Part shown: piece by piece, positions 1 to 64,000 of the stretch | Layout of the letters: each line of letters starts with the position of its first letter | Position numbering within the stretch: the stretch's first letter is position 1 | Assembly (NCBI GenBank): GCA_012728015.1 | Contig: JAAYFY010000048.1 | Coordinates: 1-64,000, forward strand | Direction: 5' to 3' | From: Clostridiaceae bacterium | GTDB taxonomy: Bacteria > Bacillota > Clostridia > DSM-8532 | DNA: 64,000 nucleotides | Notes under the pieces: generated by a model | Database searches by the model: none | The model's input: the letters and a program-made list of their open reading frames with translations, nothing else | Told to the model about the DNA's origin: nothing | Position numbers and translations under genes: made by a program

Positions 1-2
1 AT

Positions 3-272
3 ATCCTCGACGAACCCACCACCGGCCTCCATATGGCTGATGTCCACAGGCTCATACAGGTCCTGCAGCGGCTGGTGGACACGGGCAACACGGTGGTGGT
101 CATTGAGCATAACCTGGATGTTATCAAGACCGCCGACCATATCATAGACCTTGGCCCGGAGGGCGGCGACCGCGGAGGCGAGGTAGTTGCCTGTGGAAGG
201 CCCGAGGAAGTCGCAGAGGCGGAAGGGTCATATACCGGGCAGTTCCTGAAAAGAGTTCTGTTTGGCCAATAA
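3..272 (+). CDS. uvrA: UvrA excinuclease ABC subunit A, C-terminal end (partial)
   Basis: The window opens inside an open frame that carries the end of the second ABC ATPase of UvrA. Visible are a Walker B and D-loop segment ([10 protein letters not shown], the first residues encoded) and the H-loop segment [10 protein letters not shown], followed by the family-typical [11 protein letters not shown]. UvrA is the damage-recognition ATPase of nucleotide excision repair in the cytoplasm and works with UvrB and UvrC. Only the last 89 residues are present; the 5' part lies outside the window. The stop codon is TAA. The LDEPTTGLH plus LGPEGG combination is highly characteristic, so the name is secure although the fragment is short. 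Confidence 0.95.
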
Positions 273-430
273 CCCGGAACAATGCGCAACTGAAAATAAT
301 TAAATACGGGATTCCAAATATTTCCGCCATCTGGTAGAATCATCATAAAGAGCACGGAGATACAACCGGCTTGCCATATACGACAACTGTGAACAACGGC
401 AGGCCGGCTTTGTTTTGGGGGGAATGCGCC

Positions 431-2302
431 ATGTTTCGCAGATCACTTGTTCTTTTGGCCTTACTGCTGGCAATGGCCATGGCAGTAACGGGCTGCGGGA
501 GGTACACGGAAGCTGCAAAAGAGAGCGAAACTCCCGATGCCGGATCACCTGCGCCGGTCACAAAAAGCCCGGAACCTTCCGCGGAACCGCCGGCGCCCGG
601 CAATAGTCCGGAGCCTGTCGGCGAACTGACGCCCTTTGCGGAGAGCCGGGATCATATACTGGTCTACGGATACATGGATAAGGCCGGAAATGTTGTTATC
701 CGGCCGCAGTACGGCAGCGCCCAACCATTCTTTGCGTGCGGCCTGGCTGTTGCGGGAGATGGCAACGGCAAGCTTGGGCTTATTGACAGGACCGGAAGGT
801 TTGTGGTCAGTCCCGAAGCCGATGCCATCACCTGCAGCGATGGCGTGTTCATAGCCTACAACTATGACGGGGTCAATCGTGCCTATGACGAAAAAGGCGT
901 ACTGTTGTTTGAGCGATCAGATTATATCTTTGGCTTCAGCGACGGGCTGTCACCGGTCTATGGGGAGAATACACGCGGATATATGGACAGGAATGGCAAT
1001 ATGGTCCTGGTATTGCCCCATGCGGTCCTCGAAGATTTCCAGGACGGTGTGGCAACTGTTTCAATGGAATATGGAGATACCTCCATACTTATCGACAAAC
1101 AGGGGAATGACCTGACCGACAACCTTTCCTCAGGCCTCCGGATGATTGAGGACAACGGCCTTTTCGGCTACACGGACAAGGACGGCAATACTGTTATCGA
1201 GCCGCGGTTTAACTATGCCAGACCATTCAGGGACGGCTTGGCCATAGTGGGAATTTATCACGATTATCACACTACTTATGGCATCATCGATACCCAGGGC
1301 AATTATGTGCTTGAGCCTGAATACCTTTTTATCCGAAGGATGCGCAACGGTTCATTCATCGTAGGTGAAAGGCTTGAGGAGGGCGCATTTGTTCCGCCCA
1401 TGTATGCGGACTACTGTAAAAAGGCAGTCTTCAGCAGGGACCTGAAATGGCATTCAGAATGGATCATGCTGGGGGCGGACAGCCTTGATGAAAACTACGT
1501 ATGTGTCACTGACGGCAGCAGGATCTTCTACCTTGACGCCGACCTGAACCGGGCGGCCGATCTGCCCGAATTTGAAGGCCGCGGGCTCATGCTGGCCGAC
1601 GGATCCCTGCTCAGGGGGACCATAAACGGCCATCCGACGGTTGCCGACCGGGCGGGCAATATCCTCGTAAAGGATGAGGGGCTGGCCTTGATGGAGGGAG
1701 GCGTGAGGGCCCGGACAGTTACCGAGTATTATAATGACTGGTCAACCGTCGCTTACCCGGTTCTTGAGGAGATGAAGGATGCCGGGATACAGGAGAGGAT
1801 GAACCGGATGATCGCAGAGGAGGCAAGGGGGTATGTGGACTGCTTTGAACCTGACCCCGGTGATCCCTATCACTTTCCGGTTATAAATGTCAGCGGCTCA
1901 GCGCTGGTCAAAAAGGATTTATTGCATTTACAGCTGGGAATTGATGAATATTGGCTTGGGGCCGCCCACCCCGCATATTATTGGAGCAATGTTTATGTCA
2001 ACATAACGAATGGAGCGGCGTATACCCTGGACGATCTTTTCAAATCACCGGAAGAAGCCAGGACACGCCTGAGCGAAAAAGTTACCGAAGCCATGCGGGA
2101 GAACCCCGGACCATATTATGAAGACAGTGTAAGACCGGACCAGATACAGTTTTTCTGCCTGGAGGACGACGGGATCACCATCTATTTTGCCGAGTATGAG
2201 ATCGCTCCGCACGCGTACGGGCTGCCAAAATTTTATATCCCCTTTTCCGAGATCATGGATCTGATCGATACCAGGGGTGATTTCTGGAAAGCGTTCAACT
2301 GA
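431..2302 (+). CDS. WG-repeat lipoprotein with C-terminal DUF3298/RsiV-like domain
   Basis: Predicted secreted lipoprotein of 623 residues. The start at 431 is chosen over the in-frame ATG at 371 because a GGGGGG run sits just before it and the signal peptide then begins correctly: basic MFRR, a hydrophobic core, and lipobox VTGC with Cys22. A Pro/Ser/Glu-rich linker follows (about residues 33-65). Then come at least five WG-type repeats of the form G-Y/L/I-(M/I/T)-D-x-x-G-x-x-V-(I/L)-x-P, about residues 75-320. The last 170 residues, with HPAYYWSN and a closing YIPFSEI, resemble the DUF3298 domain seen at the end of RsiV and PdaC-like proteins. Role unknown; a cell-surface binding or sensing function is inferred. 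The gene appears monocistronic, with a terminator directly downstream. Confidence 0.8.
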   Translation: MFRRSLVLLALLLAMAMAVTGCGRYTEAAKESETPDAGSPAPVTKSPEPSAEPPAPGNSPEPVGELTPFAESRDHILVYGYMDKAGNVVIRPQYGSAQPFFACGLAVAGDGNGKLGLIDRTGRFVVSPEADAITCSDGVFIAYNYDGVNRAYDEKGVLLFERSDYIFGFSDGLSPVYGENTRGYMDRNGNMVLVLPHAVLEDFQDGVATVSMEYGDTSILIDKQGNDLTDNLSSGLRMIEDNGLFGYTDKDGNTVIEPRFNYARPFRDGLAIVGIYHDYHTTYGIIDTQGNYVLEPEYLFIRRMRNGSFIVGERLEEGAFVPPMYADYCKKAVFSRDLKWHSEWIMLGADSLDENYVCVTDGSRIFYLDADLNRAADLPEFEGRGLMLADGSLLRGTINGHPTVADRAGNILVKDEGLALMEGGVRARTVTEYYNDWSTVAYPVLEEMKDAGIQERMNRMIAEEARGYVDCFEPDPGDPYHFPVINVSGSALVKKDLLHLQLGIDEYWLGAAHPAYYWSNVYVNITNGAAYTLDDLFKSPEEARTRLSEKVTEAMRENPGPYYEDSVRPDQIQFFCLEDDGITIYFAEYEIAPHAYGLPKFYIPFSEIMDLIDTRGDFWKAFN

Positions 2303-2314
2303 TCCTACGCAGCA

Positions 2315-2336
2315 GGAAGCACGCTTCCGGTTTTTT
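2315..2336 (+). terminator. Rho-independent terminator after WG lipoprotein
   Basis: A short hairpin with arms GGAAG and CTTCC and a four-base loop is followed by GG and six T residues. It lies 13 bases after the lipoprotein stop codon. Confidence 0.7.
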
Positions 2337-2427
2337 ATATGGGGTATGAGAATTTTTGAGGTTTTCCGTCAGACAGATACAAAGACATAAAGGTCTCTCC
2401 GGGTGTGAGATATATACAATTAGCCGA

Positions 2428-2456
2428 TTGAATTATAGGGCGCAAAGGTTTATAAT
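2428..2456 (+). promoter_or_regulatory. Sigma-A type promoter of the DUF39 operon
   Basis: TTGAAT at 2428-2433 and TATAAT at 2451-2456 are separated by exactly 17 bases. The pair lies 55 bases before the first gene of the putative homocysteine operon. Confidence 0.75.
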
Positions 2457-2510
2457 GTGGTTTAATTCTTGTTATAGAACAATCCTGAGAAATGTATGGT
2501 GGGGTTAGCA

Positions 2511-3659
2511 ATGAAGACGATAGCAGAAATCAATGAACGCATCAAAAACCGGAAAGCTGTGGTTGTCACGGCTGAAGAGATCATCGACCTCGTGGAGGAG
2601 AAGGGCGTCAAAAAGGCTGCCCAGGAAGTGGACGTGGTTACCACGGGCACCTTCGGCCCCATGTGCTCCAGCGGCATGTTCATAAATTTTGGCCACCCAA
2701 AGCCGGGCATAAAGATGACCAGGACATGGCTCAACGATGTTCCTGCCTTCTCGGGCCTTGCGGCTGTTGATGCATATGTGGGGGCCACCGAGATGTCGGA
2801 GCGCCAGGGCATGCAGTATGGGGGCGCCCATGTGATACAGGATTTTATAGATGGAAAGGATATCCGCCTCTATGCCGAAAGCTACGGGACCGACTGTTAC
2901 CCCAGGCGCGATATCAGGACCACCATCAACAAACATAATGTGAACCAGGCTTATCTTTATAACCCGAGAAACTGCTATCAGAACTATCCGGCCGCGACCA
3001 ATTCTTCTGACAAGATCATGTATACATATATGGGGACGCTGCTTCCCGGATTCGGCAACGTGACCTACTCCACCTCGGGCGAACTGAGCCCGCTTATGAA
3101 TGATCCTGAATACCGGACCATAGGCATCGGTACCCGGATATTCCTTGGCGGTACCCAGGGCTTTGTGGCTTGGGAAGGTACCCAGCACGATCCCGGACAG
3201 GCACGCCTTGAAAACGGGACTCCTGTCAGTTCCGCAGGAACCCTGGCAGTGATCGGGGATGCCAAGAAAATGAGCAGCAGGTACATCCGGGCAGCCATCT
3301 TTGACAGGTATGGAGTAACCCTGTTTGTGGGAATTGGAATACCCATCCCCATGCTGGATGAAGATATGCTGATAAAAACCGCGGTTAGAAACAGGGATAT
3401 CGTGACTACCCTGGTGGACAAAAGCGGTCGTGAGGATTTGGGAATACGCCTGAGCTATGAGACCTTGCGCAGCGGCTGGGTTGATATAAAGGGCAGGCGG
3501 GTTCCCACGGCACCCCTGTCCAGCCTTAAGATCGCCCGTGATATAGCCAGTACTCTGAAGGATTGGATAGCAAACGGCCAGTTCCTGCTGAGCGAACCGG
3601 TTGAGAAGCTTCCTTACAGGAAGGAACGGCTCAACAGCCTTGAAATCAGGGGAGAATAG
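2511..3659 (+). CDS. DUF39/COG1900 homocysteine biosynthesis protein
   Basis: A 382-residue protein recognisable as the COG1900/DUF39 (HcyBio) family by its N-terminal VVTTGTFGPMCSSG, the stretch GTRIFLGGTQGF in the middle and the DRYGVTLFVGIGIPIP segment near residue 270. In Methanosarcina acetivorans the homologue MA1821, with a NIL-ferredoxin, is genetically required to make homocysteine from aspartate semialdehyde and sulfide. This member lacks CBS domains at the C-terminus, like the short MA1821-type. Start 2511 is preferred to the ATG at 2496 because GGTGGGG precedes it at good distance. It is followed after 13 bases by the NIL-ferredoxin gene and then by the UPF0280 gene, so the whole triad is one operon. 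Biochemical role in this organism is inferred. Confidence 0.87.
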   Translation: MKTIAEINERIKNRKAVVVTAEEIIDLVEEKGVKKAAQEVDVVTTGTFGPMCSSGMFINFGHPKPGIKMTRTWLNDVPAFSGLAAVDAYVGATEMSERQGMQYGGAHVIQDFIDGKDIRLYAESYGTDCYPRRDIRTTINKHNVNQAYLYNPRNCYQNYPAATNSSDKIMYTYMGTLLPGFGNVTYSTSGELSPLMNDPEYRTIGIGTRIFLGGTQGFVAWEGTQHDPGQARLENGTPVSSAGTLAVIGDAKKMSSRYIRAAIFDRYGVTLFVGIGIPIPMLDEDMLIKTAVRNRDIVTTLVDKSGREDLGIRLSYETLRSGWVDIKGRRVPTAPLSSLKIARDIASTLKDWIANGQFLLSEPVEKLPYRKERLNSLEIRGE

Positions 3660-3672
3660 GCGGAGGTAATAT

Positions 3673-4080
3673 ATGAAGACCATCAAAATCAGTATTTATT
3701 ATCCCGTGGATAAGATTACGGTACCCCTTGTCAGCACGCTGATTAAGGAGTTTGACCTTCAGGTCAATATTCTGCATGCCGATATCAGCCTAAACAAGAC
3801 TGGAACCCTGGTGGCGGACCTGGCCGGGGATGAGAGGAATGTGGATGACGCCCTGAGATACATCGAGGAGCAGGGCATCGGATACAAGCTGTTCAATAAA
3901 CAGCTGATCTGGCATGAGGAACTGTGCGTCCACTGCGGGGCGTGCACGGCGGTCTGTCCCTCCCATGCCCTGACCATGTCGCATGAAACCTGGAGCCTTG
4001 AGTTCGACAAGGAAAAATGCCTGGTGTGCGGATTGTGCACAAAGGCCTGTCCGCTGAACGTCATGAGCCTTCAGGATTAG
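3673..4080 (+). CDS. NIL domain protein with two [4Fe-4S] ferredoxin motifs
   Basis: A 135-residue protein with an N-terminal NIL-type ligand-binding domain (about residues 1-75) and a C-terminal bacterial ferredoxin domain. Two cluster motifs are intact: C85, C88, C91, C95 and C116, C119, C122, C126, each ending in CP. It matches the architecture of MA1822, the partner of the COG1900 protein in methanogen homocysteine biosynthesis, where it is thought to take part in reductive sulfur handling. The ribosome-binding site GGAGG is well placed before the ATG. The gene sits between the DUF39 and UPF0280 genes with only short spacers. An alternative reading as a generic ferredoxin is unlikely given the NIL domain and neighbours. 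Confidence 0.9.
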   Translation: MKTIKISIYYPVDKITVPLVSTLIKEFDLQVNILHADISLNKTGTLVADLAGDERNVDDALRYIEEQGIGYKLFNKQLIWHEELCVHCGACTAVCPSHALTMSHETWSLEFDKEKCLVCGLCTKACPLNVMSLQD

Positions 4081-4085
4081 TCGTC

Positions 4086-4808
4086 ATGTATGCCAGGCGT
4101 TTTTACAGGGATGACTACAAAGCAGAAAACCTCGTATTTTTTCGTGCCGCGGTTGGGCAAACCGATCTGTACATAGGTGCCTGGACCGACCTCCACAAAG
4201 AGGCTATCGGGGCTGTAAAGGAGTGCAGGGGCATTCTTGAGGAGTATATCAGAAGGCACCCGGAATTCTTGCACAGCCTGGAACCTGTCGATCCTCTTGC
4301 AGGCGCGCCGGCCATCGTGATGGAAATGTGCGAAGCGGCAAGGATAGCCGGCGTCGGTCCAATGGCGGCGGTAGCGGGTGCCGTAGCCAGGTTTGTGGGG
4401 CGGAAACTCGTTGAGTTATCCGGCGAAGTAATAGTTGAAAACGGCGGTGACATATTCCTGCACAGCAGGAGCGACAGGAGGATAGGGATATTTGCCGGAA
4501 ATTCCCCATTAAGCGGCAGGCTGGGGATCCTGGTCAGGAAGGAGATGTCCCCATGCGGGATCTGCACCTCCTCAGGAACGGTGGGCCATTCCCTGAGTTT
4601 CGGCAAGGCGGATGCTGCGCTGGTGGTATCCAAAGACACGTCATTGGCCGACGCATGTGCCACCGCGCTGGGAAACAGGGTTAAGACGCCGGAAGACGTG
4701 GAGGAAGCCCTTAACTTCATAACCTGCAAGCCGGGTGTTATCGGGGCGCTGGTGATCATAGGCGAATTTGTGGGGGCGCTGGGTGATATTGAGCTGGTAA
4801 AGCTGTAA
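4086..4808 (+). CDS. UPF0280 (COG2122) ApbE-like protein
   Basis: A 240-residue protein of the UPF0280/COG2122 family, distantly related to ApbE flavin transferases. Family landmarks include GPMAAVAGA near residue 100, ENGGDIFL, a glycine-rich SPCGICTSSGTVGHS stretch and the Cys- and Asp-rich KADAALVVSKDTSLADACATAL. The frame is open from 4017, but that would overlap the ferredoxin by 64 bases, so the ATG at 4086, five bases after the ferredoxin stop, is taken. In M. acetivorans MA1715 of this family was also implicated in homocysteine formation together with COG1900 and NIL-ferredoxin. Its co-occurrence here as the last gene of the triad supports the same pathway; the exact reaction is not established. 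Confidence 0.87.
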   Translation: MYARRFYRDDYKAENLVFFRAAVGQTDLYIGAWTDLHKEAIGAVKECRGILEEYIRRHPEFLHSLEPVDPLAGAPAIVMEMCEAARIAGVGPMAAVAGAVARFVGRKLVELSGEVIVENGGDIFLHSRSDRRIGIFAGNSPLSGRLGILVRKEMSPCGICTSSGTVGHSLSFGKADAALVVSKDTSLADACATALGNRVKTPEDVEEALNFITCKPGVIGALVIIGEFVGALGDIELVKL

Positions 4809-4821
4809 ACAATAAATGCGC

Positions 4822-4865
4822 AAAAAAAAGGCCAAACCACCGGGGGGTTAGGAATTAGTCTGGCC
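4822..4865 (-). terminator. Possible minus-strand terminator
   Basis: Read on the minus strand, arms GGCCA and TGGCC enclose an inner AACC/GGTT pairing and are followed by eight T residues. No minus-strand gene ends here, so it may only block antisense transcription into the upstream operon. Confidence 0.35.
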
Positions 4866-5085
4866 CAATAATCTTATGAACCTGTACCTATCATATATTA
4901 TTCACCAAGTGGTGTAAAGAATGACAGGTTAACTCTAAAATCCAGCCCGGGGCAATGGCTTTCGGGCGTGGGGAATCCTGTGGAAACCTGTTGATAGAAC
5001 CGGAAATTTCGGCTGTCCTTGTCTATTTATGCTGACGCTTCCGGGCGGTCCGGCGGGTTTTATTTCCCAGAAAGAGCCGTCCGGA

Positions 5086-5116
5086 TTGACCGGCCGGGAG
5101 CCGGCAGTGTTATAAT
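5086..5116 (+). promoter_or_regulatory. Possible proB promoter
   Basis: TTGACC and TATAAT are present with a 19-base spacer that contains a CCGGC repeat. The spacing is longer than ideal, so this is a moderate call. It lies about 63 bases before the chosen proB start. Confidence 0.5.
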
Positions 5117-5179
5117 CACAATGCTTAGATTAGCCGAAATGTATTTTGAAATGTGTTTATTTGATACGGGGTGTTGGTT

Positions 5180-5998
5180 ATGCATCAAGGCAGAGAGATG
5201 CTCAAGTCTGCCAAAAGGATTGTAATCAAGGTCGGTACATCCACGCTGACCCATGAAAACGGGAAGATGAACCTAATTCGCATGGATCGGCTGGCACTGG
5301 TCATTGCCGAGCTGATGAATGACAACAAGGAAGTTATCCTTGTGTCTTCGGGAGCCATTGGCGTGGGAATGGGCAAGTTTAACCTGAGGAAAAGGCCTGA
5401 TGTAATGGGCATGAAGCAAGCCCTTGCCGCAATCGGCCAGTGCGAGCTGATGAACATTTACAGCCGCCTCTTTGCTGCCTATAATCATATCGTTGCCCAG
5501 GTTTTGCTTACCAGGACCGACCTGGACCACGACGTTAAAAGGTCCAATGTAATGAATACCTTCAACAGCCTTATGGAATTCGGCGTTCTTCCCATAGTCA
5601 ATGAGAACGACACTGTATCAGTAGACGAGATACAGCGCCTGAACATGTTTGGCGATAATGATACCCTTTCGGCTGTAGTGGCCAAGCTGGTATCAGCGGA
5701 TCTATTGATTATCCTGTCCGATGTGGACGGCCTTTTCGATAAAAACCCGGGAAAGAACGAGGAATGCAAACTTATTTCGGTTGTTGAGGATATTGACGAC
5801 ACAGTGCTGGGCTATGCCGAGGGAAAAGGGACCGGCAGGGGGACCGGGGGGATGATCACCAAACTGGGCGCCGCAAAGATTGTCACAGAAGCCGGTGTCA
5901 ACATGGTTATCGCAAATGGCAGGGACCCCGTCGTGATTCTGGATATCCTCAAAGGGGAGGATATCGGTACCCTGTTTGTGAGAAAAGAGAAAAAATGA
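5180..5998 (+). CDS. proB: Glutamate 5-kinase, short form without PUA domain
   Basis: Catalyses ATP-dependent phosphorylation of glutamate to glutamyl 5-phosphate, the first step of proline synthesis. The 272-residue chain is an amino-acid kinase domain only: IVIKVGTSTL near the start, VLVSSGAIGVGMG, NENDTVSVDE, FGDNDTLSA, and the DVDGLFDKNP and GTGGMITKL segments. The C-terminal PUA domain of the E. coli enzyme is absent, as in many clostridial forms. Start choice is uncertain: GTG at 5171, ATG at 5180 (GGGGTG seven bases upstream) or ATG at 5198 all fit. proA is not adjacent, which is unusual but not unique. A strong terminator follows. Confidence 0.92.
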   Translation: MHQGREMLKSAKRIVIKVGTSTLTHENGKMNLIRMDRLALVIAELMNDNKEVILVSSGAIGVGMGKFNLRKRPDVMGMKQALAAIGQCELMNIYSRLFAAYNHIVAQVLLTRTDLDHDVKRSNVMNTFNSLMEFGVLPIVNENDTVSVDEIQRLNMFGDNDTLSAVVAKLVSADLLIILSDVDGLFDKNPGKNEECKLISVVEDIDDTVLGYAEGKGTGRGTGGMITKLGAAKIVTEAGVNMVIANGRDPVVILDILKGEDIGTLFVRKEKK

Positions 5999-6011
5999 CG
6001 CAAGAACGCAG

Positions 6012-6044
6012 AAAAGAGGCCTTATGCTTAAGGGCCTCTTTTTT
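6012..6044. terminator. Bidirectional terminator between proB and HU
   Basis: A perfect ten-base stem AAAAGAGGCC / GGCCTCTTTT with an 11-base loop continues into T residues on the plus strand and has A residues on the other side. It can end transcription from proB and from the convergent HU gene. Confidence 0.88.
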
Positions 6045-6071
6045 ACTGCTTTCTGACAGTATGGACCATAA

Positions 6072-6347
6072 TTATCGGTTAACCTTGTCCTTAAGAGCCT
6101 TGCCTGCCTTGAAAACAGGGGCTTTGGAAGCAGGGATCATGATTTCTTCCTTGGTCTGGGGATTGCGGCCCTTTCTTGCGGCTCTCTCTTTTACCTCAAA
6201 GGTACCGAATCCGACAAGAACAACCTTTTCTTGCTTGGACAGAGCGTCCTCAACAACAGAGATGAGAGCGTCGATAGCGGCTTCGCTATCCTTCTTTGTG
6301 AGACCCGATTGCTGTGCTACAGCGCTTATGAGTTCAGCCTTGTTCAT
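6072..6347 (-). CDS. hup: HU family nucleoid DNA-binding protein
   Basis: A 91-residue histone-like protein. MNKAELI at the N-terminus, the helical region with [11 protein letters not shown], the FGTFEV motif and the basic arm [10 protein letters not shown] are all typical, and the length is standard for HU. It binds and bends DNA as a dimer throughout the nucleoid. The start follows a GGAGG ribosome-binding site, and a good minus-strand promoter lies at 6381-6409. The gene is convergent with proB and transcribed alone. There is no feature pointing to IHF rather than HU. Confidence 0.95.
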
Positions 6348-6380
6348 AAGGAATTACCTCCTGCACAAAATTTCGTCATC

Positions 6381-6409
6381 ATTTTATAACGCGCTTTCAA
6401 TAAAGTCAA
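6381..6409 (-). promoter_or_regulatory. Promoter of the HU gene
   Basis: On the minus strand TTGACT and TAAAAT are separated by 17 bases; the -10 box lies about 34 bases before the HU start codon. Confidence 0.75.
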
Positions 6410-6598
6410 GGATTTATGCACGTTTCCCATAAATCCGAAACCGGGCCCCGCATGGTTTGACTTCTATAATCTGCCATGGCATGCCTTTGCCCATTGGAAG
6501 GCGGTACATGCTGCCAGGCCCCGTTTTATGCGCTGGAAGAAAAGGGCAGGAAAGCAGGGAAACGGCTGCCTGGAAATCCCGCCGGAAAGTGCCCATGT

Positions 6599-6627
6599 TT
6601 GATTATCACCGAAAAAAATAATATAAT
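6599..6627 (+). promoter_or_regulatory. Promoter upstream of the unknown gene and birA
   Basis: TTGATT at 6599-6604 and TATAAT at 6622-6627 with a 17-base spacer, in an A/T-rich tract about 80 bases before the gene at 6710. Confidence 0.65.
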
Positions 6628-6709
6628 CTATAATAAAGATTTGACGGTCTTTGTCAGGCACTCATGGGAGAAGGGATCAAACCGAAAAAGCTTTGCGAGG
6701 GTTTTGGAT

Positions 6710-7327
6710 ATGTCTGTTTTATACCGTTATGTGCCAGCGGACAGTATACGTGACATCGTGGATTGCGGCATCAAGCTTTCCCAATGGTATGACCGTGAGA
6801 TGGATTTCGGCGAACCCCAGGGGCTGCGGAAGGTTATGCTAACACTCATCAATCCCTGGGACGATCCTGACAAGTCCAGGGACAAATCACACCGCTGCAT
6901 AAGGCTTGATTTGGATCCAACAGAATGCAGGGTGGGGGATGCGGACCTCTATCGGATGGGCCTTACTGAACCATGGTTGATGGAGCGTTATATGAGGACA
7001 TTGGTACCGCTCTCCGATTACCGGTTCGGGGTTTTCAGAAATCCTGAATGCCTTGTTTTTATGTCGGTCCTGCCTGAGCAGATTGAGATAACAGGGAAAA
7101 CGCAGGATACCCCGGTCTTGTATGAAAGCTCGGAGTCACTGTATCTGAACAATCTCATGGATGAAATCGAGCAGCAGCGTCGGGATTCGGGCAATACCCT
7201 GGTTTATGCCTATTGCCGCTACCTTGAGTCAAAGGGAAACATGCGCTGTATCGAAAACCGTGACCTGGGAATCGCGGTATTCCTGGACCCCGAAACCGAC
7301 GCGTATATTGTCACCAAAACCCCTTGA
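6710..7327 (+). CDS. Unrecognised conserved-looking protein upstream of birA
   Basis: A 205-residue cytoplasmic protein, no signal peptide or membrane segment. I do not recognise the family with confidence. The start at 6710 follows GAGGG at proper distance; the longer frame from 6476 runs across the promoter. The N-terminus, LYRYVPADSIRDIVDCGIKL, and the later segments CIRLDLDP, ADLYRMGL and ECLVFMSVLPEQIEI loosely recall the strand-helix order of DUF2971 or DarT-like ADP-ribosyltransferase-fold proteins, but no catalytic motif is certain. It is probably co-transcribed with birA, whose ribosome-binding site begins right after its stop codon. Codon use resembles that of the neighbours. Function unknown. 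Confidence 0.72.
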   Translation: MSVLYRYVPADSIRDIVDCGIKLSQWYDREMDFGEPQGLRKVMLTLINPWDDPDKSRDKSHRCIRLDLDPTECRVGDADLYRMGLTEPWLMERYMRTLVPLSDYRFGVFRNPECLVFMSVLPEQIEITGKTQDTPVLYESSESLYLNNLMDEIEQQRRDSGNTLVYAYCRYLESKGNMRCIENRDLGIAVFLDPETDAYIVTKTP

Positions 7328-7340
7328 TGATGGAGGAATC

Positions 7341-8357
7341 ATTATCAACAAGAAGGAAATCAAACGCGGCGACCCTGTCAGCAGCGGTAACATACTTTCC
7401 CTTCTCGCAGCCAGGGACGGTTTCGTTTCGGGCGCTTTTTTAAGCAGGGAGCTCAACATCTCAAGAACAGCCGTATGGAAGAAGATTGCGGCTCTAAAGA
7501 GGGAAGGCTATCAGATAGAGGCTTCCACGAGGAAGGGTTATCGACTGCTGTCTCATAAAGCCTGTTATGGAAAGCCGGGGATACAGAGCCTGCTTAAAAC
7601 AGAGTTTTTTGGGCGGGATATGCGCTTTTACGAATCGGTGGAATCCACGAATAATGTTTTAAAAGGTCTGGCCAATGCCGGGGCCGCCCATGGGACCGTG
7701 GTCATAGCCAACGGGCAGACCCGTGGCCGCGGCCGGCTGGGAAGAGAGTGGAACTCGGTTGCTGGAAAAGGGATATGGATGTCGGTACTGTTAAGGCCCC
7801 AGCTGCATCCTGCCAGGGTCCAGGCCATAACCCTTGCCGCCGCTGTTGCTGTATGCCGGGCCATTGAGCCGCTGCTTGACAAAAAGCCTGGTATAAAATG
7901 GCCGAACGATATACTGTTAGGAGGCGGGAAGGTCTGCGGCATCCTGACAGAGCTCTCCGCTGAAGCTGAAAGAGTTTCATGGGTGATAGCCGGAATAGGC
8001 TTAAATACCCATTTTGCTCCGGAGGATTTCTCGCCGGACCTTAAAGATAAGGCCACATCGCTCATACAGCATCTTAAGAAGGGCGGATCACTGGACAGGA
8101 CCTGGCTGGCGGCAGAGATACTAAACCAGTTTGAGCAAGTCTATGAAGAATACCTGGAGAACGGTCCTGACTCCATGCTCATGGAATGGCGGCAGCGATC
8201 AGTAACCTTGAAGAGGATGGTGGAACTGGTCCAGGGAACCGAAAGAATACGGGCGTTGGCTTTGGATATCGGGGAGGATGGAAGGCTGAGGATACGGCTG
8301 GAGGATGGCAGCATACGGGAAATCTTTTCAGGAGAGATCAGCCTTAGCTATGATTAA
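7341..8357 (+). CDS. birA: Bifunctional biotin-protein ligase and biotin operon repressor
   Basis: Attaches biotin to acceptor carboxylases and, through its DNA-binding domain, represses biotin genes. The N-terminal winged helix-turn-helix (about residues 15-65, with LSRELNISRTAVWKKI and STRKGYRL) is complete. The ligase domain shows the biotinyl-adenylate loop GRGRLGREWNS, KWPNDILL and GIGLN, followed by a C-terminal SH3-like domain. No ATG, GTG or TTG lies in frame near the expected start; the frame offers ATT at 7341 and ATC at 7344 behind a GGAGGA site at 7332-7337. The first in-frame ATG is inside the ligase domain. A non-canonical start is therefore inferred; the start could also be ATC 7344. 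The gene follows the unknown ORF closely. Confidence 0.9.
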   Translation: MINKKEIKRGDPVSSGNILSLLAARDGFVSGAFLSRELNISRTAVWKKIAALKREGYQIEASTRKGYRLLSHKACYGKPGIQSLLKTEFFGRDMRFYESVESTNNVLKGLANAGAAHGTVVIANGQTRGRGRLGREWNSVAGKGIWMSVLLRPQLHPARVQAITLAAAVAVCRAIEPLLDKKPGIKWPNDILLGGGKVCGILTELSAEAERVSWVIAGIGLNTHFAPEDFSPDLKDKATSLIQHLKKGGSLDRTWLAAEILNQFEQVYEEYLENGPDSMLMEWRQRSVTLKRMVELVQGTERIRALALDIGEDGRLRIRLEDGSIREIFSGEISLSYD

Positions 8358-8461
8358 TCGGGTAAAAAAACAGGGGCTTTTACCCCGCAAAGGTTTGTTA
8401 TATGATAATGGATACTGGCCATGCATCTGCCCAGGCCAGGAATATTGAACGGGAGGTAGTT

Positions 8462-8866
8462 ATGGAGTACCAGAACAATCGGAACGAAAACAATGACCGG
8501 AACAGCCGCAAGGCTGATAACAGGAAGTATCCGCACAACAGGAACAACGGGCAGGAAAAAAGGACTTCGGTCACCCGGGTCGGGGGCAGAAAACGCGGCA
8601 ATACCAACGGGCATGCGGCAAGGGGGAAGGAGCCGCAGAAAGGCAGCGACAGGCATTCGGCGGGAAACATCGGCAGGGAGGGAACCGAGCACCGTCAGGG
8701 CAAGTTTCCCAGGAAAGGCGGCAGGTCCCACTATGATCATCTGAACCGTCCCATCAGGGCAAAGCGGGAGGAAACGGTGGACGACATCCGGGCCGATATT
8801 GAGCAGGTAGAGAAGGATATCCAGTTTGAAATAAGGCAGATAAAGAGCATCAAGCTGGGGCTTTAA
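8462..8866 (+). CDS. Small highly charged hypothetical protein
   Basis: A 134-residue protein without recognisable family. The first 95 residues are low complexity, rich in Asn, Arg, Lys and Gly and probably disordered. The C-terminal 35 residues (VDDIRADIEQVEKDIQFEIRQIKSIKLGL minus the ends) look like an amphipathic helix or coiled coil. The ATG at 8462 follows a GGGAGGT site; the upstream frame to 8402 is not needed. It sits between birA and coaX. A nucleic-acid-binding or scaffold role could be guessed from the basic composition but cannot be shown. The ribosome-binding site and the gene spacing are the main evidence that it is real. Confidence 0.65.
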   Translation: MEYQNNRNENNDRNSRKADNRKYPHNRNNGQEKRTSVTRVGGRKRGNTNGHAARGKEPQKGSDRHSAGNIGREGTEHRQGKFPRKGGRSHYDHLNRPIRAKREETVDDIRADIEQVEKDIQFEIRQIKSIKLGL

Positions 8867-8910
8867 GCAGCCCGTTACGTGGGTTTTGGCATGGAAAGGT
8901 TTGGTTCTTA

Positions 8911-9684
8911 ATGCTTCTTGCCATTGATGTGGGAAATACCATTACAGCCATAGGGGTTTACCGGGAAAGGACGCTGGTGGGAAACTGGCGCATATCCACC
9001 AGCAAGGAACGGACTTCCGACGAAATCGGGATGATTTTGCTGTCGCTGTTGGGTCATGCCGGCATAAGCCCCGGTATGATTTCGGATGTGATTATGTGCA
9101 CAGTGGCGCCGCCAGTTATGCATGCCATGTCCAACGCCATAAGAAAATACCTGGATAAAAGGGCAATCCTGGTGGAGCCTGGCATTAAGACAGGAATAAA
9201 TATCAAATATGAAAACCCTCGGGAGGTCGGTCCGGACAAAATAGCGAACGCTGCCGCGGCCCTTAAACTCTACGGCGGTCCCGTCATAATAGTCGATTTC
9301 GGTACAGCCACCACCTTTTGCGCTGTCAATTCCAGGCGGGACTATCTTGGCGGTGTGATCTGCCCGGGTATTATTATCTCTGCCGAAGCCCTTTTTGAGA
9401 AAGCTTCCAAGCTTCCCAGGATAGATATCACAAAGCCTAAGAGTGTTATCGGAAGAACCACTGTAACCAGCATGCAGTCGGGGATTGTGCACGGCTACGT
9501 GGGACAGGTGGACCATATAGTCAATCTTATAAAGCAGCAAATGGACGAACCGGGGATAAAGGTTGTGGCAACAGGGGGTATGGCCAGTCTTATCGCGTCG
9601 GAATCCAAAACCATTGATGAGATAAATCCGTTTTTATCTCTGGAAGGACTGCAGATTATCTATGAGATGAACCGTCCTGAATGA
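8911..9684 (+). CDS. coaX: Type III pantothenate kinase
   Basis: Phosphorylates pantothenate, the first step of coenzyme A synthesis, in a form that is not feedback-inhibited by CoA. The 257-residue chain has the ASKHA phosphate-1 motif DVGNTITAIG at residues 5-14, the GPDKIANAAAA segment, the catalytic-base motif VDFGTATT and the GGVICPGI loop, all diagnostic of CoaX. Length is normal. The ATG follows an AAAGG site. In many Firmicutes coaX lies near birA, as here, so the two coenzyme genes are probably co-expressed. Confidence 0.95.
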   Translation: MLLAIDVGNTITAIGVYRERTLVGNWRISTSKERTSDEIGMILLSLLGHAGISPGMISDVIMCTVAPPVMHAMSNAIRKYLDKRAILVEPGIKTGINIKYENPREVGPDKIANAAAALKLYGGPVIIVDFGTATTFCAVNSRRDYLGGVICPGIIISAEALFEKASKLPRIDITKPKSVIGRTTVTSMQSGIVHGYVGQVDHIVNLIKQQMDEPGIKVVATGGMASLIASESKTIDEINPFLSLEGLQIIYEMNRPE

Positions 9685-9801
9685 GCCGGCCAGATTTGTT
9701 TAATCTGAAGGATTTATCAGGAAACACGAGTAATAGCGAGATATATTTATTTTTGCGGGAATATTTGCTGGTATTCAATGTGATTCTAAAAATATGGCCG
9801 T

Positions 9802-9830
9802 TTGATTAAGAGTATAAAATTGTTTAATAT
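9802..9830 (+). promoter_or_regulatory. groESL promoter
   Basis: TTGATT and TAATAT are separated by 17 bases and lie immediately before the CIRCE element, so that the transcript would begin inside the operator. Confidence 0.7.
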
Positions 9831-9834
9831 TGTA

Positions 9835-10187
<353 letters not shown>

Positions 10188-10200
10188 GAAGGAGGCGTAA

Positions 10201-11829
<1,629 letters not shown>

Positions 11830-11881
11830 GCGGAACCGCTAACCATTGTTTTCTCCGGTAAAGAGCCGTGTAGAATAAGAG

Positions 11882-11915
11882 AAACACCCGTCGGGAAGCG
11901 CCGGCGGGTGTTTTT
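11882..11915 (+). terminator. groEL operon terminator
   Basis: A long GC-rich stem, AAACACCCG(T)CGG with CCGGCGGGTGTTT, is followed by T residues. It lies 50 bases after the groEL stop. Confidence 0.88.
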
Positions 11916-11926
11916 CATCAGGTATC

Positions 11927-11955
11927 TTGCAGATGACTGGTAAAAAGCTTATAAT
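11927..11955 (+). promoter_or_regulatory. Promoter of the cobalamin riboswitch transcript
   Basis: TTGCAG and TATAAT with a 17-base spacer lie just before the riboswitch aptamer. Confidence 0.75.
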
Positions 11956-11967
11956 ATAGTAAAAATC

Positions 11968-12209
11968 AAATAGTGCATGGCGGTGCATGGAAAATGCCTG
12001 CGCTTTTGCGCATGAGGGAAGCGGGTGAGAATCCCGCACTGTCCCAGCAACCGTGAAGCTGACAAAAACGGCGTGTGCCACTGGATCTATGATCTGGGAA
12101 GGTGCCGTTGGAGGATGAGGCAAAGTCGGTAGACCTGCCGCCGTGTTTGGTTTCTTCTGGGTAAAGAGCAGGCCATAAGGCCTGTTGATGGATTGTGCGC
12201 ACGATCCTG
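11968..12209 (+). ncRNA. Cobalamin riboswitch
   Basis: The leader of the btuFCD operon contains the hallmark cobalamin aptamer segments: GGGAAGCGGGTGAGAATCCCGC, ACTGTCCCAGCAACCGTGA and a B12-box region with GCCACTGG, then GGATGAGGCAAAGTCGG and AGACCTGCCG (each quoted piece is contiguous in 12014-12140). Together with the terminator immediately downstream it forms a transcriptional OFF switch: B12 binding should favour termination and stop expression of the uptake genes. The promoter lies at 11927-11955. Confidence 0.95.
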
Positions 12210-12233
12210 CCCGCTTCGAAGAAGCGGGTTTTT
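12210..12233 (+). terminator. Riboswitch expression-platform terminator
   Basis: Perfect stem CCCGCTTC / GAAGCGGG with a three-base loop and five T residues, located between the aptamer and btuF. It is the likely regulated terminator of the cobalamin switch. Confidence 0.88.
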
Positions 12234-12299
12234 AACTTAACAGGATTACCTTGAAGAAACACCTGTTGAAAGATATCAGATCTTTGGAGGTGTTTTTTT

Positions 12300-13199
12300 G
12301 TGAGAAAATTTCTGTCCATGCTGATGATCCTCATGCTGTTTGCAGCCATGGCCGGCTGCGGAGCCGGTCACTCGGGAGAAGGGGTCCGCGTTATTGACAG
12401 CAGGGGAACCGAGGTTGTGTTTGATTCTACGCCAAAGACTATTGTTTCCCTGAGCCCTGCCAATACCGAAATACTCTACGCCCTGGGCGCGGAAGACAGG
12501 ATTATTGCTGTCAGCAATTACTGTAACTATCCCGAAGATACCGGGAACAAACAGAAGCTTCCCACGGGAGAGCAACTGAATATAGAAACCCTGGTCTCCC
12601 TGGATCCCGATGTTATCTTTTTCAGCAAGATGGATGCCATGGAAGACCAGGTAAAGCAGCTGGAGGATGCCGGGATAAAGGTAGTTGTGACAGAGGCCAA
12701 CAGCCTCGATGAAACCTATGAAATTATCAGGATTATCGGAGAAGCTGCAGGAAAGGGCAAGGAAGCCGGGGAACTGGTGGAGAAAATGCGGGAGAGCTTA
12801 GCGACGGTAAAAGAAGAGGCCCGCGGGAAATCCCCGAAGTCCGTGTATGTGGAGGTTTCACCCCTCCAGTACGGCCTGTGGTCCTGTGGCCGTGGAACAT
12901 TTGTGCAGGAGCTTTTGGATCTTATAGGCGCAAGGAATATTTTTGAGGATACTGAGGGCTGGTGTGCTGTGTCCGAAGAACAGGTCATCCAAAGGAACCC
13001 GGATATCATCGTTACCACGGCAAGCCCATTGACCGGAATAGATGACCCTGTGGGTGATATCGCCGGGCGGCCCAACTGGGCCGGAATCAGCGCGGTAAAG
13101 CATGGCCATGTCTATATGCTGGACGGGGATATGCTGTCAAGGCCCGGGCCCAGGCTGGCGGAAGCCGCCAGGGAACTCCTGGGGCTGATGGATGAGTGA
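12300..13199 (+). CDS. btuF: Cobalamin (corrinoid) ABC transporter substrate-binding lipoprotein
   Basis: A 299-residue periplasmic-binding-fold lipoprotein of the BtuF/FhuD class. The signal peptide ends in a lipobox with Cys20 (AMAGC). The domain features RVIDSRGTEV, IVSLSPANTEILYALG and DPDVIF are typical of helical-backbone metal-chelate receptors. Start is GTG at 12300 with GGAGG nine bases upstream. The cobalamin riboswitch directly in front identifies the ligand as a corrinoid rather than iron-siderophore or heme, although motifs alone would not decide this. It is the first gene of btuF-btuC-btuD; its stop is followed by the btuC ribosome-binding site. Confidence 0.9.
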   Translation: MRKFLSMLMILMLFAAMAGCGAGHSGEGVRVIDSRGTEVVFDSTPKTIVSLSPANTEILYALGAEDRIIAVSNYCNYPEDTGNKQKLPTGEQLNIETLVSLDPDVIFFSKMDAMEDQVKQLEDAGIKVVVTEANSLDETYEIIRIIGEAAGKGKEAGELVEKMRESLATVKEEARGKSPKSVYVEVSPLQYGLWSCGRGTFVQELLDLIGARNIFEDTEGWCAVSEEQVIQRNPDIIVTTASPLTGIDDPVGDIAGRPNWAGISAVKHGHVYMLDGDMLSRPGPRLAEAARELLGLMDE

Positions 13200-13216
13200 T
13201 TAAGGAGGGGGACCGG

Positions 13217-14281
13217 ATGCCAGACGCCGGGGGCAGGCTGACAAAAGGCATATGGAACATGTGGGTTTTTATCCTTGGCATCATACTGTTTGCGATGGTA
13301 CTGTTTGTCGCTGTTTCCCTCGGAAGCGTTCCCATATCGCTTTCCGATACCTGGAACATCCTGATCAGGCACCTTTTCGGGAAAGGCGACATGACCGGGA
13401 TACAAAGCGGTACCGAAACTATCATAGCCATGGTGCGGATGCCCCGTGTGCTTCTGGCTGCCATGACCGGCGGAGCGTTGTCCCTGGCAGGGGCTGTGAT
13501 GCAAAGCCTTTTAAAAAACCCGTTGGCCGACGGGTCAACCCTCGGCGTATCTTCCGGCGGCGCGCTGGGTGCCGTATTATCCATAGTCCTGGGGATACGC
13601 CTCAGCTTTTCGCCTGAACTTGGGCTAGCCTTGAGCAGCGTCGCTTTTTCGTTCCTGTCCCTGGTATTAATCCTCACACTGGCCTACAGGATTGACCGCA
13701 GCCTTTCCACCAATACCATAATTCTAACCGGCGTCATCTTCTCCATGCTGGCAGGGAGCATCACCAGCCTTTTGGTTGTGCTGTCGGGCGACAGCCTGAA
13801 ACAGGTTGTGTTCTGGTCCATGGGGTCTTTTTCAGGAAAGGGATGGAACCATGTGATCCTTATGGCGCCTGTCTTCCTGGCCGGAAGCCTCGGGATAATC
13901 GCTTTTTCCAAGGAGCTGAATGCCTTTTCCCTCGGGGAAAAACAGGCGCGTTACATAGGGGTTGACACCAAGGCGGTCAAAATTGCCCTGCTGGTGATGA
14001 CATCGGTCCTTATCGGGGTTTCGGTTTCGGTCAGCGGCAACATAGGCTTTGTAGGCCTCGTGATACCCCATATCACCCGGATGGTTACGGGGCCGGATCA
14101 CAGGAAGCTGCTGCCCGTGTCCCTGATAACGGGCGGGATGTTCATGGTACTGACCGATCTTATGTCAAGGACGCTGCTCAGCCCGGAAGAGTTTCCGGTG
14201 GGCATCGTTACTTCTTTTACCGGGGCTGTTATATTCATTGTCATATTCTATAAATATAACCGGCTGAACAAGAGATTTTAG
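13217..14281 (+). CDS. btuC: Cobalamin ABC transporter permease
   Basis: A 354-residue integral membrane protein of the FecCD/BtuC family with about ten hydrophobic segments. It has the family signatures RMPRVLLAAMTGGALSLAGA, KNPLADGSTLGVSSGGALGA and, near the C-terminus, GNIGFVGLVIPHITRMVTGP, the coupling region that contacts the ATPase. The frame reaches back to a GTG overlapping the btuF stop, but AAGGAGG before the ATG at 13217 decides the start. It forms the transmembrane path for corrinoid import with the flanking btuF and btuD products. Confidence 0.93.
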   Translation: MPDAGGRLTKGIWNMWVFILGIILFAMVLFVAVSLGSVPISLSDTWNILIRHLFGKGDMTGIQSGTETIIAMVRMPRVLLAAMTGGALSLAGAVMQSLLKNPLADGSTLGVSSGGALGAVLSIVLGIRLSFSPELGLALSSVAFSFLSLVLILTLAYRIDRSLSTNTIILTGVIFSMLAGSITSLLVVLSGDSLKQVVFWSMGSFSGKGWNHVILMAPVFLAGSLGIIAFSKELNAFSLGEKQARYIGVDTKAVKIALLVMTSVLIGVSVSVSGNIGFVGLVIPHITRMVTGPDHRKLLPVSLITGGMFMVLTDLMSRTLLSPEEFPVGIVTSFTGAVIFIVIFYKYNRLNKRF

Positions 14282-14332
14282 AATGGCGGGTGTTATCCGC
14301 AAGCTTTGGAAAGGATTGGTCCGGGAGGCGTC

Positions 14333-15088
14333 ATGCTTGATGTACAAAACCTGAGCGTGCGTATAAATAATAAGTCCATAGTGGATGGGGTCACCTTCCA
14401 TGTGTATGAGAATGACTTTTTTATGCTGACAGGCCCCAACGGCGCTGGCAAAAGTACACTGATAAAGGCCATCATGCGCGTTTATGGCTATAAGGGCAGG
14501 GTCATGCTCAGCGGGCGTGATATCCTGTCCATAAGGCCTAAAAACCTGGCCTCACTGGTGGGCGTGCTGGCCCAGGAGCATCAGCCGCTGTTTCCCCATA
14601 CCGTTTATGAAGTGGTCAGCCTGGGAAGGTATGCCCATATGCGGGGCCTTTTCGGTACCCTCGGCCGTGAGGACAGGGCAAAAATAGAGGAGGCTCTTGC
14701 CATTACCGGCATGGACCATATGGCCGATCAGTCGGTGCTGACACTTTCGGGCGGAGAACTGCAAAGGGTTTACCTGGCCCAGCTGTTTGCCCAGGATCCG
14801 AGCCTCCTGATTCTGGACGAACCCGCAAACCATCTGGATATAAAGTACCAGATAACCATGTTCGATATCATTAAGAAATGGTCGAAAACGCCGGGTAAGG
14901 CGGTTATGGCCGTGGTCCACGACCTTAACACCGCCTTTTGTTACGGTACAAGGGCCCTTCTCATGCACGGGGGAAAGGTATATGCCCAAGGGGAGGTTCC
15001 CCGGGTGCTGACCCGTGAGAACCTGAAAGCAGTCTACTCGGTGGATGTGGCCAGGTGGATGGCCGATCTCATGAAGCGTTGGACATGA
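14333..15088 (+). CDS. btuD: Cobalamin ABC transporter ATP-binding protein
   Basis: A 251-residue ATPase that powers corrinoid import. Walker A is GPNGAGKST, the signature LSGGELQRVYLAQ and Walker B LLILDEPANHLD are intact, and VHDLN supplies the H-loop. The ATG at 14333 follows GGGAGG, so the longer frame from 14306 is not used. It ends the riboswitch-controlled operon and is convergent with the glycosidase gene; only 13 bases separate the two stop codons and no convincing terminator is visible between them. Confidence 0.93.
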   Translation: MLDVQNLSVRINNKSIVDGVTFHVYENDFFMLTGPNGAGKSTLIKAIMRVYGYKGRVMLSGRDILSIRPKNLASLVGVLAQEHQPLFPHTVYEVVSLGRYAHMRGLFGTLGREDRAKIEEALAITGMDHMADQSVLTLSGGELQRVYLAQLFAQDPSLLILDEPANHLDIKYQITMFDIIKKWSKTPGKAVMAVVHDLNTAFCYGTRALLMHGGKVYAQGEVPRVLTRENLKAVYSVDVARWMADLMKRWT

Positions 15089-15101
15089 AGGGGGAATGAA
15101 T

Positions 15102-16481
15102 CTATATTCCTTCGTACAGCGCGTCCCCGTTGGTTTTTATGACATTTGAGTACCACAATGCCGAATCCTTAATGGTCCGCTCCAATGTTTCAAAATCCAC
15201 ATACACCAGCCCGAAGCGTTTGTCATAGCCCTCAGCCCATTCGAAATTGTCCAGGATGGACCATTGGAAATAGCCCTTCACTTCTGTTCTGTCGGCTATG
15301 GCCCGGTCCAGTTCCAGGAGATAACGGCGCAGGTAATCAATTCGCTGCGGGTCGTGCACCCTGCCGTCCAGGGAAACCCAGTCCTGGTTGGCAAGACCAT
15401 TCTCAGTTATATAAATGGGAAGCTTATAGCGTTCATAATAGAAGCGCGGACCCCAGTAAAGGCTTTGGGGGGTGACAGGCCACCCGTTACAGGCCCGGGG
15501 CGCGCCTGTTTTAAACGGGATCATTTCCGGCTTTCCATCCGGTCCCATCCTCACATATGGCGCCTGATAGATATTCAGGCCAATGAAATCCATGGGCTGG
15601 GCCATAACCTTAAAGTCATCCGGGCCGAATTCAGGGACCAGGTTCCCGTATGTGCTGTAATAATCGTCCGGGTACCGGCCAAGGAGCATGGGGTCAAACC
15701 AGAAACCGGCGCTCCACAGGCTGTTGTCCCTGCCGCTGAAACCAAAGGTTGCCTGCCTCGCCGCTTCAATATCCGCCGGATTTCGGGTATGGGGCAGGCT
15801 GACAGTACCCACCATGGCAAGCCCGATATGGGGTTTTGTTTTCGCTTCCCCGCGTATGACTTTCGCCGATTGCCCATGGGCAAGGAAGATGTTGTGAGCC
15901 ACGACCAGCAGGTCTTTCAACGGCATCTTCAGACCCGGCGCATGGGTTCCGCTGTGGTGGCCCAGCAGGGTGAAGCATTGGGGTTCATTGAGGGTAATCC
16001 AGTTCTTAACCCTGTCGGACAGCTTGTCCACTATAACGCGGGTGAATTCGGCAAACCACTTGGGGCTGTCGGGGTTTAGAAAGCCCCCCTTGTCCTGGAG
16101 TGCCTGCGGGAGTTCCCAGTGGAAAAGGGTCACATAGGGGGTTATATTTTTGCTGAGCAGGGCATCCACCAGCCTGTCATAGAAATCCAGCCCGCCGGCA
16201 TAGACATGTCCGGTGCCGCTTGGCAGCACCCGCGGCCAGTTGATGGAAAACCGGTAGGCTGGGTATCCCAGCCGAGACATTATGGCAATATCTTCCTGGT
16301 ACCTGTGGAAATGATCACAAGCTACCTCCCCGGTATCATTGTTGGCGATAACGCCTTCCTTCCTGCAGAACTCATCCCAGACGCTCGGCCCTTTCAAGCC
16401 TTCATAAGCGGCGCCCTCTATCTGGTACGATGCCGCCGCGACTCCCCATACAAAGTCTGAGGGAAAATGGGAACGTGACAT
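15102..16481 (-). CDS. bglA: Family GH1 beta-glucosidase (or 6-phospho-beta-glucosidase)
   Basis: A 459-residue glycoside hydrolase of family 1. The acid/base Glu166 is in TLNEP and the nucleophile Glu360 in YITENG; the N-terminal FVWGVAAASYQIEGA is also typical. The chain has no signal peptide, so it acts on imported cellobiose-like sugars in the cytoplasm. The residues after DWVSLDG and the WSILDNFEWAEGY motif, with Glu at the +1 sugar site region, favour a non-phosphorylated glucoside. Start at 16481 is set by GGTGGAG upstream; 16 further residues are possible. It is divergent from an AraC-type regulator, its likely controller. Confidence 0.93.
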   Translation of the reverse strand: MSRSHFPSDFVWGVAAASYQIEGAAYEGLKGPSVWDEFCRKEGVIANNDTGEVACDHFHRYQEDIAIMSRLGYPAYRFSINWPRVLPSGTGHVYAGGLDFYDRLVDALLSKNITPYVTLFHWELPQALQDKGGFLNPDSPKWFAEFTRVIVDKLSDRVKNWITLNEPQCFTLLGHHSGTHAPGLKMPLKDLLVVAHNIFLAHGQSAKVIRGEAKTKPHIGLAMVGTVSLPHTRNPADIEAARQATFGFSGRDNSLWSAGFWFDPMLLGRYPDDYYSTYGNLVPEFGPDDFKVMAQPMDFIGLNIYQAPYVRMGPDGKPEMIPFKTGAPRACNGWPVTPQSLYWGPRFYYERYKLPIYITENGLANQDWVSLDGRVHDPQRIDYLRRYLLELDRAIADRTEVKGYFQWSILDNFEWAEGYDKRFGLVYVDFETLERTIKDSALWYSNVIKTNGDALYEGI

Positions 16482-16514
16482 GCGATCTCCACCTTGTATA
16501 TGATTGTTTCTTCT

Positions 16515-16544
16515 AGTATACTTAATCATGGTAACATCTGTAAA
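16515..16544 (-). promoter_or_regulatory. Promoter of the GH1 gene
   Basis: On the minus strand TTTACA and TATACT are separated by 18 bases. The element lies in the 115-base divergent region with the AraC regulator, where activator sites would be expected. Confidence 0.6.
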
Positions 16545-16596
16545 ATCGAAATCTTTGCATGGTTATCAAAATCTTAACACGATTTGGTGGGCAGCC

Positions 16597-17484
16597 ATGG
16601 ATTTTGTGTCCATTGAATTCAGCCGGATTACTCCCCGTGTGCTGAAAGCCTATTACTATTCTGACGGGGAAAAATGCAAAAAGCGCCATGAGCTTGGGGA
16701 AAGAACGGTTTATGATTATGAAACCGAGCTTATCACTTACAGCGATGGCGGGATGTATATTGACAGGGTATACTATCCTGTCTCCAAAGGCGATATTATT
16801 TTCAGAAGGCCAGGCCAGACCACAAAAGGTATTCTGCCATATACCTGCTATGCGGTTATCCTGGATCTCATGGACAACACCGGAAAGAATTCGGACACAT
16901 ATGATTTCCACAAGCCCCAGGAATATCAGCAAAACTATTCCTGCCCGTCTTTGGACCGTGTCCCCCCGGTGATCAGGGCTTCATCCTTCGAGCAGTATTC
17001 AATCCTTTTTGACGCGATCCTTAAGGAGCATATCAATCCCGGACCGGATTCAGCGATGCTGCTTAAGAGTTATTGCCTGCAGCTTTTGTGTGGACTTTCA
17101 AGGGAGGCCCTGCGGCCTGAGGGCTGTAAGAAGGATGGGTCAGCCTACCGGGTAATGATAAAGAATGTTATGGATTATGTTGAGCAGAATATATCAAAAA
17201 GGATCATGCTGAAGGATCTGGCTGCGGTGGCAGGCATGAGCCCGAACTATTTCCACAGGGTGTTTTCCAAAGCCATGGGAATTACTCCCAACGAATTTGT
17301 TATATCAAGAAAGATAAGCCGGGCAAGGGAGCTTTTGGCCACCACCAGCAAATCCATTTCAGACATATCCGTAATATGCGGCTTTGATAACATGGCCTAT
17401 TTTTCCTATGTGTTTAAGCGCTACTCAGGAATAACACCCAGTTCCTTCAGGACGGCTTATTCCTATCCTGTAAGGCAGCCATGA
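16597..17484 (+). CDS. AraC family transcriptional regulator
   Basis: A 295-residue regulator. The C-terminal 100 residues contain two helix-turn-helix motifs: KDLAAVAGMSPNYFHRVFSK and the second around SISDISVICGFDNMAYFSYVFKRYSGITP, the classic AraC signature. The N-terminal part looks like a cupin-type sugar-sensing domain (LGERTVYDYETELI, PGQ). GGTGGG precedes the ATG at 16597; the frame is open back to 16504. Divergent arrangement with the GH1 gene suggests that it activates bglA in response to a beta-glucoside, but the effector is unknown. Confidence 0.9.
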   Translation: MDFVSIEFSRITPRVLKAYYYSDGEKCKKRHELGERTVYDYETELITYSDGGMYIDRVYYPVSKGDIIFRRPGQTTKGILPYTCYAVILDLMDNTGKNSDTYDFHKPQEYQQNYSCPSLDRVPPVIRASSFEQYSILFDAILKEHINPGPDSAMLLKSYCLQLLCGLSREALRPEGCKKDGSAYRVMIKNVMDYVEQNISKRIMLKDLAAVAGMSPNYFHRVFSKAMGITPNEFVISRKISRARELLATTSKSISDISVICGFDNMAYFSYVFKRYSGITPSSFRTAYSYPVRQP

Positions 17485-17511
17485 AGCTGTGCTATTGAAG
17501 GTGACATTAAG

Positions 17512-18117
17512 ATGACCGATCATTATTATACTGAAAAACCAAAGTCCGAGATAAGGGAATGCCGCTTTGACTGGCGGATCGCGGGGAATACCCTTTCCTT
17601 TGTGTCGGTGAGCGGTGTCTTCGGCTTCGGTTCCAGGGTCGATCGTGCTACTGAACTTTTAATATCCCATTTCAAGCCATCGGGGTCAATCCCTTCAGTC
17701 CTGGATGCGGGTTGCGGCTTCGGTCCCATATCCTTGTTCATCAAAGCCCGCTATCCCCATCTTGATGTAACTGCCGTTGACATCAACGAGCGGGCCGTGG
17801 AATACACGGCGAAAAACGCGGATCTTAACAACCTCTATGTCCGGGTTCTCAAAAGCGATCTATACAGCGAGCTAAAGGGGCGGACATTCGGCGACATCGT
17901 GTCCAACCCTCCCATAGCCGCAGGAAAGGCAGTCACCTCCCGCCTGATACAGGAGGCGCTCCAGTGCCTCTGTCCCGGAGGAGCCCTGCAGATCGTGGCC
18001 TACCACAACAAGGGGGGTAAGACCCTTAAAAAGATGATGTGGGAAACCTTCGGAAATGCGGAGGATGTGGTGAAAAGCGGGGGCATCCGTGTCTACCGCT
18101 CGGTAAAGACCTCCTGA
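17512..18117 (+). CDS. ybxB: RsmC/YbxB-like class I methyltransferase
   Basis: A 201-residue SAM-dependent methyltransferase. Motif I is VLDAGCGFG at residues 63-71, the acidic motif II is TAVDINERA and the catalytic SNPPI is at 131-135, as in RsmC-type 16S rRNA guanine-N2 methyltransferases. It corresponds to the single-domain YbxB of B. subtilis, encoded between rplL and rpoB in that species. Here it directly precedes the ybxF-rpsL operon, with rpoBC absent. GAAGGTGAC serves as ribosome-binding site. Its rRNA target is inferred from the family. Confidence 0.87.
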   Translation: MTDHYYTEKPKSEIRECRFDWRIAGNTLSFVSVSGVFGFGSRVDRATELLISHFKPSGSIPSVLDAGCGFGPISLFIKARYPHLDVTAVDINERAVEYTAKNADLNNLYVRVLKSDLYSELKGRTFGDIVSNPPIAAGKAVTSRLIQEALQCLCPGGALQIVAYHNKGGKTLKKMMWETFGNAEDVVKSGGIRVYRSVKTS

Positions 18118-18192
18118 TCCGGCCCTGCCGGCCGTATCCATTTCCCGGGCTCCGCCATCCCGCCGATGCCGCCAAAGGCTTATAAAACCTGC

Positions 18193-18222
18193 TTGACAAT
18201 GGAATGAATGCGGTGATACAAT
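18193..18222 (+). promoter_or_regulatory. Promoter of the ybxF-rpsL-rpsG-fusA operon
   Basis: A perfect TTGACA and TACAAT with an 18-base spacer lie between ybxB and ybxF, at the place where rpoBC is found in most relatives. Confidence 0.8.
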
Positions 18223-18299
18223 ATTTTAGCGTGCGAACGTGCCGGTTTGCATGCTTTTGTCTTGATGCCAATTTTATCATGATTCCGGAGGCGTGTGTA

Positions 18300-18557
18300 A
18301 TGCTTGATGGTTTAAAACGGATGGACAAGGTAGTCGGCATTAAACAGGCCCGAAAGGCTGCTGAGGCTAACATGCTTGAATCCCTGATTATCGCGGGCGA
18401 CGCGGATTTGCGAGTGGTCGGCCAGTTAAAGCAGTTATGCGAACAACGGGGGATTCCCGTTCACATGGCCGATTCCATGAAGCAGTTGGGTAAGGCGGCC
18501 GGTATCGATGTGGGAGCGTCAGTGGTGGGTATCCTGGCAAATAAAAAGGAGAATTAA
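18300..18557 (+). CDS. ybxF: L7Ae family ribosomal/K-turn-binding protein YbxF
   Basis: An 85-residue protein of the L7Ae/L30e family, which binds kink-turns in RNA. The stretch VVGIKQARKAAE, the acidic SLIIAGDADL and the final GASVVGILA match bacterial YbxF/YlxQ proteins. The ATG at 18300 follows CCGGAGG; the frame is open further upstream but through the promoter. It is the first gene before rpsL, as in B. subtilis, where it follows rpoC. The role on the ribosome or on structured leaders is not settled even for the family. Confidence 0.93.
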   Translation: MLDGLKRMDKVVGIKQARKAAEANMLESLIIAGDADLRVVGQLKQLCEQRGIPVHMADSMKQLGKAAGIDVGASVVGILANKKEN

Positions 18558-18606
18558 CGTCAACCGTTAATTTTATAGATCAAGAAATGTAAGGAGGTGA
18601 GAATGA

Positions 18607-19017
18607 ATGCCGACCTTTAACCAGTTGGTTAGGAAAAACAGGAAGAAGGTAGTCTACAAATCCAACGCGCCGGCTCTTCAGATGACTATGAACACGCTGA
18701 AAAAGAAGCCTGTGCTATTGAGCAGCCCGCAGAAGCGCGGAGTGTGCACGGTAGTCAAGACCATCACGCCGAAAAAGCCGAACTCTGCTCTTCGCAAGGT
18801 TGCAAGGGTCCGTTTGACAAACGGTATTGAAGTGACTGCCTATATTCCCGGTATCGGCCACAACCTTCAGGAACACAGCGTTGTTCTGATAAGAGGCGGC
18901 CGTGTCAAGGATCTCCCCGGTGTAAGATACCATATTGTAAGGGGAACGCTTGATACTGCCGGTGTGGCGAACCGAAAGCAGGCCCGTTCAAAATACGGCG
19001 CCAAGAAAGGGAAGTAA
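18607..19017 (+). CDS. rpsL: 30S ribosomal protein S12
   Basis: A 136-residue decoding-centre protein. The conserved [17 protein letters not shown] and the [26 protein letters not shown] stretch (both in its middle) identify S12. Lys in the TPKKPNSAL loop is the wild-type, streptomycin-sensitive state. The 13-residue insertion before SSPQKRG is shared with Bacillus S12. Start ATG behind AAGGAGGTGAGAATGA. A 230-base gap follows before rpsG. Confidence 0.98.
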
Positions 19018-19718
<701 letters not shown>

Positions 19719-19767
19719 GAGATCTACGCAGCACTAAACGCACTACTGAACCGAAAGGAGGATATCG

Positions 19768-21849
19768 GTGCAAAGAGAGTACTCCCTGGAGAATACAAGG
19801 AACATCGGTATTATGGCACACATCGATGCAGGAAAAACCACCACAACCGAAAGAATCCTGTTCTATACGGGGCGTCAGCATAAACTCGGGGAGACCCATG
19901 AAGGCAACGCCACAATGGACTGGATGGAACAGGAGCAGGAAAGAGGTATCACCATTACTTCCGCCGCCACTACCACTTATTGGAGGCATTGCAGGATAAA
20001 CATCATAGACACGCCCGGACATGTTGACTTCACTGTTGAGGTTGAGCGTTCCCTTCGTGTCCTGGACGGAGCGGTAACTGTTTTTTGCGCAAAGGGAGGC
20101 GTAGAGCCCCAGACAGAAACCGTCTGGAGACAGGCCGACAGGTATGGTGTACCGCGTATTGCCTATGTCAACAAGATGGATATCATGGGCGCCGACTTCT
20201 TCAACTGTATCAAGATGATGGAGGACAGGCTCCATGCCAATGCGGTGCCAATACAGCTTCCTATAGGCAAGGAAGACCATTTTGAGGGCATCGTGGACCT
20301 TGTGGCGAATAAGGGCTATATCTACAGGGACGACCTGGGCAGGCAGATTGACGAAGTGGACATCCCGGATAACATGAAAAGCCTTGCGGAAGAATACCGC
20401 CATAAGCTGGTTGAGTCTATTGCCGAACTTGATGAGGACCTTCTCAATAAGTACCTTGAAGGCGAGGAACTCACTGAGGATGAGCTAAAAACCGGTATCA
20501 GGAAGGCGACCATTGCCAATATAATAGTACCTGTAACCTGCGGTTCTTCCTACAGGAACAAGGGTGTCCAGAAGCTGTTGGATTGTGTTGTTGATTATTT
20601 GCCGTCGCCGGTGGATATACCGGCTATCAGGGGTGTAAAGCCGGGCACGAACGAAGAGGAAGAAAGACATACCAGCGATGATGCCCCGTTTTCAGCCCTG
20701 GCATTCAAGATCATGACCGATCCCTATGTGGGCAGGCTGGCTTTCTTCCGCGTGTATTCCGGAACCCTAAACGCGGGGTCCTACGTATATAACTCCACCA
20801 AAGGAAAGCGTGAGAGGATCGGACGGATTCTTCTCATGCATGCCAATCACAGGCAGGAAGTGGGGAGGATTTTTGCGGGGGATATCGCGGCCGCCGTTGG
20901 GCTGAAGGATACCACCACGGGCGATACGCTGTGTAACGAAGGCCGTCCCATCATCCTGGAATCCATGGAGTTTCCGGAGCCGGTCATCAATATCGCCATT
21001 GAACCCAAAACGAAGGCCGGCCAGGAAAGGATGGCCATTGCCCTGCAGAAACTGGCTGAGGAAGATCCCACCTTCCGGGTTACCACCGATACTGAAACCG
21101 GGCAGACCATCATAGCAGGCATGGGAGAGCTTCATCTGGAGGTCATTGTGGACCGCCTGCTCCGTGAGTTTAAGGTGGAGGCCAATGTGGGCAAGCCGCA
21201 GGTGTCCTACAAAGAAACCATCCGCAAAACCGTCAGGGCGGAAGGAAGGTTCGTACGCCAGTCAGGCGGCAGGGGCCAGTACGGCCACTGTTGGATTGAG
21301 CTGGAACCCATGGAGCCCGGCAAGGGTTATGAATTCGTCAATAAGGTTGTTGGCGGCGTCATACCCAGGGAATTCATTCCAGCCATTGACACTGGCATCC
21401 GGGATGCCATGAACAGCGGCGTTGTCGCGGGCTATCCGGTTCTTGACGTGAGGGCAACCGTATACGATGGGTCTTATCATGAGGTTGACTCATCCGAGCT
21501 GGCCTTCAAGATTGCCGGATCAATAGCCTTTAAGGAAGGTATGAAAAAGGCAGACCCTGTGCTGCTTGAGCCCATCATGAAGGTGGATGTCCAGACACCC
21601 GACGATTACCTGGGGGACGTTATCAGCGACCTGAACGCCCGCCGCGGCCGGATTGAAGGCATGGAAGCCCGTGCCGGCGGGCATAGCGTACATGCGCTTG
21701 TGCCTTTGTCGGAGATGTTCGGGTACGCGACCGATCTGAGATCCCGTACCCAGGGACGCGCCACCTATACCATGACGCCTTCGCACTATGCCGAGGTTCC
21801 CAAGAATGTGCAGGAGATGCTTACCGAAGGCCATAGGAACCAAAACTGA
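19768..21849 (+). CDS. fusA: Elongation factor G
   Basis: A 693-residue translocation GTPase. G1 is AHIDAGKT near residue 17, G2 lies in the [13 protein letters not shown] segment, G3 is DTPGHVDF, and NKMD is G4. Domains II-V follow, ending with the [12 protein letters not shown] region. GTG start with AAAGGAGG. Length is standard. Downstream tuf has its own promoter, so fusA probably ends the ybxF-rpsL-rpsG-fusA core transcript, although no terminator is seen between them. Confidence 0.98.
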
Positions 21850-21915
21850 GGAAGGATCTCCGGTAGTTCCCCGGGGATGGGCAGTGTGCCGGCGTTTGCT
21901 AAAAGCTTAAAACTA

Positions 21916-21944
21916 TTGAATTAATAAGTCAAAAATTATATAAT
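21916..21944 (+). promoter_or_regulatory. tuf promoter
   Basis: TTGAAT and a perfect TATAAT with exactly 17 bases between them lie in an A/T-rich part of the 137-base fusA-tuf gap, so tuf can be expressed separately from fusA. Confidence 0.8.
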
Positions 21945-21986
21945 CTTGAATCATCAGTGATTCAATGTAAGGAGGTTTATTAAGAA

Positions 21987-23192
21987 ATGGGAAAGGCTAA
22001 ATTTGAACGTACCAAGCCCCATGTAAACATTGGTACAATAGGACACGTGGACCATGGTAAAACTACTCTTACTGCTGCTATCACCAAGGTTCTGGCTCTT
22101 AGTGACACGACCGTTGAGGTAAAAGATTATAACCAGATTGACTCAGCTCCCGAGGAAAAGGAGAGAGGTATCACCATCAACACATCCCACGTTGAGTATC
22201 AGACCGAAAACCGTCACTATGCTCACGTTGACTGCCCCGGGCACGCCGACTATGTTAAGAACATGATTACCGGCGCCGCGCAGATGGATGGTGCTATCCT
22301 CGTTGTTTCCGCTGCCGATGGTCCAATGCCCCAGACCCGTGAGCACATTCTTCTTGCTCACCAGGTTGGTGTTCCGAGGATAGTTGTTTTCATGAATAAA
22401 TGCGATATGGTTGACGACGAGGAGCTTCTTGAGCTTGTGGAGATGGAGCTTCGCGACCTCTTGAGCCAGTACAATTATCCCGGCGATGAGATCCCCATTA
22501 TCAGGGGTTCTGCTCTTGAAGCCCTGGAGTGTCCTTCCAACGATCAAAACGATCCTAAGTACGCCAGCATCCTTGAGCTCATGAAGGCTGTTGACGAGTA
22601 TATTCCCACACCTCAGCGCGCTGTGGATCTTCCTTTCCTTATGCCTGTTGAGGACGTATTCTCCATCACCGGCCGCGGCACTGTTGCTACGGGCAGGGTT
22701 GAGAGAGGTACCCTCAAGGTTGGCGACGATGTTGAGATCGTGGGTCTCACAGACGAGTCCAGGAAGACCGTTGTTACCGGTGTTGAGATGTTCAGGAAGC
22801 TCCTGGACCAGGCTGTGGCGGGCGACAATATCGGAGCTCTTCTCCGCGGTGTCCAGAGGACAGAGATTGAAAGAGGGCAGGTTCTTGCAAAGCCGGGTTC
22901 AATCACTCCTCACACCAAGTTCACGGCTGAGGTTTACGTGCTGACAGCTGCTGAAGGTGGCCGTTCCAAGCCCTTCTTCACCGGCTACAGGCCCCAGTTC
23001 TATTTCAGAACCACCGACGTTACGGGTAACATCAAGCTCCCCGATGGCGTGGAGATGTGCATGCCTGGTGACAGGACCACACTGTACGTTGAGCTGATTA
23101 CCCCCATCGCCATGGAGAAAGGTCTTACCTTCGCTATCCGTGAAGGCGGACGTACCGTCGGCGCCGGTGTTGTTGCGGATATCCAGGGATAA
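21987..23192 (+). CDS. tuf: Elongation factor Tu
   Basis: A 401-residue GTPase that delivers aminoacyl-tRNA. GHVDHGKTT, the RGITIN switch I segment, DCPGHADYV and NKCD are intact. Start ATG behind GGAGG. The gene ends with a strong terminator. It stands out from neighbours: Leu, Val and Ala codons end in T far more often (CTT, GTT, GCT), and segments such as [19 protein letters not shown] and [13 protein letters not shown] look to me less like usual clostridial EF-Tu. This could reflect strong codon selection, or transfer of tuf; sequence alone cannot tell. Confidence 0.98.
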
Positions 23193-23238
23193 CAGGATCA
23201 ATCCGGACAATGCCGACATATTAGGATTCAATAGCCAG

Positions 23239-23265
23239 GGAGGAGATTGATATCTCCTCCTTTTT
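23239..23265 (+). terminator. tuf terminator
   Basis: Nine-base perfect stem GGAGGAGAT / ATCTCCTCC, four-base loop, then TTTTT, 46 bases after the tuf stop codon. Confidence 0.92.
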
Positions 23266-23517
23266 GCTGCCGGCCGGGAAATAACGGCCTTACCAGACAG
23301 CCCGGGGATCCCATGAAACGCCGCCCAGGCTTTTTTGTACCGTGTTTTCATGATGGCATCTGCCTGTTTCCGGAACTGGGTAGTTGGGAAGATATTAATT
23401 AATGGCCTCCGGGACCTGCGGCCCGGAACCGGAAGGCCGGCGTCTGGCTGGCCTGGCGTGTGAGCGGCACGGACGCGATACACCGAAAAACTTCACCTGG
23501 TTTGGCAAAAGAATCAT

Positions 23518-23546
23518 TTGAAATAGAGGGTATCGGCCTTTATAAT
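23518..23546 (+). promoter_or_regulatory. lon promoter
   Basis: TTGAAA and a perfect TATAAT with a 17-base spacer lie about 50 bases before the lon start. No CIRCE or CtsR-type direct repeat is visible next to it. Confidence 0.8.
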
Positions 23547-23597
23547 AGGGGTAGCCGAGAGGCAGGAGGCCTTACGGCAATGAAAGGATGATGCTGC

Positions 23598-26018
23598 ATG
23601 GCAGGCAGGGATAATGAGAAAAACGCGAGGCATATGCCGCTGATACCGCTCAGGGGGATCGTGGTTTATCCACATATGATCCTCCACTTCGATGTGGGCA
23701 GGTTTAAATCAATAAAAGCGATTGAGGAAGCCATGCTGGAAGAGCAGCTTATTCTCCTCGTGGCCCAAAGGGATCCCAGCATAGAGGACCCGGAACCTGA
23801 AGATATATACGCATACGGCACCATAGCCAAGATCAAGCAGCTCTTAAGGCTTCCCGGTGATACCATAAGGGTGCTGGTTGAAGGCATCGGCCGGGCGAAG
23901 ATAGCCGAAATGGTCCAGACCGAGCCCTTTTATATGGCCAGGATCAGGCCCGTCAGGGTCTACTCCATACGCAGCGGGAAGACCGATACACAGGCGCTGG
24001 CAAGGCAGGTGGTTGAGCACTTTGAGCAGTATGCCAAGCTCTCGGGCAAGATATCGCCGGACGCCTCCCTGTCCATTACTGCTGTAGACGATATATCACG
24101 CCTGCCGGACATCATTGCCTCCAATCTGTCAATATCGGTTGAACTAAAGCAGAGTATTCTTGAGGAACTGTCTCCCAAGAAGAGGCTTGAGAGGATACTG
24201 GATATACTCGTGCATGAAAACGAGATCCTTGAAATAGAGAAGAATATCAGTACCAAGGTAAGGCAGCAGATCGACAAGAACCAGAGGGAGTATTACCTGA
24301 GGGAGCAGCTGAAGGCTATCCAGAAGGAACTTGGCGAATCCGAAGGCATTTCGTCGGAGATTGATGAATACAGGGAAAGGATAGATAGCGCCGACCTTCC
24401 CGAAGAGGTCAGGAAAAAGGCCATGAAGGAAGTGGACCGCCTGTCCCGTATGCATTCAACATCGGCGGAGAGCGGGGTCATAAGGACATACCTGGATACC
24501 ATCCTGGAGCTTCCCTGGAACAAAAAGACCGAAGAACGCCTGGATCTTCAGTATGCGGCCGAGATCCTTGAAAGAGACCATTACGGCCTTCAGAAAGTAA
24601 AGGAAAGGATCCTGGAGTACCTGTCGGTCAGGAAGCTGCGCAACGGGCTTCAAGGCCCAATCATCTGCCTCGTGGGGCCTCCGGGGGTCGGCAAGACCTC
24701 AATTGCCAGGTCCATTGCCGAATCCCTGAACAGGAACTATGCCAGGATGTCGCTGGGAGGCGTGAGAGACGAGGCAGAGATACGCGGACACAGAAGGACC
24801 TATGTGGGATCCATGCCGGGGCGCATTATCAATGCCTTAAGGCAGGCGGGCTCGTGCAATCCCCTGATCCTGCTGGATGAGATTGACAAGATGTCAAGCG
24901 ACTTCAGGGGAGATCCTGCCGCTGCCCTGTTGGAGGTATTGGACGCGGAACAGAACGAGGATTTCAGGGACCATTACCTTGAGTTGCCTTTTGACCTGTC
25001 CGACGTTATGTTCATCACAACGGCAAACTACAAGGAGGCAATCCCGCAGCCGCTTCTGGACCGGATGGAGGTAATTGATCTTTCCGGGTACACCGAGGAT
25101 GAGAAGGTGTGCATAGCGGCACGGCATTTGATACCCAAACAGCTGGCCGCCCACGGTCTGGACAGCGGGAGGGTGCGCTTCGAGGAATCGGGCATCAGGG
25201 AGATCGTGGTGCACTATACCCGCGAAGCCGGTGTAAGAAACCTGGAGCGCAGCATCGCGTCTGTAATAAGGAAGGCCGCGAAACTGCTGGTATCCGGGGA
25301 AAGGAAGATGGTGAGGGTTACCGCGAGGACGGTCAAAAACTACCTTGGAGCAAGGAAATACCTGTACGATGTGGCCAACGAGGTTGATGAAGTGGGCATC
25401 GTGCGGGGATTGGCATGGACTCCTGTCGGAGGCGATACCATGGCCGTTGAGGTGAATATCATGCCCGGCGAGGGCATTCTTGAACTCACTGGCCAGTTGG
25501 GAGATGTGATGAAGGAGTCAGCCCGGATAGCACGGAGCTATATCCGGTCAGTAGCCGATCAGTATGGGCTCGATGCGGGTTTCCATAAGAAATTCGACAT
25601 GCATATCCATGTGCCTGAGGGCGCCATACCTAAGGATGGCCCGTCAGCGGGGATAACCCTGGCAACCGCCATGATGTCGGCCATATCCGATATTCCTGTA
25701 AAAAGGAATGTTGCCATGACCGGCGAAATAACGCTGCGCGGACGGATTCTGCCGATAGGCGGGCTGAAGGGAAAAGTGCTTGCTGCCCACCGGGCGGGTG
25801 TGGAAAAGGTAATAATACCCAATGACAATACCAAGGATATTGAAGATATCCCCGAGAATATCAGGAAAAAGGTCGAACTGGTACCGGTTTCCCAAATGGA
25901 TGAAGTGTTCAGGCTGGCGCTGGTCCGCATGCCCGACGGGCATGCCGACAAGAAGCTGGCAAAGATGATGGAGATGGGCCAGGCCGCAGAAGAAGCCGCC
26001 GTGAGCCTTGAACACTGA
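23598..26018 (+). CDS. lon: ATP-dependent protease Lon (LonA type)
   Basis: An 806-residue soluble hexameric AAA+ protease that degrades damaged and regulatory proteins. Order: N-terminal substrate domain ([14 protein letters not shown]), coiled linker, AAA+ module with [12 protein letters not shown] and LLDEIDKM, and the C-terminal serine-lysine protease domain. The catalytic Ser683 is in PKDGPSAGI and Lys726 in GGLKGK, separated by the same 43 residues as in E. coli Lon. It has a promoter of its own and a terminator downstream. The next genes start a new group on the same strand. Confidence 0.97.
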
Positions 26019-26063
26019 TTTTCCGGCGGATGTTCCGCGGGATAAACAGGTTGTGCTATAATA

Positions 26064-26095
26064 GGTGCAGGTTTTTTATAGGCCTGCGCCTTTTT
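26064..26095 (+). terminator. lon terminator
   Basis: Stem GGTGCAGG / CCTGCGCC (one wobble pair) with T-rich loop, followed by TTTTT; 46 bases after the lon stop codon. Confidence 0.75.
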
Positions 26096-26142
26096 GCGCC
26101 GATAGGTACAGGATCATTAAAGGGTATATTATGGAGGAATAG

Positions 26143-27324
26143 ATGCTAATCATAAGAAACGCAAAGATTTTGACCATGGCAGACGTACAGTTCGACAACG
26201 GGTATGTGGCCTGCAGCGGGGAGAAGATAGCGTCGGCAGGACCCATGGAGAACTGCTTGGAGCCTTCCGGTGACGACCATGTGATTGACGCGGCCGGCAT
26301 GGTGCTTATGCCTGGGCTTGTGGATGCCCATTGCCATATTGGCATGGTGGAAGATGGTATAGGCTTTGAGGGGGATGATGTGAATGAAATGGCAGATCCC
26401 GTCACACCCCATCTGCGTGCCATAGACGGCATCAACCAATATGACAGGGCCTTTGAGGAGGCCAGGCAGTTCGGCGTAACCACGGTGGTAACCGGGCCCG
26501 GAAGCTCCAATGTTATCTGCGGGCAGTTCACCGCTATCAAGACATGGGGAAGAACGGTAGACGAGATGATCATAAAGGACCCCTGTGCCATGAAGATAGC
26601 TTTTGGAGAGAATCCCAAAACCATTTACAATGACAGGCACCAGGCGCCCACAACGAGGATGACAACCGCGGCCATCCTGCGGGAGCAGCTCTATAAGGCG
26701 CGGGAATACCTGGAGGCGAAAGAGGAATACGAAAAGGACAGGGAAGAAAACGAGAAGCCCGATTTTGACATGAAGCTTGAAGCCCTGCTGCCGGTGATCA
26801 GGCGGGAACTGGTGGTGAAGGCGCATGCTCACAGGGCTGATGATATCGTTACAGCCATCAGGATAGCCAGGGAATTCAACCTGGACCTTACGCTGGACCA
26901 TTGCACCGAGGGCTGGCTCATACCCGATGTACTCAAGGAATCCGGGTTTGACGTAATCGTGGGGCCGCTTCTGACTGACCGGTCCAAGCCTGAGCTAAAA
27001 AACCAGTCGTTTAAGGCCCCCATGATTCTGGCGGGAAGAGGGATAAGGGTTTCAATCATGTCCGATCATCCCTCTGTGCCCGTTCAGCATCTGATGCTAA
27101 GCGCGGCCCTGTCGGTGCGTGAGGGGATGGACAGCACCGAGGCCCTGAAAGCCATTACCATAAACGCGGCCCGGGCTTGCCGCATAGATGACCGGGTCGG
27201 GAGCATCGAGGCCGGGAAGGACGCCGATATGGTTCTGTATACGGGCCATCCCTTCGATTACATGACAAGGGTTTATATGACCATAATTAATGGAAAGGTT
27301 GTCTATACCCAAGGGAAAGGTTGA
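26143..27324 (+). CDS. Amidohydrolase superfamily metal-dependent hydrolase
   Basis: A 393-residue TIM-barrel hydrolase. Metal ligands are visible: HCH at 63-65, His in KAHAH (228/230), His253 in LDHCTEG and Asp308 in MSDHP; GLVDAHCHIG and the C-terminal GSIEAGKDADMVLY are family hallmarks. It looks like the imidazolonepropionase-related group annotated simply as amidohydrolase, but the substrate cannot be named. It has a charged insert at about 187-207. The gene ends only three bases before tsaE, so translational coupling is likely. GGAGG precedes the ATG. Confidence 0.88.
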   Translation: MLIIRNAKILTMADVQFDNGYVACSGEKIASAGPMENCLEPSGDDHVIDAAGMVLMPGLVDAHCHIGMVEDGIGFEGDDVNEMADPVTPHLRAIDGINQYDRAFEEARQFGVTTVVTGPGSSNVICGQFTAIKTWGRTVDEMIIKDPCAMKIAFGENPKTIYNDRHQAPTTRMTTAAILREQLYKAREYLEAKEEYEKDREENEKPDFDMKLEALLPVIRRELVVKAHAHRADDIVTAIRIAREFNLDLTLDHCTEGWLIPDVLKESGFDVIVGPLLTDRSKPELKNQSFKAPMILAGRGIRVSIMSDHPSVPVQHLMLSAALSVREGMDSTEALKAITINAARACRIDDRVGSIEAGKDADMVLYTGHPFDYMTRVYMTIINGKVVYTQGKG

Positions 27325-27327
27325 GCG

Positions 27328-27771
27328 ATGGGAAATATTTCTGAGAAGTATGTCTCCTGTTCAGAAGAAGAAACCATTAATCTGGGCATTTGCCTGGCGA
27401 GTTTCATGGGCCCAGGTACGGCCGTGAGCCTGGAAGGCGACCTGGGAGCGGGGAAAACCGCCCTGGTCAGGGGAATCGCGAAAGGCCTCGGAATTGATGA
27501 AACCATTACCAGCCCGACATTCACCATCGTAAACACCTATGAGGGAGATATAACCCTGCATCATTTCGATGTCTACCGGATAGACGATCCGGAAGAGCTG
27601 TATTATATCGGATGGGACGAATACTTCAACCCAAGCGACGTTTGTATTGTCGAGTGGGGAGACAGGGTTTCCGGGATGCTGCCCGACGACACCATGCGTA
27701 TCAGGATCATGAGGGACCAAGCCGGATTGAATAAAAGGCTTATTATTCTGGAAAGGCAGGACTGTACATGA
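27328..27771 (+). CDS. tsaE: tRNA threonylcarbamoyladenosine synthesis ATPase TsaE
   Basis: A 147-residue P-loop ATPase that works with TsaB and TsaD to make t6A37 on ANN-decoding tRNAs. Walker A is GDLGAGKT at 37-44; SPTFTIVNTYEG and HFDVYRID are family signatures, and CIVEWGDRV follows. Its ATG lies three bases after the amidohydrolase stop, and its own stop overlaps the tsaB start, so the three genes are tightly linked. tsaD is not in the window. Confidence 0.96.
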   Translation: MGNISEKYVSCSEEETINLGICLASFMGPGTAVSLEGDLGAGKTALVRGIAKGLGIDETITSPTFTIVNTYEGDITLHHFDVYRIDDPEELYYIGWDEYFNPSDVCIVEWGDRVSGMLPDDTMRIRIMRDQAGLNKRLIILERQDCT

Positions 27772-28466
27772 GAACCCTTGCACTGGAAACAGCGACCATG
27801 ACAGCCTCGTGCGCCGTGGCAGAAGACGGCCGGGTTATTGGCGAGCTTACGACCTCCCATGCAAAAACCCATTCCCAACAGCTTGTTCCCATGATCCAGT
27901 CCCTGCTGGGACTGCTGGGCCTGAAGGCTGAACAAATAGACCTGTACGCGGCATCCATAGGGCCGGGTTCGTTCACCGGCCTCAGGATAGGCATAGTGAC
28001 CGTGAAAGGCATGGCCTATGCGCAAAAAAAACCGGTATGCGGGATCCCCACGCTGGATGCCCTTGCCTATTCGGTCAATGATTTCAACGGCGTTATATGC
28101 CCTATGATGGATGCAAGGAACAACCAGGTTTATACTGCTGTATACAGGAAGAAAGACGGTGCTTTTGAGCGCGTCAGTGATTACCATGCAATACACATCA
28201 GCGAGCTGGCCGGTATATTGGCCGACTTCCGGGAAGAAGTCCTTATACTGGGAAATGGCGCTCCCCTTCACTTCGCCGCGTTGAGGGATGCTATAAAGCA
28301 TACGGTCTGGCAGGCTGATAAGGCTCTGTTCCTTCCAAGAGCGGCCTGTACCGCCCTTCTGGCTGAAAAACAGGCGCGGCGGGGGCTTTTGTCAAGCCCT
28401 TTTGAGCTTGAGCCCCTCTACCTTCGAAAATCACAGGCAGAACGCATGAAAGAGTCAAAGGCTTAG
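27768..28466 (+). CDS. tsaB: tRNA threonylcarbamoyladenosine synthesis protein TsaB
   Basis: A 232-residue ASKHA-fold protein, partner of TsaD and TsaE in t6A synthesis. LALETATMTASCAV at the start, the SHAKTHSQQLVPMI segment and IGPGSFTGLRIG are diagnostic, as is PMMDARNNQVYTA. It overlaps tsaE by four bases (ATGA) and is followed by rimI, the order seen in many Firmicutes. Length is normal. Confidence 0.96.
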   Translation: MRTLALETATMTASCAVAEDGRVIGELTTSHAKTHSQQLVPMIQSLLGLLGLKAEQIDLYAASIGPGSFTGLRIGIVTVKGMAYAQKKPVCGIPTLDALAYSVNDFNGVICPMMDARNNQVYTAVYRKKDGAFERVSDYHAIHISELAGILADFREEVLILGNGAPLHFAALRDAIKHTVWQADKALFLPRAACTALLAEKQARRGLLSSPFELEPLYLRKSQAERMKESKA

Positions 28467-28485
28467 CCCTGTGCGAGGGTCCGGT

Positions 28486-28935
28486 ATGAATGAACATGCT
28501 GTTATAAGAGAAATGCGCTATTCGGATCTGGATGAACTGGCGGCCCTTGAGCAGGCCTCGTTCAGTGTGCCATGGACAAGGGGCATGCTGGAGGAAGAGT
28601 ATTTCAACAGCCTCGCGAGGTATCGTGTTATCGAATGCCAGGAGACTATAGCCGGTTACATAGGGATGTGGCGCATAGCTGATGAGGGACATATCACCAA
28701 CCTGGCTGTCCGCCCCGGCTTCAGGAGGAGGGGATTTGCCAGGCAACTGCTGCAGGACCTCATCGATTATGCCAGGAAAAACCATATCGGTTCCCTTACC
28801 CTCGAAGTCCGGGTCAGCAATCTTCCGGCCATCAGGCTTTATGAGTCCTTCGGCTTTAGGGTTGAAGGCCGCAGGAAGAACTATTATGCCGACAACAACG
28901 AGGACGCGCTCATAATGTGGCTTAGATTGAGGTAA
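28486..28935 (+). CDS. rimI: Ribosomal protein S18-alanine N-acetyltransferase
   Basis: A 149-residue GNAT enzyme predicted to acetylate the N-terminus of S18. The acetyl-CoA loop is RPGFRRRGFARQLLQ, with TLEVRVSNLPAIRLYESFGF and the terminal YYADNNEDALIMWL, all RimI features. GAGGG before the ATG at 28486 sets the start; a GTG at 28471 is also in frame. It is the last gene of the tsaE-tsaB-rimI group. The substrate is inferred from the family and context. Confidence 0.92.
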   Translation: MNEHAVIREMRYSDLDELAALEQASFSVPWTRGMLEEEYFNSLARYRVIECQETIAGYIGMWRIADEGHITNLAVRPGFRRRGFARQLLQDLIDYARKNHIGSLTLEVRVSNLPAIRLYESFGFRVEGRRKNYYADNNEDALIMWLRLR

Positions 28936-29041
28936 AATGTATGAGGTCAGAGTTTATATTCCATCAGTACTGCTTTAAAGCCAATCCTTTATTCTCACAT
29001 CCAACCTCCGGTATGTTATTGCGAGCGAAGAGTCAGCGCAG

Positions 29042-29349
29042 CGCGGCAATCTCTATTACGTTTCCTGAGTTAATGCATCTTGTAGCCGTGCTGTTTAGTC
29101 TCTCCTTCAGTCCTCGTCGCAGGAAGTTGTACATGCTCATGCTTGATCTCGCAGGGCCGCCGGCAACGCCGCATCCGTGCGACTGCCGGCTAAAAACAAC
29201 ATCCGGTTGTTTTCCCCCGCTCGATTCTGCGCATTTCGCATACAACTTCATCTGCTCCTGCGGAGTCATTCGAGACAGAAACAGCACGTCTTAATCATGC
29301 AATTGCAGACCTAAGCTTTATGGTTTGCCTTTATGAAGAGATTGCCGCG
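29042..29349. repeat. Element with 12-bp inverted terminal repeats (possible MITE)
   Basis: CGCGGCAATCTC at 29042-29053 is the exact reverse complement of GAGATTGCCGCG at 29338-29349. The left end is preceded by ATTGCGAGCGAAG (from 29018), which recalls repeats of the type ATTGCGAGC...GCAATCTC scattered in many bacterial genomes. The 284-base interior is noncoding. It may be a miniature mobile element or decayed insertion; no transposase reading frame is seen. Confidence 0.45.
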
Positions 29350-29446
29350 TAAGGCAAGTGAGCCCGAAAGAGACTTCCCGTAATGCCAGTGGCTTACTTT
29401 CACTTCCATTTATATATTCATATTAATATACTGTTTATATAGCTGA

Positions 29447-29485
29447 GGGGACTGACCTGTCCAAACCCAATGTTTTGGACGCCCC
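29447..29485 (+). other. Stable hairpin before the LonB-like gene
   Basis: Outer arms GGGG and CCCC enclose a stem GTCCAAA / TTTGGAC. It lies some 48 bases before the protease start and has no T-run, so it may be an mRNA leader structure rather than a terminator. Confidence 0.45.
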
Positions 29486-29532
29486 ATTCTGAGGTAAACC
29501 ATTAACAGGAATGCATGGAAGGAAGTGTTGTT

Positions 29533-31935
29533 ATGCCGGTAAAACCGCTTCCAGCTTCAGCGCTCAGAAGAGAATGCGACCCGTCCATGTTTGATTTTGA
29601 TAATACAAGCCAGATTAAGCCTTCCAGGGAAGTGATCGGCCAGCGCCGGGCTGTGGAGGCCACCGAATTTGGCCTTGCTATTGACCTTGACGGATATAAC
29701 ATATATATGGCCGGCGAGTCGGGACAGGGCAAAACCCGCTATGCCATGGAATGCGCCCAAAAGGCGGCAAGGCTCATGCCTGTGCCTGACGACTGGTGCT
29801 ATGTCTACAATTTTGAGGATTCCAACCGGCCTAAGGCCATCAACCTTCCGGCGGGCTTGGGACGCGTATTCAAAAAAGACATGGGGGAATTGGTGCGGAT
29901 CATCGAGCATGAGATTGTAAAGGCCTTCAAGGGCGATGAGTATGAAGCTGAGAGAGCCCGCATCATAAAGAGATTCCGCGACAAAAAAGACGAGCTGGTC
30001 ATGAAATTGAGCCAGGAGGCGCAGGAACGCGGATTTCGCATAAAAATGGCCGGTTCCGGCATCTACTTCATGCCCCTGATGGATGGCGAGCCCCTAAGCG
30101 AGGAGAATTTCAAACAGCTCGACGAAGATGTGAAGATCGAGCTTTCAAAATCCTCTGAAGAACTACAGGAGCAGACCAACGATATTATAAGGAAAATCCG
30201 CGAGATAGATACCGACGCGGAGGAGGCCATTAAGAAATGGGAGAACCAGATCGCCCTATATGCCGTTGGGATACATATAGACGACCTTAAAGAAAAATAC
30301 CGGCTTTACCCGGAGGTAGCGGAGTACCTTAACGAAGTAAGAAGCGATATCCTGGAAAATATCGATTCCCTTGTGCGCAGCGATTTTGGCGACGACCAGC
30401 AGTCCATACTCCTTCAGATAATGGCCAGAAGGGGCATTGAAGACAACCCCTACCACCGTTACAGGGTCAATCTCCTGGTTGACAACAGCCACCTGAAAGG
30501 CGCGCCCGTCGTTGTTGATTATAATCCCACATACTACAACCTGATGGGGCGATGTGAATACGAAAATGAATTCGGGACCATGACCACCGATTACACCATG
30601 ATTAAGCCGGGGTTGTTCCATCAGGCCAACGGCGGGTTTCTGATCCTGCAGATCAACGATGTCCTTTCCAACCCCCAATCCTTCGCGGCCATAAAAAGGA
30701 CCCTGAAGACAAGGCAGATCGTTATTGAGAACATCAAGGAACAGATGGGACTGGTCGCCGTATCGGCACTTAAGCCTGAGCCCATCCCCATCAATGTCAA
30801 GATCATACTGGTGGGGAGCAGCGAGATGTACCAGTTCCTGTACAACTATGACCGCGATTTCAAGAAGTATTTCAAAATCAAGGCCGAGTTTGATGAGCAG
30901 ATGGACTGGAACCATGATAACATCATAAAACTTACCCGATACATAAGCGCGTTCTGCAGCAAGGAGGGCGTCCCGCATTTCGACAGGACCGGCGTCGCTG
31001 AGGTCGTCAACTACTGTTCCTGGCTGGTGCAGGACCAGACAAAGCTGACTACCCGTTTCAGCCAGATAGTCAACATCCTGGGGGAGGCCGGTACCTGGGC
31101 CCGGGTTGAGAAGTCGAAACTTGTCAGCGCCCGGCATGTGAAAAAGGCTGTAATGGAGAGGATGAAGCGTTCCAGCAAATATGACGAGCTATTGCTGGAA
31201 CTGGTCCGGGACGGCACCATCATGATAGATACCGACGGCTGGGTTATAGGACAGATAAACGGTCTTGCCGTAATTAACATGGGGGATTATATCTTCGGGA
31301 AACCCGCAAGGATCACGGCAGCCACCTTCATGGGCAAGGCAGGCATAGTGGATATTGAGCGCGAGGTGGAAACGGGCGGTTATACACATTCCAAGGGCGT
31401 CCTGATCCTGAGCGGCTATATCGGAAGGAAGTATGCTCAGGACATCCCGCTTTCGCTGACCGCCAGCATCTGTTTTGAGCAGAATTACGGCGGAATTGAC
31501 GGTGACAGCGCCTCTTCCACTGAATTATACGCCATCCTGTCCAGCCTGGCGGATCTGTCCATCAACCAGGGCATTGCCGTCACAGGATCGGTAAACCAGC
31601 TGGGGGTCATCCAGCCCATCGGCGGTGCGACCTTTAAGGTCCAAAGCTATTTCAACATATGCAGGGTAAAAGGACTGACGGGAAAGCAGGGCGTGATTAT
31701 CCCCGCCCAGAACGTCAAAAACCTGATACTCAGCGATGATGTGGTTAAAGCCGTGGAAGAGGGGATGTTCCATATCTATCCTGTCTCTACGGTGGATGAG
31801 GGCATCGAGATCCTGACCGGTGTACCTGCCGGAGAGAAAAACCCTGACGGGACTTATCCCGAGGGTACTGTAAATGACCGGGTTTACAAGAAACTCAGGT
31901 ACTATGCCGAAACCACCGCCAGGTACAAAGAGTAA
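29533..31935 (+). CDS. Lon-like ATP-dependent protease (COG1067, AAA_32/LonB-related)
   Basis: An 800-residue second Lon-family protease. It differs from LonA: the N-terminus goes straight to an ATPase with Walker A GESGQGKT near residue 65, a long coiled-coil insert (about 130-250) and an AAA lid, then a Lon-type protease domain with Ser659 in GDSASS and Lys702 in GGATFK, again 43 residues apart. No membrane segment is obvious, unlike archaeal LonB. AAGGAAG precedes the ATG at 29533; ATG 29515 is an alternative. Its substrates are unknown. It is followed by a terminator. Confidence 0.92.
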   Translation: MPVKPLPASALRRECDPSMFDFDNTSQIKPSREVIGQRRAVEATEFGLAIDLDGYNIYMAGESGQGKTRYAMECAQKAARLMPVPDDWCYVYNFEDSNRPKAINLPAGLGRVFKKDMGELVRIIEHEIVKAFKGDEYEAERARIIKRFRDKKDELVMKLSQEAQERGFRIKMAGSGIYFMPLMDGEPLSEENFKQLDEDVKIELSKSSEELQEQTNDIIRKIREIDTDAEEAIKKWENQIALYAVGIHIDDLKEKYRLYPEVAEYLNEVRSDILENIDSLVRSDFGDDQQSILLQIMARRGIEDNPYHRYRVNLLVDNSHLKGAPVVVDYNPTYYNLMGRCEYENEFGTMTTDYTMIKPGLFHQANGGFLILQINDVLSNPQSFAAIKRTLKTRQIVIENIKEQMGLVAVSALKPEPIPINVKIILVGSSEMYQFLYNYDRDFKKYFKIKAEFDEQMDWNHDNIIKLTRYISAFCSKEGVPHFDRTGVAEVVNYCSWLVQDQTKLTTRFSQIVNILGEAGTWARVEKSKLVSARHVKKAVMERMKRSSKYDELLLELVRDGTIMIDTDGWVIGQINGLAVINMGDYIFGKPARITAATFMGKAGIVDIEREVETGGYTHSKGVLILSGYIGRKYAQDIPLSLTASICFEQNYGGIDGDSASSTELYAILSSLADLSINQGIAVTGSVNQLGVIQPIGGATFKVQSYFNICRVKGLTGKQGVIIPAQNVKNLILSDDVVKAVEEGMFHIYPVSTVDEGIEILTGVPAGEKNPDGTYPEGTVNDRVYKKLRYYAETTARYKE

Positions 31936-32026
31936 GCCTGTAGGCCAGGGGCCTGCAGACAGTGTGAAAATATCTTTCTCACAATAATACCAAGCAGTTT
32001 ATGGGGGGGATCCCGCAAAACAAGGC

Positions 32027-32054
32027 CGCCTTGCGATAAGGCGCTATCTTTTTT
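32027..32054 (+). terminator. Terminator after LonB-like gene
   Basis: Stem CGCCTT / AAGGCG with five-base loop, five intervening bases and then six T residues. It separates the protease gene from the ribosomal supercluster. Confidence 0.6.
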
Positions 32055-32186
32055 GCATAACTTATTTCCACTATATCTTTTTATCTGTTTTTGAAAAACT
32101 AAATTCCGCTTTGTGCCTTTTTGGAGTGGAATTTACTTTTTCAAATGACTGGTAATAAAAAAATGGGTTGGGGCATAAATTTGTTC

Positions 32187-32215
32187 TTGCAAATCAAGTA
32201 ATCCTGTAGTACAAT
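32187..32215 (+). promoter_or_regulatory. Promoter of the S10 ribosomal operon
   Basis: TTGCAA and TACAAT are separated by 17 bases. The predicted transcript has a leader of about 250 bases before rpsJ. Confidence 0.78.
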
Positions 32216-32472
32216 ATTGGTTGCTGTGACAAGGCATACGATGAAGCTGCAGATTGCAGGCGAAACAGACTGGGAACTGCTGCTGAGAATGTCCGATTCG
32301 GAGAAATTGGGCGCAAGTCACTGTACATCATGCATGTTAATTCATTTGTATGTTTGTATTGTGGCCCAGGGTAAATCTGGGCTTTTCCTATGATTTAACA
32401 TGGAACACCCGGCAGAGTGTACAGAGAACAGCTTGTTGCGCCAGAGAAATCAATACTCGAGGAGGTTTGTAT
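32216..32472 (+). promoter_or_regulatory. Long structured leader of the S10 operon
   Basis: The leader has two visible units. GTGAC at 32226-32230 can pair with GTCAC at 32317-32321, closing a domain of about 95 bases with an inner CTGC/GCAG hairpin. A second hairpin, GCCCAG / CTGGGC at 32364-32382, is followed by TTTT and resembles an intrinsic attenuator. It may control the ribosomal operon by a ribosomal protein or ligand; no known family was recognised. The region has no gene; together with 31936-32186 the gap before rpsJ is about 540 bases. Confidence 0.5.
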
Positions 32473-32784
32473 ATGGCGAACAAACAGAAAATCAGAATCA
32501 GGCTGAAGGCGTTTGATCACCAGGTTATCGACCAATCGGCAGAGAAGATTGTCGAAACCGCAAAGAGAACGGGTGCTAAAGTTTCGGGGCCTGTGCCTCT
32601 TCCAACCAGGAAAGAGATTGTAACAATACTTAGGGCTCCTCACAAGTATAAGGACTCTCGTGAGCAGTTTGAAATCAGGACACACAAGAGGCTCATCGAT
32701 ATACTTATGCCCACTCCCAAGACGGTTGACGCCCTTATGAGGCTGGATCTTCCGGCGGGCGTGGATATTGAGATCAAGCTGTGA
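32473..32784 (+). CDS. rpsJ: 30S ribosomal protein S10
   Basis: A 103-residue protein of the small-subunit head that also pairs with NusB in antitermination. [11 protein letters not shown], the loop [12 protein letters not shown] and [12 protein letters not shown] are diagnostic. GGAGG precedes the ATG at 32473; the frame extends upstream into the leader but without a site. First gene of the S10-spc-alpha supercluster. Confidence 0.98.
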
Positions 32785-32840
32785 AGAATCGATGATGTTA
32801 AGTTCAGCGCGACTGAACCAATGACAGGAGGTATTTTAGG

Positions 32841-33473
32841 ATGAAAAAGTTCATGCTTGGAAAGAAATTAGGTATGACCCAGGTATTCAACGAAAACGGC
32901 GATATGCTGCCGGTTACCGTTATTGCCGCGGGACCTTTGTCGGTCGTCCAGAAGAAAACCGAAGAGATCGACGGATATAACTCCATCAAGGTGGGCTATG
33001 AGGACGTCCCCGCAAAAAGACTCAACAAGCCCGACAAAGGCCAGTTTGAAAAGGCCAGGGTCCCTGCGAAGAGGTATCTGAGGGAATTCAGGCTTGACGA
33101 CATCTCCGGCTTTGAAGTGGGGAGTGTCATTAAGGTTGAAGACATGTTCACGGATGGCGACAAGGTTGATGTATCCGGCATTTCCAAGGGCAAGGGCTTC
33201 GCAGGAACGGTAAAGCGTTTTGGAACGGCGCGGGGCCGTATGTCCCACGGTTCGGGATATCACAGAGGCATTGGCTCCATGGGTGGTACTTCCAATCCGA
33301 GCCGTATTTTCAAGGGTAAAGGCATGCCTGGCCACATGGGAGCCGAGAAAGTGACCGTTCAGAATCTGTCGGTCGTGAAGGTAGATGCTGAAAGAGGACT
33401 CTTACTCGTTAAGGGCGCAGTACCCGGCCCCAAGGGCGGCCTCCTTGTGATCAAGGATTCGGTTAAGGCATAG
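32841..33473 (+). CDS. rplC: 50S ribosomal protein L3
   Basis: A 210-residue protein near the peptidyl transferase centre that starts 50S assembly. [11 protein letters not shown] at the N-terminus and the loop [20 protein letters not shown] with GKGMPGHMG near residues 130-160 are typical. Standard length. GGAGG upstream. Followed by rplD after 30 bases. Confidence 0.98.
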
Positions 33474-33503
33474 CGAAAGACTAGCTCGGAAGGAGGATAA
33501 AAT

Positions 33504-34127
33504 ATGCCAAAAGTTAACGTTTATAATATGGATGGCCAAAAGGTCGGCGATATGATATTAAGTGACGACGTGTTCGGCGTTGAAGTAAATGAAGCAGCTA
33601 TGCATGCCGCGGTTGTGAACATCCTTGCCAACGCGAGGCAGGGAACCCAGTCCACAAAAACCCGGGCGGAGGTAAGAGGCGGCGGCAGGAAACCCTGGAG
33701 ACAGAAGGGGATCGGCCGTGCCCGGCATGGCAGCATACGCTCACCCCAGTGGGCCGGCGGCGGTGTAGCTTTGGGGCCCAAGCCCAGAAGCTACAGGTAC
33801 AACCTGCCCAAGAAGGTTAAGAGGCTGGCTCTTAAAAGCGCGCTTACCAGCAAGGTCATTGGCAACGATATGGTTGTACTGGACGAGCTTAAACTTGAAG
33901 CCATCAAGACCAGGGAAATGGTGAAGGTGCTGGGCAAGCTGAATGTGGACAGCTCAGCCTTGATCGTGCTTCCCGCGGTAGACGAAAAGGTTATCAAGTC
34001 TTCCAGGAATATCAGCGGTGTAAAGACGGCTCTGGTGAACACCATCAATACCTACGACATTCTCAGGTATAAGAAGTTCATAGCCACCAGGGAAGCCATC
34101 GCGAAGATTGAGGAGGTGTATGCGTGA
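33504..34127 (+). CDS. rplD: 50S ribosomal protein L4
   Basis: A 207-residue exit-tunnel protein. The tunnel loop with [20 protein letters not shown] and PKSYR-like [13 protein letters not shown] is clear. In E. coli L4 represses this operon; here that cannot be judged, but the long leader is compatible with such control. Its stop overlaps the rplW start by one base (TGATG). Confidence 0.97.
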
Positions 34128-34480
34128 TGAAACGCGCGGAGGATATCATAATTCGCCCGTACATTACCGAGAAGAGCAACCAGGAAATAGCCCAGGGCAA
34201 ATACACCTTTATCGTGGATAAAAAGACCACAAAGACCGAGATCAAGAACGCCGTTGAGAAGCTTTTCCAGGTTAAGGTCCTGGCGGTCAACACCATTAAC
34301 TACCAGGGTAAGGAAAAGAGGCTGGGTGTCCATACGGGCAAGACCGAAGCCTTCAAGAAAGCGATTGTTACCATTGATACCGATCCCAAGCCCGTAACCT
34401 ACCTTGGCAAGGGCGGCAAGGAAGTAACAACCGTCAAGAAGTATAAGACATCCATCGAGGAGTTTGGCGTGGGCCAGTAA
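34127..34480 (+). CDS. rplW: 50S ribosomal protein L23
   Basis: A 117-residue protein at the tunnel exit, docking site of trigger factor and SRP. IIIRPYITEKSNQ at the N-terminus and the VNTINYQGKEKR hairpin are typical. At 117 residues it is some 15-20 longer than most L23; the extra part is a C-terminal tail ending in EEFGVGQ. Start ATG 34127, or GTG 34124 one codon earlier, overlaps the rplD stop. Coupled translation is likely. Confidence 0.96.
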   Translation: MKRAEDIIIRPYITEKSNQEIAQGKYTFIVDKKTTKTEIKNAVEKLFQVKVLAVNTINYQGKEKRLGVHTGKTEAFKKAIVTIDTDPKPVTYLGKGGKEVTTVKKYKTSIEEFGVGQ

Positions 34481-34576
34481 ATCATCTGCGCATAATCAGC
34501 CGGACAGGCCGGAAATATAGGATCCGCACTCGTCCTGATAACGGCCTGCTCCCAATACGATAAAGGAGTGGAAGAA

Positions 34577-35404
34577 ATGTCAGTAAAGAAATACAACCCC
34601 ACATCTCCCGGAAGAAGATTCATGTCTGTATCGACATTCGAGGAGATTACCAGGAAGGAACCGGAAAAGAGCCTTCTTGCCCCGCTGAAAAGAAAGAGCG
34701 GGAGGAATTCTTACGGAAGAATAACGGTACGCCATCGTGGCGGCGGCGCTAAGCAGAAGTACAGAATAATTGACTTTAAAAGGGATAAGGACAATATTCC
34801 CGCGAAGGTTTCATCCATTGAATACGATCCCAACAGGACGGCCCGCATCGCCCTGCTCACCTATGCCGACGGGGAGAAGAGATACATTATCGCTCCCGAC
34901 GGGCTGCAAGTGGGTGACCAGGTGATTTCGGGACCGGATGCCGATATCAAGCTGGGTAACGCGCTGCCCCTGGAGAACATTCCTCTGGGTACATTCATCC
35001 ACAATATTGAGCTGAAACCCGGAAAGGGCGGCCAGCTTGTCCGGGCGGCAGGAAACCTTGCGCAGCTAATGGCCAAGGAAGGCAAGTACGCCCAGGTAAG
35101 GCTTCCATCCGGTGAAGTCAGGAAGATCAATATCAAGTGCAAGGCGACCATTGGTCAGGTGGGAAATGTCGAGCATGAGAATATCACAATCGGCAAGGCA
35201 GGAAGAAAACGCTGGCTGGGCTTCAGGCCGTCTGTCCGCGGTGTTGTCATGAATCCCAGTGACCATCCCCACGGCGGCGGCGAAGGCAAGTCACCCATAG
35301 GTATGCCAAGCCCTGTTACACCCTGGGGTAAACCGACACTCGGTTACAAGACCAGAAAGAAGAACAAGCTGAGCAATAAACTGATTGTCAAGAGGCGCAA
35401 GTAA
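34577..35404 (+). CDS. rplB: 50S ribosomal protein L2
   Basis: A 275-residue protein needed for subunit joining and peptidyl transfer. [13 protein letters not shown] begins the chain; [14 protein letters not shown] and the [14 protein letters not shown] loop with the functionally important His follow. AAAGGAG in front of the ATG at 34577 decides against the frame start at 34568. A 96-base gap separates it from rplW. Confidence 0.98.
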
Positions 35405-35427
35405 TTGGCCGGAAGGAGGTTTGTACC

Positions 35428-35712
35428 GTGGGAAGATCGCTGAAAAAAGGTCCTTATGTTGATGAAAGGCTTTTATCCAGAATTATTGCAATGAACGATA
35501 AAAACGAGAAAAAGGTTATAAAAACCTGGTCCCGTGCATCCACTATCTTTCCCGACATGGTGGGACACACGATTGCGGTCCATGACGGGCGTAAGCATGT
35601 ACCGGTTTATATAACCGAGGATATGGTTGGCCACAAGCTTGGTGAGTTTGCTCCAACACGCAGCTACAGAGGCCACAGCAAGGACGAAAAGAGCTCAAAG
35701 CTTAAGAGGTAA
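35428..35712 (+). CDS. rpsS: 30S ribosomal protein S19
   Basis: A 94-residue head protein that contacts the A-site finger. [16 protein letters not shown] and IVG-like [19 protein letters not shown] with [13 protein letters not shown] are diagnostic. GTG start behind GGAAGGAGG. Length and location between rplB and rplV are standard. Confidence 0.98.
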
Positions 35713-35742
35713 GAACTTTCTGAAGCGGAAGGAGGAATTGAC

Positions 35743-36222
35743 TTGGGCAGAAAGGTGATGTCCAAAGAGGAGCTTCTCGAGAAAAAGGAGGAGCTGCTCG
35801 AACAGTACAGCAAAATCCGCAGTAAATCCAAAAAGCTTCCCGTTCTGACAAAGAAGGAACGGAAGGTTCTTGGCATAGGCAAGGACGAAGGCAGGGCTGT
35901 TGTAAGGTATGCCAGGATTTCTGCCAGGAAGGCCAAGCTGGTTATCGATCTTATAAGGAATAAGGGAATTGATGAAGCTTACGCTATATTGAGGTATACG
36001 CCCAAGAAAGCATCGGAGATTCTATACAAGCTGCTTAAATCCGCGGAGGCCAACGCCGTAAACAACAACCAGCTGGACAGGGAAAGCTTGTATGTATCGG
36101 AAATATATGCTGAACAGGGCCCGACACTGAAGAGGATCAGGCCGAGGGCACAGGGCCGGGCTTTCAGGATCCGCAAGAGAACCAGCCACATTACAGTGGT
36201 TCTCAAGGAAAAGGCTAAATAG
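35743..36222 (+). CDS. rplV: 50S ribosomal protein L22 with N-terminal extension
   Basis: A 159-residue form of the tunnel protein L22. The core begins near residue 48 ([17 protein letters not shown]) and ends with HITVVLKEK, as in ordinary L22 of about 112 residues. The first 47 residues are an extra, Lys/Glu-rich segment ([14 protein letters not shown]) predicted to be a coiled helix. The TTG at 35743 follows AAGGAGG at proper distance; no site supports a start at the core, so the extension is likely real. See findings. Confidence 0.93.
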
Positions 36223-36235
36223 GGGAGGTTGCAGA

Positions 36236-36901
36236 ATGGGCCAGAAAGTAAATCCGCACGGACTGAGAATAGGAATCATTAAGGACTGGGATACGAAGTG
36301 GTATGCCAGCAAGAGGGACTTCAGCAGCTTCCTGGTTGAGGATTTCAAACTCCGGAAGTATATCAAGAAAAAGCTTTATATCGCGGGGATCTCCAGAATC
36401 GAGATTGAACGGGCGGCAGCCAAGATAAAGATCAATATCCACACCGCCAAGCCCGGTATAATCATCGGTAAGCAGGGAGCGGGCATCGAAGCCCTCAGGA
36501 AGGAACTTGAGAAGATGACTGGCAAGAGTGTCCTTCTCAATATCACCGAGATAAAGACTCCCGAGGTGAATGCCCAATTGGTTGCCGAGGGCATTGCCGC
36601 GCAGCTGGAAAAACGTATTTCATTCCGCCGCGCTATGAAGCAGGCTATGTCCCGGGCTATGAAGATGGGCGCGAAGGGTATCAAGACCCAGGTTTCCGGA
36701 AGGCTGGGCGGTACTGAAATCGCGCGTACCGAGCATTATCATGAGGGTACGATTCCCCTTCAGACACTGCGCGCGGATATCGACTATGGATTTGCGGAAG
36801 CAGACACCACCTATGGAAAAATAGGCGTTAAGGTATGGATTTATAAAGGCGAGGTTCTTCCCAGCAAGAAGAAAGATAAGAAGGAAGGGGGAGAAGCATA
36901 A
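36236..36901 (+). CDS. rpsC: 30S ribosomal protein S3
   Basis: A 221-residue protein at the mRNA entry channel. [13 protein letters not shown] at the start, the KH domain with [13 protein letters not shown] (about residues 72-85) and the C-terminal [27 protein letters not shown] are diagnostic. GGGGAGG precedes the ATG. It overlaps rplP by one base (TAATG). Confidence 0.98.
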
Positions 36902-37323
36902 TGCTGATGCCTAAGAGAGTCAAATACAGAAGGGTACAGAGGGGACGCATGACCGGCAAGGCGACCCGCGGCAATACAATTGCCTACGGCGACTTTGGCC
37001 TGCAGGCCACAGAGCCGGCATGGATCACAAGCAATCAGATTGAGGCGGCACGTGTAGCCATGACCCGTTTTGTAAAGAGAGGCGGCCATGTCTGGATCAA
37101 GATTTTCCCAGACAAGCCTGTTACCAAGAAGCCTGCCGAAACTCGCATGGGCTCCGGTAAAGGATCCCCCGAATACTGGGTGGCAGTTGTAAAACCGGGC
37201 CGCGTATTGTTTGAGATCGCGGGCGTACCGGAAGATATAGCCAGGGAAGCATTGAGACTGGGGTCTCACAAGTTGCCTGTAAAGTGCAAGATCATAGCAC
37301 GTAACGAAGAGGTAGGTGTATAG
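36901..37323 (+). CDS. rplP: 50S ribosomal protein L16
   Basis: A 140-residue protein near the A site of the large subunit. [19 protein letters not shown] and the [20 protein letters not shown] loop (positions about 80-100) are typical; the conserved RMGSGKG segment is intact. Start ATG overlaps the rpsC stop. Arg in the [11 protein letters not shown] region is a hydroxylation site in some bacteria, not testable here. Confidence 0.98.
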
Positions 37324-37324
37324 A

Positions 37325-37531
37325 ATGAAAGCTTCTGATTTGAAAGAGCTCAGGGAAAAGACACGTGACGAACTCAATGAGGAGCTCAACGAACTCAAGG
37401 CAGAATTGTTCAAGCTGAGGTTTCAGCATGCTACGAGCCAGCTTGAGAATCCTATGATGCTGAAGCAGGTTAAAAAGGATATAGCACGGGTGAAGACCAT
37501 CATCCGTGAAAAGGAACTTGGAATAAGGTAG
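37325..37531 (+). CDS. rpmC: 50S ribosomal protein L29
   Basis: A 68-residue two-helix protein next to L23 at the tunnel exit. [17 protein letters not shown] and [20 protein letters not shown] match L29. Start ATG at 37325 one base after the rplP stop; GAGGTAGG is the site. Standard size. Confidence 0.97.
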
Positions 37532-37570
37532 GTTCGACGGATCCTATAACCGGAAGGAGGTTTGCTTTGC

Positions 37571-37828
37571 GTGGCTGAAAGGAATATAAGAAAAACCCGG
37601 ATAGGAAGGGTTGTAAGTGATAAAATGGATAAGACCATTGTCGTGGCTGTTGAGGACAATGTAAAGCACCCGCTTTACAAAAAGATTATGAGGAGAACTA
37701 CCAAGTTCAAGGCCCATGACGAAAACAATGAATGCGGAGTCGGTGATCGCGTAGAGATTATGGAAACCAGGCCCTTCAGCAAGGAGAAGAGATGGCGGCT
37801 GGTCAGGATCATCGAAAAAGCGAAGTAA
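37571..37828 (+). CDS. rpsQ: 30S ribosomal protein S17
   Basis: An 85-residue early-assembly protein with an OB fold. [20 protein letters not shown] and the later [20 protein letters not shown] identify it. The start is taken as GTG at 37571, which gives the usual N-terminus; a TTG at 37562 is nearer the GGAAGGAGG site and would add three residues. Confidence 0.96.
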
Positions 37829-37843
37829 GAGGAGGCGCAGGAA

Positions 37844-38212
37844 ATGATTCAGGCAGAGACCTATTTAAAGTCGGCTGACAACACTGGCGCCAAGGAATTG
37901 ATGTGCATAAAAGTCCTGGGCGGCACAAGGAGAAAGTATGCCAATATAGGCGATGTAATCGTCTGTTCGGTCAAAAGTGCAACGCCCGGCGGTGTTGTCA
38001 AGAAAGGCGAAATAGTCAGAGCTGTTGTTGTCCGTTCGGTAAAGGGCCTGAAAAGGCCGGACGGTTCGGTGATACGTTTCGATGAGAATGCGGCGGTTAT
38101 TCTCAAGGATGACGGCAGCCCGAGAGGAACCCGTATATTTGGCCCCGTCGCAAGGGAACTCAGGGAAAAGGACTACATGAAGATCATATCCCTTGCGCCG
38201 GAAGTGCTGTAA
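37844..38212 (+). CDS. rplN: 50S ribosomal protein L14
   Basis: A 122-residue protein of the intersubunit face. [27 protein letters not shown] and [15 protein letters not shown] are typical; length is exactly standard. Strong GGAGG site. First gene of the spc part of the cluster, 15 bases after rpsQ. Confidence 0.98.
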
Positions 38213-38229
38213 GGAAGGAGGCTTGGCTC

Positions 38230-38574
38230 ATGGGAAAGGTACACGTTAAAAAGGGAGATATGGTATACGTGCTCAGTGGAAAAGACAACGGCAAGAAAGG
38301 GAAGGTCCTTGATGTGGACCACATTGAGGGCAAGGTCGTTGTCGAGGGCGTCAATGTCGTTACCAAGCATGTTAAGCCGAGACCGAACAAGGGTTTCGAG
38401 GGCGGACTGGTTCACCAGGAAGCTCCCATTTATGCTTCCAAGGTCATGCTTATCTGCGAAAAATGCGGTGTTCCGACCAAGGTTGGCAGAAAGATCCTTG
38501 AAGATGGAGGAAAAGCACGGGTCTGCAAGAAATGCGGGGAAGTAATTGACATTATCAGGAAAGGGAAAGAGTAA
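38230..38574 (+). CDS. rplX: 50S ribosomal protein L24
   Basis: A 114-residue assembly initiator with a KOW motif ([19 protein letters not shown]). [13 protein letters not shown] follows. The C-terminal half contains two CxxC pairs (CEKCG and CKKCG), a zinc-ribbon-like feature present in many Firmicute L24 proteins. AAGGAGG precedes the ATG. Confidence 0.97.
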
Positions 38575-38597
38575 TCCTTAAGGAGGTTGAATACAGC

Positions 38598-39140
38598 ATG
38601 CCAAGATTGCTTGAAAAGTATAAGTCAGAAGTGGCTCCGGCGCTTCAGGCTAAATTCAAATACAGGAACCCCATGCAGATCCCGAAGCTGGTAAAGGTTG
38701 TTCTCAATATGGGTGTCAATGATATCAAGGAGAACCCCAAGGCCATTGAGAACGCTGCCAGCGATCTTGCCGTCATTACCGGCCAGAAGGCTATAGTCAC
38801 CAAGGCAAAGAAGTCTGTTGCCGCATTCAGGATTCGTGAAGGCATGAGTATCGGCTGCAAGGTGACTCTGCGGGGGAACAGGATGTATGAGTTTGTAGAT
38901 AAGCTATTCAATGTAGGGCTCCCAAGGGTAAGGGACTTTAGGGGCATAAACCCGGATTCCTTCGATGGAAGGGGAAATTTCACCCTTGGAATCAAGGAAC
39001 AGCTTATCTTCCCGGAGATTGTATATGACAAGGTTGACAGAGTGCGTGGCATGGACATCACATTTGTTACCACGGCCAAGACCGATGAAGAGGCGAGGGA
39101 ACTTTTGGCCCTTCTCGGAATGCCATTTGCCAGGAGCTAA
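38598..39140 (+). CDS. rplE: 50S ribosomal protein L5
   Basis: A 180-residue 5S rRNA-binding protein. [12 protein letters not shown], the [18 protein letters not shown] segment and [17 protein letters not shown] are typical, as is the length. AAGGAGG upstream of the ATG. The next gene rpsZ starts 14 bases later. Confidence 0.98.
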
Positions 39141-39154
39141 AGGAGGTATTTATA

Positions 39155-39340
39155 GTGGCAAAGAAATCCATGATATTCAAGCAGCAGAGGAAACCCAAAT
39201 ACTCAACGCGTTACTATAACCGTTGCAAGCTCTGTGGCAGACCACATGCATATCTCAGAAAATTTGGCCTTTGCCGTATCTGCTTCAGGGAGCTGGCTTA
39301 CAAGGGTCAGATCCCCGGAGTGAAGAAGGCAAGCTGGTAA
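39155..39340 (+). CDS. rpsZ: 30S ribosomal protein S14, zinc-binding type
   Basis: A 61-residue S14 of the short C+ type. Cysteines in CKLCGRP and CRICFRE form the zinc site. Start GTG behind AAGGAGG. The zinc form in the main operon is the usual Firmicute state; no zinc-free paralogue is seen in the window. Confidence 0.97.
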
Positions 39341-39365
39341 CAGTAGTGAAAGGAGGTCTGTAACA

Positions 39366-39764
39366 ATGCATGCAACCGATGTAATTGCGGATATGCTGAC
39401 AAGGATCAGAAACGCAGCAGATTCAAAGCACGAAACCGTTGATATTCCGGCTTCAAAGCTTAAGAGGCAGATAGCCCGGATACTGCTGGATGAAGGATAC
39501 ATCAAGGAGATAACCGATATCGACGACAAGAAGCAGGGAATTATCAGGATAACCCTTAAGTATACCGAGAACAAGAAGAATGTCATAACCGGTATCAAGA
39601 GGATCAGTAAACCCGGTTTAAGGGTTTATGCGGGTAAAAACGAAATTCCCAGGGTTCTTGGCGGCTTGGGTATCGCTATTGTTTCTACGTCGAAAGGAAT
39701 TATAACAGATAAGGAAGCCAGGAAACTTGGCGTCGGCGGCGAAGTGCTCGCCTTTGTCTGGTAA
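39366..39764 (+). CDS. rpsH: 30S ribosomal protein S8
   Basis: A 132-residue central-domain protein. [17 protein letters not shown] at the start and the C-terminal [20 protein letters not shown] identify S8. In E. coli it represses the spc operon by binding near rplE; not testable here. GGAGG precedes the ATG; a 73-base gap follows before rplF. Confidence 0.98.
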
Positions 39765-39837
39765 CAGGCTTGCTGTTATAGAGTTCTGAAAAGAACAGGG
39801 ATCTGTTCTCAATCTAAGGACTGGAGGTGCACACAAT

Positions 39838-40374
39838 ATGTCACGAATAGGCAGGATGCCGGTGGAAATCCCGGCAGGCGTGGATGTTAAGATCAACGGC
39901 CAGGAAGTGACCGTTAAAGGACCCAAGGGTACCCTGGTTGAAACCTTCCACAAAAACATGACCATCAAAAAAGAAGGAAACGCCCTGATAGTCACCAGGC
40001 CCAACGATGAAAAGGCAAACCGGGCCCTGCATGGCTTGACCCGGTCACTGCTCAATAACATGGTAATCGGTGTTACACAGGGGTTTGAGAAGCAGCTTGA
40101 AATTGTGGGCGTTGGATTCAGAGCCCAGAAGCAGGGTAAAAAGCTCGTTCTGACTCTCGGATATTCCCATCCCGTTGAGATTGAAGAGCCGGCTGGAATT
40201 ACCATTGAAGTGCCGTCGCCCGATAAGATAATCGTAAAGGGCGCGGATAAGCAGGCTGTAGGCGAACTGGCCGCGAAGATCCGTGCGAAACGTCCGCCTG
40301 AGCCATATAAGGGCAAGGGTGTCAGGTACGCCGGAGAAGTAATAATCCGTAAGGAAGGCAAGGCCGGCAAATAG
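39838..40374 (+). CDS. rplF: 50S ribosomal protein L6
   Basis: A 178-residue protein at the GTPase-associated face. [23 protein letters not shown] and the C-terminal [13 protein letters not shown] are diagnostic. GGAGGTG precedes the ATG. Two alpha/beta halves are present in full length. Confidence 0.98.
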
Positions 40375-40394
40375 GAGAGGAGAGTGAGTGTGGC

Positions 40395-40763
40395 ATGATA
40401 AAACCGATTGACAGGAACAAGATCAGGATCCGCAAGCATGAGCGGGTGCGCAAAAAGATCTCAGGTACGCCCGAAAAGCCGAGGCTCTGTGTCTTCAGAA
40501 GCTCAAGGCATATATATGCCCAGATTATCGATGACACAAAGGGTACCACTCTTGCTGCCGCTTCCACTCTTGATGAGACCCTGAAGGGAAAGCTCGAATA
40601 TGCAGGCAACAAGGCGGCAGCCAGGGAAGTTGGAAAGCTGATTGGTAGTAAGGCATTGGAAAAAGGAATCAAACAGGTAGTTTTCGATAGAGGCGGTTAC
40701 CTTTATCATGGCAGGGTTAAAGAATTGGCTGAAGGCGCTAGAGAAGCCGGTCTGGAATTTTAA
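40395..40763 (+). CDS. rplR: 50S ribosomal protein L18
   Basis: A 122-residue 5S rRNA-binding protein. [37 protein letters not shown] and the terminal [21 protein letters not shown] are typical. Start ATG 40395; the site is the purine-rich GGAGAGGAGAG upstream. Standard length. Confidence 0.98.
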
Positions 40764-40793
40764 CCCGGATTTCCGATCAAGGAGGGAAACACA

Positions 40794-41294
40794 TTGCAGA
40801 AGATTGATCCGAATACTCTGGACCTGAAGGAAAAGGTAGTGAATATAAGCCGTGTCGCAAAGGTTGTGAAAGGCGGCAGAAACTTCCGTTTCAGCGCGTT
40901 GGTAGTGGTGGGCGACGAGAACGGTTATGTGGGTATCGGCAGCGGAAAAGCCGCCGAGATTCCTGATGCCATTCGCAAGGGCATTGAGGACGCTAAGAAG
41001 AACCTGATCTTTGTGCCCATGGACAACACCACCATTCCGCATGAGATCATAGGCGTATACGGCGCTGGCAAGGTCTTGCTGAAGCCGGGAAATGAAGGTA
41101 CCGGTGTTATTGCCGGCGGCCCGGTAAGAGCCGTGCTGGAACTTGCGGGTGTGCGTGATATTTACACCAAGTCCTTGGGGTCCAATAATCCGACCAATAT
41201 GGTCAAGGCAACCATGGACGGACTTTCCAGGCTCATGACCGTTGAAAAGGCAGCCAGGCTCAGAGGCAAGAGCGTTGAAGAAATCCGGGGTTAG
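40794..41294 (+). CDS. rpsE: 30S ribosomal protein S5
   Basis: A 166-residue protein of the decoding-accuracy region and mRNA entrance. Residues [20 protein letters not shown], the double-stranded RNA-binding fold with [12 protein letters not shown], and the [14 protein letters not shown] segment identify it. The start codon is TTG at 40794, with GGAGGG upstream. Length is standard. Confidence 0.98.
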
Positions 41295-41307
41295 GAGGTA
41301 GCTTTCA

Positions 41308-41487
41308 ATGGGCAATTTAAAGATTACTCTAAAAAAGAGTACGATAAAGGCAAAACAGGATCAGAAGGCTACGGTAGCCGCTCTCGGTCTTCGCAAAGTC
41401 GGACAGACCGTGGAACAGAAGGACAATCCTCAAATTCGCGGAATGATCGAGAAAGTATCACATCTGGTGAGTGTTGAGGAAGTGTGA
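41308..41487 (+). CDS. rpmD: 50S ribosomal protein L30
   Basis: A 59-residue protein found between rpsE and rplO. The chain reads [13 protein letters not shown]..., with [22 protein letters not shown] (first and last parts quoted) and [10 protein letters not shown], the L30 pattern. GGAGG precedes the ATG. Its stop overlaps the frame of the next gene's ribosome-binding site. Confidence 0.97.
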
Positions 41488-41501
41488 AGGAGGTGCAACC
41501 G

Positions 41502-41942
41502 GTGTATTTGCATGAGTTAAAACCTGGAGCGCCCAAAAAGGCTCCCAAGAGAAAAGGAAGAGGTTACGGATCCGGTAATGGTTTGACTGCCGGCAGGGGA
41601 TCAAAGGGACAGAAAGCAAGATCGGGCGGCGGTGTAAAACCGGGTTTTGAAGGTGGCCAGATGCCTCTTTACAGGAGAATTCCCAAGAGAGGTTTCAACA
41701 ACTATGAATTCAGGAAGGTTTATACCGAGGTGAAACTTTCAGACCTGGAGGTCTTTGAGAACGGCACCGAGGTTACAGCCGAACTCCTGAAGGCAAACGG
41801 CATTATAAAGGAAATCAACGATGGAATCGTCATTTTGGGGAACGGCAATCTGACAAAGAAACTTACTGTTAAGGCTGCCAGATTTACTAAATCGGCTTCC
41901 GAAAAGATCCAAGCTTTGGGAGGAAAGGCAGAGGTGGTATAA
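41502..41942 (+). CDS. rplO: 50S ribosomal protein L15
   Basis: A 146-residue late-assembly protein. [19 protein letters not shown] and the glycine-rich [20 protein letters not shown] stretch are typical, with [11 protein letters not shown] following. Of three in-frame GTG codons (41484, 41493, 41502) the last fits best with AAGGAGGTG. Its TAA stop is directly adjacent to the secY ATG. Confidence 0.97.
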
Positions 41943-43235
41943 ATGGAAAACTTTTTTTCCCCGCTCAAAAACGCCTGGAAGATTCCGGATCTTAGGAAGA
42001 GGATCCTGGCAAGTTTCCTGCTTCTTCTGGTCTATCGAGTGGGTGTGTACATCCCTGTTCCCGGGCTGCGCGATGAAGTGCTGAGAGATATGGCGCGAGG
42101 CCAGGGCGGACTGTTTGGGTTCATGAACATCATTGGCGGCGGCGCGTTTGAGAACGCCAGTATTTTCGCCTTGAGTATCAGTCCATACATTACCGCGTCA
42201 ATCATCATACAACTGTTGACCATAGCCATTCCCGCCCTGGAAAGGCTGCAGAAGGAAGGCGAGGAAGGAAGGAAGAAACTGGCCCAGTGGATGCGTTATG
42301 GTACCATTATACTGGGTTTCCTCCAGGCTACTTTCACGTATATCGGCTTCAGGAACGCCATAGAGCGACCCAGCGTTTTGTCATTCCTGACCATCACCTT
42401 TGCCCTTACAGCCGGTACGGCATTTATCATGTGGCTGGGTGAGCAGATTAATGAATATGGAATAGGCAACGGCATATCCCTCATCATCTTTGTCAACATT
42501 ATTTCAAGGGGTCCCGACGGAGCCAGCGCGCTATACGGCATTGCGAAGGCATATGCCCTTGACGGAAGGCCTGCCATCGGCATCCTTGTTGTGGCAGCCA
42601 TAATACTGGCTTTTGTGGCCGTAATCATGTTCGTAATCTGGGTTACACAGGCCGAGAGAAGGATACCTGTCCAGTACGCCAAGCGGGTGGTTGGCAGGAA
42701 ATTGTATGGGGGCCAGAGCACGCATATACCCGTGAAGGTAAACGTGGCCGGCGTTATCCCAATCATCTTCGCCATGTCCATACTTGCGTTCTTCCCGACT
42801 ATAATTGGCCTGGTGGCTCCCAATACGACCAGCAAGTTCCTGCTGGCGCTCATAGAATTTAACAGGAGCCCGGTATACATGCTGGTTTATGGGCTGCTTA
42901 TACTGTTCTTCACCTTTTTCTACACCATTATGGTGTTCAATCCGGTGGAACTGGCCAATAACATCAGGAAAAACGGCGGGTTTATCCCAGGCATACGCCC
43001 GGGCAAACCTACCTCGGACTATATAACAAAAGTACTGAACCGCATCACATGGTTCGGTGCCTTCTTCCTGGCGTTGATCGCCATATTGCCGATCGCGCTC
43101 GGGTTTATTACTAATATTCATAATATGTGGTTCGGAGGCACATCGGTGCTCATCATGGTGGGTGTTGCCCTTGAAACCATGAAACAGATTGAGTCACAGC
43201 TGATCATGAGGCATTATAAAGGCTTTTTGGATTAG
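41943..43235 (+). CDS. secY: Preprotein translocase subunit SecY
   Basis: The 430-residue channel-forming subunit of the Sec translocase in the cytoplasmic membrane. About ten hydrophobic segments are present. Family motifs include RVGVYIPVPG, the plug-region GGGAFENASIFALSISPYI and, in the cytosolic loop, TQAERRIPVQYAKRV and FNPVELANNIRKNGGFIPGIRPG (first 20 residues). It starts immediately at the rplO stop. A terminator-like stem follows it. Confidence 0.97.
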   Translation: MENFFSPLKNAWKIPDLRKRILASFLLLLVYRVGVYIPVPGLRDEVLRDMARGQGGLFGFMNIIGGGAFENASIFALSISPYITASIIIQLLTIAIPALERLQKEGEEGRKKLAQWMRYGTIILGFLQATFTYIGFRNAIERPSVLSFLTITFALTAGTAFIMWLGEQINEYGIGNGISLIIFVNIISRGPDGASALYGIAKAYALDGRPAIGILVVAAIILAFVAVIMFVIWVTQAERRIPVQYAKRVVGRKLYGGQSTHIPVKVNVAGVIPIIFAMSILAFFPTIIGLVAPNTTSKFLLALIEFNRSPVYMLVYGLLILFFTFFYTIMVFNPVELANNIRKNGGFIPGIRPGKPTSDYITKVLNRITWFGAFFLALIAILPIALGFITNIHNMWFGGTSVLIMVGVALETMKQIESQLIMRHYKGFLD

Positions 43236-43255
43236 GACAAAAACCGCGGTACAAG

Positions 43256-43279
43256 GCGGATGATGGCACATCCGCTTTT
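43256..43279 (+). terminator. Terminator-like stem after secY
   Basis: Seven-base stem GCGGATG / CATCCGC with six-base loop and TTTT. It is weak in T content and may attenuate rather than end transcription into adk. Confidence 0.5.
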
Positions 43280-43305
43280 GCCGCTGATATTGGACAACAT
43301 AAAAT
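43278..43305 (+). promoter_or_regulatory. Possible adk promoter
   Basis: TTGCCG and TAAAAT with a 16-base spacer follow directly on the secY stem, suggesting a separate start for adk-map. Confidence 0.45.
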
Positions 43306-43345
43306 AGCTGCTCAATAAATATGATGGATGAGGCTGGTATTTACT

Positions 43346-43993
43346 ATGAGACTGATACTGCTTGGTCCGCCCGGAGCAGGCAAAGGCACACAGGCGGCGC
43401 TGCTGTCCGGAGCCCTTAAAGTACCCCATATATCAACGGGCGATATCTTCAGGTCAAATATTAAGCGACAGACCGAGCTTGGTAAAATGGTTTCGGGGAT
43501 TTTAGAGTCAGGCGGGCTGGTCCCTGACGATCTGACCTGCAAGATCGTTAAAGACAGGCTGATGAAGGATGACTGCCACGATGGGTTTATCCTCGATGGT
43601 TTTCCAAGGACCCTTCCTCAGGCTGAGATGTTTGAAAAGATGCTTGATGAAAACAATCAAAGGATAGATGCTGTGATAAATATAACCGCTAATGACGCCG
43701 TGATCGTAAAACGGATGTCGGGCAGAAGGATGTGCTCCTGCGGGAAAGTCTATCATATGGTCAGCCATCCGCCGAAAAAGGAGGGCATATGTGACTTTTG
43801 CGGTTCGCCCCTCTATATCAGGGATGACGACCGTGAGGAGACGGTGATAAGCCGCCTTAAAACCTATCATGACCAAACCAGCCCACTGATCGGTTTTTAC
43901 AGCCGGCGGGGTTTGATCATTGAGGTTGACGGCGATAAACCGATTAAGGATACTTATGAAGAAATTATGGCGGCTCTTGGGCGGAAAGCGTAA
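43346..43993 (+). CDS. adk: Adenylate kinase
   Basis: A 215-residue enzyme that interconverts AMP, ADP and ATP. The P-loop GPPGAGKGT is at 7-15, ISTGDIFR at 29-36 and DGFPRTLPQAE at 84-94. It is the long form with a lid containing C130, C132, C149 and C152. The first pair is spaced CxC rather than the common CxxC, one residue shorter, so zinc binding is likely but not certain. ATG 43346 is preferred over 43328 because the standard N-terminus begins there. map follows after 11 bases. Confidence 0.97.
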   Translation: MRLILLGPPGAGKGTQAALLSGALKVPHISTGDIFRSNIKRQTELGKMVSGILESGGLVPDDLTCKIVKDRLMKDDCHDGFILDGFPRTLPQAEMFEKMLDENNQRIDAVINITANDAVIVKRMSGRRMCSCGKVYHMVSHPPKKEGICDFCGSPLYIRDDDREETVISRLKTYHDQTSPLIGFYSRRGLIIEVDGDKPIKDTYEEIMAALGRKA

Positions 43994-44004
43994 GGGGTAA
44001 GGGC

Positions 44005-44772
44005 ATGATCAGCATCAAATCCCAAAGAGAGCTTGACAGGATGAGGAAAGCCGGCGAGGTTGTCATGCTTGCCCATAAGAGGCTGGAGGAGATAATCGCG
44101 CCAGGAGTAACAACCAAAGAACTGGACAGGGTTGCGGCCGAGGTGATAAAAGGCAGAGGCGCTATCGCTTCCTTTAAAGGCGTCCCATGCCCCTACGGGG
44201 GAATGGATTTTCCGGGAGTCATATGTGCGTCGGTCAACGATGAAGTGATCCACGGCATTCCCGGTGACAGGGTCCTTAAGGACGGCGATATCATCAGCAT
44301 AGACATAGGCGCCATACTGGACGGTTTCCATGGCGACGCCGCCCGTACTTACCCGGTCGGAAAGGTTTCATCTGAGGCAATGAAGCTGATCCGCGTCACC
44401 GAAGAAGCCTTCAACAGGGGAATGGCCCATGCTGTGGAAGGGAATCGGATAAGGGATATTTCCAGGGCGGTGCAAAGCTATGTTGAGGAAAACGGCTTTT
44501 CGGTGGTCAGGGATTATGTCGGTCACGGAATCGGCCGTGAGATGCACGAAGAACCGCAGATCCCAAACTATGTTACTCCGCACAGGGGAGTCCGTCTGTC
44601 AGCCGGAATGACCCTTGCCATAGAGCCCATGGTAAACGCAGGCACCTGGCGGGTGAATGTGCTGGGTGACGGATGGACAGTGGTAACAGCCGATGGCAGT
44701 TTGTCGGCTCATCACGAGAATACCATCGCCGTTACCGCCAAGGGACCGGAAATACTTACCGCCATTTATTAA
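44005..44772 (+). CDS. map: Methionine aminopeptidase, type I
   Basis: A 255-residue enzyme that removes the initiator methionine. All five metal ligands are visible: Asp100, Asp111, His174, Glu207 and Glu238, plus the substrate-binding His83 in VIHGIPG. YVGHGIGREMHEEP and LAIEPMVNAG are signatures. Normal length. Position after adk is conserved in Firmicutes. Confidence 0.98.
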   Translation: MISIKSQRELDRMRKAGEVVMLAHKRLEEIIAPGVTTKELDRVAAEVIKGRGAIASFKGVPCPYGGMDFPGVICASVNDEVIHGIPGDRVLKDGDIISIDIGAILDGFHGDAARTYPVGKVSSEAMKLIRVTEEAFNRGMAHAVEGNRIRDISRAVQSYVEENGFSVVRDYVGHGIGREMHEEPQIPNYVTPHRGVRLSAGMTLAIEPMVNAGTWRVNVLGDGWTVVTADGSLSAHHENTIAVTAKGPEILTAIY

Positions 44773-44796
44773 AACTGCTGAAACATAATTAGAATA

Positions 44797-44825
44797 TTGA
44801 AAAAATAGAAAAGTTCATATACAAT
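44797..44825 (+). promoter_or_regulatory. Promoter before the KOW protein and infA
   Basis: TTGAAA and TACAAT with a 17-base spacer lie in an A/T-rich stretch between map and the KOW gene, allowing separate expression of the infA-side genes. Confidence 0.7.
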
Positions 44826-44863
44826 ATAGACTTGGGCTTTAGTCCAGAAACGGGGTGAATAGC

Positions 44864-45160
44864 TTGGATTCCGTAATAGGACGCTTCGTATGGTCCAAGG
44901 CCGGCAGGGATAAGGACAGGCTCTTCATCATTATCGACGTGACGGATGACGCTCATGTACTGATTGCGGACGGTGATTTGAGGCCTGCAGGCAAGCCCAA
45001 AAAGAAAAAGCTTAAGCATTTGAAGGTTACCAGCAAGACAGCGGAAGAGATATCTCAGGCGATTCTCAATCGCAAAAGGCTAACCGATGACGATTTAAGA
45101 AAGGCAGTCCAGTGGTATTTAGAGGAACTATCGGCTGATTCTGCGAGCGAGGAGGGTTAA
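44864..45160 (+). CDS. KOW domain RNA-binding (L14e-like) protein
   Basis: A 98-residue protein with an N-terminal KOW/L14e-like domain ([21 protein letters not shown]), a basic linker ([12 protein letters not shown]) and an acidic C-terminus. It corresponds to the small protein encoded between map and infA in B. subtilis and relatives. The TTG at 44864 follows GGGGTG at six bases; the GTG within that same motif (44855) is less likely. It ends one base before the infA start. An RNA-binding or ribosomal role is inferred. Confidence 0.9.
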
Positions 45161-45161
45161 A

Positions 45162-45383
45162 GTGTCGAAGGAAGATGTTATAGAACTGGAAGGTACGGTA
45201 GTGGAAGCGCTTCCGAACGCCATGTTCAGGGTACAGCTTGAGAACGGGCATGTTATACTGGCCCATATATCCGGAAAACTTAGAATGAATTATATTCGCA
45301 TTCTTCCTGGAGATAAGGTTACCGTTGAGATATCCACGTATGATCTCTCGCGCGGCAGGATTACATGGAGAGGCAGATCGTGA
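45162..45383 (+). CDS. infA: Translation initiation factor IF-1
   Basis: A 73-residue OB-fold factor that binds the A site of the 30S subunit. [33 protein letters not shown] and [10 protein letters not shown] are typical. The start is GTG behind GGAGG. Second gene of the small group KOW-infA-rpmJ. Confidence 0.98.
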
Positions 45384-45417
45384 TTTCTTGAGCCAGCATG
45401 ATTGGAGGAACAAGACA

Positions 45418-45531
45418 ATGAAAGTTAAACCATCGGTCAGAAAAATATGTGAGAAATGCAAGATTATACGCAGGAAAGGCCGCGTTATGGTCATCTGTAC
45501 CAATCCCAAGCACAAGCAGCGTCAGGGCTGA
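45418..45531 (+). CDS. rpmJ: 50S ribosomal protein L36, zinc-binding type
   Basis: A 37-residue protein. [20 protein letters not shown] with the zinc ligands in CEKC, ICTNPKH and the terminal QRQG is the standard C+ L36. GGAGG precedes the ATG. It is followed by an unusually long gap before rpsM. Confidence 0.98.
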
Positions 45532-45960
45532 TAAATGTAAGGGATTAATAATGGATTGAAAGCCGGCGGCCTTAAGGACGCCGGTAACAGTTCATAACAA
45601 GGTTTTGGCCTGGAGCGCAGGCATCAGGGAAAAGGCTGGCATCCCGCGGAGCTTTGGGAAATATCCCGGCACTCCGGCATCGGCTTTAGTACTTTGGCCC
45701 GGTTGCCGGCCGGCCCTGAAACGAGGTCCGCCGGGGCCATACTCAACAACAGGTTCAAAACCGTGCCGGATGCTTTCTGATGACAGTGGAACACCGGTCT
45801 AAGTATGTACAAATTTGGGAAAAATGATTTTTGTATGGCGGCTGATCCCCGCTGCCATATCCGGCCCGGGGAGCATGCAAAGATCTTTATCATATATATA
45901 AGCCCAAATAACAGAAGCATTGTTTATTAAACAGCTAAACCAATTCGGAGGTGTAGTAAT
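45532..45960. other. Long noncoding gap between rpmJ and rpsM
   Basis: These 429 bases hold no convincing gene; open frames on both strands lack sites and family resemblance. They contain several strong stems: CCGGCG/CGCCGG near 45563-45585, GC-rich pairings around 45695-45745, and TATGGCGGC / GCTGCCATA at 45834-45859. No T-run follows the stems. The region may be a leader of the alpha operon; an A/T-rich tract at about 45885-45905 is a possible promoter but lacks a clear -35 box. Confidence 0.5.
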
Positions 45961-46329
45961 TTGGCTCGTATAGCAGGTGTTGACTTGCCAAGGGAAAAGA
46001 GAGTTGAAATCGGCCTGACGTATATCTTCGGGATAGGCAGAAGCCGCTCCCAGGAGATACTCAGGAAGACAGGCGTGAACCCCGACACACGCGTGCGCGA
46101 TTTGACAGATGATGAAATCAACAGACTCCGCGAAACCATTGAAAAGGAATACTCGGTTGAAGGTGACCTGAGAAGAGAGGTCGCGCTGAATATAAAGCGT
46201 CTTGTTGAAATAAGGTGTTATCGCGGAATAAGGCATAGAATGGGTCTGCCGGTCCGCGGCCAGAGGACTAAGACAAACGCCAGGACCAGAAAAGGCCCCA
46301 GGAAGACCATTGCCAATAAGAAGAAGTAA
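45961..46329 (+). CDS. rpsM: 30S ribosomal protein S13
   Basis: A 122-residue head protein contacting the P-site tRNA and L5. [29 protein letters not shown] and the C-terminal [15 protein letters not shown] are typical. The start is TTG at 45961 behind CGGAGG. Opens the alpha part rpsM-rpsK-rpsD-rpoA-rplQ. Confidence 0.98.
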
Positions 46330-46350
46330 TCGGGAGGTAGATGTATCAAG

Positions 46351-46746
46351 ATGGCAGCAAAAGTTGTTAGAAGAACAAGGAAGAGGAAGGAAAAAAAGAA
46401 TATTGAGCGAGGCTGCGCACATATCCGTTCCTCTTTTAACAATACCATAGTAACCATAACCGATGTACAGGGCAATGCCATTTCCTGGGCAAGCGCCGGC
46501 GGTCTTGGTTTCAGGGGCTCTAAGAAGAGCACGCCTTTTGCAGCCCAGCAGGCGGCTGAAACGGCAGCAAAGGCAGCCATGGAACACGGTTTGAAGACGG
46601 TTTCGGTTTTTGTGAAGGGACCCGGCTCAGGCCGCGAGGCAGCAATCCGGGCTCTCCAGGCAGCCGGGCTTGAGGTGAGTTCCATCAAGGATGTAACCCC
46701 GATCCCCCATAATGGCTGCAGGCCGCCAAAAAGAAGAAGGGTTTAA
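46351..46746 (+). CDS. rpsK: 30S ribosomal protein S11
   Basis: A 131-residue platform protein. [16 protein letters not shown], the [18 protein letters not shown] segment and [21 protein letters not shown] are diagnostic. Standard length. GGGAGG precedes the ATG. Confidence 0.98.
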
Positions 46747-46763
46747 TGGAGGTGTAGCGATCA

Positions 46764-47390
46764 ATGGCAAGATATACCGGTGCATCTTGCAGGCTCTGCA
46801 GAAGGGAAGGGCAAAAACTCTTTCTGAAGGGCGAGAGATGTTATGGAAATAAATGCGCTGTCGTAAGGAGGGCCTATGCCCCCGGTCAGCACGGCGCGCA
46901 AAGGAAAAAGCTTTCAGAATATGGAGTGCAGCTGCGCGAGAAGCAGAAGGCAAAAAGGTTCTATGGAATTCTTGAGAGCCAGTTCAGGAAGTATTTCGAT
47001 ATAGCCGTGCGCAAGAAGGGCGTCACTGGCGAAGTTCTGTTGCAGATTCTGGAATCCAGGCTGGATAACGTGGTTTACAGGATGGGGTTTGCGTCAACCC
47101 GCGCTGAAGCCCGTCAGCTTGTGAGACACGGCCATTTCGAGGTTAACGGGAGACGCGTGAATATTCCCTCATACCTTGTAAAGGTGAACGATACCATCAG
47201 CGTGAAGGAAAAAAGCAAGAAGCTGGAGAGGTTCAAGGAGATCCTTGATGTTACGGGCGCCAAGATTGTACCAAACTGGCTTGAGGTAGATCAGGAGAAT
47301 CTTACAGGCAAGGTTGCCGCACTGCCGGCCAGGGAGGACATCGACCTCCAGGTGCAAGAGCATTTGATCGTAGAGTTGTACTCGAAGTAA
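46764..47390 (+). CDS. rpsD: 30S ribosomal protein S4, zinc type
   Basis: A 208-residue primary assembly protein and accuracy determinant. The N-terminal CxxC...C-x4-C cysteines (CRLC and CYGNKC) mark the zinc-containing C+ form. The S4 RNA-binding domain with [20 protein letters not shown] (last 20 residues) is at about 93-112. In Bacillus S4 represses its own mRNA; here rpsD sits in the alpha operon, directly before rpoA. Confidence 0.98.
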
Positions 47391-47440
47391 GCCGTTACCT
47401 CTTGTGCCCATAAATCCAATAACCCAAGGAGGGTTGATCA

Positions 47441-48388
47441 ATGATCGAAATTGAAAAGCCAAGGATTGAATGTGTGGAGTGCGCAGAAGACAATACCTAT
47501 GGGAGGTTTGTCATAGAGCCGCTTGAAAGAGGTTACGGCATTACGCTCGGAAATTCTCTGAGAAGAATACTGCTTTCGTCCCTTCCGGGAGTTGCCGTTA
47601 CATCCATTAAGATTGACGGCGTGCTGCATGAGTTTACCACCATTCCAGGGGTAGTGGAGGACATGACCGAGATCATCCTTAACATCAAGGAACTCAGGTT
47701 CAAGCTCCACTGCGAGGGGTCCAAGACCCTGTATATCGACTTTGAGGGTGAGGGCGAGATCAAGGCGTCAGACATCAAGCCGGATTCCGATGTTGAGCTG
47801 TTGAATCCGGATCTGCATATCGCCACAGTGAGCGGCACAAACAGGTTCTTTATGGAGATCAATGTGAGCCATGGCAGGGGATATGTCCCGGCCGAGAGGA
47901 ACAAGCTGCCCAATCAGCCCATCGGCATTATACCCATTGACTCTATATATACGCCTGTCAGAAAGGTCAATTATACCGTTGAGAATACGCGTGTCGGGCA
48001 GATTACCGACTATGACAAGCTGAGCTTCGAAGTATGGACCGACGGTTCCATCGCTCCGGATGAGGCTATCAGCCTTGGGGCCAAGATACTCAGCGACCAC
48101 CTGGACCTTTTCATAAACCTGACCGACAGGGCGAAGAACGCGGAAATCCTTGTTGAGAAAGGCGAACCCGAAAGGGATAAGATTCTGGAAATGACCATCG
48201 AGGAACTGGATCTCTCGGTGAGGTCATACAATTGCTTGAAGAGAGCCGGTATCAATACCGTTGAGGATCTGATCAGCAAGACCGAGGAAGAGATGATGAA
48301 GGTCAGGAATTTAGGCCGCAAATCACTTGAGGAAGTGGTTACGAAACTGGATGCCCTCGGCTTGAAACTTGCTCAGTCCGAAGATTAA
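47441..48388 (+). CDS. rpoA: RNA polymerase alpha subunit
   Basis: A 315-residue subunit that nucleates polymerase assembly. The N-terminal domain shows [20 protein letters not shown] (residues about 32-51); the C-terminal domain has [18 protein letters not shown] and [13 protein letters not shown], the DNA- and activator-contacting part. GGAGGG precedes the ATG. Followed by rplQ after 24 bases. Confidence 0.98.
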
Positions 48389-48412
48389 CGAGTTACAGGG
48401 AGGGAATTTGAA

Positions 48413-48937
48413 ATGCCTGGACATAGGAAATTAGGACGGCCTACAGATCAGCGCAAGGCCTTGCTGAAAGGCCTGGTAACCTCGCTGATCCAGTATGGGA
48501 GGATAGAAACAACCGAAACGAGAGCGAAGGAAGTTAAGAATATCGCTGAAAAACTTATTACCCTTGCTGTGAGAGAATGCGACAATTTCACATCCAAGAA
48601 TGTGGTTGTCAGCGTTCCCGTTGTTGACAGCAAAGGCCGCAAGATGCTAAAGACTGTAACCAGCAAGCATGGCAACAAGTATGAGGTTGTGGAGAGGGAA
48701 AAGAAGGAAGTACTCAAGACTGTGGACGCTCCCTCGAGGCTTGCCGCGAGAAGGCAGGTCATGAACTGGGTTTACAGGGTAAAGGACGAGAAGGGTAAAA
48801 GCATAAGCCTTACCAACAAGCTGTTCGATGAGATAGCACCCAAATACAAGGACAAAAAAGGCGGATACACCCGAATCTACAAACTCGGCCCAAGAAGAGG
48901 CGACGGCGCCGAAATGGTCGTGCTGGAGCTGGTATAA
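48413..48937 (+). CDS. rplQ: 50S ribosomal protein L17 with central insertion
   Basis: A 174-residue L17. [20 protein letters not shown] and [20 protein letters not shown] at the start and [20 protein letters not shown] at the end are standard, but bacterial L17 usually has 112-130 residues. The extra part, about 50-60 residues (roughly 68-125, with [19 protein letters not shown]), lies in the middle. Longer L17 proteins occur in some clostridia as I recall. It ends the ribosomal cluster. Confidence 0.95.
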
Positions 48938-48966
48938 ACACTTTTCAATAAAGGATCGCTTAAGAG

Positions 48967-49007
48967 ATGGAGAGCGGGCAGGGATTCCGTTCTCCATTTA
49001 TTCTTTT
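48967..49007 (+). terminator. Terminator of the ribosomal supercluster
   Basis: Nine-base stem ATGGAGAGC / GTTCTCCAT with one wobble, then a T-rich tract. It lies 30 bases after rplQ and overlaps the promoter of the next operon. Confidence 0.65.
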
Positions 49008-49033
49008 ACATACCGGCGTGATTCTGTCATAAT
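49005..49033 (+). promoter_or_regulatory. Promoter of the ECF operon
   Basis: TTTACA and CATAAT with a 17-base spacer, about 45 bases before the fused ATPase gene. Confidence 0.6.
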
Positions 49034-49076
49034 ATTTTCGAAACCTGCTTCAGCTTTACGGATCAAGGGGATAAAG

Positions 49077-50843
49077 ATGATTGAGTTTAAAGACGTCTGT
49101 TTTGAATACAGATCGCAATCCGCGGACCAGCCTGCGACACGGGCCATCAACGGTATTACGGAATATATCGGCGAGGGCGAATTTGTTGTGGTCCTGGGAA
49201 GGAACGGCTCCGGCAAATCCACCATGGCCCGCCTGATGAATGCCCTTTTGCTGCCCACCCGGGGTACCGTATGGGTGGAAGGCATGGACACATCTAAAGA
49301 CGAGATGGTCTGGGAGATAAGAAAAACGCTGGGGATGGTCTTCCAGAATCCCGACAACCAGATCGTCGCTACCACCGTAGAAGAGGACCTGGCCTTCGGG
49401 CCGGAGAACCTCGGGCTGGTTCCGGCCGAGATCAGGAGGCGTATTGACGAAGCCGCAAGGTATGTGGGCATGGAGGGACATATGCGGCATTCTCCCCATA
49501 TGCTTTCAGGAGGCCAGAAACAGCGGGTCGCCATAGCCGGCATACTTGCCATGGAGCCAAAATGCATCGTGCTGGATGAATCCACGTCCATGCTTGATCC
49601 CAAAGGGCGCAAAGAAGTATTGAATCTTGTCAGGACCCTCAACAGGGACAGGAAGATCACCATCATTCTTATAACCCATCACATGGAAGAGGCAGTTGAT
49701 GCCGACCGGGTGATGGTGATGGACAATGGCCGGATAGTAATGAAGGGCACCCCAAGAGAAATCTTTACGCGTACCGAAGAACTGAAAAAGGCCGGACTTA
49801 GCGTCCCCCGTGTTACGCAGCTTATACACAGACTGAAATCAAAGGGCCTGGCGCTCTCGGGTACCGCCCTGACCGTTGATGAGGCCGAAGAGAGCCTCAA
49901 AGGCGTTTTATGCAAAGGTGAGAAAAGGGGTACTTTGGATGATACATCCGAATCGGGGGAGAACGGTGAGGTCATTGTGCGCATAAGGGACCTGACCCAT
50001 ATCTATATGCCCGGGACCACCTTTGAAAAGAAAGCCCTGGATAACGTGAGCATGGATATCATGCGGGGCGAGATACTGGGCATAATAGGCCATACCGGTT
50101 CGGGAAAGTCCACACTGGTCCAGCATCTGAACGGGCTTTTAAAGCCCACATCGGGAAGCGTGGAAGTGGACGGCCTGGAATGCGGTAAAAAAACCCTGAA
50201 GGAACTCCGCCAAAAGGTCGGCCTCATCTTCCAGTATCCTGAACACCAGCTGTTTGAAGAAACGGTTTATAAGGACATCATATTCGGCCCGGCAAGACTG
50301 GGTCTGTCCGAGGAAGAAATACAGGAACGGGTAAGCCGCGTCCTGAGGATTCTGGGCCTTTCCGGGGAACTTTTGGAAAAATCGCCGTTTGAACTCTCCG
50401 GCGGCCAGAAAAGAAGGGTTGCCATAGCGGGAGTCCTTGCGATGGAGCCGGAGATCCTGGTGCTGGATGAACCAACCGCCGGGCTCGATCCCCAGGGCAG
50501 CGAAGAGGTGTTCTCTTTTTTGACCCGGCTTAACAAGATTAACGGGACCACCATATTGATCATATCCCACAACATGGACCAGATAGCCGCCTATTGCAGC
50601 CGCGTGGCTGTGCTGAACAAAGGAAGGCTTGAGATGCTGGATACACCGAAAAGGGTATTCAGTCGAGAGGAACGGCTCGGTGAGCTGGGTCTGGATATTC
50701 CCGAGATCACCCGGTTGTTCCGGAACCTGGCGCGTTCCGGGTATCCGGTCAGCGGTGACATCCTGACCGTTCCGGAGGCTGTAAGGGAGATCGCGGGGTT
50801 GACAGCGGGACAGGAGCCTGGCAAAGGGGGGATGTTCCCATGA
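49077..50843 (+). CDS. ecfA: Fused energy-coupling factor ATPase (EcfA1-EcfA2)
   Basis: A 588-residue protein with two complete ABC ATPase modules. Module 1: Walker A GRNGSGKST at 41-49, LSGGQKQR at 143-150, VLDESTSMLDP. Module 2: GHTGSGKST at 338-346, LSGGQKRR at 440-447, VLDEPTAGLDP. A linker of about 60 residues, rich in Glu, Lys and Gly, joins them (about 240-300). Both modules carry the EcfA Q-helix and FQNP/FQYP features. In most Firmicutes ecfA1 and ecfA2 are separate genes at this same place between rplQ and ecfT. The fusion would power vitamin uptake with shared S-components. It overlaps ecfT by four bases. Confidence 0.93.
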   Translation: MIEFKDVCFEYRSQSADQPATRAINGITEYIGEGEFVVVLGRNGSGKSTMARLMNALLLPTRGTVWVEGMDTSKDEMVWEIRKTLGMVFQNPDNQIVATTVEEDLAFGPENLGLVPAEIRRRIDEAARYVGMEGHMRHSPHMLSGGQKQRVAIAGILAMEPKCIVLDESTSMLDPKGRKEVLNLVRTLNRDRKITIILITHHMEEAVDADRVMVMDNGRIVMKGTPREIFTRTEELKKAGLSVPRVTQLIHRLKSKGLALSGTALTVDEAEESLKGVLCKGEKRGTLDDTSESGENGEVIVRIRDLTHIYMPGTTFEKKALDNVSMDIMRGEILGIIGHTGSGKSTLVQHLNGLLKPTSGSVEVDGLECGKKTLKELRQKVGLIFQYPEHQLFEETVYKDIIFGPARLGLSEEEIQERVSRVLRILGLSGELLEKSPFELSGGQKRRVAIAGVLAMEPEILVLDEPTAGLDPQGSEEVFSFLTRLNKINGTTILIISHNMDQIAAYCSRVAVLNKGRLEMLDTPKRVFSREERLGELGLDIPEITRLFRNLARSGYPVSGDILTVPEAVREIAGLTAGQEPGKGGMFP

Positions 50844-51640
50844 TAGGCAATATTACTCTCGGACAGTATATACCTGGCGAGTCGGTGCTGCACAGGCTTG
50901 ATCCAAGGTCAAAGATCATATGGACAGCCCTTCTGATGGTGGCCGTGTTTATGATTAACACATGGCAGGAATATGTGGTTATGGGGGCTTTTATAGCCAT
51001 ACTGCTAATTATCAGCGGCATCCCTGTGAAGCAGTCCCTAAAAGGCCTAAAACCCCTGTTATTGATACTGGCTATAACCGCTGTTCTGAATATATTTTTC
51101 GTGAGGGGCACACCATTGGCAAAACTCGGGCCTGTGGCCATTACCTATGAAGGTATCATTTCGGCGGTGATGTTGTTCCTCAGGCTGGTTATGCTTGTTG
51201 TGGCGGCATCGCTGATGACCCTGACAACCACTCCCATGGCAATGACCGATGGGATTGAACGTATGATGAAGCCCCTGGAACGCATAGGAGTTCCGGCCCA
51301 TGAAATCGCCATGATGATGTCCATAGCCCTCCGGTTTATCCCCACGCTCATGGAGGAAACAGAAAGGATCATGAAGGCCCAGGCGTCAAGAGGAGCGGAC
51401 TTCGATACGGGGAACCTCTTGAAGAGGGTAAAAAGCTTCATCCCGGTACTGGTCCCCCTCTTCGTGAGTGCCTTCAAACGTGCCGACGAGCTGGCGGAGG
51501 CCATGGAATCAAGATGTTACCGCGGAAGCAAAGGCAGGACGCGGCTCAAACAGATTCGGTTTACCATGCTGGATCTAAAGGCAAGCCTTGCAGGGGTCCT
51601 GTTTCTCATTCTCCTGTTCGGTCAGCGATTCTGGATGTAG
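50840..51640 (+). CDS. ecfT: Energy-coupling factor transmembrane protein EcfT
   Basis: A 266-residue membrane scaffold that joins the ECF ATPases to substrate-specific S-components. GQYIPGESVLHRLDPRSKII is the usual N-terminus, about five to six hydrophobic segments follow, and the coupling helices include ARG-type motifs: MKAQASRGADF (about 175-185) and AMESRCYRG. The start ATG overlaps the ecfA stop (ATGA), so translation is coupled. No S-component gene is nearby, consistent with a shared group II transporter. Confidence 0.95.
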   Translation: MIGNITLGQYIPGESVLHRLDPRSKIIWTALLMVAVFMINTWQEYVVMGAFIAILLIISGIPVKQSLKGLKPLLLILAITAVLNIFFVRGTPLAKLGPVAITYEGIISAVMLFLRLVMLVVAASLMTLTTTPMAMTDGIERMMKPLERIGVPAHEIAMMMSIALRFIPTLMEETERIMKAQASRGADFDTGNLLKRVKSFIPVLVPLFVSAFKRADELAEAMESRCYRGSKGRTRLKQIRFTMLDLKASLAGVLFLILLFGQRFWM

Positions 51641-51685
51641 CCCTGATGGTCCGGGTACGGTAAGTATGTATACATATACATTCTG

Positions 51686-51714
51686 TTGTAATATTGTGTA
51701 AAAAAGTATATGAT
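51686..51714 (+). promoter_or_regulatory. Promoter upstream of the 82-residue orphan
   Basis: TTGTAA and TATGAT with a 17-base spacer in an A/T-rich gap after ecfT. Confidence 0.6.
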
Positions 51715-51781
51715 AAAAAACATACAGGAATAATGCGGAATTCAGAATACAGTAAACTGTGCGGGGGGACGGTTTGTTACC

Positions 51782-52030
51782 ATGGATATTTCAGTGAGCA
51801 TTATAAGAGAAAAGAGTTTGGATCCTGCTTTTAAAGTCCTGGTAAGCTACAGGGACGAAAATGTTTCTTTCAGGAATGTGGAGGTGGATGTTTTAAGGCA
51901 GCCGCCCAAGGTTATCATCCAGTATCCTGAAGAGGTACAGCCAGTTCTTCAGCAAATCAATTCCAAAAAGCTTGAGCTGGAGATACTGAACAAGATCGCC
52001 GAGCATCTTCTGAGCTCAGGCGGAAGATAA
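51782..52030 (+). CDS. Small hypothetical protein (82 residues)
   Basis: An 82-residue soluble protein of unknown family. It is rich in Val, Glu and Lys; the first half is likely beta-stranded (DISVSIIREKS, FKVLVSYRDENV) and the last 25 residues helical (SKKLELEILNKIAEHLLSSG). A GGGGGGA run precedes the ATG at some distance, a promoter lies at 51686-51714 and a terminator follows directly, so it looks like a free-standing gene. No function can be offered. Confidence 0.6.
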   Translation: MDISVSIIREKSLDPAFKVLVSYRDENVSFRNVEVDVLRQPPKVIIQYPEEVQPVLQQINSKKLELEILNKIAEHLLSSGGR

Positions 52031-52034
52031 TATG

Positions 52035-52059
52035 AAAAGCGCCTGTGTTGGGCGCTTTT
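52035..52059. terminator. Bidirectional terminator between orphan and DUF421 gene
   Basis: Nine-base stem AAAAGCGCC / GGCGCTTTT with seven-base loop; A and T runs make it usable in both directions. The left arm begins five bases after the orphan stop. It overlaps the last two bases of the convergent DUF421 gene. Confidence 0.82.
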
Positions 52060-52750
52060 ATTCAAGGTACTCCCCCTTTTTCTGGACAAACAGGTTGCCG
52101 GATGTGTCAACTGAAGAATAGAAAACCATTCTGTAATCGGTGATCCCATTCTCCCGCAATTTCTGGTCCAGCCAGTCCTTTTTAATACCCGTTTTCTTCA
52201 TGGTCCTGTCCATAAGCCTGCCGTCAATGATCAGATCAATGGTATACCCTTCGTATTTCGTGTCTATTTTCAGATCTTCGGGCGTGACAGGGCGTTTCTG
52301 AGATTTGAGGACAACGCTCAGCTGCCCGTTGGTTTCCAGAACCGCATACTCCACATCATCAACGTTCTGGACATTATTAAGCCGGAGCTGTTCCAGAAGT
52401 TCATTTATGGTACACATTTCCTTTCTCATGGTCTTTTCAAGCATCCTGCCGTTACGGATCAGGACCGAAGGCTTACCGCAGATATAGCCCCTTATGCGCA
52501 CACCCTTGATTGATATCAGGGAGATCAGAAGCTGGCAGACAACCAGCACCGCGATGGGTATAAGGGCATGATGGACCTTTCTGTCATCACCAGTAAGGGG
52601 CAGGGCCGCAAGCTCAGATATCATGACGGCCACAGCGAATTCAAAAGGCTGAAGCTGGCCGATCTGCCTTTTGCCCATGAGCCGCATGCTGGCAACAACA
52701 ACAATGTATAGTAAAACGGTTTTCCATAATAAAGGCAGAATGCCTTTCAC
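52058..52750 (-). CDS. DUF421 (YetF-like) membrane protein
   Basis: A 230-residue protein with two to three N-terminal membrane helices (VLLYIVVVASMRLMGKRQIG; then about 40-90) and a cytoplasmic or extracytoplasmic C-terminal domain. The MGKRQIGQLQPFEFAVAVMI segment is the DUF421/YetF hallmark. B. subtilis relatives such as YetF are linked to spore or membrane functions, but the role is unclear. The GTG at 52750 has GGAGG eight bases upstream; alternatives are ATG 52765 and GTG 52795. Convergent with the small orphan gene. Confidence 0.88.
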   Translation of the reverse strand: MKGILPLLWKTVLLYIVVVASMRLMGKRQIGQLQPFEFAVAVMISELAALPLTGDDRKVHHALIPIAVLVVCQLLISLISIKGVRIRGYICGKPSVLIRNGRMLEKTMRKEMCTINELLEQLRLNNVQNVDDVEYAVLETNGQLSVVLKSQKRPVTPEDLKIDTKYEGYTIDLIIDGRLMDRTMKKTGIKKDWLDQKLRENGITDYRMVFYSSVDTSGNLFVQKKGEYLE

Positions 52751-52895
52751 AAATATGACCTCCATCACGGGAAATGCAAGGGTTAGTTTATCCACGCGCG
52801 ATAAAGATCATTCAGCGATAAGTCCTGGCGTATTCCGCCCTCCGGCGGCTGTCACTCCCTGCACGGGTAGACGGCCTGAAATGGAAGACAAGTAA

Positions 52896-53453
52896 CTAAG
52901 ATTCGCCGGTTTCGGCCAATAGTGAATCAAGGGAAGGGCATTCGTCCCTCAGTATGGAGTAGAGCTTTAGATCATGATAAACACCGTTGTGGAATGTAGC
53001 CTGCCTCATGGTCCCTTCATAGGTAAATCCGCATTTCTCAGCTACGCGGATACTGGCGGCATTCCCGCTCATAACATTTACCTGGAGCCTGTTGATGGGC
53101 CAAACCGAAAACATGTAGGCGCAAAACAGCATGAGAGCCTCGGTCATGTAGCCCTTGCCCGCATGCTTCATATCAAAAAGCTCATAACCCACCTCATACC
53201 CGGATTGATAATCCAGTCCCTTGAAATAGAGAATCTCTCCCACATATTCTCCATCCATGGAGAGGATCAGCATGCGTCCTTCATCCTGGGACCAGAAGCC
53301 GGTTTCCCTGTATTCATCCCTGAACTTGTTCAGGGGAGGAATATTAAGGTGCCAGTACTCCCCCTTGCTATTGATATCGGTGATCAGCCTGTACAGGTAA
53401 TCCAGCTCTTCAGGATTGACTGTACGAAGTATGACTTTTTTCCCCGCGATCAT
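52896..53453 (-). CDS. GNAT N-acetyltransferase, RimJ-like
   Basis: A 185-residue acetyltransferase of the RimJ/RimL-like group. YELFDMKHAGKGYMTEAL contains the acetyl-CoA-binding loop, and INRLQVNVMSGNAASIRVAE followed by KCGFTYEGTMRQ is the group's signature. The substrate is not predictable. GAGAGGAC precedes the start. It is divergent from the ROK kinase and not obviously co-transcribed with the DUF421 gene 146 bases downstream, although both are on the minus strand. Confidence 0.9.
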   Translation of the reverse strand: MIAGKKVILRTVNPEELDYLYRLITDINSKGEYWHLNIPPLNKFRDEYRETGFWSQDEGRMLILSMDGEYVGEILYFKGLDYQSGYEVGYELFDMKHAGKGYMTEALMLFCAYMFSVWPINRLQVNVMSGNAASIRVAEKCGFTYEGTMRQATFHNGVYHDLKLYSILRDECPSLDSLLAETGES

Positions 53454-53490
53454 GGCATGTCCTCTCTTTACAAAGCTATGTAACGATTTG

Positions 53491-53519
53491 TTGACCCTGC
53501 CTGTATTATATCATATAAT
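53491..53519 (+). promoter_or_regulatory. Promoter of the ROK kinase gene
   Basis: TTGACC and a perfect TATAAT with 17 bases between them. The kinase start lies 185 bases further on, so the mRNA would have a sizeable leader. Confidence 0.65.
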
Positions 53520-53703
53520 TAATTGGAACTTTCTTAAGCAAATGCCCATAGCTCAGGCATCCGGCCGAAAATAGTCTTTTCGCCGGGCGCTGGTCAGAAC
53601 AAGGCAGGGATATTGGCGGCGGGAAGCATTCACCCCAGCCCGCGGGTAGTATGTGGTCCCTTTGCCTTCTGGCCTCGAAGGATTAAATTCTGGGAGGGTG
53701 TCC

Positions 53704-54654
53704 ATGTACTACATTGGAATCGATTTAGGCGGAACAAATATTGCCGCGGGGATTGTGGATGGGAACGGGACCATTATAAATAAGGGTAGTGTCCCCACCG
53801 GAAGGACCCGTGCTTCTGAAGAGATTGTTAAGGATATGTGCTTACTGGTTAAGAATCTCATTAATGATGCGGGTATTGACCAGGCCGAAATACATTCCAT
53901 CGGCATAGGAAGCCCCGGGACACCCGACAGGAAGAATGGCGTCATAATCTATAACAATAATCTTGGTTTCCGGAATGTACCCATTCGGAAGCTCCTGCAG
54001 GAGCATTTCAGCCTCCCGGTCTACCTTGAAAACGACGCCAATTGCGCGGCCATTGCCGAGTGCGTGGCAGGCGCGGCCAAGAATGAGCCATATGTGGTGG
54101 TCATCACCATAGGAACCGGCATAGGCGGCGGCGTAATCATCGACAACAAGCTGTACACCGGCTTCAACGGCGCAGGTGGCGAGCTGGGACATGTGGTGAT
54201 CCAAATGGACGGCGAAGAATGCACCTGCGGCAGGAAAGGCTGCTGGGAATCCTATTCCTCCGCTACCGCTCTGATCCGCCAGACCGTCCGGGCAGCTGCC
54301 GAAAACCCGCAATCGTTGATCAACAGCATGGTTGAAGAGGATCTGGGCAGGATATCCGCCAGGACCGCCTTTGATGCCGCCCGTATGGGAGATGAAACCG
54401 CAAAGCGAGTGGTGGACCAATATATTGAAATGCTGGCCGAAGGTCTGGCCAACATGATCAATATCTTTCAGCCCAATGTTGTCGTTTTGGGCGGCGGCGT
54501 TTCAAAAGAGGGCGAAAACCTCCTGGCCCCCTTGAGGGAAAAGATAAAAAGCAGGACCTATTGCTCGGAGGGAGTGGAGAATACGCGCATTGAGGCGGCC
54601 CGGTTCGGTAATGATGCCGGAATTATTGGTGCCGCCCTGGTATCGAAGGCCTGA
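53704..54654 (+). CDS. glcK: ROK family glucokinase
   Basis: A 316-residue sugar kinase that phosphorylates glucose to glucose 6-phosphate. The ATP-binding GIDLGGTNIAAG is at 5-16, catalytic Asp111 is in LENDANCAA, His163 is in GELGHVVI, and the ROK zinc motif CTCGRKGCWE spans 173-182 with C173, C175 and C180. No DNA-binding domain is present, so it is a kinase, not a ROK repressor. GGGAGGG before ATG 53704 sets the start. Glucose specificity is inferred; other hexoses are possible. It may supply glucose handling for the cytosolic GH1 enzyme. Confidence 0.9.
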   Translation: MYYIGIDLGGTNIAAGIVDGNGTIINKGSVPTGRTRASEEIVKDMCLLVKNLINDAGIDQAEIHSIGIGSPGTPDRKNGVIIYNNNLGFRNVPIRKLLQEHFSLPVYLENDANCAAIAECVAGAAKNEPYVVVITIGTGIGGGVIIDNKLYTGFNGAGGELGHVVIQMDGEECTCGRKGCWESYSSATALIRQTVRAAAENPQSLINSMVEEDLGRISARTAFDAARMGDETAKRVVDQYIEMLAEGLANMINIFQPNVVVLGGGVSKEGENLLAPLREKIKSRTYCSEGVENTRIEAARFGNDAGIIGAALVSKA

Positions 54655-54709
54655 TGCACCGTACGGCACATATTCCGAATATGTTCAGGGAGAGAGCGCT
54701 GGCTTGCCG

Positions 54710-55444
54710 ATGAGAAACATAAAGCTTGTTCTGGAATATGACGGTTCGAAATATCATGGATGGCAGATCCAGGCCAATGCCAACTCGGTTCAGCAGGAAC
54801 TTGCCGCGGCCATTAAGAAGCTTACCGGGGAGCCTGTCATGCCGACAGGTGCCGGAAGAACCGATGCGGGCGTCCATGCCCTGGGGCAGGTGGCCAGCTT
54901 TATGACAAAGTCTTCTATTCCCGCTGAAAAATTTGCCCCCGCCCTGAACAGCATATTGCCCTCCGGGATCTGCGTACTGCGCTCGGAGCTGGCGGACCCG
55001 GATTTCCATCCAAGGTTCTCCGCGAAAGGGAAGCATTACTGTTATCTGGTCCTTAACCGGGAACAGCGCTCACCGCTGTGGGAGAACCGGGCCTGGCATG
55101 TCCGGGACAGGCTCGATTTCGAGGCCATGGAGAAAGCCGCAAGTTATCTTCTTGGAACCCATAATTTCCGGGCATTCTGCGCTTCAGGACATCAGAACAG
55201 GACTTTTACGAGGACCATCACCCATTCATCGTGGCGGTTCGGAAACGGGGTGCTGCGGTATGACACCGTGGGCGACGCTTTTCTGTACAATATGGTAAGG
55301 ATCATGGCAGGCACCATGGTTGATATCGGACGAGGCCGTTTTTTGCCCGAAGTGATACTGGAGGCTTTTGAAACACGGGACAGGAACACTCTCGGGATGA
55401 CAGCTCCGCCCGATGGGCTGTACCTTGTCGAGGTGTTTTATTAG
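54710..55444 (+). CDS. truA: tRNA pseudouridine synthase A
   Basis: A 244-residue enzyme that forms pseudouridine at positions 38-40 of the tRNA anticodon stem. Catalytic Asp52 is in GAGRTDAGVHALGQ; LEYDGSKYHGWQ and the LYNMVRIMAGTMVDIGRG segment are standard. The start is ATG 54710, or TTG 54704 which is better spaced from an AGGGAGAGAG tract. In many Firmicutes truA follows ecfT directly and is followed by rplM-rpsI; here four genes intervene and rplM-rpsI are absent. Confidence 0.96.
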   Translation: MRNIKLVLEYDGSKYHGWQIQANANSVQQELAAAIKKLTGEPVMPTGAGRTDAGVHALGQVASFMTKSSIPAEKFAPALNSILPSGICVLRSELADPDFHPRFSAKGKHYCYLVLNREQRSPLWENRAWHVRDRLDFEAMEKAASYLLGTHNFRAFCASGHQNRTFTRTITHSSWRFGNGVLRYDTVGDAFLYNMVRIMAGTMVDIGRGRFLPEVILEAFETRDRNTLGMTAPPDGLYLVEVFY

Positions 55445-55522
55445 GTGTGAATCCCCCATACCAGCCTCTTTGTACCGGTGGTCCGGGATGATTTGCACAA
55501 GATCCGGTGGAGGGTTTTAAAG

Positions 55523-55786
55523 ATGAGGATGACAGGCAGGCTGTATAAAGGACCTTCTGTCCTTGAAGAGAAGGTAGTGGAAGTGGACGACAGCGCGGGC
55601 ACATACCAGGACCGGCTGGAAAGGTGCCTGCTGGAGGTATGCGGCCTGCTTGCCATAGAAGTGCCAATCTGGCTTTCAAAAAACACCCGGGAGTATGTCC
55701 GCTTCAGGCGAACTTCATTTAACGCCGACCAGTTTTTCAACCCCGTGCATTTCGATCGGTTCGAGATAAGGATTATCCAGGAATGA
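55523..55786 (+). CDS. Conserved small protein of unknown function
   Basis: An 87-residue protein of a type I recall from many clostridial genomes, without assigned function. The recurring features are GRLYKGPSVLEEKVVEV at the start, and IEVPIWLSKNTREYVRFRRT and FNPVHFDRFEIRI toward the end. The ATG at 55523 has GGAGGG upstream. It lies between truA and the rpoB promoter. It has no cysteines beyond two and no membrane segment; a small RNA- or protein-binding role is only a guess. Confidence 0.8.
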   Translation: MRMTGRLYKGPSVLEEKVVEVDDSAGTYQDRLERCLLEVCGLLAIEVPIWLSKNTREYVRFRRTSFNADQFFNPVHFDRFEIRIIQE

Positions 55787-56253
55787 TCTCTAAAACCCTT
55801 ACAGAACCATCGGATGCTTCGCCTGTAACCGAAGAGGAATGCCAACAGATCCAAAAGAGCAGACGCCGGATGCTCAGATCATGATTTAATCAGGCATATA
55901 AAAAATCAATGCCATTATTATTGACATTGATTTTATACTGTGTTAGAATTGTTTACTGCATTGTTATATGATGACGTATTGTATGCTTCTTTTGTGCATA
56001 ATAACCGCGTTGCTACTGCCCATAGTATAGCACAATTGTATGAACAGTACAATACATGTCAATAATCTTTTTGATACCAAAAATATAGATCGGGAGAATG
56101 ATAGTTTGGAGTGTATTATTTACATGCATTTTCTAACCGGCCAGCTGCCTGCGGAATGATCCGCGGTTCAGTCGCCGGAACAGATTAATCTTTCCCCCCT
56201 CTATATTTTTATGTTTTTTTGACTAATTACATGAGTCCTATGAGGTGATATTA
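55787..56253. other. Intergenic region and leader upstream of rpoB
   Basis: A 467-base region with no gene. It contains the rpoB promoter at 55921-55949 and then a leader of about 300 bases, A/T-rich, with inverted repeats ATTGTA/TACAAT near 56035-56055 and GCGG/CCGC near 56151-56164, and a pyrimidine tract at about 56190. It may hold attenuation or binding signals of the rpoBC operon. Confidence 0.55.
55921..55949 (+). promoter_or_regulatory. rpoBC promoter
   Basis: A consensus TTGACA and TAGAAT with a 17-base spacer. It makes rpoBC an independent transcription unit here, unlike the usual read-through from rplJL. Confidence 0.82.
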
Positions 56254-59200
56254 ATGGTTCATCCGGTCAAATACGGCAGGACTTCGCGCATGAGTTATGC
56301 CAGGATCAAAGAAATTCTTGATATGCCCAATCTGATAGAAGTTCAGAAGAATTCATACAAGTACTTTCTTGAGGAAGGACTTAAGGAGGTATTGAACGAT
56401 GTATCTCCCATAACAGACTATACCGGCAATCTGGTCATGGAGTTCATCGACTACTCCCTGGAGACCAACAACATCAAGTACACCGTCGAAGAATGCAAGG
56501 AAAGAGATGCCACTTACTGCGCTCCCCTTAAGGTCAAGGTCCGCCTGATCAACAAGGAAACAGGCGAGGTCAAGGAACAGGAAATCTTTATGGGAGATTT
56601 CCCGCTGATGACCGAAACCGGCACATTCGTCATAAACGGTGCCGAACGTGTTATTGTAAGCCAGCTTGTCCGCTCACCGGGCGTTTATTACGCCAGGGAA
56701 AAGGATAAGGCGGGAAATAACCTGTTTTCCAGCACTGTTATCCCTTACCGCGGCGCATGGCTTGAATACGAGACCGACTCCGCAGAGGTCGTTTACGTGC
56801 GCATAGACAGGACCAGGAAGCTTCCCATAACGCAATTCCTGCGCGCTTTGGGATACGGTACTGACGCCGAGATCCTCAATCTCTTCGGTGAAGAATCCAA
56901 GCTGCTTGCCACAATTTCCAAGGACAGCACGAAGAGCAGGGAAGAAGGGCTTTTTGAGGTGTACAAGCGTCTCCGCCCGGGGGAGCCCCCCACCGAGGAG
57001 AGCGCCAGCACCCTTATCAACAACCTGTTTTTTGACTCCAGGCGCTATGACCTTTCCAATGTTGGCCGCTATAAGTTTAACAAGAAACTTTCCCTTGCCA
57101 ACCGCATCAGAAACCATATAGCCGCTGAGGATATCAAGGATAACAATACGGGAAAGGTAATTGTCAAGGCCGGGAGCGAGATTACCGAAGAAAAGGCATG
57201 GAAGATCCAGAATTCAGGAACCAATGTGGTCCACCTGGATATTGAAGGCAAGCCTGTAAAGGTTGTGGGCAACCTCACTGTTGATATTGCCGGGTACATC
57301 AGTTTCGATCCTGCCAGGGCAGGAATCAGGGAAAAGGTACGGTATGATGTCCTCATGGCCATTTTGAAAGAACATAAGAAGGCTGATGAGGAAGATCTCA
57401 TAACTGTGCTGAAGGAGAACAGGGACACCCTTATGCCCAGGCATATTACCAAGGAAGACATCATCGCCACGGTCAGCTATCTTTTCAACCTGGACCATGG
57501 GGTGGGAAATATTGACGATATCGACCACCTGGGGAACAGGCGGCTCCGCTCTGTTGGAGAACTCCTCCAGAACCAGTTCCGTATCGGTCTCGCCCGTATG
57601 GAAAGGGTGGTTCGCGAAAGGATGACCATCCAGGACATCGACGCAGCCACACCCCAGGCGCTTATAAATATCCGTCCGGTCGCCGCGGCCATCAAGGAGT
57701 TCTTCGGCTCCAGCCAGCTGTCCCAGTTTATGGACCAGACCAATCCGCTGGCTGAACTGACCCATAAGCGCCGCCTGAGCGCGCTGGGTCCCGGCGGCCT
57801 GTCCCGTGACCGGGCGAGCTTTGAAGTGCGTGACGTTCACCACTCACACTATGGCCGCATGTGCCCGATTGAAACTCCTGAAGGCCCAAATATCGGGCTT
57901 ATCGGATCATTAAGCACATACGCCCGCATCAATGAATACGGATTCATCGAAACCCCCTACAGGAAGGTAGTGGACGGCAAGGTGACCGAAAAGACCGAAT
58001 ATATGACCGCCGACGAGGAGGATCCATATATCATAGCGGGCGCCAACGAGCCCCTGGATGAGGAAGGACGCTTTATCAACAAGCGTGTCGGCTGCCGGTA
58101 CCAGGACCAGATTATAGAAGTGTACCCGAGCAAGGTCCAGTATATGGATGTTTCACCTAAGCAGCTTGTTTCGGTAGCTACAGCGATGATCCCGTTTCTG
58201 GAGAACGACGACGCGAACCGCGCCCTTATGGGCTCCAACATGCAGCGCCAGGCGGTTCCCCTGATCAAACCGGAAGCGCCCATCATTGCCACCGGGATCG
58301 AGTACAGGGCCGCAAGGGATTCAGGTGTCTGCGTTATAGCAACAAATTCGGGTACCGTGGAAAAGGTGACGGCAAGCGAAATAGTTATCCGTACCGATTC
58401 GGGTACCAAGGATTATTATAAACTCCTTAAATATCAGCGCTCCAACCAGGGTACCTGCATCAACCAGCGCCCCATTGTCAGGAAGGGCGACAGGATTGAA
58501 GAAGGGGATGTGATTGCCGACGGGCCGTCAACCGACAATGGCGAGATTGCCCTTGGCAAGAATGTTCTTGTGGGATTCATGGCCTGGGAAGGCTATAACT
58601 ACGAGGACGCGATTCTGATCAGCGAAGAGCTTGTTCGGGATGATATCTATACATCCATCCATATAGAGGAATATGAATCCGAATCCCGTGACACCAAGCT
58701 GGGACCCGAAGAGATCACCCGCGATATCCCCAATGTGGGCGAGGATTCCCTCAAGGATCTTGATGAGAGGGGGATCATCCGCATCGGCGCGGAGGTGCGT
58801 TCGGGTGATATCCTGGTGGGTAAGGTCACTCCTAAAGGAGAAACCGAGCTTACAGCCGAAGAACGCCTGCTTCGGGCCATCTTCGGCGAGAAAGCGAGGG
58901 AAGTCCGTGACACCTCGCTTAGAGTGCCCCACGGAGAATCGGGCATCGTTGTGGATGTCAAGGTGTTCTCCCGTGAAAACGGCGACGAATTGCCGCCGGG
59001 AGTCAACCAGCTGGTGCGCGTCTATGTCGCGCAGAAGAGAAAGATTTCGGTGGGCGACAAGATGGCAGGACGCCACGGCAACAAGGGCGTCATATCCAGG
59101 GTGCTTCCCATTGAGGATATGCCCTTCCTGCCTGATGGCACACCGCTCCAGATAGTTCTGAACCCCTTGGGTGTTCCGTCCCGCATGAATATTGGGCAGG

Positions 59201-59991
59201 TGTTGGAAACGCATTTAGGTTATGCCGCCAGGGCATTGGGATGGAAGATTGCCAGCCCGGTTTTTGACGGAGCCAACGAGCAGGATATTTTTGAAACACT
59301 TAAACTCGCGAACCTTCCTGAGGACGGAAAAACCATCCTTTACGACGGCCGCACCGGCGAGCCTTTCGACAACAGGGTGACTGTCGGATACATGTACTTC
59401 CTGAAGCTGGCTCACCTTGTCGACGATAAGATCCATGCCCGTTCAACAGGGCCTTATTCCCTGGTTACACAGCAGCCCCTGGGAGGTAAAGCGCAGTTCG
59501 GCGGCCAGCGATTCGGCGAGATGGAGGTATGGGCCCTTGCCGCCTATGGAGCTGCCTACTCGCTCCAAGAGGTCCTCACGGTTAAGTCCGACGATGTTCA
59601 TGGGCGTGTGAAGACCTATGAAGCCATTGTAAAGGGCGAGAATGTGCCCGAGCCCGGCATCCCTGAATCCTTCAAGGTCCTGATGAAGGAATTGCAGAGC
59701 CTGGCCCTGGATGTGAAGGTGTTCAGCGACCAACAAGAAGAGATAGAGATCAGGGAATCGGTCTATGACGACCTGGAGGAACTGGATGTCAATATTGAGG
59801 GCCGTGAGGATGACACTGCGTCATATCTGGACTTAGAGGATGAGGAAACAAAAGACATTATTGACGATGAGTTTGAGATCAGCACCATCAGTGAGGCGGA
59901 ATTCGAAAAAGCAGACGAGCTTAACGAGGACCTGGTGACCAACCTGCTGGGAGCGGGAGACCTGGTCTCAGATGACGATGACGATATATAG
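56254..59991 (+). CDS. rpoB: RNA polymerase beta subunit
   Basis: The 1245-residue catalytic subunit. The rifampicin-binding cluster is intact and wild type: [11 protein letters not shown], then [19 protein letters not shown], with the residues corresponding to E. coli D516, H526 and S531 present. [17 protein letters not shown] and the late [15 protein letters not shown] are also typical. The last 75 residues form an acidic, low-complexity tail ending in SDDDDDI, beyond the conserved C-terminus. GAGGTGAT precedes the ATG at 56254. It is followed after 14 bases by rpoC. It is not preceded by rplJL. Confidence 0.98.
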
Positions 59992-60005
59992 GAGGCTTAC
60001 GGGCG

Positions 60006-63000
60006 ATGTATGAACTCAATAATTTTGATGCTATAAAGATAGGCCTGGCTTCACCGGAAAAGATCCGCGAGTGGTCAAGGGGAGAGGTAAAGAAACCTGA
60101 AACCATCAATTACAGGACATTGAAGCCCGAACGGGACGGCCTGTTCTGCGAAAGGATTTTCGGGCCTACCCGTGACTGGGAATGCCACTGCGGGAAATAT
60201 AAGAGAGTCCGCTATAAAGGCATTATATGCGACCGATGCGGTGTTGAAGTCACGAAGCAAAAGGTCAGGCGCGAAAGGATGGGGCATATCGAACTGGCGG
60301 CTCCAGTATCCCATATCTGGTATTTCAAGGGCATCCCCAGCCGTATGGGACTGCTTCTGGATATGTCCCCGAGGGCCCTTGAAAAGGTCCTGTACTTTGC
60401 GGCCTATGTGGTTATCGATCCCGGCAGCACACCCCTCGCCCCAAAGCAGGTTTTGACCGAGAAGGAATACAGGGAAAGTGTTGATAAGTTCGGCAGCAAC
60501 TTCCGTGCCGGGATGGGCGCGGAGGCTATCAAGGAGCTCCTGGCCTCATTGGACCTGGATAATATGGCAAAGGAACTTCGCGATGAAGTGGAGAACGCCA
60601 ACGGACAGAAGAAGGTGCGCGCCATTAAGCGCCTTGAAGTGGTGGAAGCCTTCCGTTCTTCGGGGAACAGGCCTGAATGGATGATCCTGGATACCATACC
60701 GGTCATCCCTCCTGAGCTTCGGCCTATGGTCCAGCTGGACGGCGGCCGCTTTGCCACATCCGACCTGAACGACCTCTACCGTCGCGTGATCAACCGCAAT
60801 AACCGCCTGAAAAGGCTTTTGGACCTCGGCGCGCCCGAAATCATCGTGAGGAATGAAAAGAGGATGCTTCAGGAGGCCGTGGATGCGCTGATAGACAACG
60901 GCCGACGCGGAAGACCGGTAACAGGTCCCGGCAACAGACCGCTGAAATCCCTTTCGGATATGCTGAAGGGAAAACAGGGACGGTTCCGCCAGAACCTTCT
61001 GGGTAAACGCGTGGACTATTCGGGACGTTCGGTTATCGTTGTAGGCCCCGAGCTCAAGATCTACCAGTGCGGCCTTCCCAAGGAAATGGCGCTGGAACTC
61101 TTCAAGCCCTTCGTTATGAAGAAGCTGGTGGAGAAGGCTCTTGCCCATAATATCAAGAGTGCGAAGAGAATGGTGGAGCGGGTTAAAACCGAGGTCTGGG
61201 ACGTTCTTGAAGAGGTGATCAAGGAACATCCCGTTCTTCTGAACCGTGCACCTACCCTTCACAGGCTGGGTATTCAGGCCTTTGAACCCGTACTGGTTGA
61301 GGGCCGTGCCATTAAGCTCCATCCACTGGTTTGTACCGCATACAACGCTGACTTTGACGGGGATCAGATGGCCGTCCATGTACCTCTGTCAGCCGAAGCA
61401 CAGGCGGAAGCCAGGTTCCTGATGCTGTCCGCCAATAACCTGCTAAAACCCCAGGATGGAAAACCCGTAACCGTTCCTACCCAGGATATGGTTCTGGGGA
61501 CTTACTACCTGACCATGGAGAAAGAGGCCGAGAAAGACAAGGATGGCAATGTGATCAACGGTGTTACAGGAGAGGGCAAGGTCTTTTCGTCGCCCGAGGA
61601 GGCATTGATGGCCTACCACAACGGTAATGTGAGCCTCCACGCCAGGATAAAGGTCAGAAGAACCATAGAGGTGAACGGTGTCAGGAAATCCAAGGTGATC
61701 AACACCACTGTAGGAAAGATCATTTTCAACAGCGCCGTTCCGCAGAACCTCGGCTTTGTGGACAGGACCAACCTCGAGACCATGTTCGATTATGAAGTCG
61801 ATTTTGTTACAGGAAAAAAGGAACTCGCGAAGATAATCGACCGCTGCATCAAGATCAACGGAACCAATAAAACCGCTGTTGTTCTTGACAAGATCAAGGC
61901 ACTGGGGTTTGAGTATTCCACAAGGGGTGCCGTGACCATTGGTATTACCGATATGGTCATTCCGGAAGTCAAGCAACGTTACCTCGAAGAAACCGACAGA
62001 AAGGTTGAGGAAATAGAAAGGCACTACAGAAACGGCCTTTACAACAAAGAAGAGAGGAAGCGCGCCATTATAACGGCCTGGAGCAAGACCACCGAGGATA
62101 TCAAGAACGCCCTGGTAAACACGCTGGATCGCTTCAATCCCGTATACATGATGTCCCAGTCAGGAGCCCGCGGAAACATCAACCAGATCCGCCAGCTGGC
62201 GGGCATGCGCGGCCTGATGGCCGATACATCCGGCGAAACCATTGAGATTCCTATTCGGTCGAATTTCCGCGAGGGGCTCAATGTTCTGGAGTACTTCATC
62301 TCTACCCACGGCGCCAGAAAAGGCCTTGCTGACACAGCCCTGAGGACCGCTGACTCCGGTTACCTGACCCGCCGCCTCGTGGATGTGGCGCAGGATGTGA
62401 TCATCCGCGAAGAGGACTGCGGCACCGACGAGGGTATAGACGTCCGTCCCATCATTGTCGGCGGGAAGCCCATTGAATCCCTGGCCGAGCGTCTGACCGG
62501 ACGGTATGCCATGGAAGATATAATTGATCCCAAGACCGGAGAGGTGATTGTGGAGGCTGGTGCTCTGATTACTGAAGACATGGCCGAGAAAGTGGAGAAC
62601 GCCGGTGTTAGGAAAGCCAGGATCCGTTCTGTTCTCGCCTGCCGTTCCAAGATCGGCGTATGCGCCCGCTGCTACGGCATCAATCTGGCTGTGGGTGAAG
62701 AGAGTTATGTGGGTGAAGCAGTTGGCTTTATCGCGGCCCAGTCCATCGGCGAGCCGGGTACACAGCTTACTATGCGTACCTTCCATACCGGCGGTGTGGC
62801 TGGTGAGGACATTACCCAGGGTCTGCCGCGTGTTGAGGAACTCTTTGAAGCGCGCAAACCCAAAGGACTTGCTATTGTATCCGAGATTTCCGGAACAGTC
62901 AGGATCAAGGACACCAAGAAGAAGCGGGAAATAGAAGTAATCAACAACGAAACCGGAGAAAGCAAAACCTATCTCATACCCTATGGATCCAGTATCAAGG

Positions 63001-63599
63001 TAGCGGACGGAGATGTGATTGAGGCCGGTGACGAGCTGACAGAAGGATCTGTCAATCCCCATGACATCCTCAAGATCAAAGGAGTGCAGGCTGTCCAGTC
63101 CTATCTGCTCCAGGAGGTCCAGAAGGTCTACCGTCTCCAGGGTGTGGACATTAATGACAAGCATATCGAGGTCATTGTCAGACAGATGCTCAGGAAGGTC
63201 AAGATTGATGAAGCCGGCGATACCGATATGCTGCCGGGAAGCCTGGTGGATATGTTCGAGTTTGAGAGCAAGAACAAGGAAGCTGAGGAAAAAGGCCTGA
63301 GGCCTGCCACCGGAAAGAGGGCGCTTTTGGGTATTACCAAGGCATCCCTTGCCACCGAGTCCTTCCTTTCCGCCGCATCCTTCCAGGAGACCACACGTGT
63401 TCTGACCGAGGCTGCCATTAAGGGTAAGGTTGACCCATTGATCGGGCTTAAGGAAAACATCATAATCGGCAAGCTCATCCCTGCCGGTACCGGTATGTCG
63501 AGATACCGGGATATTGAACTGGAAATCCCCGACTATCAGAACGGTCAGGACAACCAGGACTACCAGGACGACCAGAACGATATGGATGAGGTTGGCTGA
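60006..63599 (+). CDS. rpoC: RNA polymerase beta' subunit
   Basis: The 1197-residue subunit holding the active-site metal. The triad D449, D451, D453 is in NADFDGDQM. The N-terminal zinc finger ([18 protein letters not shown]) and the second one ([13 protein letters not shown]) are complete, and the trigger-loop region with [12 protein letters not shown] is intact. Length is normal for Firmicutes. The C-terminus ends in an unusual Gln/Asn/Asp tail with [17 protein letters not shown] precedes the ATG. A strong terminator follows. Confidence 0.98.
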
Positions 63600-63613
63600 C
63601 AGGAATCAAACAG

Positions 63614-63652
63614 AGCGGGTATCCTGCCACTGCGCAGAATACCCGCTTTTTG
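63614..63652 (+). terminator. rpoBC terminator
   Basis: Nine-base stem AGCGGGTAT / ATACCCGCT with 16-base loop, followed by a run of T residues; 14 bases after the rpoC stop. Confidence 0.9.
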
Positions 63653-63746
63653 TTGTCGGAATTAAGAGATTGGATGTCAGATTCTTCAGCCTAACTGCCC
63701 TTCCAGACCATCTCAAAATGCAGTTATGGTAAGCTATTAAGCGTAA

Positions 63747-64000
63747 CGTTCCTTCCCAGTGCTAATTATGCCGCTTGGTTTTTCTATATACACCAGCATG
63801 TATGAATGCCGGTACATGAGTTTTGCCAGGTTTATGGGTTTTGATAATTTTATAAAGGTTTTATCCAATAAGGATTACTTGATGTCCTTTGGCACAACCT
63901 TCTACGTTAGTCTGATGAGCCTGGCGATATCCCTAACCTTTGGCGTGATTATGGCACTTTGGATTCATAAACGAAAAGGTATCTTTGCTTATTCAATACA
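63747..64000 (+). pseudogene. 5'-truncated sugar ABC transporter permease (MalF/UgpA type), cut by window end
   Basis: The frame open from 63747 to the window end encodes a chain with PLGFSIYTSMYECRYMS, FMGFDNFIKVLSNKDYL and a membrane segment SLMSLAISLTFGVIMALWIH, the pattern of the N-terminal part of MalF/UgpA-like permeases. A stop at 63744 closes the frame before a normal N-terminus; about 15-25 residues of the first membrane helix appear missing. Possible starts GTG 63759 and ATG 63768 have no ribosome-binding site. The stretch is visibly richer in A and T than neighbouring genes. It is either a decayed remnant or a gene with an unusual start; the 3' end lies outside the window. Confidence 0.6.

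Follow-up and report, generated by a model that had tools for sequence, protein, structure and literature searches.

Homocysteine can be made directly from sulfide by a pathway whose published model includes a protein persulfide, sulfur transfer, reduction by a NIL-ferredoxin, and a COG2122-aided supply of sulfur (PMC5764234, PMC12068725), the sulfur species used setting the number of electrons at two or four (PMC12068725). Genetics in Methanosarcina and Desulfovibrio has tied the three families to homoserine-independent homocysteine synthesis. In Desulfovibrio vulgaris Miyazaki F, methionine rescues mutants in DvMF_1464, DvMF_0262 and DvMF_0044, and the route does not pass through homoserine (PMC5764234). 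When sulfide is plentiful, each of the three genes is important for methionine, with COG2122 and DUF39 fitness correlating at r = 0.98 (PMC5764234). Methanosarcina acetivorans carries an L-aspartate-semialdehyde sulfurtransferase (L-ASST, MA1821–MA1822) and a COG2122 protein, MA1715, which matters at low sulfide and whose mutant recovers when given sulfide, cysteine or homocysteine (cited in PMC5764234). In Dehalococcoides ethenogenes, the genes DET0921–DET0919 lie in a row and have been assigned to the DUF39 pathway (PMC5764234). Members of COG1900 differ in substrate, and one of them, MMP16, makes coenzyme M from sulfoacetaldehyde (PMC12068725).

The window analysed here is a 64,000-nucleotide stretch of a draft Clostridiaceae genome (contig JAAYFY010000048.1), and contains a three-gene operon that very probably encodes this known L-aspartate-semialdehyde sulfurtransferase system, acting in parallel to homoserine dehydrogenase, an acetyl-type MetA, and MetY. 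An original prediction from the sequence had drawn on the genetic need for these families in M. acetivorans; that need stands, but is not confined to this organism, having been found in Desulfovibrio as well (PMC5764234). Earlier work had already described the gene trio, its requirement in bacteria and a bacterial example with the genes side by side (PMC5764234), and Pfam names the family. What is added here is the coexistence of the operon with a complete acetyl-homoserine route, the finding that COG1900 and COG2122 are gained and lost together, relatives apparently reliant on the operon route, and a linkage to aspartokinase in spirochaetes. The discovery is a modest one, earlier reports having covered the pathway, its presence in bacteria and the trio.

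D. vulgaris Miyazaki F has the same three protein families as the window, but with scattered locus numbers and no recognised acyl-homoserine route, whereas here they form one operon, with a complete MetA–MetY pathway elsewhere in the genome. The consecutive D. ethenogenes genes, likened to this operon by pathway assignment, belong to an organism inferred to lack a recognised standard route (PMC5764234); the window's genome has one. M. acetivorans likewise combines COG1900 and NIL-ferredoxin proteins with COG2122, but MA1821 has a CBS domain (PMC12068725) that the COG1900 protein here lacks, and MA1715 is encoded apart from MA1821–MA1822 rather than inside the operon. MMP16/ComF shares the COG1900 fold family and aldehyde-to-thiol chemistry; it differs in that its COG1900 domain is interrupted by a ferredoxin domain, and in its conserved cysteines.

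Organisation and integrity of the operon

Profile searches identified three intact genes on the forward strand: COG1900/DUF39 (Pfam HcyBio, 2511–3659), a NIL-ferredoxin (3673–4080) and COG2122/UPF0280 (4086–4808). They are separated by 13 nt and then 5 nt, and are preceded by a sigma-70-type promoter-like site, TTGAAT-17-TATAAT (2428–2456, forward strand), about 55 nt 5' of the first start codon. This site is kept in three congeners (L014–L016) and recognisable in four further loci (L017–L020), whereas much of the DNA around it has drifted; the pattern alone is no more frequent than in shuffled sequence. Together, the short gaps and the single conserved upstream site support transcription of the three genes as one message. 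No terminator-like site lies directly 3' of position 4808, the nearest being at 5041–5053, before proB. This glutamate 5-kinase-like gene (5171–5998) follows the operon both here and in 12 clostridial loci. At the 5' end, a second in-frame ATG is present at 2496, and a GGTGGGG site 6 nt 5' of the ATG at 2511 favours the latter as the COG1900 start.

Conservation of the genes was seen directly. Comparison with three congeners gave dN/dS values of ~0.05–0.14 for each of the three; purifying selection therefore acts on all of them, and chance open reading frames are excluded. The prediction of three families in one operon behind a single promoter thus agrees with the profile matches, the gaps and the conserved site at 2428–2456, and that of intact genes carrying both [4Fe-4S] motifs with full-length matches, invariant cysteines and purifying selection. 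The complete gene set could be moved as a fragment of ~2.3 kb.

The three proteins and a proposed mechanism

The putative sulfurtransferase subunit, of 382 amino acids, matches PF01837 (HcyBio) across the entire model (positions 1–349 of 349; E 3e-149, 497 bits against a cut-off of 26.2), the domain covering residues 16–360. Just two cysteines are shared by all of the 50 COG1900 sequences compared, Cys52 and Cys129, and they lie 77 residues apart. The same spacing separates two near-universal cysteines of MA1821, the essential Cys54 and the dispensable Cys131 (PMC12068725), and this spacing, together with invariance, suggests that Cys52 corresponds to Cys54, and Cys129 to Cys131. Domain searches of the protein found neither a CBS domain nor a Fer4 match or ferredoxin insert, and no second HcyBio gene was found in the window's genome. 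Identity with the coenzyme M synthase MMP16/ComF was considered and rejected, as the protein scores 122.7 bits with TIGR03287 (cut-off 363.95) and has no ferredoxin insert. An AlphaFold2 model of the protein encoded at 2511–3659 has a mean pLDDT of 91.8. Sequence searches gave no credible solved homologue, and comparison of the model with the PDB gave no fold match (best E 0.067, TM <0.2); a COG1900 protein, once solved, would probably turn out to have a new fold.

The second protein, a putative electron-supply subunit of 135 amino acids, consists of a NIL domain (PF09383, E 6e-15) followed by two Fer4 matches, and the eight cysteines of its two [4Fe-4S] motifs are invariant among 48 sequences. 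The third, of 240 amino acids, is a putative sulfide-capture or persulfide-supply protein that matches NF003323 at 300.7 bits (cut-off 271), and has a solved relative, 2o34 (E 1e-46).

The published model is also the best supported one here, and the operon probably makes homocysteine directly from sulfide; we infer both this product and the following order of steps in this organism. The COG2122 protein would help to capture sulfide and load the COG1900 protein with a persulfide, from which Cys52 would transfer the sulfur to the aldehyde group of aspartate semialdehyde. Electrons from the NIL-ferredoxin would then reduce the thio-intermediate to homocysteine, to be methylated by MetH, and feedback may act through binding of methionine to the NIL domain.

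Distribution among bacteria and linkage to aspartokinase

A scan of genome contigs found 43 loci in Clostridia, a Selenomonadales bin, Bacteroidota, Spirochaetota and Planctomycetota, with the gene order COG1900, NIL-ferredoxin, COG2122 at every locus with a long enough flank. The COG1900 sequence of the window clusters with its clostridial relatives. Across these loci the compact operon is the usual form among bacterial relatives, and the suggestion that a compact bacterial version would be a useful model was overstated, this order being common and the Dehalococcoides set already reported (PMC5764234).

At five spirochaete loci (L047 (4611–5981), L048, L051, L052 and L053) an aspartokinase gene lies 5' of COG1900 and stops no more than a few tens of nucleotides short of its start, an arrangement that likely represents one operon joining substrate supply to the sulfur step. 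Aspartokinase is on the way to aspartate semialdehyde, which the model takes as substrate, and this linkage therefore provides independent evidence from gene context. At another spirochaete locus (L050), a distant ThiF homologue (31% identity) is encoded directly 5' of COG1900. A ThiF/TcdA-like E1 gene also occurs in the window's genome, between metA and metY (L011:7415–8146), and was found in this position in seven of the 14 family genomes read (L083, L084, L087, L088, L091, L093 and L094). These placements may be due to chance, or may reflect an E1-like protein in sulfur supply for homocysteine.

Coexistence with the acetyl-homoserine route

The window's genome (99.87% complete, 97 contigs) was examined by targeted searches for the enzymes of the standard route. 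Homoserine dehydrogenase is encoded on contig C95, a four-domain MetH on C45, and MetA and MetY on C77, where MetA is of the acetyl type (NF047918, 501 bits against a cut-off of 460.5) and MetY matches the homocysteine synthase model NF006096 at 737.6 bits (cut-off 726). The surrounding cluster comprises metA, the ThiF/TcdA-like gene, metY, mnmA and cysK, and the cysK copies sit apart from the three-gene operon. MetX was rejected as a substitute acyltransferase, with no member above cut-off in this genome or the family genomes. By gene content, the acetyl-homoserine pathway is complete, and the operon therefore dispensable.

Both pathways are thus directly seen in one genome. The original prediction had proposed a search for metA/metX, metB, metY and metE/metH, in which missing acyl-homoserine enzymes would favour the operon's role; MetA, MetY and MetH were found and MetX was not, so that these enzymes are not absent. 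The idea of the operon as sole route to homocysteine, replacing a missing pathway, is not borne out, homoserine dehydrogenase, MetA, MetY and MetH all being encoded, and a complete acyl-homoserine pathway had been named as the first half of what would tell against the prediction. Presence of the operon should not be taken to imply that the acyl-homoserine pathway is missing.

Separately, a cystathionine gamma-synthase gene in this genome (L012:3699–5513, contig C40) is frameshifted and fused into a MalY/PatB gene that has lost its 5' half; congeners have full-length open frames. This defect may be an assembly error, or else mark the recent decay of a third route to methionine.

Gain and loss within the family

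The sample comprised 32 draft genomes of the window organism's family. HcyBio is present in 20 of these, and absent from 12, including one of four congeners. COG2122 occurs in 19 genomes, all among the 20 with HcyBio, a directly observed co-occurrence (19/20 versus 0/12; Fisher p 6e-8, phylogenetically uncorrected) whose sole exception, G023, has no COG2122 and a COG1900 gene truncated at the end of a contig. MetA is encoded in 29 of the 32, and MetY scored above cut-off in 27. The three genomes without MetA (G021, G023 and G025) all have HcyBio, and all 12 without HcyBio have MetA; this is the expected direction, with a p value that is not significant (Fisher p 0.27, relatedness uncorrected).

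G021 and G025 (91 and 97% complete) keep the operon in the absence of MetA, MetX or MetY above cut-off. In G021, ~60 C-terminal metY codons survive (L097:10459–10653, contig C115) in the middle of a 27.7-kb contig with unrelated genes around them, a setting more suggestive of a leftover from gene loss than of a gap in the assembly. The evidence from absence is weakened in that the genomes are drafts, and metA and metY are adjacent, so their absences are not independent. On gene content, these two relatives apparently depend on the operon route, and the two homocysteine routes would be interchangeable in the family, the standard one being retained more often.

A broader reading, which we put forward tentatively and think somewhat less probable than its opposite, is that the two routes operate side by side, switched by the supply of sulfide and reduced ferredoxin, and that their repeated losses amount to a natural experiment on interchangeability in vivo, involving a COG1900 fold with no solved relative. 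The timing with which this organism uses each route is likewise inferred. The family offers close relatives with both routes, the operon only, or the standard route only, and is suited to genetic and heterologous tests.

Alternative roles

Were the COG1900 protein to act on another aldehyde, the operon would make a different thiol, as MMP16 does in forming coenzyme M, and the MetA–MetY pathway would make all of the homocysteine. The varied substrates of COG1900 members (PMC12068725), and the completeness of the acetyl-homoserine route in this genome, are consistent with such a role. We nevertheless think it very unlikely, given the low score with the MMP16 model (122.7 versus 364 bits), the lack of a ferredoxin insert, cysteines that fit the L-ASST type, the aspartokinase linkage in spirochaetes, and the two relatives that retain the operon after loss of MetA and MetY. 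Homocysteine could also be a side product of an operon devoted to assimilation at low sulfide, or to persulfide supply for cysteine or Fe-S cluster synthesis. The importance of MA1715 at low sulfide, and the three compounds named above that rescue its mutant (cited in PMC5764234), point in this direction, but the D. vulgaris trio matters for methionine when sulfide is ample, with the close fitness correlation given above (PMC5764234), and the cysK copies of the window's genome lie elsewhere; this role appears highly improbable.

Least probable of all is that the operon is a redundant remnant in the course of being lost, as it has been from several family genomes, with MetA–MetY doing the work here. 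Its absence from 12 of the 32 genomes, one of them a congener, is what such decay would produce, yet in the window the open frames are intact, the promoter is conserved, purifying selection is strong and the catalytic residues are invariant, and the methionine route that is broken in this genome is instead that of cystathionine synthase with PatB. 

A role in homocysteine synthesis, which the original prediction had put forward, is the favoured reading and very probable, being supported by the family matches, Cys52 and Cys129, the eight ferredoxin cysteines, purifying selection, co-occurrence with COG2122, the gene complements of G021 and G025, the spirochaete aspartokinase genes and the Desulfovibrio genetics.

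Riboswitches and regulation

An Rfam scan found no element near the three-gene operon, and no SAM riboswitch 5' of it or in the metA–metY cluster; a single SAM-I riboswitch was found in the window's genome, 5' of metK. The Rfam and SAM-I scans thus gave no sign of methionine-type regulation of the operon, which counts against a role in homocysteine synthesis. Within the window, Rfam matched a single element, a cobalamin riboswitch at 11964–12156. It precedes a probable B12-uptake operon (12300–15088) encoding a binding protein, a permease and an ATPase, which agrees with the presence of a B12-dependent MetH.
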